Shown in pieces: positions 1 through 64,000 of a DNA stretch of 64,000 bases. The DNA is taken from positions 1 to 64,000 of the forward strand of contig JAIWNF010000009.1 of NCBI GenBank assembly GCA_025093555.1, written 5' to 3'. How positions within the stretch are numbered: the first letter of the stretch is position 1; each line of letters opens with the position of its first letter. A model generated the notes under the pieces. It worked only from the letters and a program-made list of their open reading frames with translations, made no database searches and had not been told where the DNA came from. Source of the stretch: Circinella umbellata (Eukaryota > Mucoromycota > Mucoromycetes > Mucorales > Lichtheimiaceae). The translations under genes and the position numbers were made by a program.

Positions 1-1712
1 TTGATCCAGGTACATTATTTTTTACTATACGTACATATAAAGTTTTTAATCAAAATGTGGCTAAACTAATTTATTTCATACTTAAATTATTGTAGGCATC
101 CGTGCCATGTTTACTGCTGTAGGAAACTACAATAACCATCAGGAAGATCTGGGAAATAAAAACTGGCGGACACATAACATCAAGACTGTTAGTAACGGTG
201 AATATCAGTAAGTAATAATACTTTTTTGTTACTATGGTATACAAATTAACAAACAATCAATTGATAATTTATATTTTATTTAGGCTACGTTCAGGTTTTA
301 GACGTGCTGCAAACCAAGAATTGATTGAACGTAACAATGCAAATATTCAACCTAGCTATGATGTCCTTACACAAAACCCTCCCACTGTTCCAAGTTCCCA
401 AGGTTATTTAAATTATATTAGTGCCCTTGGAAGAGTGCATAGAAAGTAAGTTATTACGCGATTAATATAAAAATTAAATGTGGGCAAAAAGAGCTTTGCC
501 TATTATAAATACATCTAACATGATTATATCCAAGTATCCACACTTTCAATATTGGTTTTAGACATAGAGAACGTAGAGAACGAAGTGCTGCAAGTCGTAA
601 GTGTGCACTTGACGTTTTGGCAAATTACGTCGCTGGTGGAATAATAAAGGTATTTACAACACATTTCAATTATATTATACATATCACTATATATATAACT
701 TTTATATAAATTATACTAATGTATGCTCATCGCTTTATATTCTTAGCCTGACATCCAGTCAACTTTAAAAAAATCCAAAGCAGAACGTAAAGCAGAAAGA
801 CGTCTTCAAGTGCGTACTATACGTGAAAGTTTAAACCAGTTACAAGGGGCTCACATACAGCCACCGCCAAGAGACCAAAGATTGGTGATTGCTTATGGTG
901 ATGCTGACCTCCGGGGTACAATGAAGGGTAGTGGCCCTTTACCAACAAAAGTACGTAATGCATGGTTAGGAAAGAGAGAATGAGCATATTAGATACTCAT
1001 TCTTATTGCCAAATTTTCTAAACATTTGTTTTTTTAGACATTCAGAAGGTATCTTGCTCAACGTGCTCCGGTAATATGTGTGGATGAGTACAACACAAGC
1101 AAAATATGCTCAGGTTGCCATCAACGCCTGTTCGATATAAGAAGAAATGATATGTCGATTTGTAACCATCGGTGAGTTTTTTGATAATTTTTCTACATAC
1201 ATCTATTCACCATTATTAAATATAAATGCAACTGTCATGTAGTACAACTGTCACCCATGATCGTTGGGTAAGAGATTCTGATGGACGCACTCGACATCGC
1301 AGACGCCGCTACTGCAATTTACCAGATGGAACGAGAATTAGAACATCTCAGTGTGAAGCAAGAGTACAATTAGGTAAGTTTCATATACAATCCAATAAAG
1401 TGATTTATTAATGTCCTTTTCAAAATTTACACAGGTGATGAAGACTATCGCCGTTTGATCTATCCTATAAAGATTTGCCAAAATTGTTTGTCGGTTAGAA
1501 ATACTCCTGCTTTGGTATATACGTCTTTCTTTAATGGTCATACTTTATTTATTTTTAAATGCTAAATATGATCATTTTCTCTATATTTTTTTCTGTAGCA
1601 CTTGGATCGTGATGTTAATGCTGCCTGTAATATGCGCCAAATTCTCCTAAATTATTTAAATAATTTACCAAGACCTCCAGCTTTAGATCGAGGACACCTT
1701 GTTGTCCAATAG
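1..1712 (+). CDS. Fanzor-type RNA-guided nuclease, C-terminal RuvC half (5' end outside window)
   Basis: Visible exons: 1-9, 96-207, 284-445, 562-649, 747-950, 1038-1171, 1243-1373, 1435-1514 and 1599-1712. Joined, they give an open frame of 343 residues. It begins at the RuvC-I motif DPGIRAMFTAV, whose Gly codon is split by the first intron. Numbering from that Asp as 1, the frame has GDADLRGTMKGSGPLP (about 171-186), the second catalytic acid in VDEYNTSKICSGC (Glu208), a zinc-ribbon pair CSGC (215-218) and CQNC (294-297), and the RuvC-III motif LDRDVNAACNM (Asp311). This is the eukaryotic relative of TnpB and Cas12, with the rearranged Glu position known for Fanzors. The family cuts DNA guided by an omega RNA usually encoded at the 3' end of the gene. 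No stop or frameshift is seen, so the visible half may be active. The N-terminal guide-binding half is missing only because the window starts here. Family assignment is strong; activity is inference. Confidence 0.88.
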
Positions 1713-1775
1713 CCAGTCAAACACTGGTAATGCGCCCTTTGTTGGCCACGGCGGTACGTTATTTTTTATTTGTAG
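1713..1775 (+). ncRNA. Candidate omega-RNA 3' segment or element end
   Basis: Directly after the Fanzor stop lies a perfect small hairpin: CCAGT (1713-1717), loop CAAAC, ACTGG (1723-1727). A GC-rich patch follows with TTGGCCA and CGGCGG (about 1742-1757), unusual for this AT-rich DNA. In known Fanzor and TnpB loci the guide-RNA scaffold overlaps the ORF 3' end and runs into the element's right end. That makes this the expected place, but the boundaries and the guide cannot be defined here. It could equally be an ordinary 3' UTR hairpin. Confidence 0.3.
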
Positions 1776-1801
1776 TTCTCATGTCACATTATATGATTTG
1801 C

Positions 1802-1816
1802 TGACGTCATTATTGG
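1802..1816 (+). promoter_or_regulatory. CRE palindrome and inverted CCAAT box upstream of the TMEM14 gene
   Basis: The perfect 8-base CRE palindrome TGACGTCA (1802-1809) is followed by ATTGG (1812-1816), a CCAAT box on the opposite strand. Both lie about 100 bases upstream of the TMEM14-like start codon. CRE sites bind ATF/CREB-type bZIP factors and CCAAT boxes bind the HAP complex in fungi. Function here is inferred from position and sequence only. Confidence 0.4.
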
Positions 1817-1911
1817 TGATAAATATAGAGAGCCCGTAAAAACGCATATAATTACAAAAGCTGTTTCGTCTTTTATTGTTCATACAACAACAACAGTAGC
1901 ACGTAGAAAAA

Positions 1912-2333
1912 ATGTCCCATCATCCTTGTTATACAATGGCCGGTCTTTCCCTTGCTGGGTAAGTAACTGCTTCTTATCCATGTGTATGAAAGCAAAAAAA
2001 AGAGGATATCATCTGATAAATTAATTTTCTTTTATTGTTGTTATTTTAATTATCATTTATAGTGGTGTTGCTGGTTTCGCTCGAACACGCTCTGTTCCCT
2101 CCTTAGTTGCTGGTGTAGCTGTTGGTTCTATGTATGGCTATGCAGGTTATTTGATCAAGGAAAACAAAGATTATGGACATGAGACTGCCGTTGTTGCTTC
2201 TGCCATCTTGGCTGGTGCCATGATCCCACGCGCCATCAAAAGCGGATTCAAGAAACCTGTACCAGTGGCAATGTCAGTGGTAGCCTTAGCAGCTGGGGGT
2301 TACTATGTTAAAAAAGTGATTGATTACATGTAA
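1912..2333 (+). CDS. TMEM14-family small membrane protein
   Basis: Two exons (1912-1958 and 2063-2333) encode 105 residues. The protein is four short hydrophobic, Gly/Ala/Val-rich segments, including GGVAGFARTRSVPSLVAGVA and VASAILAGAMIPRAI, and ends in KKVIDYM. Length and pattern fit the TMEM14 (UPF0136) family of roughly 100-120-residue membrane proteins. Animal TMEM14C sits in the inner mitochondrial membrane and supports haem synthesis; that role in this fungus is inference. The start ATG lies about 200 bases after the Fanzor stop, so the promoter must lie in the Fanzor 3' flank, where a CRE and a CCAAT box are seen. Confidence 0.85.
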
Positions 2334-2691
2334 AAATAAAAATAGAAATAAAAAACGTTTGCTAGACTTTATACACCATTTGATTATTCTTAGTCAAACA
2401 ATGTAGGGATTCAACAACACACGCTTCAGCATAGATGCATTATTTTCTGTTTTGAGAAGCCGATTATCATCATTCGTTATACATATAAGGAATTCATGAA
2501 TATAGTATAAAGTGACATTGTCCTTGGTACTATAAAATGTGTGTACTTTGTGGGAAGTATTTTGAATAACTTGTAATCAGCTCTCTTTTTGGTATAGTTT
2601 TTTACTTCTGTGTGAAACTTCTTATTGTTTAAAGTTGTATCAATGAGTTTGTCACGTTCGTGGTAATGTATTTTGAAAAAAAGTGACAGGT

Positions 2692-2991
2692 TCAAAAGTA
2701 GGAAAAAATATTTCTATAAAATTTGATGTAGAGTATCAAGATGACATTAAGAATTTGAACCAAAGCTCGCGCAGGTGACGTATTTAGTATCTGTGGAGCT
2801 AATGTTTTCTGAACAGTGGCACCATTACATGAATATAATAATGAAAGGGTTCCATACACAAAAAAAGCAATCGAACCTAAAAGTGAAAAGGTATCGAATC
2901 TACAATTACAAAAGGTTATAGAGCTAAACAGTTCTTGTATAACCGAGGAATGATGATCTTCAGCAGTGTAAGGAGAGGGATGCATAAACAC
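2692..2991 (-). CDS. Hypothetical small membrane protein
   Basis: A 99-codon open frame starts at ATG 2991 and ends at TGA 2692-2694. Two hydrophobic stretches are visible, LLGSIAFFVYGTLSLLYS and LVQILNVILILYIKFY. No family is recognised. A second, shifted frame continues downstream (about 2718-2477) with a charged coding-like stretch containing HYHERDKLIDTTLNNKK. It opens right after a TTTTATAG that could be a splice acceptor, so the real 3' end may be spliced and longer. It would be divergently transcribed from the hexosaminidase gene, sharing the 115-base spacer. The gene could also be spurious. Confidence 0.35.
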   Translation of the reverse strand: MFMHPSPYTAEDHHSSVIQELFSSITFCNCRFDTFSLLGSIAFFVYGTLSLLYSCNGATVQKTLAPQILNTSPARALVQILNVILILYIKFYRNIFSYF

Positions 2992-3106
2992 ACTTGGCTC
3001 CGAAATTAGTACAGTCCCCTCCTCTTTTTAATCAGTGTATTTCCAAACATTCTTTGCTCCCCTTCTCTTCTCTTCTTATTTCTTTTTTCATTTTAGTACA
3101 AATATC

Positions 3107-6100
3107 ATGAAAAAGGGTGTACTTTTGGTGGCTTTGTATCCGTCGATCACTTGGGCACTTCAGGGTGTCTTTTTATGGCCTGTTCCACAGACAGTAGAAT
3201 CTGGAAATATTGATGTCAATTTAGATGTGTGTTAATTTTTTTTATATAATATTGTATCAAAATAACTACAGCTTTTATAAGTATTAATAGTATGGTATAT
3301 TACTTATATATAGAAAGCCTTCAAAATAAATGCGCCAAAAGAATTAGATGATGCTGTGTCACGTTATTCACAATTGATTGCGCGTGAACAGTGGGTGCCG
3401 GTACGACCATCATTTTTTAGTCTCTTTTTCTTTATTATTATTAAGCCATATATGCAATATCATGTCATTTTTTTCTACTTCTTTTGTTGAAAAATTCGAA
3501 TGTCTTTTGTTTGTGTATCGGTATAGGTACAGGTTCCTGATCCATACAAGGATGGTGAAGCATATGTTAATGGTCAGCGTAAGGCTGTAGTTGCGGGATC
3601 TACTCTCAAATCTTTAGAAGTGGTGGTCAATGAACCAACAAAGAACCTCGAATTTGGTGTGGATGAATCATATGTATTGAATGTGGATGGCACCCGGGGA
3701 AAGGCAACATTACAAGCTCCTACGATATGGGGTGCTCTTCATGGCCTTGAAACATTTTCCCAACTTGTACAAGCACGTTCTTCTGATGATAATACACCAA
3801 TTCAAGATTATAATGATGAAGATGAAGTCAAAAACAATGAAAATACTGATTTGTTTATTCCTGAAACTCCTATTCATATTCAAGATGCTCCTGCATTTTC
3901 TCATCGTGGATTAATGTTGGGTAAGTCAGAATATGCTTGAATTTTGGCTCTTGGAAATAAAATCATTTATTTTGATTGCTTTCTGACAAAAAGTTGTCAA
4001 TTAATAGATACTTCAAGAAACTATTTCCCTGTAAAAGATATTTTAAGAACCCTCGACGCTATGGCTTACAACAAACTAAATGTAACTTATTATACAATGC
4101 AAAAGGACTGCACGTGTCCTTGTGTTTCCACGTTTTGACTTTTAATATTAATTTTGCTCATCAATTTATATATTAAATCCAGGTCTTCCATTGGCATATT
4201 ACTGATTCACAAAGTTTTCCATTAAAGCTGGAAAATTCACCTGAACTTGCAAATCATGGTGCTTATGTTATCAACAAAAAACGTTATGTATATACAAAAA
4301 ATGATATCCAAAATATTGTCCAATATGCAAGGGCGAGAGGCATTCGTGTTATTCCAGAAATTGACATGGTAAGGAAAATTAAGGGGTTACTTATGGTTAA
4401 ATTGGCTGTATATAAATATAATATTTGGGTATGCAGAAATTAACATACAGACATATTCTAAAACCTACTACTCTATGTCTGAATTGTACATAATTATTAG
4501 CCTGCACATACTGCTTCTTGGGGATTGGCTCATAAGGACATCACGTATGTATTATATTAAAGGGAAAAAAAATCAGAATCGAAATAAGCTGGGGTGGAAG
4601 TATGGAAATTATTAGATAAGAATACTGATCAATACACAACAACATTGATACATGTAGAACATGTTCGGGACGATTCTTTTTAGATCAAAGTAATAAATGG
4701 AGTGAACGATATGCGGCCGAACCTACTACTGGTCAATTAAATCCAGTGGCAAATAAAACATATGAAATCGTCAACAAGGTGATTACTGAGGTCGCTACTT
4801 TATTCCCAGATGCATGGTTTCATGGTGGTGGTGATGAACCAATTTATAAGTGTTGGGAAGAAGAAGAATCAGTGCGGGACTATATGCAAGAGCATGGTGC
4901 CACTGGGGATGATCTCTTGCATATGTTCTTGAATAAAGAGCTTGAATTTATTCAAAATAACAAGAAAACTGCTATTTTGTGGGAAGGTAGCAACAAATTT
5001 AATTCCAAGTCATATGTTATGAATATATAAGTATAAAATTCAAATACACATGTAGAAGCTCACTAGTAATCTTTTTACGTATCGAATTTTTTCTGGGGAA
5101 TTTGTTACGTACCAAAAAAAAAATAGATTCTGTTACCAATAACAAGTTACCCATTTCCAAGAACGTGGTGTTGCAAGTTTGGGCAAACGCAGTGACTGAA
5201 GCAGCAAAGAAGGGTTATAAAGTGATTGCTTCACATGCTAACTTTTGGTATTTAGATTGTGGTCATGGTGGATGGACGTAAGTTCAACATGATGGCGCAC
5301 TTATGTTTGTGGCCCATGCTTATGTGTATATGCACCTGTGCAAAACATGTTTCCATATTTCCACAAATGTGCAGTTACAAGAAAAAAAGAATATTGAAGA
5401 ACATTATTATTAAATATTTTATAGAGGCAATGATATGTCATATGATGAACAAACACAACCCAAGATCCCAGAATCACTTGCCAAAGAATTGAATAAGCAC
5501 CAACTTACAGATAATTACCGCCCTTCTAATTGGGGAGGTTCTGGTGGTGATTGGTGTGGTCCTTTCAAGACTTGGCAACGAATTTACACTTATGATATGA
5601 CTTATAATTTGACAACCGCAGAAGCCAAGAATGTATTGGGTGGTGAAGTAGCTTTATGGGCTGAACAAACTGATAGTGTTAGTCTTGATGGTCGTTTGTG
5701 GTAAGTAATCCCCTTTTAAGCTTTTTTTTCACCAACTATATACACAATAGCAGATAAACAATAAAATTAACGTTTGTGTATATTTTTTTCTATCCTCCTT
5801 TTTTGATGCGTCGTCATGAAAACCATGATAAAAAATACTCTTTCATTCTTCACTGTTCTGCATAATTAAAAAAACTAATTATTCTATTAGGCCACGCACA
5901 GCAGCCGCGGCTGAAATCATGTGGTCGGGTCGTCAAGATAAAGACCAAAAACAGCGTGACCTAAGCGACGCCATGTTACGAATTTTCGACTGGAGATATA
6001 GATTAGTCAAGCGAGGCATTGGCGCTGAAGCACTTCAGCCGCTTTGGTGGTACGTTGACTTTTCTTTGTTATTTTCTTTTCAATTTCTTATTGTATATAA

Positions 6101-6315
6101 ATGTATCAGTGTGTGGTGTGATTTGGACAAAGTGATAAAAGAAATATATATAATAATGAGAAGATACAAATGATAAAAAGACTAGTTTATAAATTTGGGA
6201 ATTTTCTTGCATGTTGTTATTTACTAATTATGATATTGTTATATAATATCTATACAGTGGACAAAACCCTTATATGTGTGACGCCGCGTTCCCAGATGCG
6301 TTTAAAGACGAGTAA
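3107..6315 (+). CDS. Beta-N-acetylhexosaminidase, glycoside hydrolase family 20
   Basis: Eleven exons: 3107-3226, 3314-3400, 3527-3920, 4008-4081, 4183-4368, 4501-4544, 4691-4986, 5127-5277, 5425-5700, 5891-6049 and 6258-6315. They join to 614 residues. The start is a signal peptide ([18 protein letters not shown]), so the product is secreted or vacuolar. GH20 landmarks in order: the N-terminal hexosaminidase domain, [44 protein letters not shown], the catalytic pair in HGGGDEP (Asp350-Glu351), ILWED, and [14 protein letters not shown]. It ends in CGQNPYMCD, a typical disulfide loop. Family members release terminal GlcNAc/GalNAc, here plausibly during chitin turnover. The exon 7 acceptor (CAAAG before 4691) is atypical; the usual TAG eight bases earlier would bring an in-frame stop. 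Confidence 0.92.
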
Positions 6316-6844
6316 ATCACTAATTATCAAACTTCGTTATAATGATGGAAAAAGATACTAATATATTACGGCTATCTACATGATTCAATTAAACTGATCT
6401 CTTTCAAAACACAATATAATAATAATAATAATAGTAACAATAAACATATATAAATTAAACAATACTATATAATAATTATCTAACTAATTCAGTAGTGATA
6501 AATTGCGGCAGACAATAAGTGCAATCGATTTTTATGCTACTCCAATGAATAAATTTGATTAAAGAATCATGTGTTTCGCTTAGTGAATGACCAGCAAATG
6601 TCAAATTTTGGAAGATGTTAATATAACATCCTGTACGTGTGACAGCTGGTTTTGGCCCGATGTTTATTCCAAAAAAAATGGTCTGGACCAGTGTGCTGTG
6701 CAATAATAATGATAATAAAAACTTCCTTTTTTTTACCTGCGTACCCCTTGTCTCCACACATTTCTCCATCTTTCTTTTCGTTTCTTTTTATTTTATTTTT
6801 TTACTTGTCGATAGTTTTAACAAACAAACAAAACTATTAAGAGA
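6316..6844. other. Intergenic, A/T-rich; no convincing gene
   Basis: The hexosaminidase 3' flank includes an (AAT)n run around 6417-6433. A 97-codon open frame on the - strand (6476-6769) has mixed composition and no recognisable motif. I do not call it a gene. Confidence 0.4.
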
Positions 6845-7299
6845 ATGCAAGCTTCTTCTGCTTCAACTAAACCTTTTCTTTGTTGTTACCTTTGTGGTTC
6901 CAGTGAGTTATTAATATTTTTTAGTATTCAACATACACCTAAACTAAATGGCTAACTATAACTTTATATTCTTAGGCAAACATAAGTCTAGTGATTGTGT
7001 AAGTGAAGATATCATAATTATAAAAAAAATAACATTAATAGGACCAAGAAGCATCGTTCATAGTAACTGATACTTGTATTATTATTCTATCTCATCTTTT
7101 TTTTTTATTTTGTACCAATCGTTATTTCAATTAAAATGCTATTTTAGCCATTGTAAGTATAAAAGAAGAAAAAACCTTGGACAGTCAAAAAGCAAACACA
7201 TATTAACGAAGTACACTTATTTTTTTCAATAGGTACTGTTTTTTGCCTCATCACCGCCATTGTTATTCGTTACATTCCTGTGTTACCAACACTACATAA
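6845..7299 (+). CDS. Candidate mini-protein with CCHC zinc knuckle
   Basis: The proposed exons are 6845-6902, 6976-6998, 7148-7152 (a 5-base microexon) and 7233-7299. They give 50 residues in one frame. The clear signal is a zinc knuckle spanning the first splice junction, CYLCGSSKHKSSDC, which fits C-x2-C-x4-H-x4-C exactly. If the microexon is right, a second Cys/His-rich stretch follows, with YCFLPHHRHCYSLHSC. All junctions use GT-AG. The microexon is the weak point: exon 2 could instead splice at 7042, giving a different tail. CCHC knuckles bind nucleic acid in Gag-like and cellular RNA-binding proteins, but no family is recognised here. Confidence 0.35.
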
Positions 7300-8092
7300 A
7301 AACTGCCTCATTTAGTCCAGTGAGCTAGTCGGGCTAAGAAAAGAAACATCGATTCACAAAAGAAAATAATATCAACACTTGTTTCTCCTTCATTACAGTC
7401 AAAAGCATAACAACGACAACCCACGACAAAATTTTCATATTATAATTTGATGTTTGCTTTACGCACAAACATTCATCAGCATTCTTTTTTATATATATAC
7501 CAAACATCCAGAATAACAAGAATCATCCGATTTGATTTACTGTACAAATATTAGTATACACCATACACATACATATACAAATCATATATTACATATTATC
7601 TTATATATAAATACTACGTATTCCATTATTCCATTATTGCTTTATTCTTTTATATACATTATTTTTGTATTATAGTTTTTATTTTTTCTTGTAGCATTTT
7701 ATTTTATTAAACAGTGAATGATTAATACACCCCTTTTGTCGGAATGATCAATAATTCTTTCCATTCTGATATAGAACATTACGGCATATAAATACAAACA
7801 AAGCGTTTCATTACGTACTTAATATTTATTTAATATTTATTATTGTAATTATATATCCAAAAAAAAAACAATCACGGGAATGTGTGGAAAAGAGTAGAAG
7901 AATAGAGGTTAAAAACCAAATTTACTCATCAAATAAAATAATCGGGGATGTAATACGCAAGAAAACAAAAAGTAAAGCAGTAAATGATTTATGCGTAGAG
8001 AATGTTATGTAAAGTTGTCATTATTAATATTGGTTATGTACATACGACGGCAAAAGCTAATTGTTCACCTTATCACTATCATGGTTGCTTTC
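7300..8092. other. Intergenic, A/T-rich, between convergent genes
   Basis: This stretch separates the + strand candidate above from the 3' end of the dioxygenase gene on the - strand. It holds A/T runs and TATA-like dinucleotide stretches (about 7560-7680). No ORF with coding character is visible. Confidence 0.5.
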
Positions 8093-9643
8093 TTAAGCCT
8101 TGCTGGTAGCAACACGATAAGGAGCAAAGTCTTCTTCAGTAACAGGAATGGGTGGTTCTGCACTTGCCATATTACATTGTTGGAAAATTCGAACATCTGT
8201 ATCCTTCAAAGAGCCAACAACAGAATGTAATACACCACGGTTATGGAAAATGACAAGATCACCATCATTCCATTCATGAGCATACACATTTTCAGGATTA
8301 ATAGAAGGACGTTGGAACTTGTACAGTAATTCACGGACTTTTTCGAGATCACCCATTGGTTTACCATCAATGATCAAGTCTTGTACAGCTGCGGGATGAA
8401 CTTGTAGATGAATCTTATTGGTTACTGGATTTTTCCATAACATGGGATAAATCTTAATAGCTTCTTCTTCAATAGGGGGCAATTCTTCTTCGCTCAATTC
8501 TTTACCCTCGGAAACCATACCCAAACCAGTTGAACGAGAACGAGCTTTGGACATCCATAAATAAGGGTGAGGGGCATATTTCACCTTGGTACGGAAAGCC
8601 AATTCCTTTAAATCTTGTGGCAAAATTTCAAATGCATGTTGACCAGAAATGACTATTATGATGGTTTTTCGTCCATGATTCAATTTTTTGTTTTGTTTGT
8701 TTATTTGTTTTATCTTCTTTCTCCCCACATAAATATAAACATAGAATATAGACTTTTTGTCTTTCGCCTCCTTTTTATTTTATCACTTTCATACATTTGG
8801 TTCCTTTCCCTCCCCATTTTTTTTTTATTTTCGAATAGTACTTACAAGCAGTTGTGCCCAATTGAACATCCAATGTATCATCAGTGCTATCGTCGTACAC
8901 AACAGTTTGGCGTCGGGGTTCCTAATCGTTATCATTTATATACAACATAGATAAACAAATTAGTGATAAATGATCAATTTATCGTACAACGCAATTAATA
9001 TAAAAAAACAACTTACGGGATTCTTGAATCCAAACAGACTAGTAACCTTAGGTGGATTTAACTTGTACAAAGCAGCATCCATATGCCATCGATAGAAACG
9101 TGTCTTACCAGCTTCTTCGTCTTCCTTTGACATGACGGTTTGATGAAACACCTTGTGATGCGGATGAGTCAATTGACGTTCTTCAATACCTTGATAATTT
9201 TTAATCAAACCATGACCGAGCAGTTGAACTTGGGGAACATCGGGTAATGGAGATAGATCACGTGCGATCACGGATTGTTGAGCACGATGTTGGCCACCAT
9301 GACCATAAGTATCCACTTCAGGCTCAAAACGTTTGGTGATTTCATACTGTGTTTTAGGTTGGAGATGGGATTGGTTACGGATAACTACAACTTGATAAGT
9401 ATAGACGGCGTCACGTAGAATTTCAAAGTCGTGATCTATATTATTTATATGACAAATTTTCATATATTAGCTAAATAAATACAATTGAATATACAGCGGA
9501 TTATAATTATCCGTATGAATATATAAGAGTAGGTGAATCAATTTACCTGACAGCTTTTCAAGATCCAAATCATTGATCATAGCACCAAAATCGACACCAC
9601 TTTGAGCTTCGGTAGGCTTGATAGGTTCAATAGTAAAAGTCAT
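8093..9643 (-). CDS. Alpha-ketoglutarate-dependent dioxygenase, XanA-like (xanthine dioxygenase)
   Basis: Four exons on the minus strand (9547-9643, 9017-9435, 8846-8921 and 8093-8652) give 383 residues. It belongs to the TauD/TfdA Fe(II)/2-oxoglutarate dioxygenases. The metal triad is visible as RWHMDAAL (His150, Asp152) and GVLHSVV (His340), with a 2-oxoglutarate-binding Arg in DVRIFQQCN (Arg352). Stretches such as FYRWHMDAALYKLNPP, RARSRSTGLGMVSEGKE-like, PMLWKNPVTNK and GDLVIFHNRGVLHSV resemble the fungal XanA subgroup, which oxidises xanthine to uric acid, more than taurine dioxygenases. No targeting signal is evident; it is probably cytosolic. Clustered HGATAR sites upstream suggest nitrogen (GATA-factor) control. 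The substrate is an inference from family resemblance. Confidence 0.82.
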
Positions 9644-9936
9644 GATAATTTGTAGTTTTTGTAAAGCAAGAAGTAATAATGGAAAGGCAGAAAAAGCAAA
9701 ACCAGCAAACAAAAGGAAAAGAAACTAAAAATGAGAAACGGAAAAAGTATTTATATTCCAAACAAAAGAAAAATGCATTGAAGAATATAACATGATCAGT
9801 TGACTAATAAGTACGTAAACCCATAAAAGTAATCCCTACAGCATGGATGTACTTGCTACTTTACCACGAACGGGTCATTCATTTCCGGCTTCTTTTTGCC
9901 CCTGATACTCCGCTCCTATCTATAGCAGCATTATTA

Positions 9937-10040
9937 TGATAAGCCAAATTGATAGCAATAGAATTATAAACACATTGACCATGAGTGTCTTCCTTTTTTT
10001 GTTTATCATTTTTTTCACATAAAAAAAATCCTGTTTATCA
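9937..10040. promoter_or_regulatory. Cluster of four HGATAR (GATA-factor) sites upstream of the XanA-like gene
   Basis: TGATAA at 9937-9942, TGATAG at 9950-9955, and TTATCA (TGATAA on the other strand) at 10003-10008 and 10035-10040. They lie about 300-400 bases upstream of the start codon at 9643. AreA/Nit2-type GATA factors switch on purine and other nitrogen-source genes in fungi, which fits the predicted product. By base composition one would expect fewer than one such site in 100 bases, but the count was made by eye. Confidence 0.35.
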
Positions 10041-11513
10041 GTGGTATGATTTTTTTCATCTTTCTGTGGTATATATCATTCTGAGTACTTTTCAAGCAAA
10101 ATAGATGCACAATGATTCATCCCAACAATTATTTTAATCTAACCTGTTCTTACTTAAACAGATGCACTAGTGATTAAAATGAAAAATTATAGACATTTAT
10201 AGTTATAGGTTCTATATCGCGGCTCTTTCCCTCAAAACCTTTTTTTGTCCATAAAAACCATTCACCCAATCACATTGTGTATATACTCGCTGTTCTGAAA
10301 CTTTAAATTGGCCGCCTCTAGGATATTCATGCAGGTTCCCCAACATATAATTTTTAAAATGACTACTATAAAAGCTATTCCTCACCTTCTTTCCTTCACA
10401 AGTAATTTTTTTTTACGTATAAACAGTATGTCTATATAGAGAAAAAAGAAGAAGATATATATTTTGTTTTATACCAACACCTCATTACTCAAAGAAGCTT
10501 TTCTAGCGTCTATCAAGAGTCCTATCTTAAGATAGTTATGTAGCTTTTATTTAATTAATAGATAAATGCGTATATACCCTCTGGTTTTTCTTTTTTTTTT
10601 TTTTTTTTTTTTTGGAAAAAAAAAAGTTTTTGTCAGCTGGCAATTGCATGTTAACTGTTAATTAGCTTTAACACGTTGAAATGATTTCTCACGGACTCCC
10701 TCTATCAATAAAACTGTAGTACTGATACCGAAATGATGCAAAGGGTGATATTGATGTTTGGTTTTTCTCAAAAAAATCTTAAAATAAGATATAGTATCAA
10801 CTTGTTTGCTTTGATAATATTGCTTTGAGTTGTGTTGATAAAGATACAAGCTTTATATACTACTGTCTTCTTGTGGCGACTGATTCTTTTTATAAATTGT
10901 ATGTGATATTGTAACTGTTCATACCATTAGTATCAAAACTAGTATGTAAACGATGTTATCTAATGATCCACGAGTATAAAACACTAATTCTAGTTGACGA
11001 CATGAAGATTTCATTTAGTAAACTTGGTAAAATGCAGATATTCTTATTTTTAATCTTCTTTCCTAGATAAGTCGATAACGTATATAAACAGGGATAAATG
11101 AAAAATAGATTGTATTTTTGACGGTATCTTACTACGATTGTATCTTATTAGATGCTATTAATGTAATATTCGATGAATATTAACAAAAGCGGCTAATAGT
11201 AGTAATATCGAATACTGTAACAAGATGTATATAGAAGAATTCTATTGAAATAGAAAATGTTGGAATTTATTATAAATTTCGTTTCGGCTATTTCATACGG
11301 AGGCCAGCTTGAAATGCGTGTGATGATATACCATTTTAGTTTTTTCCATAGCTATAGACACCAGTGGTTCATCGAAATTGATGCATAGTATGGGTCTATT
11401 GTAGTTGTAACTAATAAAAAAATTGTTTGGACAAAGTAAGTAGTGATATGAAAAGATATATAAAAATTTGGATATATCATTTTCTCCGCAATAATCAGAA
11501 CTATATTCGATTA
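10041..11513. other. Intergenic, no gene seen; long poly-T tract
   Basis: A 29-base T run (with one C) lies at about 10585-10613, followed by an A run. A 63-codon - strand frame (10658-10849) lacks any motif. The rest is A/T-rich without coding character. The 3' end of the FANCA-like gene borders it. Confidence 0.5.
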
Positions 11514-13863
11514 CTATTTTTTATTTTTAAGATATTTCATATAGATCTCATCTGGTATCCTTTTACGGTCCCTTAACGCTTGTATTAGTTGGTCCCGTGC
11601 CATTTCCAACTCATTGTTGCTACTTTGCCATTGGATTAATGATGGCAAAAATGTCACTTTAAACCAAAGGGGACGAAAAATAGAATCTTCAAGTAAACTT
11701 TTAGGTATCAACCCTGTTTCTTTGAATGTGGTCAATATGACTTCCACAGTATTTTCTTGTTGTAATGGTGTACCACTAGCATGACCATTACTACCGTTAA
11801 TATTATTATTATAAGCTAATGCTGATGTTACTGTTGCTGATGTATTTCGATTAATAGAATCAAAGTATTGTGATGTTGACACTTGTACTGAATGATGTAA
11901 TGATGTTGGATGAGTACGTAAGGATTGATCCAGCTATAAATAGAATACATAGAATTACATTTGCGTTAAGATATATATCGCTATTCTTTCTGTTTTGAGC
12001 TTAAACTCTTTTTTTTATTATTTACCCCAAGTTCCATCAATCGGGTTTTGACCAAAGAGATAAACCTTTGCACTGGTAAATTTCTGTTTCCTTGTAATGC
12101 TTTTCCATGCATCTATTATATATATATTTAATAAACATGTTGAAACAGAAATAATAATGATAACATATGATACTAAGTATGTTACTTTTACCTGTAAAAC
12201 AGCGGGTGTATCGCAAGTGGCTAACGATTCCAAGAATGATAGAAACTGTTGACCCATTCGAGTAGTATTTATGTGTGTCGAGTTGGGATCAATAAACATT
12301 TGCTATATATAAAAAGCAAATAATATATATAAATATAAGCTGGTGCGGTAACCTTAATTCTTCCCACAGCTTACGAAATAATTAATCTCTTTTTTTAACT
12401 TACCTCAAACCATTTTGGATATTTTAATCCCAACATTTCACTTGTATGAAGCAGTAAGAATTGAACCATTGTCAAAATAATAGACATACGTTCCTTATCT
12501 CGAAATCCATTGGTAATAATATTCACTGCGGCATCATTCAATTTTTTGAGCATATTAGCGGCTTCACCAATGTCGTACGCTTGTGCTACACGTTGGCATA
12601 TAATCATATATAATCCAAACATAAGCCTTATATGTATTAGTGGTAGTTTCTATACAAACATAATAATAGACGTTGCTAAGTAACTAATTTTTTCTTAAAT
12701 AAAAGAACCCCTCTTTGGATATGGTATATCTGTGGTATAAAATTTACCGTTTCGGATGACAATAAAATAGATGGGTTAACCCAATTCGTCAATAGCCTTA
12801 ATACTCCCCCATGTACCATCAATGTTCTACTATCTGTTATTTGAATGTATTTCCTTGTTAGTCTTTTATATATGCAGTAAACAAAGTTATAAAACATGTT
12901 TTTTTTACCTTGTAACACCAATTGTTTTGCTTTCATAATATCCATTTCACCTTCTGGAGTTAATAGCCGATTAAGTATATATGACTTCACCATACCACGT
13001 CTTTCTTCATCAGAAAATATTCGTAGTCGTTTTGGATCATGCAAGACAGTTAATATTAGTTCGAGATGATTACACCACACTGCCTCATTTTGATAGCCAT
13101 CATTGTTCCTAATAATCAAGCAGATTATCCATCCTATTGTTATCCAATCAATTGATTTTTGCGTTCCTAGAAACTGAATTATTCCACAAACTTACAGTGA
13201 CCATATTGTACACATGGATTCGACTTCCTTGTTGGTTATAGCTTGGATAACATCCCACTTTGACTCAACAATCATTTCCTCAACATAGTCTAATAACAAT
13301 ACCGGGATATATCAATAATCCCATCCCTAATTTTCATCCAATAAAACTCTCCGTCCCTGAATTTCGTATTTACCTTGATACACAGCACTCGATGATGATG
13401 AAACTAATAATAGATTACATTGCTCTTTTAACCATTTTACCTCTGCTAGTATAATCAATGGTCCAAGTGTCAAATAACATGTGTGGCGCGTCAACGCGTG
13501 ATAAACAAGCAGTGGGGATGATGAATCGTTTGCTGTTATTTTCCCTGATATCAGATGATTCAACCATATATTTATAAACTTTATATTCGAAAATTGTAAA
13601 CTTCGTTTGCAAATACATATTTGTTTCGCCAAGTTGATCAAATTTACTGTTAATTCATTTTCATTTTCATTTTTTTGATATTGATTAGTGACATTAATAA
13701 ATGTTCGGGCTAACGAATTTGTCGTTGGACATGTTTCTTCATTTTCTTTATGGGTTTTTAATTGGTGTAATTTTTGTTCCTTTATTATTGTTTGTTCAGC
13801 GGATAATAATGGTTTTCGATAAATGTATACTGTACGTGTTGGTGGAATCAGTGAAGAGTTCAT
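11514..13863 (-). CDS. FANCA-like protein (Fanconi anaemia group A homologue), compact
   Basis: Eight exons on the minus strand: 13374-13863, 13196-13289, 12909-13108, 12748-12833, 12404-12649, 12192-12302, 12026-12112 and 11514-11933. They join in one frame to 577 residues. The C-terminal third matches the order of vertebrate FANCA motifs. SLVKTRLMELG (about 428-438) corresponds to the LAKTRL stretch; a variable Asn/Ser-rich insert follows; then ETGLIPKSLLEDSIFRP (about 510-526), FLPSLI (533-538), and a Lys/Arg-Ile-Pro-x3-Tyr ending. FANCA is a helical-repeat scaffold of the Fanconi core complex that monoubiquitinates FANCD2-FANCI at DNA crosslinks. Human FANCA has about 1455 residues; this one stops where the human protein continues for some 800 more, and no further exons are seen downstream. 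The N-terminal 400 residues are helical and not individually recognised. Homology was judged by remembered motifs, not by a search. Confidence 0.75.
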
Positions 13864-14211
13864 AAGAATTTTTGAAAATAAAATAAAAAATAAGCACAGC
13901 TTAAAAAGGGAAAGCGGGTATCAAAAAGCAAACAATACTAAATCCTATTTTTGTTTATGTTTATTTTGATAATATTACAATAAAGAGAGGGAATTTGTTG
14001 TTATTTGTATATAGTGTGTGTGTGTGTGTGTGTGTGAATATGGATTATAAAAATAAAGGGAGGCTAGATTGATGTATCGGTTAAAAGGAACGAAATATAC
14101 ATCATTTCTTTTTGCTGTTGCTATTTCGAATTGTCAGTCAGTATGGTTTATATATATGTTTGCTTTACATATCGTATATCGAAACATGAATAAAGGTATA
14201 GTCATGTTATT
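13864..14211. other. Spacer between FANCA-like and RRM genes with a (GT)n microsatellite
   Basis: The 348-base gap between two genes transcribed in the same (minus) direction holds a (GT)n run at 14014-14036. No ORF is seen. It must contain the FANCA-like promoter and the 3' UTR of the RRM gene. Confidence 0.6.
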
Positions 14212-15526
14212 TTAAGCGGCAGTTGTTGCAGCTTCTTCAGATCCTGCAGAAGCAACGTTGTTAGAGTTAGCGGTAGCTTGGCCAACCAACTTGTCACTTT
14301 GAATCTTTTTAGCTTCGTAGTGAACAGCTGCAATTTGAGCCAAAGTTTGTTGGGCAAATTCATGAACCTTTTGACCTGTTGGAGTTTGCAATGCATTCAC
14401 TGCACGAGATTGAGCAGTGTTGGCTGCATTATTGACCTTCTCTTTAATCTTGAATTTTTCATTATATTCCATGGCCTTATCCCACACACGGTATTTTTCA
14501 TCAAATGTTTTGACTATTGGTAGTTTGTTGTCATCGTTACATTAGACTCCCTACATTATAATCATACAGAACAGCAGTAACGCCACCACACATGTTTCTC
14601 CAAAATTTATATAATAATAACTTACCATTAGTTTGAAGTGTTTGCATATAACCAGTCAAACGGGTAGATAAATTATATTTAGTGTCATATTCAAGACCCT
14701 TGGCAACAATGTGGTCTTGAAGCAAGTAACCATTTGCCAATATTTCAGCAGCAATACGGGCCTTTGGCTTTGTTTCTTGAGCATTTTCGGGTTGTGTTTC
14801 TGGTTCATCATTTGTTGATGCAGTCGACTCAAAATATGGAGTTGCAATAATATGCTTATCATCTATCAAAGCTGTCAAAAAAACGGTTAATCATCTTTGA
14901 CATATTGTTCCAACCATTCTTTATTCATTATTATTAGTATCATTACCATTACTAAGTAAAGCAGCAGTTTTGGCGGCTGATTCTCTTTCAAAGTGGATCA
15001 AAGCTTGCTGTTCCCCTTCTTCCCTGATATTAATTATAATACGTTTCAGTTAATAACGACTTTTTCGCGGGGGGGGGGGATTGGCAGAGATATCCCAACA
15101 AATGCTCCGCGTGATGCCCCAACAGCGCGTCTTTTGTTCTTCTCTCTTTTTGGGGGGTAACTAATACAGTAAAAAGGGTAGCGAAAAAAAAAAACATACT
15201 TGACGAGTTCAAATTCTTTGATTTTACCACAAAAGAGGAAGAATTCCTTGACTAGAAAACAAAAACAACGAAGAATATGAATATCTAACTAACTTATACA
15301 CGTATTTAAAAAGTATCAAAAAATTAAAAAGTCAGGGAAGCTAATACCTGTTTTCTCAGAGGATTCAGCTGAAATGTTCTTTACAACGACGTAGTTAGGA
15401 GAAGGACTCTCTGGAATCTATAAAATATTAACGTTATTATTATTACTTCTCTACTGTTACTACTATTGTCATTGGTAATTGAAAGGAATGAGAGAAGAAA
15501 CATACAGAAATAGTCCAGTTGACCAT
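14212..15526 (-). CDS. Vip1-like RNA-binding protein with one N-terminal RRM
   Basis: Six exons on the minus strand (15506-15526, 15348-15417, 15200-15251, 14947-15023, 14626-14871 and 14212-14513) give 255 residues. The N-terminus is a compact RRM: YVVVKNISAES (RNP2), then IKEFFLFCGKIKEFELVK, and the RNP1-like QALIHFERESAAKTAALL. The remainder has no second RRM. It carries ARIAAEILANGYLLQDHIV and ends in an Ala/Asn/Thr-rich tail (EEAATTAA). This layout is that of the fission yeast Vip1 family found across fungi, whose exact role is not settled. The start was chosen because MVNWTIS leads directly into the RRM. Exon 1 is only 21 bases. Confidence 0.8.
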
Positions 15527-18500
15527 GGTATATCAAAATAAAAATAAAGAGCGGGAAAAAAAGGGACTATTGTGATGGTTCGAGTAGAAATGCGAGTGGC
15601 TGTTTTTTATGCCTTGTTTTGACTTTGTGTAACCATTTAGATCCCATTTTCCATTATTTTCTTTGGAATCGTTTTTCTTGTCCTTGGCAATGATGGGCAT
15701 GTGAAAGATTTGCCTGAAACTTGTTACATCCAAGATAACATGTGGTTTTAACTTGAATTTTTAACAAACGTAAGAAAATAACAATAATGATAATGACTGT
15801 AGCAAAAAGAAAAACAACAACGCACAGATTTTCGATAAAAAGAGTCTCTACCTCGTTCTTTTATGGTTGTACAAACAAGGGTTGTTCTACAATGTACTAT
15901 TATAAACGAAATTCTTATGACATACGATCTCAGCTTATAAAACTTTATCACCTTACTTTACAATAATGATCGGTTTATGATCATCAAAATATTATAATGC
16001 TCTAACTTATAATATTATCCCGGCACCGAAGGAAGTAAAAGGGATAAGTAAAACAGATGACCATGAGAATTCGTTGAATGTTGTGGTAATACAATAGCAG
16101 TGAAATAAACAAGGTGCTGTTAATAAACATTAGATATAAGTAAAAGGGTGTGCAATGCGTAATTATCACGTTTCAGACCTTATTATTTTGATTATTGAAT
16201 CGGAGCAAATAGTTAATACAAAAGGTACATGTGCTTGAAAAATATATATATCTGCGTGTGTTCCTCTTGTAGTTGTATAATAGCAAGCAAAATATCATTA
16301 TTATTATTATTCTGTGTATTCACGCCAATAAATTATTTCTTTTATAGTTGTTGATTATTATAAGATATATTATAAATTGAATAGTACCACCTTTAATTCA
16401 AATGATAATAGCCGTCTGTTACAGTATGTAGCGTCAAGTTCTTTTTTTTCGCCCACATAGACATGTGTATCTTATTTAATACACTAAAAGCTGTAAAGTA
16501 ACATATGTAACCGCTTCTCTTTTACAATTATATTATTAACTAGTACATAAACGCTAAATAGTAAAAGCTTTGTATTACATTTCTCTTACTATCTACTAAA
16601 CAAGTTACATAATATACGATTCTTTATTACACGCGCCCATTTTGGTTTACAGAAATTACAAAAAGTACGCATTGTATAAAGTAAGATTGATATTTTCTGG
16701 ATTCTCGACAGTAATCTCTTAATTGGGCCGTCTGATTTTCTCTCAAACAACAATTAGTTCATGAACGTCGTTATCGGTCACAATTTAAATAATCCCTATG
16801 GTATAGCCAGCTCCTTCGGGATTCCTTTTTTATACTTTTTTTATCATATGGAAACTGTTTATTCTACTGTACTATTCTTGCGTCACAATGGTGTACTAAT
16901 ACATAACAACCTGCATAATAGGGTACCATGACCTATTTAAATCTTACATATGTTTATCTTTAAATAGCATCACTAATATTATTGATGATTTACAGGCCTT
17001 TATGTAAAAGCGAAAAATAGCCTGACTACAAATTGTTCAAAAAAACCAATATGTAGAAGCTCACTCTCTTCACAAGACCATAATGAAGTTTTACGTACAC
17101 TTTTTATTACAACACGCATGTACGAAGATAATTTTTTATAAGTGCGATAAACGAATATAGTACAGTATTATGGTTTTTTTTTGTATTGATTAAGCATTGG
17201 AATGATTAGTAGCTAAATATTTACTAGATACAGAGATGTGGTACTAGTATCATCGCTAATTTAAATCTTAAGCATATATGCTATCTAATCCGCCTTCAGT
17301 CAAATGTATTTTAGAAAAGGTTTCGTAAGGTTTCTTTATGTCGATACGTAGTCGTTTATCCATGCTCTCAGAGTTAATTATCTTGTAGAGAGACCCACGG
17401 GATATCATGTCACGTTTAAACTCTCAGTTTAATGACGTGTTAAATATTATCGAATTCAAGATTAATACTTTACAATCCAACCAATCAAATTTTACAATAC
17501 TAGATACAGTCGATTGCTGAAACGTAGAACCATTAGTGATTTTTGGCTCTTGTAGGCTTCTAGTTAAAACAATTTCTCACAATGGCCGTTTTTTTTTTGC
17601 AGGTCTTCACCTTTTACAGATGTTTTTTTTGTAGAACTGCGTCTGAAGAAAATCTGTGCTCATTATCTCGGCGAATTCTGCAGGCCTCTTCTTCAGCCTT
17701 CGTTGTCATTATTGCTTTTGTCGTTGTCTGCCAGGTTTGCTCGTAGATATGATGGTTCACCTCGTTAGACACACTATAAAGTAAGCTCGTGATTGTAGTA
17801 TCATGATCACAGTTGGATGTAATGATGCACACCAATCTCGAATGAGAAACCACTAAACATATCAGTTGGATTTTTACCATATCCAGTTACTGTTGCGTAT
17901 GATAATCTACAGCTGTTAATTTTAATGATACTATGTGTAGCTTTAGCTTGATTTGAAAATATATTCTTATTGTTTTTCTTGACATATACTTTTCTGAATG
18001 ACAAATATCTTCGAACTCAAGATAAATAAAGTCAGACCCAACCAAACTAGAAAAACATCAGTATCAATCACTAAAACATTCTCATATATTACAAGTATTG
18101 AATAGCAAACAGAAATTATGTCTTCAGCACGTATTATGGTCAAAACTTATTTTTATTTATCTAAAACTACAGTAAATGCCGTGCCCGATGTTCCTTTATG
18201 GTAAATTCCCCGACTAATTGCGATTCGCAGATCATATACTAGAGAAAGCATGTCAAACAAGATAAGGGTACAAATGATGAATATTAAGCTAGAATTTCCG
18301 CCGTTAAATATTTTTCGAATTAATGTCCTTGTGAAGCCCAGGAGAAATAAGAAAATGAGATAGGGAATCTAGTAAGGTCAATGCGAAAACAGGGTAGTAG
18401 ACAAACGTACGACGGAACCATGTGCCAGCTCCAGCATCAAAAATTTTGATAGTGCTGTTAGTGGAACTGGAGATATACAACATGGATCACCTAACATTAA

Positions 18501-19885
18501 ACTTCTATCATTGATTAAAAAAAAGTCAGTAAACAAATTTAAATTGTTAATGTAGGTAATCATTATCTACTATCATTCTTTCCAAATATAGCAGCATTAA
18601 CTACATAAATTATAGCTATTGTGTTGTGGGTATAAATTATTAGTTAGAAATAACCGAAGGGCTACGTACCGGTGTATTATCAATAACACCACGACCACTA
18701 CATAATTGTTTCTCTCTAGTACTTTGACTTGTTTATATATGAATAAAGTGCGTTCTTCGCGTGAAAGCGTTCATTTTTTCGACGCAAATATAAAGCTTTG
18801 AGAATAATTATGAAAAAACTATCTTTATGTACCATCCTTATATTTTATTTTATGCATTGTTTAATTTTATTACTCCCCATTAACATATAAAGGGGTGTAT
18901 TTGTATATTTGTATTGTATGAAAATTGAATTGAGAGGGAGGGAATGAGGGAATAAAATAAATGTTTGACTTTTCATATCCCTGTAACTTGATCATTGCTT
19001 GACCTATTTGTAAATATATATGTTTCGTGTACGTAAGTTAAATAATAATTAAAAAATAATGATAATCGAATACGTACCTCTTTTGCAAATATCATTTATC
19101 ATTTCATCTGTCATTATGTATTGCTATTGATATCTAGCCTGGAAGAAGTTCTCCAAGTACGTATATTTTGTTTATGAATAGTAATAGTGATAATATGGCT
19201 ATAATAAAATCTGTATGTATGGAACATTTTTCCCTTCTCGTTCTGTGTACCTACAGTACAGATATTCAGGAGTAAAAAGATAGGTTAGTTTCTACAATAA
19301 AACAGCAAAAAAGTAAATAGTTTGTCTATATATATTTATTGGCATAACCACAACAATGAAAAATTACTGGGAAATTCTTTCATTATTGCTTTACACTATC
19401 TGCTTAAAATATTAATTAAAATCATCATCAAATATATTTATTACTAATGCATAAGATGAACAAATAACCAAAACCCTATCAGGAGTTTGAATGGTATATT
19501 ACTACTGTATCCATATAGAACAAAGAAGTGGCTGCATGAATAGGTACAATTACGTTTTCTTTCTCCCTTCTTTTCATAGCTATATCATCCATAGTTACGA
19601 AGCACTACTCCTTTTTAAAACGCCCAACCAAAGAAGAAAAAAAAAAGTAAAAATGCATCGCGTTGAATAGCCGATTTTAGACATGATCTTCATAAAAAAC
19701 AAGTACATTTGCAAGTATATCATCCTTGCGTTCTTATGTATATGTTTATATAAGTAAAATGGGTAGAATAATCTTTAAATAGAATTTTGACCATTGAATC
19801 CATATTTCAACACACTCTCTTCCCATTCTTTCACGATCTAGTATAAAAAACCGCCGAGAAACGATTAACGTGCCTGCCCGTTTCA
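15527..19885. other. Large A/T-rich intergenic region; only decayed ORF fragments
   Basis: No intact gene is visible. On the minus strand about 17614-18004, overlapping frames have coding-like composition, with IYEQTWQTTTKAIMTTK in one and SYATVTGYGKNPTDMFS in a shifted one, as if frameshifted. Shorter pieces occur at 18170-18320 and 18378-18563. None matches a family I recognise; decayed mobile-element or host-gene sequence is a guess. The rest is A/T runs. A uORF-like minus strand frame (15533-15733) lies just upstream of the Vip1-like gene. Confidence 0.35.
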
Positions 19886-19894
19886 ATTCCAACA

Positions 19895-20015
19895 AACTAT
19901 TTCCTCTTCTATTATAACCTCACCTTCCCTCTCTTTCTTTCTTTCTTCTCTCTTTAATTTACACCCTCCCTTTCCTTTCTTTTATTCATTCGTTTCATCA
20001 TCTACTTCTTTTATT
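19895..20015 (+). promoter_or_regulatory. Pyrimidine-rich core promoter tract of the PIP5K gene
   Basis: A long C/T-rich stretch (TTCCTCTTCT, CCCTCTCTTTCTTTCTTTCT and similar) lies about 80-200 bases before the start codon at 20097. Such tracts often mark transcription start regions in fungal promoters. A TATA-like TATAAAAAA lies just upstream, at about 19841-19849. Confidence 0.4.
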
Positions 20016-20096
20016 TTGTTGTTATAGTTCATTATCGTTACATCTTTTAACCAAAAATATAAGTCAAAAATATCATCCCCCCCTAAGAAGTAATAT

Positions 20097-21451
20097 ATGG
20101 GAACAACAACAACACTAGCACACCAAGCTCTTGGTGATCCAAAATCTTCAGAAACAAATACAACAGAAAAACAACCTTCCGACTCTTTTATTTCAACGTC
20201 ACCACCGCTCTATGATAATAAAAATAAGGACCATACAATGATGCGATCACATAGTGATGACATTCAAGCAACTCGATTGAAAAGTTATCATACGTTACCT
20301 TCCATTACAACAGCCGATTGTACTCATCGTCATAGTCCTCCTGCTACTGTGAATAATCCCAATCACAGCGCTACCACTAATCATCCACGTCCATCGTCTT
20401 GGGATCAGCACTCTTTTTATTATAATAACCACCACCACCATAATGATGAACCATCGTTACCAACACAATGTAGCAGTAAAGAAATAAAGCACCCTCTTCA
20501 TATTATTCCTTCCTGGCGCACAGAACCTGTCCTTTCCCAATCGTCGTCTACAGCAACGGCTTCTTCTTCTACTCGTCCTCATCAACGACGACCTGATTTA
20601 GGTGATTTGAATCGTGAAGAACAAGAAGCATTAAAAGCAGAGATTACACAACGTCGTGCTGCACGTAGAGTATCTAAGCTGAGAAGACGAAAAACATATG
20701 CTGATGAAGATGACCATGACGACGATCGTGTTGTTGTAGGGACACGTGTAGCTGAAGGACATAGAAATTATCCACTCATGTAAGTAAACAGCAAAAATAA
20801 AGTTGGGATGTGTGGAGAATAAATGTGGTAACACCAAAATGTGGATCATATTTTCGATTTATTTATTATTAGGTATGATATGTTGACTGGAATTCGCATT
20901 GCTGTAAAGTATAAACATACAGACATAATATATATGACAGTAGTACTGATCATCCCAATGTGCTCACTAATAATTATAATATTTTTATTTAAAATAATTA
21001 GGTTGGACGAGTATCTGCAAAGATGCGTCGTGATTTGACACCACAAGATTTTACAGCTGCCCATAAACTTGTGTTTGATGTGTGAGTTCTCTTTTTTTAT
21101 TTTATTTTATGTCGATACATGAATGTCTTCAGTATTAGCCAACATTTTCAGGGCCAGTTCCGTTAATCTTTAAATGGTGGGTTTTGGTGCCATATTGAAT
21201 TATGGTTATGCTGGTCTTTTGGGATCAATATAATAGAACTGGAAATGAGCTTACACCAGGTGTTAAATACGATTTCAAATTCAAGGATTATGCACCTTGG
21301 GTATTTCGTGCTTTAAGAGAAAAATTTCATTTAGATGCTGGTGATTATATGGTAAGCCTTTTTATTTTATTTTATTTTTCTTTCATGTATTTTTATATCT
21401 ACCATGACTATTATAAAAAGCTTATTTTAAAGAAAGTTGAAAACTTATGTT

Positions 21452-21482
<31 letters not shown>

Positions 21483-22959
21483 AATATCAAAATAAACAAC
21501 AGATGTCACTAACAAACAAATATATCCTCTCTGAACTCAATTCTCCTGGAAAAAGCGGAAGTTTTCTTTATTACTCTCGCGATTATCGGTTTATCATTAA
21601 AACTATACATCATTCTGAACATAAATTCATGCGAAAAGTATTAAAGGATTATTATCAGGTAAAATATAGAATAGAAAATGGAGAAATTTGGGGGGAAACA
21701 TTATATACTGATAAAAGGGTGCTTATATATTATAAGCATGTTTGTGATAATCCAAATACTTTATTATGTCGTTACTATGGGTTACATCGTATCAAATTAC
21801 CTCGTGGGCGTAAAATTCATTTTGTTGTCATGGGGAACGTGTTTCCTGGTAACAAAGATATACATGAAACCTATGATTTGAAAGGATCCATGTTTGGCCG
21901 ATTGACACCCGAGGAAGTGATTGCAAAAACTCCCCATGCTGTAATGAAGGATCAAAATTGGGTAAATAAGAAGAGTACTGCATATGAAACCTTGAGGATA
22001 TGAACTCTTGGTAGGTTACTAACTGGCTTATTATTATATAGGTTTCACAAAATAAAAAGCTTGAATTAGGACCCTTAAAACGGATGTTTCTTCTTACACA
22101 ATTGGAGAATGATATATCGGTGAGCAAGATTATATATACATAGTGCATTAAGTTGGTTTTGATAAAGATGTGCTTAACCATATATATTCATTTTTTTATA
22201 CAGTTATTACAACGGGTCAATATTATGGACTACAGTCTGCTAATTGGTATTCATGATATGACCCGTGGTAATACTGAGAATTTACGGGATCATCATTTGC
22301 AGATGGTGCAGGTAATTCTAAAATTTTAACAATATACGTATAGATATATATCGAGATTTTTTTTTGTTGATAACAAATATTTCTTTATGTTATATATAGC
22401 CTGCAACAAAAGGATTACAACGTCAATTATCTGCCTTAGGAAAAAATCATGAAAGCAAGGCAGATATTGTTCGAAAAGCATTGAAACATACTAATCCAGT
22501 ACAATTAGCTTCAACAGATTTGCCAGCAACACCTTCTCAGGAGTAAGTTCCCTTTCTTTTTTATCCAATGTTACTTATGTTTATAATGATATTAATAAGA
22601 TATTTTTATATATAGACGACGTTATTGTGTTTTTTATTCCGAAGATGGCGGATTTCAATCTACGGATGAAAATAATAGTTTGACACAACAACTTTACTTC
22701 ATGGGAGTTATTGACATATTGACACCTTATAATATCGTAAAGAAAACAGAGCATTTTTGGAAAAGTCTAACACAAGATAAAGTAAGTTTTACCATTTCAT
22801 CTCTCGTTTTAATATTATTGCTATTGTCATAATTCAATTTCTTCTTACTTTGGAAAAATATATATTCAGCATTCAATTTCGGCCGTCAACCCCATTGAAT
22901 ATGGCAATCGATTCATGCATTTCATTAGAAATGCAGTGACTAAAAAGTCGGAATATTAA
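20097..22959 (+). CDS. Phosphatidylinositol-4-phosphate 5-kinase (Mss4/Its3 type)
   Basis: Eleven exons: 20097-20779, 20873-20903, 21002-21081, 21237-21351, 21503-21658, 21737-21961, 22042-22119, 22204-22311, 22400-22542, 22616-22781 and 22870-22959. They give 624 residues. The first 220 are disordered, with His/Asn runs and an RRKT-type basic patch. The PIPK domain follows with hallmark motifs: [51 protein letters not shown] (Gly-rich loop and catalytic Lys), [42 protein letters not shown], and [11 protein letters not shown]. It makes PI(4,5)P2 at the plasma membrane and controls actin and cell wall in yeasts. Intron 5 (21659-21736) is 78 bases and has no in-frame stop; the conserved motif runs straight across it, so it should be removed. 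Confidence 0.95.
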
Positions 22960-23174
22960 TTTTTTTTTATTTTTCTCCTGTTTGCATGTATAAAAAACCA
23001 TAAACAATATTCCTCGTTTTGATAAATAATATATAATTCGCACAGTTTTCCTTGTACAAAATAATTCCCCTTACTTTTATTATCACAGAAAACAAAATAT
23101 AAACATGGTACATAATAAAGATATATAATAATACACATAGCAACAACAAAAATATACCATCCTTCAGTTTATTC

Positions 23175-23757
23175 TCATGAGCAACAAAACCAAATACTGC
23201 TTTTCTTTTTTGAATCGTTTTTTTTTAATTCAGGAAATTGTGGTGCATCCAGATCATCACAGGCTGGGGTTTTAAAGTTCAGAATGAATTGTGCTGTTGA
23301 ATCAGCTGCTTGAGCACTTTCTATTGCACGAGGATCTTGTGGATGTGCTATGGATATTGGTTCAGAAAGACTCTTACGTGGATCTTTCATTTTTGTCCAT
23401 GCCTTGACTTTGTCCTTTTTTTCATGAAGCCGGTGCCTTGGATGATGTTCAGAAAGATGTGGTATCATTATTATTATTATCAAAACAAAAGAAGAAAAAG
23501 ATTAAACAAAATAGAACAAATATACAAGTTTCTTACTACGACAAAATTGATACCTGAAACCCATGCAATTTTCTTAAATATGACAAAAATCAAAATCCCG
23601 TGTGTCACTGCTTGTATAAGAGGATAAAAACACATCACACTGGTCTAGATATAGGGAAAAAACCACAGATGACTCTTTTTATACTTCATATAATGCTAAA
23701 ACTTTGTAAAGATACTAAGCAACTATAATATCTTACTTCACCTGGAAGAGCTGAATA
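23175..23757 (-). pseudogene. Fragment of a membrane-protein gene (5' part missing)
   Basis: On the minus strand an open stretch at about 23655-23517 encodes a transmembrane-like segment, SVMCFYPLIQAVTHGILIF, then IAWVSGINFVV, followed by a GTAAGA donor. Further on, 23409-23175 encodes a polar tail with AWTKMKDPRKSLSEPISIA and ends KKKSSIWFCCS. A short upstream exon (about 23752-23739, LPGE) is possible. No start codon or further upstream exons fit before the Fab1-like gene begins at 23903. It looks like the 3' end of a polytopic receptor- or transporter-like gene cut off by its neighbour. Splice choices are uncertain and no family is recognised. Confidence 0.3.
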
Positions 23758-23902
23758 GAGAAGAACACAAAAATCACAATTTAAGTTTTCAAATATCAAA
23801 TACCTCTTTTTCTTTTACGGTATTTTATTACTTTATTATAAAAAATACTTTATTCACTACAGCTTGCACTACTCTAAGGTGTACAATTATAACGTTTAGA
23901 AA

Positions 23903-26900
23903 ATGAACGTTAGTAACAATGATAAAGTAGCCATGACATCTTCGACTACAGCAGTATCAACTAATAAAAATAGTGATAATAGTAACCGACGAAAATCATG
24001 GATTGCAAACGCTATTAATAATACAGCTGCCTTTTCTTCTATATCATCAACTGCTACTTATCATAATTCTAATTCTTTACAACCTTTTTCTCCCCCTCCG
24101 CATCAAATCGAAAAACAACAACAGAAACTACAACAAAGAAATATAAATGAGGCAGCAGAGCAATTGTTGAAAACGTTATTACAACAATGGCTTGGTGATA
24201 TTCAATTACCTATTCATCCTTGGTCTAGCATACTTTTGAACCTTGTACTACAGCAAGTTTCTGCCCACGTGAATGCATCATCAGCGCATCATAAAGTTAC
24301 TAATACCCAGACTGTCGCTCATGATGACAATCACGAGGAAACATCGGCTCTTGGCCAATTTTCAATATGGATCCAATGTATGCCCACTGGAAAACCAGAG
24401 AATTCTTATTTCGAACCGCAAGTATATCATGGTTTACCTCTCAGTAAGTTTTCATACTTGATTTTGGTTATTGTGATTTTTGATTAAGATGAAATCGTAA
24501 TTATCTCGATGATGGCTGGGGAAGGAAAAGAAAAAATATATGTTAAAAGCTTTTATCATAATAACTTTTTACTTGTGCTATTATATTTTATCAGGCAATA
24601 TCTTACCACAACAGCAGCCAATCAGAACAGGAGAGAACGTTGGTGGTACAATTAATCTCCAAGGTGTGTCTATTTCATCGAGCCATATCAATGATTTGAT
24701 ATGTGCAATGATGCATGTGCTTGGAAATATGAGACTAGAGTTAAATGTTCTTCGCGATCATCGCCTGACCCCTCCGCCCCTTAAACAAAAAAGTCAAAAG
24801 GGAAGACGAACTAGTGTTAATAAACAACACCGACAACAACAGATTAACTCTACAAGAACCTATCAATTACATTTACAGTCACCTGGAATGGATTTACCAT
24901 CACCTGTTTCACCGTTAAAACGAATCATTCCGACCAAATCATCATCAGCCTCGACGACATCTAGTTATAATAAACCAGTTACCTTAATTAAGTGGATATT
25001 TAATCGTAATAAACAGACAAAGGAAACACTACCTCAGCAACAGTCTCCGACAATATTTACTTCGCCTACCTCAACAACCAGCAATTCATCTATTAATATG
25101 TCATTATTGAGTAATAATAGTGGATATTATACTTCTACACCACCATCAACACAACACCAACAATCTCTCCCATTCACACCTCACCTGGCCCATAATATTT
25201 ATAAGCAATTGTCAACAACACCCATTTCATCCTCCGTTGGGCGTACTTATTCATTGCCTGATGTTATTGTCCACTTACAAATTTATGAGCAAAATGAAAA
25301 AAGAAAACTTGAATCGAAAGGATATAATAATAATAGTAATAAAGCTGAACAATACTACTATTATGAACATCAGCCTCTCCCATTTCAAAATAATATGGGT
25401 GGTTTACAGCGAAAAAGATCCAATAGTATACGATTACCATCCATTTTATCTCGATCCTCATCATTAAGAAGGAGCAAGCGACAGCAACAATTGGTCGAGC
25501 GTTATTATGCTGGTATTCATCTACTCAACTTGGAAAGATTACTTTTACTTGATAGTTCTCGGTCAACGCTTTTTGGCTTTATTGAGCAACAACATATCGC
25601 ATTTACCTACTCCTTTTACCCACGACATCAGAATAAACAACAGGAAATAAAAAGTAACAATAGTAAACAGAAATTAAATCAACAGCAACAGCAACCTTGT
25701 GTTGGACCAAAGATCGCTCGTATGGATTATTATCGATTTCATCCTGATCAAACAATACATATAAGTCGACAATTTCTAGACCGGTCATTAGGTAAAACCA
25801 TTATACATATGAGTCAGCAATCTAAAGTGATATGTCGCGATTGGGTCACTCAAAGTAGACAAAATGATCCAAGTAATAATCAGAAAGAAACAAGAAGAAG
25901 GTCATCAGGAACCAGACTAAATTTACACGATATTACTAGCAGCGATAAGAGTGACAACGAAGATAAAGAGGAATATGGCGAGGATCAGTATAACATTCTC
26001 GATAATGAAGAAGAAAATAGTGGATGTGATCTACCTATGACAGAACATACATTATGTTTTTCTCATGGGCCTTCTCGAGTGTATATTAATACAGATAGAA
26101 CAACTACTATGATATTACCCGATACAACCCTTAACACAGCTTCGGAAGAAAACATTATAATGTGGTCCGAATGTAGTACATGTCATGCAGAAACAAAGCC
26201 AAAGTCAATGACTTCGAATACCTTTTCTTATTCATTTGCAAAATACCTAGAGTTTATGTTATATTATACTGATAATAATAATATACCGCATTTGTCCAAT
26301 TTTAGCGCTGGGGGCGCTCGTCATTCAGATTCGTGCTTTAATTATCAACAGACTTCATCATCCATTATCTATTGCTTTTATTATGATAAATGTACTTTAC
26401 GAATACAAAGAGATCAACACCCAACAAAGTATGCTTTATGTTCACCCAATTTGTCGGTGACATCAGTTCCAAGAACTACTACAACGATAAATAATAATAA
26501 TAGTAATACTACAACTACAACTACAACTACAACTACAACTACAACTTCAGTGGAAAGTGATGACAATGGTGTAAATCAGACCGTTAATCGTGAAATAGAT
26601 AGTTTTTTTACAGCCATTATACAGCATTTAGATCTAATTGGTTATTATCTGAAAGGGGAAGCAAAACAACAACCGTTACCGACCTGTAATAAAGCTAATA
26701 TAGAAGCGAAGCAAAAAGAGCTCAAAATATTACAACGAACAGTACATAATAATTATAGTGATTGGATGCTTTATGTTGCCGAAGACAATAATAACCTAAA
26801 TGATGTTCGACGTGCATTTTCTATTCAAGCGAAATTGATAATGAATCAATTGAATGAATGGCAGCAAGATCAGTGTCCAGAGTTAATTGCAGAATGTGCT

Positions 26901-28376
26901 TGGGATGTGCCTGGTTATTTTAGGTAACTAACAAGCAAATATGAATTTCGATAGTAGTATAATAACGCTTGATAAAATTATTGACTAAATGAATACGTAA
27001 TAATAATAATAATAATAATTAATTATGACCACAGCTCAGAAAAAAAGGTGCATGCCATGCCAGATTCTTCGATTCTAGTAAGGGAAAATGAACCAACATC
27101 CATTATCGCGTATACCCTCAAGTAAAGTACAAAATAAATTATTGTTTTGAAGATTGAAAAAAAATTGTAAGACGCTAACCGTTTTTCAACTAATGCTTGA
27201 TTAAACTAATATAGTTGCGCATCTTATAAAGCGGAAATTCAACAAAAAGCAGAGACTAAATCCAACAAAACACTTGTTGATGATAGCAGCATTTTATCTG
27301 TCAGTATAGGAGGAGCTATAACGGACGAAGATCAGGACCTATTTATTGATGAGACAAATGAGAATGAAGTAGATAATGACGACTTTTACTTTTCCTCCTT
27401 GGAACGTTATTATTTTTTTGATAATGAAGATAATATCAGTTACAACATTAGTAGTGGTAGTAACAACAATCACCATAATACTATAAATAAAACTGGTAGT
27501 AGCGCAGCACTGCATGTTGTTACAACGGCGTATCAGGAACAACAAGCATCTCCATCATTTGCATCTGCGCGACAAACATTGGTTCAAGGTGTACGACAAC
27601 AACGCCACAATACACATCCGCATATTGAAAAACTAAGAACTCGTTGGCATACTAGATTTTCTCATTATCATCACCCAAGCGGAATTCCGTCCCAGTGGAA
27701 ACGCTTGGATGGAGAAATTCCAGCCCCCTTATTATTAAACAATAATGACTTTCCTAGCGGCAAAATACCTATTAATTGGGATATTCAAGAAGAACGTACA
27801 ATCTCTCAACAACTAGATAATTCGAATCATAAAATTTTGAAGGAAATTCGATTACATAATATAGTATATAATAACAATAATAAAAACAAGAAACTGAGCC
27901 CACATATTCGACACAGTAAGTAATAATAATATCGAAAAAAAATTGTATATATATATATATTGCATTAATGTTTTATTGTTTTTAAAGGGTTTGTGCACAG
28001 TAACATAGAATTCACATGTATTGTATACTATGGTCCAGAATTTGAAGATTTACGAAAACGATGCGGAATAGAGCAAATAACTGTAGAATCCCTGTGTCGT
28101 TGTCAACCATGGCAAACTAGTGGTGGAAAAAGTAAAAGTCGATTCTATAAGACAAAAGGTATTTAAAAGTACGCCTTCTTATCTTCTGTCTTTTTTTATC
28201 GTACATTAATTAGTTTATCACTATAGACGATAGATTTGTTGTTAAAGAAATGATCTCCTCATGGAATTCAGCTGAAAAACAACAATTTTTAAAATCTGCC
28301 CCTGCTTATTTTGATTATATGAAACGTACTACTTCAGAGGTAGGAACATAATTTGTGCAGTGTTAGCTTATTACGT

Positions 28377-28408
<32 letters not shown>

Positions 28409-29544
28409 ACAGACACACAGACACACATAAAGAATGGGTTTATATGTTTAATATTTATAATGGCAACGATGATTGCTATAGATCCCGAGCATTCTTACCA
28501 AGATATTGGGTTTTTATACCATTCGTATCACTGATTATGAAAAACGAGCAACATGGGCTATGGATGTCATGGTGATGGATCATTTATTTTATAACCGTAG
28601 TATTACTCAGGTAATATTGTACAGTTTTATAGAATTTATTTCCTTTATCTAGCGATAGTTGTGAATAGAAAAAGGTTTTCTTAACAAAGATACTCAAAGA
28701 AGAATATGATTACGTACTTTATTTAGCGGTTCGATTTCAAAGGTATCCGTGATCGACAAGTACTCGAAAAGCAGCAACAATACCAACAACGGCAATTGAC
28801 GACATTATGGGACGGTGACTGGCTCCATGGTAGTACTAATTTTCAATTTTTATTACTATTCACTCCCTTTTTGTTAAAAAAAATCGATATGTATCAAAGA
28901 AAAATGCGCTTAAGCCTCCTTGAACTTAATTTTATTAAATCGAATACGTGTAACAAATCACATGCTCAATATTCTAGGTTATCGACTTGAAATTAGCACA
29001 ACTCAATATTCTAAAGCACTCACTATAGACACAGCTTTAAAAAATGATGCTGAATTTATTGAAAAATGTAACTTTATGGATTATTCCTTGCTTGTTGGTA
29101 TTGATGAACAGAACAAAGAAATTGTAGTCGGAGTTGTTGGTAAGTGCCTATAATGCCCATATAGTGAAAACGATTGTATATGAAAAGGATTTGAATACAA
29201 TAGATATGAATAGATTTTATTGGAGCTTATACCTGGTACAAAAAAATTGAATCAAAAAGCAAATCCACGTTGAAATCTCAAAAGCGAGTGACTGTCTTGC
29301 CCCCACAACAATACCGTGCGCGTTTTTGTCAGGAAATCAGTAACTATTTTGTATCAGTACCAGGTAAGTTCATTGGTCATAATAGCTATATGTGGGGGAG
29401 GGAAGTATATTAACAAATAATATAATTTTTCTTCTAATGTAAAACTGCGTTGAAATAAAAGGGAAATTTGATCGAGTTGAACCTAAAGAAGAAAGGAATT
29501 CATTTGTCACATCGTTTTGTGGTTTTGACATGTTGAGTTCATAA
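23903..29544 (+). CDS. Fab1/PIKfyve-like phosphatidylinositol-3-phosphate 5-kinase, no FYVE domain
   Basis: Eleven exons: 23903-24443, 24595-26923, 27035-27121, 27215-27915, 27988-28158, 28227-28339, 28482-28610, 28727-28829, 28978-29139, 29214-29363 and 29462-29544. They give about 1522 residues. A Cys-rich Fab1 region is seen from WSECSTCHAETKP (about residue 703) through FSYSFAKYLEFMLYY and HSDSCFNY. SSILVRENEPTSIIAYTL precedes the kinase, as in Fab1. The PIPK domain has TSGGKSKSRFYKTKDDRFVV, LKSAPAYFDYM, ILGFYTI, FDFKGIRDRQ, CNFMDYSLLVGID, and VVDFIGAYTWYKK. The N-terminus lacks the FYVE zinc finger and only a diverged chaperonin-like part can be suspected. Fab1 makes PI(3,5)P2 on vacuole and endosome membranes. 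Key lysine and aspartates are present, but several otherwise conserved stretches are altered. Long Asn/Gln/Thr-rich inserts occur, including a poly-Thr tract at 26508-26545. Confidence 0.85.
28377..28426 (+). repeat. (AC)n / (ACACAG)n microsatellite in an intron
   Basis: Pure AC dinucleotides (28377-28402) grade into ACACAG units up to 28426. The tract lies in intron 6 of the Fab1-like gene (28340-28481). Confidence 0.9.
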
Positions 29545-30405
29545 AAAATGGGATTGTTTATATTTAATTTCATTATGCTATTGATAATAAATGGTTTTGA
29601 TTATTTTTTTTAATCACTCCACACAACCAAACTATATATTATTAACTTTCTTCTCTTTGTATTACAATGAAAACGAGAAGAATAAATGTAATGTATCACA
29701 AGAAATCAAGTGAATGGTCTGTGGCGGTCATTTAAATCGAAAATCAATCAAGGAGAGGTTTTTTAGTGTGTGATTCTGCTCCTATTTCATCATCACGCAT
29801 TTATTTTTGTTAAGATTGCTTTTTGTTTCTTAAATGACATTGAAACGTTGATAAAAAAAATATCCAAATATAGGGAATGTGTCTTTATAGCCCCTTTTTA
29901 TTACTCTTGATTTATGAGTGATCATTTTTTCTTTTAAGCTACTACTTATGCTGAGTTGAATTTAAATAATGGACTAATTCCGATCAGTTAGAAAACAGGG
30001 TCTTTCTTATATATTCTTACATGAAAATTAGCAAGAAGAATGAGGAGGCAAAAGAAATACGATATAAATATTATTTAAAGTTACTGTATATAAATATACA
30101 TTTGTGTGCGATGTACTTACGAGCTGTGAGTAATGTACCTGATAAGGTGTGCGTGCCTGTGCTATATCAAATAAAACACAAATAGTCTAAACCCTTATTC
30201 ATGAATGACACGAAAAAGTCCGCCCCATTAAAACGATTTTCAGAAAAAAAAAAGACTTGAATTCCTGCTTTGGGAACAGACCACACACTTGTTCTATAAA
30301 CCTTTTTTCTCTCGTTTTTATATATATCACTAAGTCCTTTCCCTTCACTTTCATTTTTTTTCTTTTTTTTTTTTTAATTTTTTTTTTGAAACATCTTGGC
30401 AAATA
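29545..30405. other. Intergenic: Fab1-like 3' flank and RasGEF promoter
   Basis: No ORF with coding character. A poly-T/pyrimidine-rich stretch (30302-30387) lies just ahead of the RasGEF start codon and probably marks its transcription start region. Confidence 0.5.
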
Positions 30406-33400
30406 ATGACTTCTATGCCAAAGATATTATGTACAGTACGTGCATTACATCCGTTTCATTCTCCAGAACAATCGTCATTAAGTTTTGACAAGGGGGACTT
30501 TATTGATGTACTTGCCCAACTCGAATCGGGTTGGTGGGATGGGTGGTATGTGCTCTTCTCCATGACATATTAGCTATAAAAAATATATTCTTCATAGACT
30601 AACTTCCTTTTAGGTGTAATGGTTCAAGAGGTTGGTTTCCCAGCAACTATGTCGAGATGATCAATGTCAATCCCGAATTAGCTGATAGCGTCATGCCAAC
30701 TGCTGGTGGTACCAGTGCAACTCGACGAGCTCGAAGAGGAAGTACTGATAGCCGTTTGGATCGAAAACCATTTGATCAGAACCAACGGTTACCAGATGTG
30801 CCCGAAATTAAACACGAAGATGAAAATGTGATAGCAACAACTACAACTACTACAACAAACGCGACTAGTGTTCATAGCGGAAATGGTGGAGGCCATTATT
30901 TTTATGATCCAGTGACTGGTAGTGTTCAATATCACAATAATGGATCAATTACTGGTGATTCCGAAGATGAAGATAATTTTGTTGATGCTCGTGCTAATAA
31001 CCATAATCGTCAATTATCACGTACAAGTAATGAATCCTCATTACACGGAATTAATAATAATAGTAGTAATACTATTGCCACTACTGCTACTGTCGTACCA
31101 TCATCTGTCACAACAATGAGTAATAATGCAAACCGAGAACTGGATGAAGATAAAATGGATGCAAGTCATGTAAGTTTATTTTTTTTTTTTACTACAAAAT
31201 AGGAGAGGAAAAATAGAACAACCGAAAAAAAAAATCGCATATAGTATTTATAAATTTATTTTAATAGATTATGTCTCAGTGGGTTGAGCGTGTTACCCCT
31301 CAGGGCAGAACGTATTTTTGTAACCTCGTAACTCAGGAGACCACGTGGGATAAAGAAGAAATCAACAAGACAACCGGTCGTCTGGTAAACTCTTTCTTTC
31401 TTTTTCTTTCCTTATTTTGTTCGCATTATTACTCAAAATTAGAAATTAATCAATATATAGAATAAAAGTGGAGATGAAACAGATTCTGAAGATGATCAAA
31501 ATACCCCAAGGAAAACATCGCGTGATGCGGAAAGTTTAATTCTTAACGGCAACCAATCTATTTCTACAGCAGCCACTGATCAAAGTGAACCACTTACCTG
31601 GCAAAAATTATCGGGTGATGTTGCCTTAGCTATCCATCAGTTAAATGTTACTGCACAGCAAAATTTGCGTGAACATTTTATCGAACATGCGGGTATTGTT
31701 GTTGAAACCATTCGTCTTATGCTCTATGCTGCTGGACTCATAGAGAAAGACTCAAATCACACTCAAGATCAAATATTACGTATTCCTCATCGCGCTGTCA
31801 TGGCAGCTCTCTCAAAACTGGTTTTGTCAGCACGTATTGCTTCTGAAGTACCCGTAACACCACCTTCTTCGCCACCTACCGCCCACAACAATAATGGATC
31901 AGCATCATCCGAAACAGTATTTAAGTTACAAAAAGATGCTGGCGATGTATTAGCTGCTGTACGTAGTTTTGTTACGGCGTGTCAACAACGTCAAGTACGT
32001 GTAGAACATATGACTCCACGATTTGTAAAAGAAAATACTGGAGATAATAATACTACGACGACAGTAACATTGAATAATACAACAACGATACAAGTACCAG
32101 GAGATCCGGCGGATGAACCTGATTTTACGTCAACAATCGATAATGAAGATAAAAAATCTGGTAAAGCTAGTAGTGTGATTAGTGGTAACACCATGTCTAA
32201 TAATAGTGGTAACAACGTTCCAATTTCCGCACCTACATTACCAACACCCCCTAATCAACAACAAAAACCTAAATATCGACTCAACCAAGATTTCATGGTC
32301 AGTTTACAAACTCATGCCAATCAAATCTATGGATCGACTGAAGCATTAGCTGCAGGTACAGCACATGCTATTGAAATTCAACATGAAAATGAATTAGATG
32401 GTGGTAACAATAGTATCATATTGGAAGACAATCAAGAAAAAGCGAGGGAAAGCATTGTGATGCTTTTCCGTACGTTATCTGAACAAATCAGTCAGTACTT
32501 GTCTATTTTGGAAGGTATTAGTTTCGATGAAGATCAAATCCAAGCACCAGCAATTTCACGGTTTAAATGGGAACGACAACGATTGTTTACTGCTTTTGGC
32601 CGGTTATTCAATGCTATCCAAGTATTGAGTGACCCAAGTGTCACTCTTTCTTCGGGAATTACGGCCATTGACGAAAGTAATGCGGAAATTGAAGAAGCTT
32701 TGGAGCGTATTTCTTCATGTGTACAACATATGGTTGGACAGCGTCGCTTATGGTTATCAAGACGTGGTACTTCGGATACCAAGGACTCATTGACAAATGA
32801 TGGTAATAGCAGTATAAGTGGAAATATTAACCCATTGTCACCCGCATTAACGGATCCTTGGTCACCTCCTCCACAAGGTATGCCACCACCAACACCTCAT
32901 GATATTGATTATGACAGTGACACATTAGAAACTGTGATCAGTTCGACATCCTCCAATTTACTACCACGAACTAGATCCAATCGCCATCATCAACGACAAG
33001 CTTCACCTAATATTGCTGCTTCTTTACGTATCCCTGGTAATGAAACACCACCACAAATACAACAACGTCAACGCCAACCAAGTACAAAGCCTACCGATAC
33101 TTTATCATCGAATGATCATCATTGGTTCTTGGGTCATGAATATGTAAATGAGGAAATTGTATTTGGTTCGGATGGTAATCTCAAGGGTGGTACATTACCT
33201 GCTTTGGTGGAACGTTTGACACCCCACGATACACTTGGTAAAATTTAAGCGTTTGAATTCTATGTAGAAGATAAGAGAAATGTATTGTTATGTATTGGAT
33301 AATGTGATATTAATAATTTATATGGTTTTAGATACATCATTCATTGCCAACTTTTTATTGACTTATCGATCATTCTGTACAACTGAAGAATTTGTCAACT

Positions 33401-34699
33401 TGTTGGAGAAACGATATACAAATACAGCGCCCGAAGGTTTAACTCCTCAAGAGCTTGAAATCTGGATTGAAAAAAAACAAAAGCTTATTCGATTACGGTA
33501 ATATAAACACAAACGATATTTTTTGTATAAAAATATATAAAGTGAGGGAAAAACGGAAATGATGAGAACTAATAATGGCCACGGATATGAAATTATTTTA
33601 TTAGCGTGTTCAATGTTATGAAGAACTGGTTAGAAAACTACTACAACGACGAAGATGAATTCATTTTAGACCGACTCGAATTCTTTACCAGCACAGTCAT
33701 TCGTGATGCTTCCGGATTTTCAGCGGATCAATTAAACCGCCTTATTTTGAAACGTCGAGAAATTGATGCTGATGATGGATTAAAGAAACTTGTGCCGAAC
33801 AATATGGCTGGACCTACTCCAATTTTGCCTAAGGCCGTGACGCCTCAAATGACCCTTTTGGATACGGATCCATTGGAATTGGCACGTCAATTGAGTATTA
33901 TGGATTTCAAGTTATATAGTAGTATTCGACCAATTGAATGTTTGAATAAGGCTTGGTCCAGAGATGATCAGGAATTAGCTTACCATGTCAAGCAATCGAT
34001 TAATTATTGTAATCGTTTAACAGCTTGGGTAACTGGATCGATTTTGGAACATGATGAGGCAAAACGGCGTGTTATTATTATCAAACATTGGGCAATAGTA
34101 GCCGATGTAAGTTTTTTGTTGTACTTTTTATCGAGCTGTTTTTTTTTTATCAAAACTAATTATAAATATACTTTATAATTTAGAAATGCCGTATTCTCAA
34201 CAACTATAATACATGTATGGCCATTTTTTCAGCTTTTGACAACAGTGCTGTCGGTCGTCTTCGACGTACATGGGAAATTGTTGGTAACCGTACACAGCAA
34301 ACCTTGAACTATATTCGTAAATTGATGGGAGCTAATCGTAATTTCACTGCGTATCGTGAAATGGTTCATAGTGTCAATCCACCTTGTATTCCCTTTTTGG
34401 GTATTTATTTACAAGATTTGACATTTATTGAAGACGGTAATCCGGATTATCTTGCCAAATCAGTCGATTTGATTAATTTTGCAAAAAGACAAAAGACAGC
34501 CGAAGTGATTCGTGAAATTAAACAGTTTCAATCTTCGCCTTATATTTTACAAGAGGTTCCCGGTATACAAACTTTTATATCGAAATCGTTGGAGGCTAGT
34601 TTGGATGTTGAAGCTTTATATGAACGTAGTTTGGAATTGGAACCAAGAACAACCACAGCAGCTGCTGAAGCAGCTCGATTGCTTGAAATGATTAATTAA
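30406..34699 (+). CDS. Ras guanine nucleotide exchange factor with SH3 and WW domains (Cdc25-type)
   Basis: Seven exons: 30406-30545, 30614-31169, 31268-31384, 31461-33237, 33332-33497, 33605-34106 and 34184-34699. They give 1257 residues. An N-terminal SH3 domain (about 7-62: CTVRALHPF, GWWDGWCNGSRGWFPSNYVE) is followed by a disordered stretch. A WW domain (about 235-265: WVERVTPQGRTYFCNLVTQ, then ETTWDKEE) comes next, then a long helical and disordered middle. The RasGEF N domain (GTLPALVERLTPHDT, FIANFLLTYRSF) starts near 845. The catalytic domain runs from LELARQLSIMDFKLYSSI to the end, with NPPCIPFLGIYLQDLTFIED. The protein would load GTP onto Ras in nutrient and morphogenesis signalling. 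The SH3 end of the family is often seen in fungal Cdc25 homologues; WW plus SH3 is less common in model yeasts. Confidence 0.93.
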
Positions 34700-35578
34700 A
34701 TTCGTTAACGTTATCTTTTTATTCTATTTATTATCCTTATTATCTTTATTGTTATTATTATTTTAATAGATGTTTTTGTTTTGTTTTTTTTCTCCCTCTT
34801 AATCATTATTCTTATCTCATTTTCTCCTTCAACAAACAACATTTTGTTTTTCATTACATACAAAAAAAACATATCCTACAATTTCTTTTTATTCTACATA
34901 CCCCCACACTTTTCCTTCTTACCACTTCCCCTCCTCCAAATTAACTAGTTGACAAGCTGTAATACTATTATTTATCATATTTCCTATTTTTTTTAACAAA
35001 ATAAACAAACAATTGATCTTTTTATCTGTGCAAAAACATTTAATTTGGATCAGCATTAAACAAAGAAATAAATAATTGTTTATAATAAATTCTAATTTTT
35101 TTTATGAAAGAAAGAGTGATATATCATTGTATACTATGGGTGAGGGGTTGTTATATGATTTTGAATGTAGAAGAAAAAAAAAAGAGGGGGGGGGAAATAA
35201 AAGATATATGTGAACTGTGAGATTAATATTAATGATAATAATAATAAAGAGACATTTTTTATGTGTGAGAATTACTTGTTTTTTTTTTTGGAAAGGGTTA
35301 AAGGAGAGATAAAAATCGTTCTCTTTTAATTCTCTCTAAAACCAAGTTATTCTCATCAATAATAAAAGTTCTTCTTTCTAAGAAATATTTGTGCGTGTTT
35401 TTTTTTATAGAGGAGTGTTGTCTTTTTTTTAAAATATTTATATATTATATATATTCTGGTAATATAAAAATTATATAAATAATATCTAGATGCTAATAAA
35501 ATAAATGTAAAAGAAAAGATAAACTTAGTATATGAATTGCTGATAATACTTATTTTATGTCTTCTCATTATTCATTAA
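34700..35578. other. Intergenic between convergent genes; A/T runs
   Basis: 3' flanks of the RasGEF (+) and the 4-RRM gene (-). T-rich and A-rich runs, a G run in the A-rich patch near 35185-35194, and no coding character on either strand. Confidence 0.6.
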
Positions 35579-37873
35579 TTACCCATTAGGAACAAGCACA
35601 GATTCTAATACACCATTCACCGTATCAACGGTAGGTACAACAACATCTTGAGTAGAAGGTTGTTGTTGTTGCTGTTCTACTACTACAACTTCTTGAGATT
35701 GTTGATCATCTTTTGGATCCATACTAACTGATGAAGGTGTTAGTAGTGCAGGGTCCACTGCACTTCCACCACTTGTGCTTGCTGTACGTTGATGTGCTCG
35801 ATTATCCCCACCTTGATATTGTTGCTGTTGTTGCATACGAGGAGGATTTCCACATCTATCTTTTCCATAATTAATTCTAAACTTTTTATACTCTTCCTTG
35901 GATCGAATGCCTTCAATAGCTCTTGCCGCAGCAGCAATACTTGTAAAATTGACAAAAGCACAATTCTTTTCCTTTAATGTATTGACTAATTCAATTTCAC
36001 CATAATCCGAAAAATCTTGTTTTAATTTTTCTTCTGTAATCGTTTCATCAATGTTACCCAAATAAACATTACGTGATCCACCATTTTGTACAGCTGATAA
36101 TACTGAGGGAGAAAGAGCAGATGCTTTGCCCCAACCAATTTTAAGACGACGATTCTTGATCACTAAACCATGATAAAGAGCTTGGTTATAAAAGTGAAGA
36201 GCTAATGTTGGGTCGACAAAGGTAACAAAGGCGATATGTTTATCAGATAAATATCGGATTTGGCTCAAGATGCCACCGCGAATCACATTACAGATTTCTT
36301 CACAACTGGTGTCTGGATGTATATTGCCCAAATATATAGTACGGTTAGCAATACTGCCCATAAGAGCAGAACCACCGGTTTGTGCTGCACCGTTGCCGGA
36401 GGCTGCTGCGGCTGCCACTGCAGCTGCTACTGGGGATGCTGGATATGTTTCGACGGCAGCACCAGTATATGGATCATAAGAAACCGTAGATGGGAACCGA
36501 ACTTGGAATGTATTTGGATAACTAGGCGACGCGGGGAATACTTGATGATGATGCGGGTGATGTGCATGTGGATGATGAGCTGGATGGTGGGGATGATGGG
36601 GATGATGTTGTATATATTGTCCGTGTTGTGTAGATACATTTGTTGTTGTATTTTGTGTGGTCGTTGAAGATGAATTGGAAGATGAGATTTTCGATAAAGG
36701 AGCACATCGATCACGACCATAATACACACGACGAGAAGACCATTCTTTTTCGCTGGGTAATGAAGCGACACATTTAATAGCACTTGAAGTACTCAAAAAG
36801 TGTACAAATGCAATATTTTTATCCTTGATTAATTTGATTTGTTCAATAGGTCCAAATCGGGATAATTGCTCATTTAAATATTCTTCTGTTGTAGCCGTAG
36901 CAGGATTATTATCTAATGAACCCAAAAACACATTTCGACTGGCGCCATTCTGTAATGCCACATGAATTTGAGTAGGAATGGCACTAGGTCTTCCCCATCC
37001 AACACGCAACTCGGTCCCATTCACAGTCAGTTTCTTGGTTGTGGTTGTTTCATGATAGAATTGAGCAGCGGCTCCAGCATCCACAAAAGTAATAAATACA
37101 CAATTCTTTTCAGGCAAGGGTCGAATGGAATCGACATTGCCAACCTTAACATGATCCATGATTTCAGAGACTTGAGTTTCAGATGGAATATTACCAACAT
37201 AGACTGTACGTGCCGTTTGATGAGATGTTGGTGAAGATAATTGAGGAGAAGGCATATGATGTGTATAAGCCGCTGCTACGGCCGCTGCCGCGGCTGCCGC
37301 TTGAGCTGGTGTTGCGCTCGTGAATTGAGATGTTGAAAAGGATGATGTTAATGCAGCTGCTGATGATGGTGGCCCAAGAGATGTACTTTGTACAAATTGT
37401 GGTGTAGGAGGTCCATTTAATACAGAAGCAGTTGTTTGTTGTGGTTGTTGTTGTGGATTATTACCAGTTGTTGGTGTTGTTGGATAATTGGGATACGAAG
37501 TGGTGTTGCTAGGATATTGGTGAAAAGCATTGTTGGAGGTGGTTGTCTGATGATGAGGATGATGAGGATGATGAGGATGGTGAGGATGATGAGGATGCGG
37601 ATGGTATGATCCCGGTCCAGGTGAATAAGCACTGCTCATCATCATTTGTCCGGAAGTAGGTTGTGGTGGATTACCAGCGTATACGTCGCTAATATTTATA
37701 ATAATAACCCTTTCTTCAGTTTTATAATTTCTCTCATCGATAATAAACAATCCAATAAAAATAATAACTTACTAGTAAGAAGGAGAAAATCGGGATTTCT
37801 TTCCTCCTTCAGGCTCGGTATGTTTCATGATAGTAGAACTACTTGTGGTCAAGGAAGCATTGGATGGCGTCAT
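35579..37873 (-). CDS. Nrd1/Msa2-like RNA-binding protein with four RRMs
   Basis: Two exons on the minus strand (37773-37873 and 35579-37688) give 736 residues. After a low-complexity N-terminus with His/Pro repeats come four RRMs at roughly 193-265 (ARTVYVGNIPSE, CVFITFVD), 283-355 (SRNVFLGSLDNN, IAFVHFLS), 481-550 (NRTIYLGNIHPD, IAFVTFVD) and 571-640 (SRNVYLGNIDET, CAFVNFTS). The linkers carry the RRVYYGRDRC and RINYGKDRC signatures typical of fission yeast Nrd1/Msa2. That protein binds mRNAs of differentiation and cytokinesis genes and enters stress granules. The tail is Gln-rich. The start was taken from the short upstream exon (MTPSNASLTT), which splices in frame; without it no Met lies in the proper frame near the exon start. 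Confidence 0.88.
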
Positions 37874-39048
37874 TCTACGTTTCTTATTGATAAATTAAAA
37901 TATTATAGTAGTAATACTGATGATGCTAAAAATGAAAATAAAGTTATTTTTATTTATCTATTTAATTATTGTTCTCTTTTTTTTTCATATATGTTTTCCT
38001 CTTCCCTTTTTCCCTCCATCAAGTTTTTACCTTTGAAATTACAATTATATGAAGTGATGTAGTAAAAGAAATTTGCTCGAAAGCTTTTTGTTGTTTTTTT
38101 TTTAATGAACGGAATGTAATAAGTGAAAAAAAAGAGCTCCTCAAAAAGAAAACAACAGAAGTAATAGAGGAAAAACGTGGATCGATTCCCTAAACAAATA
38201 AAGAGATTAATTAAATTATCATCAACTTTCTTTGATCTTTGTTTTTTACACAAAAGAGATCTGATTATATACTTACGAAAAGTAGATGAAGGGAAACGAA
38301 GGAAGAAAAAAAAAAGAGAGAAAAAACGGGGTCAAGGAAAGAAGGAAAAGAAAGCCGTTTTAACGTTAATACGAAAATAAAAAGGGTTCAATGGAATAAA
38401 CTTTTTTTTAATATTAAGATGTAAATGCGTGGGTTTTTACAATGAAGAGTGATTAAAAAAAAAGAGAGGAATATTTCTATAGAAACACAGAGTATTATTA
38501 TTATTATTATTATTATTATATTAAAGAAGTAGTAAATACATAAATAGGGTATCCGTCTTTTTTGTTGTTGTTGCTTCCCACTTCCGTTTTTCTTTTTTTT
38601 AATGTGCTTTTAATAAGGGAAAGGAAATCTCTCTTTTTTTTTTTTTTTGGAAAATGTTTTCGAGATGAGGTATAAAAAAAAAGAAACAAAAAAAAAAAAG
38701 AGAGAGAAAAGTTATAGACTTTAATTGCTGCAAGATTTCCTAAATTAGGTATCAACCGTTACCATCTTCCGAATGAGCAGCAGTAAGTTGGGGTTATCGT
38801 TGCCTGAAATGGTCAAGTCTGCATTCAATTGTTACCATTTGTTTATATTATAAAAAATGCATGTTGATGTGTGTGTGTGTGTGTTTGTTTTTTTATTGTT
38901 GAAAATAAAAGGGTAAAAAGAGGTAGAAGAGGTTGTGCTGTATATATAAACGGGAAAGGGGAAAGATGTTGTTTTTGTATACAAAATGCAAATGTATGTG
39001 TCTGTTGTGAACTTTTTTTTTGTTTTCATTCCAAAATGATAATTCATA
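37874..39048. other. Intergenic between two RBP genes; microsatellites
   Basis: Contains an (ATT)n run (38494-38519), several A or T runs and a short (GT)n near 38869-38884. No coding character. It holds the promoter of the 4-RRM gene and the 3' flank of the G3BP-like gene. Confidence 0.6.
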
Positions 39049-39676
39049 TTATTGCTTTGGACCATTATTAGTACCGCTATTACTACCTCCGCCCGCTCCA
39101 CCTCCTCCACCACGCGATTTACCACCACGTGGCCCACCTCCACGGCGATGGCCGTCTTGTTGGAATCGTCTATTATCATAAGGGCGATTATTTTGTTGTT
39201 GACGATTATTTTGATATCTATTACCGCCTGTATTGGAGTTATGACGACGTTCTTCGGCTAATACAACATTATTATGAACATTCACCTTATGTTGGCTCAA
39301 TGCTTTATGTACAGAATCGGTCGAAGTAAAATCCAAAAAGGCACAGTTTCGATTATAAACCACATTAACAGCTTTAACTGTGCCAAATTGTGAAAATGCT
39401 TCGCGCAGATTTTCTTCATTAATAGATTGATTAATGTTCTTGATGAAAATTTGTGTATCTTCTATATAACCATGATTAAAATGTTAGGCTTTTATCCGCA
39501 ATTTATCAATCATAATTCCACTTCCCATTCTTCCGACAATATAACACTGTACCTCTACGTTGGCTACCGTGACCGTGTTGATGACCACCTTGTTGTGGAT
39601 GAGCTTGATGTTGATGTTGATTCTGTTGCTGTTGCTGTTGCTGTGGTTGAGGTTGTTGTTGCTGCTGTGGTTGAGG

Positions 39677-39708
<32 letters not shown>

Positions 39709-40863
39709 GAGGTTGTTGCAAAGGAGATCCGGGTTGCTTAGGTGCTTGGCTAGGTGTTGTATTTACAGATGCAGACCATTTGCTAGAAGCAGCCATATTA
39801 GCCCATGTCTTTGGTCCGCTTGATTTAGCAGGTCCAACAGGTTGTTGTTTCTTTTCAGATTCTGGTTTCACATTCTTTGCTTGCTGCTGATGGTGATCCT
39901 TTCCATTTACTTCAGTTGCAGGACTGGTAACAGGCGATGAAACACCATTAACTTGAACGGGACCTTTCTTTTCCTTTTCTTCGCTGGATTCCTTCTTATC
40001 TTTGACTTGATTCATAACGGGAGGTGTGGATTTTTCGGCAGCAACAGCAGGCTTTGTTTCTTTGGGACGGTTTTCTTGAGCAGGAACAGCAGCTGTTTCA
40101 GATTTAGCAGCAGTGGAAATAGCAGAAGCTGCTGCGGCAGCAGTTGCTGCAGCCTTCTTTTGTTTTTCCTCTTGAGCTTTTTTTTTCAATTCAGCGGCCT
40201 CTTCCAGTTTTTTCTTTTGTTGTTGTTGTTGTTGTTCTTCTTGGGCCTTGATTTTTTGTTGTTCCAATTGTTGTTGGTGTTGAGCTTCATCATCTTCACA
40301 AGTGTAATAATCAATATTAACCTCATCTTTAAGAAATCGAAAAATATCATTCAAAACATAATAACCATTTGATTGACGAGCAAGAAAAAATGTTTGACTG
40401 AACTTTTGGGAAGGTTCATCTTTGTTACACATTTCACCTAAAACTTGGATAATAATGCCTTCATTGGCAGATGTTTGACTATCCACTTGAGTAACAAGAA
40501 CTTTACAATCTTCAAATCCCAATTCTTCAATTTTGCCACGGATTTCCTATGCAGATATTTTTTTTTTCATTTTAGATATTTATCACAAGTAAAAAAAAAG
40601 GGGTGGGAGAATAGTTGAGAAGAAAAAAGATCTGTATTATATGTTTTATGCTGATATGTTATCATTTTTACCTCTTGACCACGATGAGTTTGGGCTGATT
40701 CACCTTCATCGCCTCGTACAAGCACGGAATCTTTGCTATAAAATGCATGCAAACGGTGAGGTTGCTTGTTTAAAAAGGTATAGTACTCTCGTACAAAGAT
40801 GAGACCAACATCTTGAGAAACAATGTTGACATCGCTGTTCGTGTCGGCGTGTGTTTGCTGCAT
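39049..40863 (-). CDS. G3BP-like protein: NTF2 domain, poly-Q, RRM, RGG tail
   Basis: Three exons on the minus strand (40672-40863, 39553-40546 and 39049-39461) give 532 residues. The N-terminal NTF2-like domain (about 14-130) shows VGLIFVREYYTFLN, GDEGESAQTHRGQEEIRGKI and SQTFFLARQSNGYYVLNDIF, very close to G3BP/Nxt3. A long Glu/Gln/Lys and Ala-rich middle follows, with a Gln-repeat tract encoded at 39625-39720. The RRM near 400-465 shows TQIFIKNINQS and CAFLDFTS. The C-terminus is an RGG/Gly-rich tail. G3BP-type proteins nucleate stress granules and act with the Ubp3 deubiquitinase. The domain order is complete for the family. Confidence 0.92.
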
Positions 40864-42005
40864 CGTCCTTTTTATAATAAAAGAAAAAAAAAGAGAATGT
40901 GAGACCACTTATAAAAGAAAAAAAAACTGAAATATAAGTGTAATGGCAATCTATTTTGATCTTTTACCTTTTTCAGAGACAAAAGATTGATAAACAAGAA
41001 GAGTGGAGTTGGTATAGAAAAGAAAGTGAACCTTTCAAACAAAAGGGAAAAAAAAAAAAAAAAAAAAAAGTAACTTTACAAAACAGGAAATTGACTTTCG
41101 GTGAATGGATTTATGCTATTCGCCCCGAATCTTCTGGTGGATTATAACTTTCCTATCCACCAATAAAATTTTCAAGGGGTGGCATTTCAAAAATGAGAGT
41201 AAAAAATCAACTTGTCTTCCCCTTTTCTACTTTTTTTTAAGTAGTTACTTATAGTCAGTAGTTATGGGAACGCATCCTTTTTTTTTGTTGTTACTATGAA
41301 TTATACGAAAGCAAAGAATTAGGTGCTATTGTTCAAGAATATTTATCGCTATGTATTCATGTTAGCGTTCTCTATTTCAAGCAGAGAAAAAACCAAAATG
41401 TGCATCAGTTTTGACGTTTATTACCCCTGATTCCTGTGGAACACTGTGCAGCAATATAGAATAATATTGAATTTAGACATAATATTTTTCCAAGGTGATT
41501 GGTAAATTGACACTATTTAAGCTAGGATCTATTAAAATAACGTATGTATGAAAAGTAAGGCAAAATTAGAAGGATATTTATATCATTAGTACCTGGTGCT
41601 TTTAGTTAAAAAAAGCTACCACGATTGCAGCATATTGTATAACAAAGATTTCGTTGGATTATATCGTTGAGAAAAGGTTACGTAAACAGTACTTAACAAA
41701 AAAATGATTTATCGACCAAACCACATCTTGTATTGGATGGATTCTGGTTCATATGCACAGAGACCTTTACAAAAGAAGAGAAGAAAACAGAGTGGGATCT
41801 AAGTTTGTATTTGTCAAGATTCGATAAATTGAGGAATAAGGGATTTCAAAAGAAAACAAACTATCAGGAATGATCATAATTCAAACCATTACTGAAGTAC
41901 AAGCGTTTCAATCACAACCATTTTTTTTTGTCAACGGTACATAACCAATTTACTTGAGTGTATATAGGGTTGCTGTCATAAAAAGATGTAAATGATAGAA
42001 CCTAT

Positions 42006-42289
42006 TTAGCATTCAGAGTAAATGCCTAACAAGATGGTGATGGCCATCAAACTCAGTTTGACACGCTTGCTGTCAGTGAGAGTCTCTGAAACCGACTCTC
42101 CATCTACTATAAAAGTACGAACGATCTTGGTGGATGGCAGCATACGATATAGGGCGAGATCCAGTGGATGAAGGTGCTTTATCAAATAAATGTCAATTAA
42201 ATGAAAACTTGTAAATCTATCTTATAATAGCCAAGTAAGCTTACCCTAGGTTTATCATTGTTCAATGGAAGTTGTTTAAAGTATTATGT
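42006..42289 (-). pseudogene. Possible Crinkler-like N-terminal gene fragment
   Basis: Two minus-strand pieces, about 42289-42245 and 42176-42006, join through an intron with GTAAGC...AAAG borders. They give a frame with KQLPLNNDKPRHLHPLDLA, then PSTKIVRTFIVDGESVSET, ending in a hydrophobic stretch and stop. The first part recalls the linker after the ubiquitin-like header of Crinkler (CRN) proteins, which are numerous in Mucoromycota. No start codon and no upstream header are visible, so it is at best a fragment. The family link is weak and from memory. Confidence 0.25.
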
Positions 42290-43473
42290 AAACAAACAGC
42301 GATCTTTATATACTTTATCATGCAAAACTTGATATATGAAAAAGTATACTACTTCCCATCCTTTTATAAACGGACACCTGAGATAGTAACATATATTAAA
42401 TCCTTTGTTTAATTTTACTGGTATTAGAGTAGGCACTTTATAAAAACGAAGTCAAAAAAAAAATGATAGCAATGTGTTCTCCCCCACTTCCCATTTTATT
42501 CGCCATAATTACACTACATAGGGACTTTACTTTATAACTTTTAGAAGCAACTAAAAACAACAAAACAAAACAAAATTCAAGAAAAGCAAACTTATTAGAA
42601 CTATCATCAAGAAAAGGTACGTACGTAGGATGCTATGTTTAAGTATTTTATCATTCATTAAAATGTGCCTCCCCATATGTGAATGATAGTCTTTTGCCAT
42701 CATATTTCGCACTGTGTTGCAATCTCACCAAAGCGAACGTTTAGCGATTTTTATTAGACCTACGTACAATTAATAACTATTATTTAGACAAAACAACACT
42801 ACTCTATAACATCCAAGATAAGTTAAAGTTTATGAATACATAAAATAAAAATTACGCATCATATTTTTTTATCACTTATTTTTAACTGTTGTGATTCTAC
42901 CAAGTTACTCTATATATTACTCTACATTCACTTATCAATATTCTTTTATTCCTGCGTACGTACGTCAACATTATAATTCACTTTTGGATATATCACTCGT
43001 CGCACTTTATTTATACTGCCATATATATATATATATATTATTTGCATAACCTTTCTCACAACAATAGTTTACCCAATGATATCAACTACATTTTGTATGT
43101 TTTTAACTGCCTTTAGAACTTCATAAAAAATAAAATAGAAAAGCTACACTACTTATGGATTAAGAATAACAAACAGGTTGTTTGTCTTGAAGATATAATA
43201 TGTCCCAAGGAAATAAGAAACATTATGAAAACATTTATGTAATAAGTTATTTGTTTAAATTCGAAATGTGATATTATTACGCATACTGGGGGACGTCTCC
43301 TCCATGCATTAACTCTCATATAACGTCATAAATCATCATATTTTGATTATGAGTAAATAATAAATCTAATAAAGTCAATTTTTTTTTGGGGGGGATCTAT
43401 AGATAAAGACATGTGCTTGTTGATGGATGACGGTAAACAAAAAGGAAGGAGATAATAATGGCGCCTATTTTGT

Positions 43474-43713
43474 TTACTTTGTAAAAGATCTATATGACGT
43501 TTGGTAAGCATTTTCGTCTGGATATCTATAAAAAAAGGTATATGAGACCTGATGTAACTTGACGCTTCATCTTTTATCTTATAATATAAAAGCAATGATG
43601 ATGTCTCTTGACTTCGAAAAAAAAATGACAGAACACATTACTTGAAATTTGAGGACCTCGACGATCATTTTTTTTACCGAAACACCGAAGATCCACGCAC
43701 TTACGTATCCCAT
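43474..43713 (-). other. Small ORF pair of coding character
   Basis: From ATG 43713 the minus strand encodes MGYVSAWIFGVSVKK and IVEVLKFQ up to a GTAATG donor. After a TTTTATAG acceptor (about 43530) one frame reads YPDENAYQTSYRSFTK to a stop at 43474. The phases of the two pieces do not match, so either the splice choice is wrong or this is decayed. No family is recognised. Confidence 0.15.
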
Positions 43714-45430
43714 GATCTGTGAAATACCAAATTTAGGTTCGATTATAATTTCAATAAATACGTAGATAAATTATGTACTAACGAAGATGTATAATTAGAT
43801 GATGCTAAAATACCTTTTTTTATAACATAATAAGCGCGAAAAAAGGTTGAACTTTTATATTTAGTAAATCATCTTGGTTTCGGTTCGACCAGAATTTGTA
43901 TGGTTTTGATGTAAACAGTTATTGTAAGAACAAAAGTAAGTATCAATCTCCTTGACGTGTTACCAAATAAGCTTGTTAACACTAAAGATATTTTTCTATT
44001 CTTGGTTGTTATTTAACATGAAGTATAAATGACATATGATAAAAAAAAAGAGCTGGAGGACGAATCAAAATGCAGTATACAGTACTATTAATAATAATAG
44101 ACAAGCACTTGGTCTGGTTATACGTAACTGTATTAGAAAAAGCCAAAATCTAAAATTGTGAAAGTCCAAGTAGTATTACAATATAACATGATAATTAACC
44201 AGGTCGTAAACAATGTTGTACCACCATGATCCTAGGTGGCTATTACATTGACATGATGGCTATTTATTATAGTAACCATGCATTGTACAAAAAAAACCTT
44301 AAAAACAAATGGCTGGATTTTAATCACATTCAAGAACTTGAAATTACAATTACTAACTATTATGATTAAAACGTGACAACGGAATGTGGGCCGTATCATG
44401 ACAAAAAGAGTGCGATGAGGGCGCTCGACGGGACATTACTTCCGATGTTTATATGAGAGGTACACAGGTAAAAAAAAACGAACGAGTTAGAATCTGGCAA
44501 TAAAAGAATATATGAACCTCTTTATTTTTTTTGCTACGTGTCTATATGATGTCGAGTAACGTAACACTAAATGTTTTTCTATCAAAAACCAAGAAACGTG
44601 TGTTCAAATTAAGTTGCTTTTATATAATAATACGTAATGATATTAATAATAATAATAATAATAATGGTGACTGTTGGACTTCACCTCTTTCTAAATACTA
44701 TATTACGTATTTCTACGTACATTTAATTTCTGAATCTTCAAATAGACGATTTTGCTCTCTATAATATAAATAAGTCTAATAAATGAAAGGAATTGATAGT
44801 TATAATCCTTTTTTTTATAAAATAAATATTTTTCAGAGAATTAGCAAAACCAATGTACTGTTTATTAATATTCGATTGATAAGGTGATAATTCTTTCTTG
44901 AGATAATAAATATACTTGATTACACGCGACTTTTTTTTAAAAAAAGAAAAAAAAAACTGACGCCATTTATAATCATAACAGAAAAAAGAAGTATTATAAT
45001 AATGGAATTTCCTTCTTATATAATAGCATTACTATACGTATACCTTCGATTGGGACAATGTCGATAGCGACTTTAAATATTTATATGCTGTCAAGTAGGA
45101 GTTTTATATACACGCTAAATTGTGACACTAATAAAAAAATGTGGCAAAATATTTTTTCTGTCAGCTTTGATTTTAATTGTTCTTAAGATAGTTAGACTTC
45201 CCCCAACAAAAAAGAAGATTTGTGAAAGGTTGTACAAAACTAAAAACCAATATGCATTTTGTGGAAATCCTAAATTTTTTTTTACCCCAATAGTTTTTTT
45301 TTTCTTTTTATTATTAATGGTCCGTGCCATCTCTTTCGATGAAAATTATTTAATTATGTTTGAAAAGCCAAAAGAAACGAAGGCTCAGATGATCCGATGA
45401 TTTTATTTAGTCAATTCACACCCACACACC

Positions 45431-45432
<2 letters not shown>

Positions 45433-45462
<30 letters not shown>
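45433..45462 (+). repeat. (AT)n microsatellite
   Basis: Pure AT dinucleotides over 30 bases, preceded by CACACC units. It lies in non-coding DNA. Confidence 0.9.
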
Positions 45463-45465
<3 letters not shown>

Positions 45466-46343
45466 CATTCATATACCCCATAGAAACCATTGATGTGGTA
45501 AAAATAGTAGTAGTATTATAAAAAAAATAATCTACAATAGTAAATAAAGTATCCTAGGAACAAAAAAGCAAAAAATGTTGACAGGTGTACAGATGTATAT
45601 ATAGCTCATTATAAAAAAAATGCTCATTAATGTAGTTACCATAATTCTTCCTTTTTTATTGCGAGTTGATTTACTGTTTATTAATATACATATTATAGTA
45701 GATATTCATGGAATGAAAAGAAGAAACAATTATCATAATATCAGGAGAGGTTGATTATGGACGTGGGAATAGAATTTAATAAGAAAAAAAGAAAAAAAGA
45801 AAAAAAGAAAATAAGAAGAGTTGGATATGTTTTTGATTCTTCTAAACTATTCAGCTGGTAGGAGAGAAATCATTCTCTTATTCCCATCGCTTTCTTCTAT
45901 TATTATACAATTTTCCCCCCTTTTCATAATGATTGATAACAGGAGAGAAGGAATTATCACTAAATGAGTTTCCTGGAAAACGAGTTTAACAAATTACTAT
46001 GTACTGCTACTTATTACTCCTTAATTTTTTTTAAACGAGATTCATGCAGGCTCGCTTATAACCCCCCCCCTCCCTCAAGCATGTAATGAAAACGCAAACA
46101 ATAATGATAATAAACTTGAGCTGAGAAAAAAAAACCCCAAGTTTCCCCACTTACTCATGGTCTACCCCAGGGCTTGCATATTTATATTTTTGTGTCACCA
46201 AAAAAAAAAAAAAAGAGTAAAAGGATTACAACACGCTTTTTTTTTCTTTTTAACTTTTCTCTTCTTTCTTTCTTTGAATACGTTTTTTTTATCACTCTTT
46301 ATTTATCTTACTTTTTTAAATACCAAAAACTAATCAGAATATA

Positions 46344-49300
46344 ATGACACTTCATTTTAAACCACCTTATACGGTCAAAGTATCTGATGAAAAACCTGGC
46401 GAAACACCAGTAATGCGACATTTTTTATTCAAAGATAAATTAATCGATTCATTGGAAGATATTAAAAGAACAATGTGGGCTCTTTATCTTCATGGAAATA
46501 AAGCTGGAGGAGGTAAATAAAAAGAATTTATATTAAGCTTTGTTTTTTTTTTCCGAAGAGTTTTATTAAGTATTATTGTTGATGGATGAAATATGTGTGT
46601 GTGTGAATAATGTGTCTGGATGAAAAAGGGGAATAAAGAAGATGTATAAGCCTTAAAAAGTATATTAAGTATATAAATTTAAAAAAAAAAAGAAGGAGTG
46701 ATTTGATATGATAATATATAATTTTGGGAGTGACAAAAGAGGGAAAGAGAAGTTAATTGAATACGTAACATAGATAAAAACCTATAAAGGGGAAAGTAAT
46801 TAAGTAGAGGGGATATATTTTATGTTATAACTCATGATTTTATATGATTCAATATAGATCGACCTTTTCTTGGTACTCGACGTATTGAAAATGGCATCGC
46901 CAAAGAGTATGTATGGCAATCTCATCGTGAAGTTCGCGTTCGTATTGAAAACTATGCCAAAGGGTTGACAAGTCTTGGATTAGGACGACAAAAAGCTATT
47001 GGTATATATAGTGTCAATAAACCTGAATGGACAATGACGGAACAAGCATGTTATCGTCAATCATTTGTTATTGTGGCTCTATATGATACTTTGGGTGCTG
47101 AAGCTATGGATTATATTATTAATCAAGTTGAAATGGAGTTTATTGTTGCAAGTGCTGATAAACTTCAAAACATAGTTCGTCTCAAGGAGCGTCTTCCAAC
47201 AATCAGAAATGTCATCATTATGGATGAAGATAATATAAAAGCAGCAGATAAAGAAGCTGCTCAGCAAGTTGGTTTAATTGTTCATTCTTTCCAAGAAGTT
47301 GAAAAGATTGGTGAAGGTATTACAGAAGAAGAACACGTCGAACCTACACCAGATGATATTGCAACTATTTGCTATACTAGGTATAATAAAAAGATTAGTT
47401 TTATTTTCATATATATATATATATATGTGCTGTGTAATGAAATTCTTCATTTCAATCATATTAATCATGTATATCAATAAAATAAACTTATAGTGGTACT
47501 ACAGGAACTCCAAAAGGTGCTGTGATTACACATGCAAACTGTGTAGCACCAATTGCTTCTATTGACAAATTGGGAGATACTGGAAGTTTTGCTAGTATTG
47601 ATAGCACTGATATTTATATTTCATATTTACCATTGGCCCACGTGTTTGAGCGTGCTGCACAAGGTGTTCATATCTTTCAAGGCGCTGCCATTGGTTATTA
47701 TCAGGTAAATATTTATTCTTTTTTTCTATGTATCATGATTATTGTATGAGAAAAGTGTATGTTAATTTTTTATTTGTTTTATTAGGGCGACACGTTAAAA
47801 TTGTTGGAAGATATTGCTGAATTGAGACCAACCGTTTTTTGTTCAGTTCCACGTTTATTTAATAAGATTTATGACAAAGTTTTGGCTGGTGTTAAAGCAA
47901 AGGGAGGTGTTAGTCAATATTTATTTAATACTGCATTTAATCAAAAGAAAGCCAATATTCATAGAACTGTTCACCATTGGCTTTGGGACCGTGTTGTCTT
48001 TGGTCAGGTAAATTAATAATAATGATAGAACTCTTTTTTTCTTTTCTTTTCTTTTGGAAAGTTGAAAAAGCTGAAATACAACTACTTTTTTTTTATATTA
48101 AAATTACATGTCTACGGAAAATTGTTAGGTTCGTGCAAAATTAGGTGGCCGTATTAAATTTATTCTTAGTGGTTCTGCACCAGTTTCTCCTGATGTGATG
48201 GATTTCATGCGAATTTGTTTTTCTGCTCGAGTTTTTGAAGGTTACGGTCAAACCGAAAACTTTTGTGGTGGTTGCTTGGTAACTAATTTATTATTTTAGG
48301 TGTTTCATAACTCAAAGTTATTACTCTTAACACTTGTCATTTATCATTCTATGTAGACAATTCAAGATGATAATACATCAGGCATTGTAGGTGTCCCATT
48401 CCCTTGTTCTGAATTCAAATTATTGGATGTACCAGATATGGATTACCATTCAACTGATAAACCTTATCCACGAGGTGAAATCTGTATTCGTGGTCCTTCT
48501 ATTATGCGTGAATATTATAAGGTACCTGATAAAACGGCCGAAACTATTGATAAGGATGGATGGCTTTTGACAGGTGATATTGGTTTAGTGGATGATGCTG
48601 GTCGTATCAAGATTATTGACAGAAGAAAGAATATCTTCAAGCTTTCACAGGTAAGAATTAAAAAACAAAAAGAAGAAAGGAAGGAGAAGGCGAGATCAGC
48701 TTTTTTATAAAAAAGAAAAATGTGGCTTTATTTGTTGTGAACCGGATAAAAATGAAAGTGAACGACTTTTCGTTTTTGAAGGAAAGATGGAAAAATGTCT
48801 TTTTCTTTATCATTAACAAAAAAGGAGGAATGAAATGGAATGCTAGAAAAACCTCCTATATTCTACTCAGCATAAAAAAAATATCTGATGATTTTATGGT
48901 TATTTATTCATTGTCGATCGTTCTTATTTTTTATTTTTGTTTTATTAGGGAGAATATATTGCCCCTGAAAAGATCGAAGGTGTCTATCAAAAGCATGAAT
49001 TAATTGCACAAGCATTTGTTTATGGTGATTCATTACAACCATCTGTAGTCGGTATTTTTGTAGCTGATAAAGATAGTTTGAAGGCATGGGGGAAACAAAA
49101 TCCTAGCTATGCTAACAAGACACCAGAACAAATCTGTGAAGATGAAGAGGCAAAGAAAGATATTTTAAAGACATTGGTTGCTTATGGTAAACAAAACGAT
49201 CTTAAGGGTTTTGAACAAATTAAAGCTATTCATTTAACCACGGAAGAATATACTGTCGAAAATGATATGCTTACACCTACTTTTAAATTGAAACGTGAAG

Positions 49301-49374
49301 TTGCTGCTAAAGTCTATCGTTCACAAATTGATGCCATGTATAATGCTCTATCAAATGGAAGAGCTTTTAACTAA
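46344..49374 (+). CDS. Long-chain acyl-CoA synthetase
   Basis: Seven exons (46344-46512, 46858-47380, 47494-47704, 47786-48007, 48129-48278, 48357-48650 and 48949-49374) give 664 residues. ANL-superfamily motifs: the ATP-binding loop [11 protein letters not shown] (about 228-238, split by intron 2), [24 protein letters not shown] (about 412), TGDIG (about 497), [20 protein letters not shown] (about 513-532) with the long-chain signature, and a C-terminal [16 protein letters not shown]. The enzyme activates fatty acids to acyl-CoA. No C-terminal peroxisomal SKL-like signal is present (it ends GRAFN), so membrane or lipid-droplet attachment is more likely than peroxisomal import by PTS1. The T-rich promoter lies at 46200-46340. 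Confidence 0.95.
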
Positions 49375-49520
49375 TTTAATCATATCCAACCTTTTTCCTC
49401 ATCTACCCACTCTTTGATCACTTTCTAACCCAGTCTATTAATCGGCCTTACTACCCACCATCTCCTCTTCACTTTTTGATACTAGTTTCTATATTTTTCT
49501 CCTTTTTCCTTTAATTATTC

Positions 49521-49562
<42 letters not shown>

Positions 49563-51488
49563 TTTTTTATGTAAAATCTTCTTTCATTACTTTTTTCGTT
49601 TATTATTGCCTTTTTTATTAAATATCAATAATAATAGTATAAAAGTAACACATGTCTTTTTTTTCTGTCACTTTGACGCACTTAAATTATTTTCAGGATT
49701 ATGCAAAAAAAAAAAAAATTAAGGTTTATCGAGTTTATTAAAAATAATTTAAAGTTTGCATATCACATTGGGTAAAATGATATAAAAGGGTACAGAACGA
49801 TAGAGAGAGAGAAAAGAGTGGGGGGGAGGAGGGGAGGGGAGCTTTACTACATACATCATTGCACCACGAAAAATAAAAAAAAATAAGGTTTGTTTTTTAA
49901 TGGTCTAGAAAAGAATATCGTAGCAATTTCTGTGCATAAACAAAGAATTTATTATGATAAAGAATATGTTAAAAAGGTCTTGTGATATTTTATTAGTCTA
50001 AAAAAATAATTTACCATATGATTGTTATTGCTATCACATCGGCATTCTCGGACCTGCCGAGATCCCAGCATTACTATTTGAATGTCATACTATAATTCCA
50101 TTCAGTACAGAAAAAGAAATTCTATATATATCATTTTCTTTATAATAGAACCTTAATATGTATATTATATCCAACGCACGGTTCTATTTTTTAATTCTCG
50201 AAGATCTACAAGATATTATGTGTAATTTAAGGAGAACCTTTAGTTTCTGAGAGTTAAAAGGGATGAAGATCACATACCAACTGTACATTAGGACAAAATT
50301 ACATCAGAAAGTAGAACAAACCGGCGTTAAGGAAAACGCGATAATAATGATAACCAGAACGGAGGGGGAGAGGAGACAAATATAGCGTATGAGTAAAGAT
50401 TATAATAAGGGGAAGTCTAGTTTTCAAACTCCCATAGGGAAACAGAGAGATATTTTATATAACAACAATAGCCACAAAGAGGAGGAGCAACAAATTATGT
50501 TTAAGAGAATATAATATTACGTATAAAACAGTTTTAACAGCTATTATTTAAATGCTGGGGGCACGTGGATAACATACTCATATATAGTACAGAATTTTAT
50601 AACTTGGGGGAACAAAAAGCATATATTTTTGGGATACGTAGTTTTTAATGTCATGCGTAATATAACACACAATCGACGACTGAACCATCATAATAGATCA
50701 TAATTAGAAGTAGCATTTATGGAATCGATATTTATAATGGGGAATTAGAGGAGGGAAGTGTGAAATGTAGCAATAATAGAAAAAATTATGGGTCCTCACC
50801 TGCTTTTAACCAAGATAAAGAAATTGCCTATTAATGGAATAAAGCAATGATGTACTGATATGATTTGATGCACGAGATAATTCATGTAAAGGCGATCCCA
50901 TCAAAAAATCAGAAATAAACTAGTACATAAAAAAAGTAATCCGATGATAAGATGCATATAATAACATAACTTAATTATATATTATAAATTTCTATAATAG
51001 TAACGAGCTACAAGGTTTCTATCAAACGGATAATAACCCAACAACATCGATATATAATGTATATATCAATAGTAGACCAACATCAGGTTTACATCAAAGG
51101 GTCAAAAAAAGACAATACATCTATAAAAGGACAAAGTTATATTGTAATCTGTTATCATTATTACTATTACAAAGTTTTAAGAATAAATTAGGAAAATCAA
51201 CTAAAATAGATAACTTGTTTTATCCCCAATATTCGTGGATTTCTTGCATATTGTAGTTTACTATTTGAAAAATTTAATCCCGATAACCGACAAGTAAAGA
51301 TAACTTATATAAAAAGGCATTTGAATTTCTGGAGTTCTTCCTTTCCTTCTTCCTACTTTTATTTTCTTTAAGTTAGTGTAAACAATTTTTTCTTCAATCT
51401 GTAAACTTTATTCAATTACATCTCAATCCTATTGAACAACAGCAAATCTTCATTATTATCATCGGTTTTATTATCATTATTATTCAAA
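49375..51488. other. Intergenic 2.1 kb; (AAT)n microsatellite and purine/pyrimidine runs
   Basis: An (AAT)n run of about 39 bases (49521-49559) and a G/A-rich stretch (49800-49840) are the only structures. No ORF with coding character appears on either strand. The last 150 bases are the MFS gene promoter, with T-rich tracts. Confidence 0.55.
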
Positions 51489-53961
51489 ATGAAAGATTAT
51501 TCACATTATTATCCTCAAGTTGATCCAGATGTTGAACGTGCATTATTAAAAAAACTAGACATGCGATTAGTAGCCTGGGGTACTTGCGCTTATTTTTCCA
51601 ATGTACTTCTTCGTGGTAATATGCGTAAGTAACACGAATAGTACAACTACTGATTGAAAACATCAGTTACGTAAAAATGTTGTTACTATGTAACATCTAC
51701 TTATATTATTGCTATTATAAAGGACTTCTACTAATTAAACTGATTCACTTTATCTATTATTATGTTTATATTCTAGCATATGCATTTACAACTGGTATGA
51801 ATACTGATCTTCATTTGAACTCATCCGCCTATAATTGGGCTGTCAGTATGTTTTTCATCAGTTATTCATTGTAAGTAATACTGTTATCATTCATGTACAC
51901 TAATTGCTAGAAACAGTGACTAATAGAAATATTATTAACAAATAACTAATAATTCATAAAACAATAACAAAATAACAATAAACATAACCTTTTTTTTCTC
52001 TTCTAGATTTCAGATGCCCAGTAATATCATTTTCAGTCAAGTACAACCTCGTTACTATTTGCCAACAGCAGTCATTCTTTCTGGCATTTTAAGTAACTTG
52101 GCCATATTCATTAATGATAAACATCGTGGTTTACTCTATGTCGTTAGATTCTGTATGGGATTATCAGAAGCTGTAAGTGTTTGACGATTTGCTATTGACA
52201 AAACATACGATAATAAACACTGATATCAGTATTGTTATTCCCAATAAGAATTATATTGAATGAAAATAACAAACATTTTCTTTTTACTTTATTAGGGATG
52301 TTATCCATGCATCATTTTTCTTATCAGTAGTTGGTATACACAAAAAGAATTGAATACTCGGGCTTGTATGATTGTCATTGGCTCAAATCTTGCACTTGCT
52401 GCCAATGGCTTAATCGGTGGTACTGTATTTACTACTTTAGATGGCGTTGCCAATGTTCGAGGCTGGAAATGGATGTTTATGATTGAAGGTGTATTAGCCA
52501 TTCTTATTGGTATTGCTGGTTATTTTAGTTTACCCAACTACCCTTATAATACTCCTTGGATTACAGGAGTTGAACGCCAGGTTGCTTTACAACGTAAACC
52601 CATTACTCGAAATTTTTGGAAAGACCACGAAAGTTTATTATTTGTTAGTGCTAAAACGTAAGTTTTTTTTTCTGTATTTTATAATAACAGCTCTTTTTTC
52701 GCTTCTCCCTTTTTTTATATGTATTCTTCCCTTTTATTCGTTTAATCCAAAATTGCTTTTTACCATACAAACTCTTACGCACTTGAGAGTTTTTTTTATA
52801 TCCTGGACTTGGTATACAACCCCCTTAATTTGCTTTTACACCTAATTCTTTAAAATCTTTAATATATTTATCTGCCTCTCTCTCTTCCACACACCAACTG
52901 ATTTGTTTCTTTTGTTTATTTATATGTACTTTTTATTTATGTTTGAATAATTATTAAGATATTGTTTCTGATGCTAATACACTTTGAAACTAATTGTACC
53001 GTATGTAATATTCTTTATTTTCTTTAATGATATATATTTATATAGATTAAAGCATTTGGCAACAACACCTTATATTTATATGCTTATATTTATGTTTGCA
53101 TGTATTATTATGGGAGATACAATGATACATAATTTTGCCATTATCCTGAATGGTATGGGTTATTCTTCAGTTCAATCCAATTATTACAGTGCATCTGTAT
53201 ATATTTTTTCCATTGTTCCGACTTTGGTCCTTGCAAAGACTTCAGACATCATGCGACATAAAGGGTTACACATCTTCTTAGTTTCTCTATGGTCTGCGCT
53301 TTGGTATTCTTTTTCCTGGTTTAGTAGCTCTTCCGTGCAGCTCATGTTCGTTGCGGCTTGTGCAGTTACTTTGAACGCAGTGCTGATCCCAATTACGCTT
53401 AATTGGGCAAGTCAAATTTATGCATGTGATCATGAAATGCGAGCATGTATGATGGCCCTTATTGTTTCCGTTGGTAATTTTATTCCTTATTTAATCAAGC
53501 CAATGACTTGGGAAGTCACAGATGCTCCATATTTCCGTAAGTAATTCTATGTTTCTTTCAATTGCTATTTATAGCAATCCTGTTCTAGATCATCTACAAT
53601 TCTTACTATTGCTATTACTCTGAGATTTTCTTTTCTTCCCTTTATCTTTGTTATCATTCTATCTTAATTCACTTATTTAAATTTTTTGTATAATGACGTT
53701 TATTTTCTTGTTATATTATTAGGTACCGGTAAAATTACATGTGTCCTTGCCGGTCTAGGTGCGGCTATTACCTGCATTTTGATTACATGTTGTCTAAAAT
53801 TGAGATTCAGACTACCACAAGATGTCCGTCAAGATGAATTTATGAATGAGCAAAAACCTTTACTTCCTAAAATTCGAATTCACTCTGGCATTAATGATTG
53901 TGGCGATAGTGACAATGAAACTTACAGAGTAAACTATAGATCCCTTGCATCACCACCTTAA
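51489..53961 (+). CDS. MFS permease, DAL5/allantoate (anion:cation symporter) type
   Basis: Six exons (51489-51624, 51777-51870, 52007-52172, 52296-52657, 53046-53536 and 53723-53961) give 495 residues. The N-terminus LLKKLDMRLVAWGTCAYFSN opens the first membrane helix as in the ACS family. MPSNIIFSQVQPRYYLP and RGWKWMFMIEGVLAILIG are hallmark stretches of DAL5/pantothenate/nicotinate permeases. About twelve hydrophobic segments can be counted, with a hydrophilic C-terminus containing NEQKPLLPKIRIHSG. It would import a small organic anion such as allantoate, a vitamin or a carboxylate; the substrate cannot be read from sequence. The ATG at 51489 was chosen; the open frame extends upstream without another Met. 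Confidence 0.88.
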
Positions 53962-54638
53962 TAAAAAAAACTATAGCATACACCATCCTGCTATGTATTT
54001 ATGTCTCATTATTTATATTCCCATTTTGTTATACCTTCACCTCCTCCTCCTCCTCCCCACCCCTTTTTTTTATCCAAAAGAAATATTCTCTTATATTATT
54101 ACAGTATTCATCATTTATTCTACAGTATCACCAGCAACATTATTATCATTTGTTTATAGTACCATTTCCTTTTTTTTTTGTCTTTTTTTCGTGTGTCTGA
54201 CTCTTTTAAACATACACATGATTATCAACATTTTTGTATTTTTAATAAAACGTATGTAGTACCATACATTTTTTGAACACAATCTAGTATATGTAATATA
54301 TATTTATATATATAAAGGAATGTATAGTTTTCCCATCATTATATTAAGAAAATTGAGAGTAAAAGAAAAGTGAAAACAATCAAAAGGAGGGGAAAGAAAT
54401 AGAAAAGTAGTGAATGAATCAAAGAGTACTGTAAAATAAAGTGTTGTTATATAAGAATATTATTGTTGTGTTCTTTTCTCCCATAATAAAAAAAAATAAG
54501 ATGTAATAGTATACAAGCAAATGCTAAAAGCAAGTAATAATTGGGGCTGCTTATGAATGTAGAATATGTATTTGGAATTTGGAATAGAGTGTTATATATA
54601 AAAATTATCAATAGTTATAATTAATAATTATAACCCAA
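53962..54638. other. Intergenic between convergent genes
   Basis: T-rich and A-rich runs only. A + strand open frame (53945-54259) overlaps the MFS gene's 3' end and has low-complexity hydrophobic composition; it is not called. Confidence 0.6.
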
Positions 54639-56414
54639 TTAATTATGACCAAAGAATCGAGTCATAACACTAAGATAATGTGAACTGATAGTATCTTTAT
54701 CATTTTGATACATAGTCATGAGTGTACCCATAGCAAGCATAAAGAGTGCAACATCACCATTGCGAATATTACGGGCATAACCGTATTTAACAGCCAACAT
54801 CCACCACGACTCTATAGCTCGAGGTAAGCAGTATAAACCAAGCTCTATACAAGTGATAGAAACCAAAAGAAAAATAAGGTTATTTAATAAACCTACGTAA
54901 TTATACTTTTATCATCGTAACTTACCAAGCTGACGACCACGTGCTTCCAAAAATGTCATTGCACCACCAACAGCACCGGGTAAAAGATAAATCCAAGGTC
55001 GCTCCTTTCCAATAAAAGGTCGAACAGCACAAGGTGTAGCGAAACCCATACTAACATACATAGCCAAAAAGAATGCAGATCGTATACATGAATAAGTAAA
55101 CTTGGACAATACATCGGTTGGTCTAATATAATATAATTTAATATTAATATATCAATACTGAATTAGTCATTTTACTTCATATAATTTATATATAATTATA
55201 ATAATAGTATAAAAATAAAAACTTACTGTGTTGTCAATTGCTTGGATCGGAATACAGCTGTCATGATCTAGTAAAGCAAAAAAAATAAACCCCGCTATTT
55301 TTAATATCTTTTTTTTTTTTACCCCACATAATAAAAGTGTGTGACCCTTGCAGGCACAACTCCGCCTTTTTTGAATTAAGAAACCCCATACACAAAGTCA
55401 TTTAATAAGTATTTTTTTTAAAAAGAAAACTTACCACATTCAAAGGTACATATAACTTGAGTGCTCTCAAATATTCATCTCGAAAAAGTGTTACTTTACT
55501 TCGTGGACAACTTGGATCCAATGGGTGTTGTAATGCACACATAATAAATTTGTGACGAATCTTGGGTGGAATGATGGTGGCAATATTTGGACTCACGTTC
55601 TCAGCAATGAATTCACGACTAGTTGTATCCAAAGGCATACGAATCGATCCTTTTTCAGTTGCCATACGATTAACTGTGTCTCCAATTGCTTGTCTCAAGG
55701 GTGCAGCCATACCACCAAAGTCATGTTTCCATCCAGAATGTGTCAATAAGAAGGAGTCATAGGCTTTTGGTAGTGTTTCTTGGTGGAATAAAAAGGCAAA
55801 GATAATTTGTGCATTTGCCAAAATCATAACGCCAACACCAGCCCACCGTTGCATAAATTTGGCTAAATGATCCTCCCAACTTTTTTTGACTACCAACTGT
55901 CTTGGTTGACCTGGTGCAAATCCTTCTCTATCCACTTTTTCTTTGAGTGCTTGGAGCTCTTTATTATGTCTTTTTTTGCGACTAATAGCCCATTGTTTCA
56001 TTAACCAAGCGCCAGTGAATTGAATAGCACGAGTGAGAAGATATAATAAAATGGATTGACGTCTACGCTTATCGCGATCAATTAAAAGAGAGGCACCAGC
56101 TATTGATCCTGCAACAAATGCATTCAATCGATCCGACCGTGAGTATCTTCTTAATAAGCATAAAATACCCTTATAACTGCTCAGGAATGTGCTCAAAAAC
56201 AATGCAAACATAGCCGTATCTCTACAAATAAGTTGTATTAGAATTTTAACAAACTATCTCATACTTATTTTTTTCTGTTATTCTATCCCCTTTAAGATTT
56301 TTTTTTCTTCCTTTTTATTCAATCCCCCTTTTCCCATCTCAAACCCGTCCCATGATAAAAAAAAAAGGTTCCAGCTCCTCTCACGACATATCAAAACTGT
56401 TCCTTAATTATCAA

Positions 56415-56445
<31 letters not shown>

Positions 56446-57109
56446 ACTTACTTTCCGGCCAATTGTTTCAAAATACTTGGTCTAATAACATGTTGGTACA
56501 GTTAATTTCCACTTACACATCACTCAAGTTGATTTTTCGTTTCGTTGCCAAGCATTTCTTATACTAACGATATTTTACCTTTTGAACACCTTGCCCATCA
56601 ATAATGCAGGTAAAACACCGATTAAATATTTCATACTAAATCCAACAGCAAATGCTTTGAGAAAACCTCTCGCACAATTTTGTGTACATGTTTTTCCTTC
56701 ATGATGACAATAAGGACTTGTTGTACTCTGTCTTCCTTTTCTAGCGGATGTTTCACGTCTTTGTTTTGCTGCTTCAGTAGCTTCCAATGAAAGTCGTGTG
56801 AGATTTTGACTAATATTATTAGTAGAAAAAAAACAGAGCAAATATGCAAACATGCTCATAAGAATATGTATAGTATATATATATATATAGATTGCATCAT
56901 TTTCTTTTGTAATTGTACATCAAGAATAAAAAAAGTTTGTTGGGAAACTTTTACCTGCTTAATCGTTTCAACTTATCTTGGAACGATCGAATGGAGGCAA
57001 GTACTGTTTCTGTTTCTCTATCCGTCAATAGTTTAGACACAATTTGTGCCAAACTTTCTAAAAAGTTTTCATAATACGATTCTGGTAACGGCGGTAATTC
57101 CGTTGACAT
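54639..57109 (-). CDS. TMEM135-family membrane protein
   Basis: Six exons on the minus strand (56955-57109, 56579-56809, 55435-56221, 55227-55267, 54926-55122 and 54639-54844) give 538 residues. Typical stretches are HEGKTCTQNCARGFLKAFAV, YSRSDRLNAFVAGSIAGASL, RRQSILLYLLTRAIQF, CALQHPLDPSC, and near the C-terminus YCLPRAIESWWML followed by GDVALFMLAMGTLM. The paired motifs (a Cys-rich N-terminal loop, RLNAFVAG, LPRA-E--W) are those of TMEM135, a Tim17/peroxisomal-PMP24-related family. In animals TMEM135 affects mitochondrial fission, peroxisomes and lipid homeostasis. An (AT)n run (56415-56441) lies in intron 2. Exon 4 is only 41 bases. The fungal role is inferred. Confidence 0.88.
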
Positions 57110-57540
57110 TATTTGGAATTATACAAATAAATAATGAGAGGGGTAAAAGACTTTTATTATACTATTTAAGAAAAAAAGAAGGAATGGAAATAAAAGCAAA
57201 GAGAAAGAAGAAGAGAGAAAAAGAAAACTGACCCACGATCAGCTTTAGGCAACCCACATCTATTATACATTGAAGCATACACGCGAAAAAGCAGCACAAT
57301 TTTGAACTTCAGCTCATAAATCTCACATGACAAAAACTGCAGGAACCCAACCGATGGTTCTATTCCCCAAAGTTGTACCAAAACTGGTTAAAAAAGATTT
57401 GACTGTGAAAGAAGCAAGGTTGTCAATTCCTGGTAAATTTGTGCTGAGTAACCATTCTCACCACCTTTTGTTGTTTATTAAGAATACAAATACACATTTT
57501 CTTCTGGTTATTGATATACTTTATTTATATAGCGCTCTCA
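57110..57540. other. Spacer with two opposing coding-like ORFs
   Basis: On the + strand, 57327 onward reads MTKTAGTQPMVLFPKVVPK and KKDLTVKEARLSIPGKF, with coding-like composition, before running into low complexity. The minus strand of the same DNA (57166-57381) also has a fair open frame. No family is recognised for either; neither is called as a gene. Confidence 0.3.
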
Positions 57541-60310
57541 TTACATACTATTTTCACCCCCTCCATTATTATTATGATCGTCATCATTGTCTCGTAAGAT
57601 TTTTTTGGGGCTTAAACATAAGGAAGCGATAAACCCCACAAATCCACATATTGCCACGCCAACAAAGATCCAATCCAATGCCATTGCATATGCTTGTGAT
57701 GCTACCTGTCGTAAATGAGGTTCTAAGGTATCAAGAAATTCAGGAGTTTGCTGCGCGTATTGAATTTGCTCTTCTGTTAGTTCCATCATGGATCGTAAAT
57801 AGTATATAAGCATATTTTTAAATATAGCTCCTCCAATTGCTATACCGCTGGCGAATCCAAAATGGCCAAAGAATGATACTAATGATATAGCCGCTGCTAG
57901 ACTAATATATTTTGATCGTTGTGATACAATAATAATAAATCAGTTGCCAAAAACATACAATTGTATTAATGTTAATAATATAATCCTAAAATGTGCATAT
58001 TTGTTGTGTATTTCATATGCACTTCAAATAGTTAGACTTACTCACTGGGTGTTGCATTGGCCTGAGCGGCAACATATACACTGAATATATAATAATGATA
58101 CAATATTAATTAAATCATTAGTTTCTATTATTGTTATTTTTCTTTTTACATTTAGCAAATGAGGAAACAACTGATCGATACTTTTGAATACAAAAACCGA
58201 CGCCAGCGCCAGTAATCATCAAGTAAAAAATTTGCTGAAGATGCTGAGTACCGGCAAGTAAAGTTGATTCTAATCCACCCCCTATAGCAATTAATGCGTT
58301 TCCAAACCAAAACATCACCCGATAATGACCCGTAGTGGCCACCAAGTATCCGCTTAAAATACTAATTAAATCCACAGGCACAAGGAACGGCAAAAGCTCG
58401 ATTCCAGCTATCAAGGGTGTATCTCCATTTGCAACTTGAAAATAAATGGGCAAGTAATATACATTCATAAACATGGCCATACAGAATGTCAATGCCATGA
58501 TATACGTTATTACTTGATCTCGAATTTTAAAGAGGTGTAAGGGTAAAATAGGTTCTCTTTTTCTTTTAATATTGTTCGTCGTCATTGTCATTGCCATCGT
58601 TGTATTGCTATTTCTATTTTCGCTCGTGTCTCGTGATAGTAAGATGGTAATAATAGCTAGTAAAACACATCCACCATAAAGACCAAGAATAATAGGACTT
58701 GTCCATGAATATTGCGTGCCACCCCATTGGGTTGCCAGTAAAAAACATGACACCGTTGCAATAAATAGCGTAGCGCCGATAAAATCAATCCGAAGCCATT
58801 TTTCTTGCCAACTTTTCATTAGTTCTTGTTCATGCTCATTGGATTGATACGTTGCTGGTAGACATAAAACCAAAATACTCAGTGCTAATATACCTATGGG
58901 AATGTTAATATAAAAAATCCAACGCCAGCTTGCTTTTTCGGATAGAACGCCTCCTATCAATGGACCACAAATAGATCCTGTAGCCCAACATAATCCAACA
59001 AGTGACTATAACAATATATTTAGTTTCATTAGTTTTGTTTTTCTTCTGGATCGATTTTTTTTTCTTGGTTTTTTTTTAGATTCTAATGGTAAAGAAACCT
59101 TACCTGATATTTGGCACGTTCTCGGAGTGGGACAAGATCACCTATAGTAATCATAACGAGTGGACTTATTCCTGCGGCACCTATGCCTTGTACAGCTGTA
59201 AAGCAAAAGTATTCCCATCGCATCAGAGGCGAGCGCATAATGAAAATTTAGAAATATGAAAACCTAATTCTTATTTCTGATACATCAAAATTTCCTTTAT
59301 ATAAGGGGATGAATACCTCTCATGACACACAACATTACCATGTTTGGAGCTGAACCAGAAAATCCACCTAACATGATACAGATAAGTTTCCAGTCGTAAG
59401 TTTTTTTTTTACCCTTCCATATAATTGAGTCATGACATTTAATTATTATTATCAAAACAATATACTTTACTTCCAATTAGAAATACAACGATGGAAACAA
59501 CAATTGTACATTTTCGTCCGAAAATATCAGCAAGCTAAAATAACAATATATATTATTGTGGTTGTATTAAAATCAACAGTAGCACAAGAAAACAAATACT
59601 AGCAGAATTTTTGTAACTCTTTACAATTTTCCCCTTACTTTTCCATATATAGGCTGTAAAGCAGTCATTGGAACAATGTATGCCGTACCTACCCATTCCA
59701 CTTGTTCCAACGATTTAAAAGTTGAAGCAATAACTGGTAATGCTGTAGCAACTATCCACATAGAACAGCCGAAAAAAAATGTGTTACTATGGGAGCAATA
59801 TCAAAAGTCCGTCCATTTTCGTGTAAACAACAGGTTATGCTGTTTTAATAACGTACCTATACTTTGATCTAGAGAAACCAAAAGTAAGCTCAAAAACAAA
59901 CTAAAAAGAATAAAAACAATTGTTTACTTTTCAGAGTTGTCAGTTTGAACTTTTTTCGATGAAGATATTTTGAGAATATGGCTATAAGAAAAATAAATAA
60001 ACGAACAATAGAAGAATAATATTAACCTTATCATGATAATGTATAATTGTAGAGTAGATTGTTTTTGATAGTAAGGTAGCTCTTCTACTTCTTCTTCTTC
60101 TTCTTCTTCATTGTCTGTTGATAATCTTGAAAATATTGAAATAGAGGTACTGGTTGTTGACTTTATGCTTTGCCCGCTACTAAAAATAACAGGATGAGAA
60201 GCTTCTTCACTACTAGTGACGCTATAGATGGATCCAGGTAATGATTTATCTAATGATGAAGAACAGGCAGCAATAATAGTGCTACTTGTATTAGAATGGT
60301 GCATAGCCAT
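57541..60310 (-). CDS. MFS drug:H+ antiporter, DHA2 (14-helix) type
   Basis: Nine exons on the minus strand: 60027-60310, 59857-59900, 59751-59639, 59534-59471, 59367-59317, 59195-59104, 59005-58182, 58080-58046 and 57896-57541. They give 620 residues. A Ser/Glu-rich N-tail is followed by the first helix, LFLSLLLVSLDQSIVATALP. Family motifs: LADIFGRK (motif A), RAVQGIGAAGISPLV (motif B), and ASWRWIFYINIPIG (motif C region of DHA2). About 14 hydrophobic segments are counted, with a long loop after the sixth containing NEHEQELMKSWQEKWLRIDF. The family exports toxic compounds or siderophores; the substrate is unknown. Several exons are tiny (35-64 bases). Confidence 0.88.
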
Positions 60311-61151
60311 TGTATATGTTATACAATGTCAATAAGAAAAAAAGAGAGAATCTAAGGTACAGGAGGAAAAAACGAGAAATGGAAAGAAAAACGAAAAAAA
60401 AAAATGAAGAGGTCGAAAAGCGAATCTTATTATAATCTGAGCTTTTTTTCTAAATCGGGGATCTTCCCTCCTTAGAGTAAGATGAGAACTGAAAATAAAA
60501 TATTTTATGCAAATGCAAAAATGTTTCTATGCATAAGTCGTTTATATTGTTACACCGAAAAACCAAAATCAAATAAAAATCCATTGGTTTTTTTTTGTCA
60601 GTCGATTACTTGGAAACATTATCATTTATAAGTTTTATTGAGAGTAAAAAATAACAGGGATATTTTAGCTTCGTATAAGCAATACTATTCTATATGCTAC
60701 AATTTTTTTTTCTCCGGAGCAAACTTTTTGTCTTCAGCTTTTTAAATGTTCAGAAAGGTCTTAAAATCAGTTCAACTGATACTGAACATATCTATCACAT
60801 AAATTAAATACTTCTGTGTAGAATGTTACGCATTTAGTAAAGTAACATTTCTTCATAATAAAAGATATTTTATGTACTGCTTGATAACTATATAATAAAG
60901 CATGTTATTTGATCTTATTTCTTATAATACGTACCATCTAAAGAAAGAAAAAAAATATCTTTTACACCAGATATAATATACCTATTATGCCAATTATTTT
61001 TATTTTCTACAAGTTTAATATCATAATCTCAAGCATTTAATACATAATTCTTCATAGTTTTGTAATCTAGTCATCCTAATACGTAATATTGAGCTTTGAT
61101 AATCAAAACTAATGATGTACACTAGTAAACATGGTTTCAAATACGTTGTTT
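60311..61151. other. Intergenic flank of the MFS gene up to a transposon
   Basis: A/T-rich, holding the MFS promoter near 60311-60430. No coding character. It ends at the terminal inverted repeat starting at 61152. Confidence 0.55.
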
Positions 61152-61947
61152 TACCGTCACCGCTCGATATAACGATACACCCCGTCGGACCAAAAGTGCA
61201 TCGTTATATCGAATTATCGTTATATCGAATTCATGATCCGAGCTGCAATGATCGGGTAAAATTCTATCCTTATGTACTTGGCCTCACATGTATATGTCTT
61301 ACAAAAAGAAGAGAACCCTAAACACATTATATCATTCGTACTGTAACTAAGCTATAAAAATAAAAATAGATCTTTTTTTTCTTTGTACGTACAATGTTTA
61401 TTTTCAAATATTCCTTAAGATATTCCTTCTAACTGAATTAAAATCATATCGTCACATATAATTAATGTCAATCCCTTATAAGAAAAAAAATGCGAGTGTT
61501 GTACTTCTATAATCAGCATCAAAAAACTGTCTATTGTTTATAAAGACATTCAAAATGACAAGAACAAGTTCGACTTGCAAAGTTAGTATAATAAAAAAAA
61601 TCTGATTTTGAAAAGAAAGAAGAAGAAGCAGCATATCACTGGCTTTTCTTTTTTTGGAAAAGGCGATGCCTGAAGATAAATTTGATGTTCAAACTCTTCA
61701 CAAAAATATTTAAAAACTAAAGTAAAAACATAAAAAAGTGCCCATCAAACTAGTGTTATTTCCTTTTAAAAAAAATAAAGATATGATTTGTCCGCTCGAT
61801 ATAACGATATTTTTGCCAAAACTCTATCGGATATCGTTATATAAAATTAACGATATTTCCCCGCTTAATCTGTCTTGAACCCCAAAACCCTATCGTTATA
61901 TCGAAATATCGTTATATCGAATATCGTTATAGCGAGCGGTGACGGTA
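61152..61947. mobile_element. Non-autonomous DNA transposon, pogo/Tigger-like (Tc1/mariner)
   Basis: The left end TACCGTCACCGCTCGATATA (61152-61171) and the right end, read on the other strand, TACCGTCACCGCTCGCTATA (61947-61928), form terminal inverted repeats with one mismatch in the first 20 bases. They continue with AACGATA. Flanking TA may be the target-site duplication. Inside both ends the unit ATCGTTATATCGA recurs in direct and inverted copies (61200-61231 and 61900-61923), and a third copy of the end module occurs at about 61794-61812. No transposase frame is present, so it is a MITE-like or deletion derivative of 796 bases. Placement in the pogo group rests on the TCGATATAACGA ends and the TA target. 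Confidence 0.7.
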
Positions 61948-61982
61948 GTATATTTTTGACTATTTCTACGCTACCTGGGTAG

Positions 61983-62231
61983 CAATGCGCTCGATGTCAC
62001 AAACCTGATCATCAAGTACGTATCTGCCCCTCTCACCTTCGCAACTTTCGTACATGCTGGACTTGTGGTAAAGTTGGTCATATATCTGTCAACTGCAATG
62101 ATGAACGAGAACATCTTCCGGGAAACAAAGGAAATCATGGATCAAAACGTCGCAGTATTCGAAACAGTAATACGGACCTTTCTACTCTAGCAACAAGCGC
62201 AACCAAAACACAGTACCACTGGAAACGCTAA
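61983..62231 (+). pseudogene. Tandem CCHC zinc-knuckle remnant
   Basis: Following a TAG that may be a splice acceptor or a stop, 83 codons (82 residues) are open. Two zinc knuckles are exact C-x2-C-x4-H-x4-C matches: CARCHKPDHQVRIC and CWTCGKVGHISVNC. A basic Arg/Ser-rich tail with GSKRRSIRNSN follows to the stop. Such paired knuckles occur in retrotransposon Gag/ORF1 proteins and in cellular RNA-binding proteins. The fragment begins 35 bases after the transposon end, with no start codon. It is likely the remains of a gene or retroelement disrupted there. Confidence 0.5.
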
Positions 62232-62507
62232 TAACACTATCGAAAAATGAATGTCGATTTGCAAATGACGACACCAAATCGGGACTGCAAATTGGAGCGT
62301 CGCTATTTAAGCCCTTCCACTTAAAAAAAGCGCGTATCTCTTTTCCCCCCTTGCGCGCACAGCACATTGCTTACTTTATTAGAAGACGAAGCCTATATCA
62401 ATAAATGCTTTACAAATTATCTTATAGAAACAAAAGTTCTTGATCGGAAATACGAAAACGCAGTAAAGCATATACTTGATCTCGGGTTTTAGCCAGATGA
62501 AGTAGAA

Positions 62508-62981
62508 ATGGATTTGGAAAAGCTTGGTGCAAAGTACAAATCTCTTGTGAACGATATGAAAGATGAGCACTCGGCAACATATTCAGAAGATGAGAACCAA
62601 AAAGTCAGTAATATTATTGAGCATATGGAGTTCCTTTGTACAGCTGCACCAATAAAAAAGCTTTTGAAAGAAAAGAAGTGGCAAGCAGAGTACCAACGAA
62701 CCCTTGAGAATAATGTTCTTGATCCTAGTGAAGAAGAGCAAAAGAAAGAGAAGAAAAAGACTTCTGAAAAGAAATTCGATAAACTACCCACATCAGAAAA
62801 GTTTGCTCACCTTGCTGAATACTATGGTGATGATGGAGTTCTGGACCTGCGGAAAGCTAATATTCCCAAACGATTTTATCAACACATGCGCAAGATGAAA
62901 GAAGAATTGGGTACACTTAGGGATCCTCACGGTCCGGTTCGGTTCGGTTCCTCGAGAGAACCGTTTCGAACCGACTTTTAG
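62508..62981 (+). CDS. Hypothetical Lys/Glu-rich protein, possibly truncated
   Basis: The 157-codon frame starts at ATG 62508. It is helical and charged, with MDLEKLGAKYKSLVNDMKDE, SNIIEHMEFLCTAAPIKKLL, EEEQKKEKKKTSEKKF and KANIPKRFYQHMRKMKEE. Upstream in the same frame, from 62364, coding continues (TLLEDEAYINKCF, NAVKHILDLGF) up to a single TAG (62490-62492), then PDEVEMDLEK. So the ancestral protein was probably longer at the N-terminus. The last 15 or so residues (GPVRFGSSREPFRTDF) come from the AACCG inverted repeat, so the natural C-terminus appears replaced. No family is recognised. Confidence 0.4.
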   Translation: MDLEKLGAKYKSLVNDMKDEHSATYSEDENQKVSNIIEHMEFLCTAAPIKKLLKEKKWQAEYQRTLENNVLDPSEEEQKKEKKKTSEKKFDKLPTSEKFAHLAEYYGDDGVLDLRKANIPKRFYQHMRKMKEELGTLRDPHGPVRFGSSREPFRTDF

Positions 62982-63028
62982 TAGGAACCTAACCGAACCG
63001 AACCGACAAGAACCGTGAAGAACCGACA
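62931..63028. repeat. AACCG/CGGTT inverted repeat
   Basis: Left arm CCGGTTCGGTTCGGTTCC (62934-62951); right arm GGAACCTAACCGAACCGAAC (62983-63002), continuing with CG. Additional AACCG units extend to 63028. The arms can form a stem of about 17 pairs with one 5-base bulge around a 31-base loop that itself holds GAACCG and CGAACCG. It resembles the end of a foldback or hAT/MITE-type element; no mate is seen in the window. Confidence 0.7.
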
Positions 63029-63264
63029 TTATGTGTGTGAAAAATAACAGAAATGTCAAGAGGCAAGTAATTTACTGCACCAAAAGGTTTTACACACATC
63101 CAAAAAGTGTGATAAATAGATAAAAGCCTTTTTTTTAACTGAATTCTGTTTATTATAAAAAAAAGCAAATTACTCTTTTAAATAAAGGATGGAGGTGATG
63201 AACCTCAGTTAGGGTGTTAGTGCATGATTCTATTGAAGCGAAAACATTAAGAGAGACCATTGAA

Positions 63265-63600
63265 TATTTTGGCTGTTACAGTTAGAAATATTTTTTAATT
63301 ACTGTTGTTGGACCTATAATGTAGTCAGCCAAAAAAATAAGTGAATGATAGCAAGAAAGTAAAGTACTGTTAGAACATTCATAAAAATAAATATCCTTAA
63401 AAAAACAGCCGCCATATTATTGCTGTTACAACTATAAAAGTAGTTATTTTTTAAAAAAATGTTCATGTTAATGGACGTTAGAGCATTACTATTGCTGGAC
63501 CTGCAAAAGTAGTCGTTGAAAAGAAAATAATGACTGTGTTAAATAATAATAAAAGAAGTACTACTATTACATCTGTAAAAGCAATTATGCAAGAAAGAAA
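63265..63600 (+). repeat. Degenerate tandem repeat
   Basis: Related 25-40-base blocks occur at about 63268, 63301, 63417, 63487 and 63561. The clearest read TTGGACCTATAATGTAGTC, TTACAACTATAAAAGTAGTT, CTGGACCTGCAAAAGTAGTC and TTACATCTGTAAAAGCAATT, each often followed by an A-rich run. Spacing is irregular (about 70-116). On the + strand they read as short beta-strand-like phrases (ITVVGPIM, ITIAGPAKVVVEKK, TTITSVKAIMQ), broken by stops. Origin unknown. Confidence 0.4.
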
Positions 63601-64000
63601 AGAAGAAAAAAAAATTAGTTGGGTATCTTCTTTAAGATTTTCTTTCCAGCCTGCCAAAAAAGATCTATCACGTATGTAATGATTATTATAGATTATTTGG
63701 ATTATTACAGTACGTAGCATGCATTCAGTCCTGATGAAAGCAACTTAATAACTTAGATGCATAATAACAACGCGGGTATTTTTCGTTTAATAAAATATTG
63801 TTGACTTTAAAAGTGTTTCAAGATGACTTGTATAATAAATTCTTGCGAAACAACAGTTATACGTACGTAATATTACTATTTTTTATCTCTATTTTAACGC
63901 TATATATATATACTACGTATGTAATGAGCTGGTCAATATAAGGTTCACAGGTAAACTCATATTTTACGAAAATATTTTGATAGTGAGTTAGGAAAAGTAA
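63601..64000. other. Right edge of the window, no gene seen
   Basis: A/T-rich sequence. The frame of the preceding repeat stays open to about 63679 and then stops; nothing else has coding character. Confidence 0.4.

Follow-up and report, generated by a model that had tools for sequence, protein, structure and literature searches.

The 64,000-base stretch of DNA analyzed here (the window) very probably opens with a Fanzor gene, most likely a Fanzor1, that belongs to a low-copy mobile element of Circinella umbellata and of which the contig end leaves only the catalytic C-terminal half. The contig (C200) is 952,497 bases long and belongs to a genome of 50.8 Mb. Window base 1 is the contig start, and the gene enters from beyond it. 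This new copy adds to the Fanzors already known and is ordinary for this fungal group.

The part of the gene within the window lies on the forward strand at positions 3 to 1712 and consists of nine exons separated by eight introns of 61 to 116 nt, all with GT-AG boundaries. Joining the exons gives 1,032 coding bases, which encode 343 stop-free residues followed by the stop codon TAG at 1710 to 1712. Exon 1, as far as it is visible (3 to 9), is cut by the contig start and begins with the RuvC1 motif DPG, which is encoded by bases 3 to 9 and 96 to 97 and has its catalytic Asp codon at 3 to 5. Exons 2 (96 to 207), 3 (284 to 445), 4 (562 to 649), and 5 (747 to 950), the last of which contains VIAYGDADLRGT, agree with both the joined frame and a database record. 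Exon 6 (1038 to 1171) carries the alternative catalytic Glu of DEYNTSK (1086 to 1088) and the first CxxC pair, CSGC (1107 to 1118). The long stretch separating the two CxxC pairs is encoded mostly by exon 7 (1243 to 1373), the second pair, CQNC (1476 to 1487), lies in exon 8 (1435 to 1514), and exon 9 (1599 to 1712) contains LDRD, with the third catalytic Asp at 1611 to 1613, and the stop codon. The description in the first-pass annotation of a Fanzor gene with eight introns, all visible catalytic residues, and both CxxC pairs intact is thus borne out.

The database record is a C. umbellata entry, “hypothetical protein BDC45DRAFT_532106, partial,” which is identical at 340 residues to window residues 4 to 343. 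This third-party gene prediction agrees with exons 2 to 9, leaving out only the seven exon 1 bases that are visible. Because the prediction contains the same 340 residues and because relatives exist, the gene is well beyond what chance would produce, and its visible 343 residues are real and undamaged. The record also places the DNA in the Mucorales, the group that had been guessed from the letters. A protein search in which the best 7,989 candidates were scored returned relatives from Circinella minor, Fennellomyces, and Rhizopus microsporus. The C. minor protein (P0001) is 75 to 97% identical over four stretches, and the Fennellomyces protein (P0002) is 41% identical. Both gene models are incomplete, the former lacking DPG and the zinc part and being fused to DUF6729 and the latter stopping after the first CxxC. 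In the R. microsporus protein (P0003), Asn replaces the first catalytic Asp (QNPG), so this protein is probably inactive or different. A search seeded with P0003 (best 7,994 candidates scored) gave 20 proteins, including P0003 itself, from R. microsporus, R. azygosporus, and Helicostylum. Our literature search, of limited coverage, returned no paper pairing Fanzor with Circinella or with Mucoromycota and two pairing it with Mucor.

The window protein fits the pattern D-X(125,275)-[TS][TS]xx-C4-X(5,50)-RD that is given for Fanzor/TnpB proteins in the available text of PMC3627910, with spacings of 209 and 12. According to the accessible part of PMC10711439, Fanzors are recognized by DPG in RuvC1 and by a catalytic Glu (Ealt) that precedes the zinc finger by six residues, whereas the canonical TnpB glutamate lies about 50 residues before it. 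The arrangement E-YNTSKI-C in exon 6 places a Glu six residues ahead of the first zinc cysteine, in agreement with the Ealt rule, and residues 151 to 207, the stretch for the canonical glutamate, contain no Glu as read from the sequence. These observations confirm that the RuvC glutamate is rearranged, as had been proposed.

Profile searches, which the first-pass annotation had suggested as a check on the Fanzor placement, supported it in part. A profile built from 16 database proteins (including the window's own record) matched the Fanzor of Spizellomyces punctatus, SpuFz1 (PDB 8gkh; E = 0.00076), a proven RNA-guided nuclease (PMC10432273, PMC11423790, as far as these texts were available). 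The likeness lies in an aligned stretch with the TDG-type and DP motifs, and DEYKTS.xC was also aligned, weakly (2.7 bits); the next match of the same profile was a cytochrome (E = 0.0058). PF07282 (TNB) scored 23.2 bits with the window protein and 25.3 bits with an 827-residue model from a sister copy, both below the cut-off of 26.3 (E-values of 1.7e-5 to 7.8e-5), and the relative P0019 likewise fell short at 25.6 bits. The curated cut-off of this family is a convention, which we did not treat as defining Fanzor. Four other sequence searches of the PDB did not find a Fanzor, the window protein had no match in NCBIfam, and the structure models were poor (mean pLDDT of 50 and 36).

Size and the WED motif bear on the choice of subtype. 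Fanzor1 proteins are about 600 to 800 residues long (PMC10711439 and PMC11423790, in the parts available). The sister copy L034, with 827 residues, has this large size, and the window copy itself is cut. The WED motif reads TNG rather than TDG in all three full-length copies, on which this reading rests, as the WED region is missing from the window copy; the C. minor relative has TDG. TDG is described as characteristic of Fanzor1 but not as defining it (PMC10711439, available text). Being one residue off, TNG slightly lowers confidence in the Fanzor1 label. On the strength of the motif fit and the 8gkh match, and in view of the PF07282 score below the cut-off and of TNG, we use the label Fanzor with confidence and consider Fanzor1 the most likely subtype.

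Three further copies of the gene are present in the genome, which over window positions 1 to 1834 are 99.5% (C209, plus strand), 99.5% (C209, minus strand), and 98.4% (C204) identical to the window copy. The C209 plus-strand copy (L034; C209:76578-80604) encodes a complete protein of 827 residues in 19 exons separated by 18 GT-AG introns. The visible exon 1 of the window corresponds to the last seven bases of its exon 11. Since the window gene is cut by the first base of the contig, comparison with this sister copy indicates that the window holds the C-terminal 343 residues of an 827-residue protein. In a genome search, the N-terminal half was whole only in the three sister copies and fragmentary on C189 and C112; that of the window copy did not turn up on another contig. 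An intact nuclease therefore cannot be claimed for the window copy, whose N-terminal half is absent from the assembly. The first-pass annotation had named a missing N-terminal half as grounds for giving up its reading. What we found is a weaker form of this, missing data rather than a proven loss.

The state of the sister copies bears on whether any member of the family is functional. Two of the three are broken: a 1-base deletion disrupts exon 13 of the C209 minus-strand copy (L035), and in the C204 copy (L036) an in-frame stop is accompanied by 1-base deletions in both exon 13 and exon 15, by one GC donor, and by GPG in place of DPG, which changes the first catalytic Asp to Gly. Two diverged remnants were also found, on C112 and C189. 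It is a substantial possibility, short of an even chance, that the window copy is dead, perhaps a 5′-truncated relic, and that the family is decaying, with no copy making a working nuclease; the Fanzor label would be compatible with this. The broken copies, one of them altered in the first catalytic Asp, and the two remnants argue for it, as do the different 5′ limits of the copies and an excess of nonsynonymous over synonymous codon changes between copies (7:5 and 20:14). The undamaged 343 residues of the window and the integrity of L034 over all 827 residues argue against it, as does the comparison of the window with L034, in which 2 of 1,032 coding positions and 7 of 802 noncoding positions have changed (Fisher P = 0.047, uncorrected). 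Within the window stretch, L034 and L035 gave equal counts (P = 0.047, uncorrected), and the remaining four copy pairs were not significant (P = 0.087, 0.23, 0.83, and 0.83). Over the whole gene, L034 and L035 differ at 12 of 2,483 coding and 15 of 1,541 intron positions (P = 0.074), and L034 and L036 differ at 36 of 2,482 coding and 33 of 1,536 intron positions (P = 0.105). With so few copies the tests have little power, their P values are uncorrected for the number of tests, and the signs of purifying selection that they suggest are weak.

The Fanzor family could have been active recently, given that the C209 plus-strand copy is intact throughout. The first-pass interpretation is upheld in part: its Fanzor identity, mucoralean host, rearranged glutamate, and intron richness are supported, whereas an active RNA-guided nuclease stays a suggestion, with half of the window copy absent and two of the three full-length sisters broken. 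The intact copy beside broken ones should be useful for testing which fungal Fanzors still work.

The copies also define one end of the element. All four are alike up to window base 1834 and then diverge into unrelated flanks, and the old relic on C112 stops there to within a few bases. The 3′ noncoding end of the element (1713 to 1834) has three full-length matches elsewhere, at 99 to 100% identity, and window positions 1820 to 2060 matched only themselves in a genome search. A unique right flank (1835 to 1911) separates the element from a TMEM14-like gene at 1912 to 2333 (PF03647, tested on 2025 to 2333), which is followed from about 3108 onward by a beta-hexosaminidase-like gene (PF14845, tested on 3527 to 3940). 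All four copies retain introns, which indicates that they were copied as DNA and not through spliced RNA. The many introns (19 exons in L034) and the distance of 77 bp from the TMEM14-like gene are features that a domesticated host gene might have. Domestication is nevertheless hardly credible, because four near-identical copies exist amid differing flanks and their common 3′ end is matched exactly or almost exactly by an old relic with yet another flank.

Both C209 copies sit within a large inverted duplication (C209:56373-64175 versus 71316-80727), whose arms are 98.6 to 99.1% identical in two long stretches and also carry part of a ubiquitin-conjugating-enzyme gene (PF00179). The outer limits of this duplication coincide with the right ends of the element to within one base. 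This arrangement speaks for an origin of the copies by segmental duplication, with the common right end being a coincidence. We regard this explanation as very unlikely, as the C204 and C200 copies have the identical right end without being part of the duplication, the C112 relic stops only a few bases away from that end, and the compared copies share no flank beyond 1834. A mobile element with a fixed right end remains our preferred reading.

The 5′ limits, in contrast to the right end, differ among the three sister copies and the C112 relic, and that of the window copy lies beyond the contig start. The C204 copy starts at the position equivalent to L034:2181, and the C112 relic reaches an intermediate point. 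No terminal inverted repeats (TIRs) corresponding to the right end were found in the stretches retrieved, which were up to 10 kb long, and no target duplication was accepted at the 5′ limits of the C204 copy, the two C209 arms, or the C112 relic. Three of these four limits had no common word of 5 or more bases, and the 5- to 6-base matches at C112 were judged to be due to chance, as they lie 44 to 62 bases from the breakpoint. Six C209 open frames, chosen from a longer list, were compared with Pfam, and none matched a transposase domain. Fanzor1 genes are carried by eukaryotic mobile elements other than IS607; for the Circinella gene, the common right end at independent sites points toward such an element, and the negative searches for TIRs, target duplications, and a transposase domain point the other way. 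Two candidate left ends were rejected. Near L034:2181, 26 short genome matches start in addition to the family's own copies (best 40 of 65 candidates scored), but similar matches reach further left in L034; L034:1200 is not a limit for the C112 relic or the other C209 arm, both of which extend beyond it. Two repeats occupy the 5′ region of L034. One, of about 400 bases (near 1517 to 1919), is 85 to 90% identical to at least 38 other places (among the best 40 of 363 candidates), is absent from the C112 relic, and looks like a nested insertion. The other (1933 to 2265) is 71 to 75% identical to at least 37 other places (among the best 40 of 63 candidates).

This organization resembles that of MCi-2, a Fanzor1 family of Mucor circinelloides that is likewise from the Mucorales and has a constant 3′ part containing the Fanzor gene, varying 5′ regions, and no recognizable TIRs (Bao and Jurka 2013, PMC3627910, in the portion available). 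MCi-2 has 11 copies, a constant part of 6 kb, and, in two subfamilies, target site duplications (TSDs) of 11 to 12 bp with the pattern ATAATTNNNN(N) (PMC3627910), whereas the Circinella element has four copies plus remnants, 4.5 kb common to three linked copies, and no TSD that we could find. In combining a constant 3′ end with differing 5′ limits, the Circinella element shows again what is unexplained in MCi-2 and provides a second case for the study of Fanzor element movement. Helitrons end in CTRR, and the right end of the Circinella element, judged by its end motif alone, differs from them in lacking this sequence. CRe-2 and CRe-3 of Chlamydomonas are likewise intron-containing Fanzor1 genes with retained 3′ ends and frequent 5′ truncation; they have Helitron2 ends, TSDs on many copies, and ten exons, the largest number among the Fanzor genes named in the available text of PMC3627910. 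With 19 exons in its sister copy, the gene described here adds an unusually intron-rich Fanzor from the Lichtheimiaceae.

We take the SPu-1 protein of S. punctatus to be the same as, or close to, SpuFz1. It has 633 residues in one open reading frame, within an element with 33-bp TIRs (PMC3627910, available text), as opposed to the 827 residues and 19 exons of L034. PDB sequence searches with the Circinella Fanzor found no match to PpFz1 of Parasitella parasitica. Parasitella belongs to the Mucorales, and membership in the same fungal group is what PpFz1 and the Circinella Fanzor have in common. PpFz1 is a Fanzor1 that cuts DNA in vitro and has a RuvC insertion of about 100 residues that binds cyclophilin (PMC11423790, in the part available).

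By analogy with characterized Fanzors, the window Fanzor may have nuclease activity, a guide RNA, and a role in mobility. The protein would bind an RNA transcribed from its element's own 3′ end, the guide part of this RNA would come from the flank beyond base 1834 (in the window copy, a natural guide would be read from 1835 to 1911), and the protein would then cut DNA matching that flank. If the analogy with bacterial TnpB holds, such cutting would favor keeping the element at such sites. Tentative candidates for scaffold hairpins of a guide RNA lie on the plus strand near 1712 to 1728 and 1775 to 1833. The candidate region did not fold better than shuffled sequence: over 211 nt, 68 of 200 shuffles equaled it, and over 135 nt, 104 of 200 did so. 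The last 60 nt were slightly better, their fold being reached by 33 of 500. No Rfam family reached its gathering score in the window, and positions 1500 to 2000 gave no match up to E = 1. An improbable further idea is that the element spreads by 3′-anchored copying, with the fixed 3′ end doubling as the guide boundary and Fanzor cutting belonging to the copying process instead of being a passenger. The last base would then be constant in each copy and the 5′ end free to vary, and each copy would gain a new flank and, with it, a new guide.

The genome contains other Fanzor-like genes. A second Fanzor lies on the minus strand of the same contig about 107 kb beyond the window (L037:3092-4940, equivalent to C200:171091-172939). 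It contains WAAIDPGVRT, EERRTSVTCSSC, CRECG, and FDRDLN, scores 50.7 bits with PF07282, and appears by its motifs to be Fanzor2-like. Its relative on C156 (L038) reads FDRYLN, indicating loss of the last catalytic Asp. A profile comparison of the window family with the RuvC exon of the Fanzor2-like gene gave no match, and one with its zinc exon matched 21 columns. Another Fanzor1-like gene, on C150 (L040), has stop codons in its aligned stretches, in which introns and damage were not told apart. A different Fanzor1-like family, found on C134 (L039:3261-5753) and C138 (L041), has long exons, DPG, STDG, and a shortened zinc part. Finally, a tandem-repeat open frame (L042:9207-9629) has a 26-residue Pfam match, barely above the cut-off, to a toxin receptor domain, which within repeats looks like a chance resemblance.
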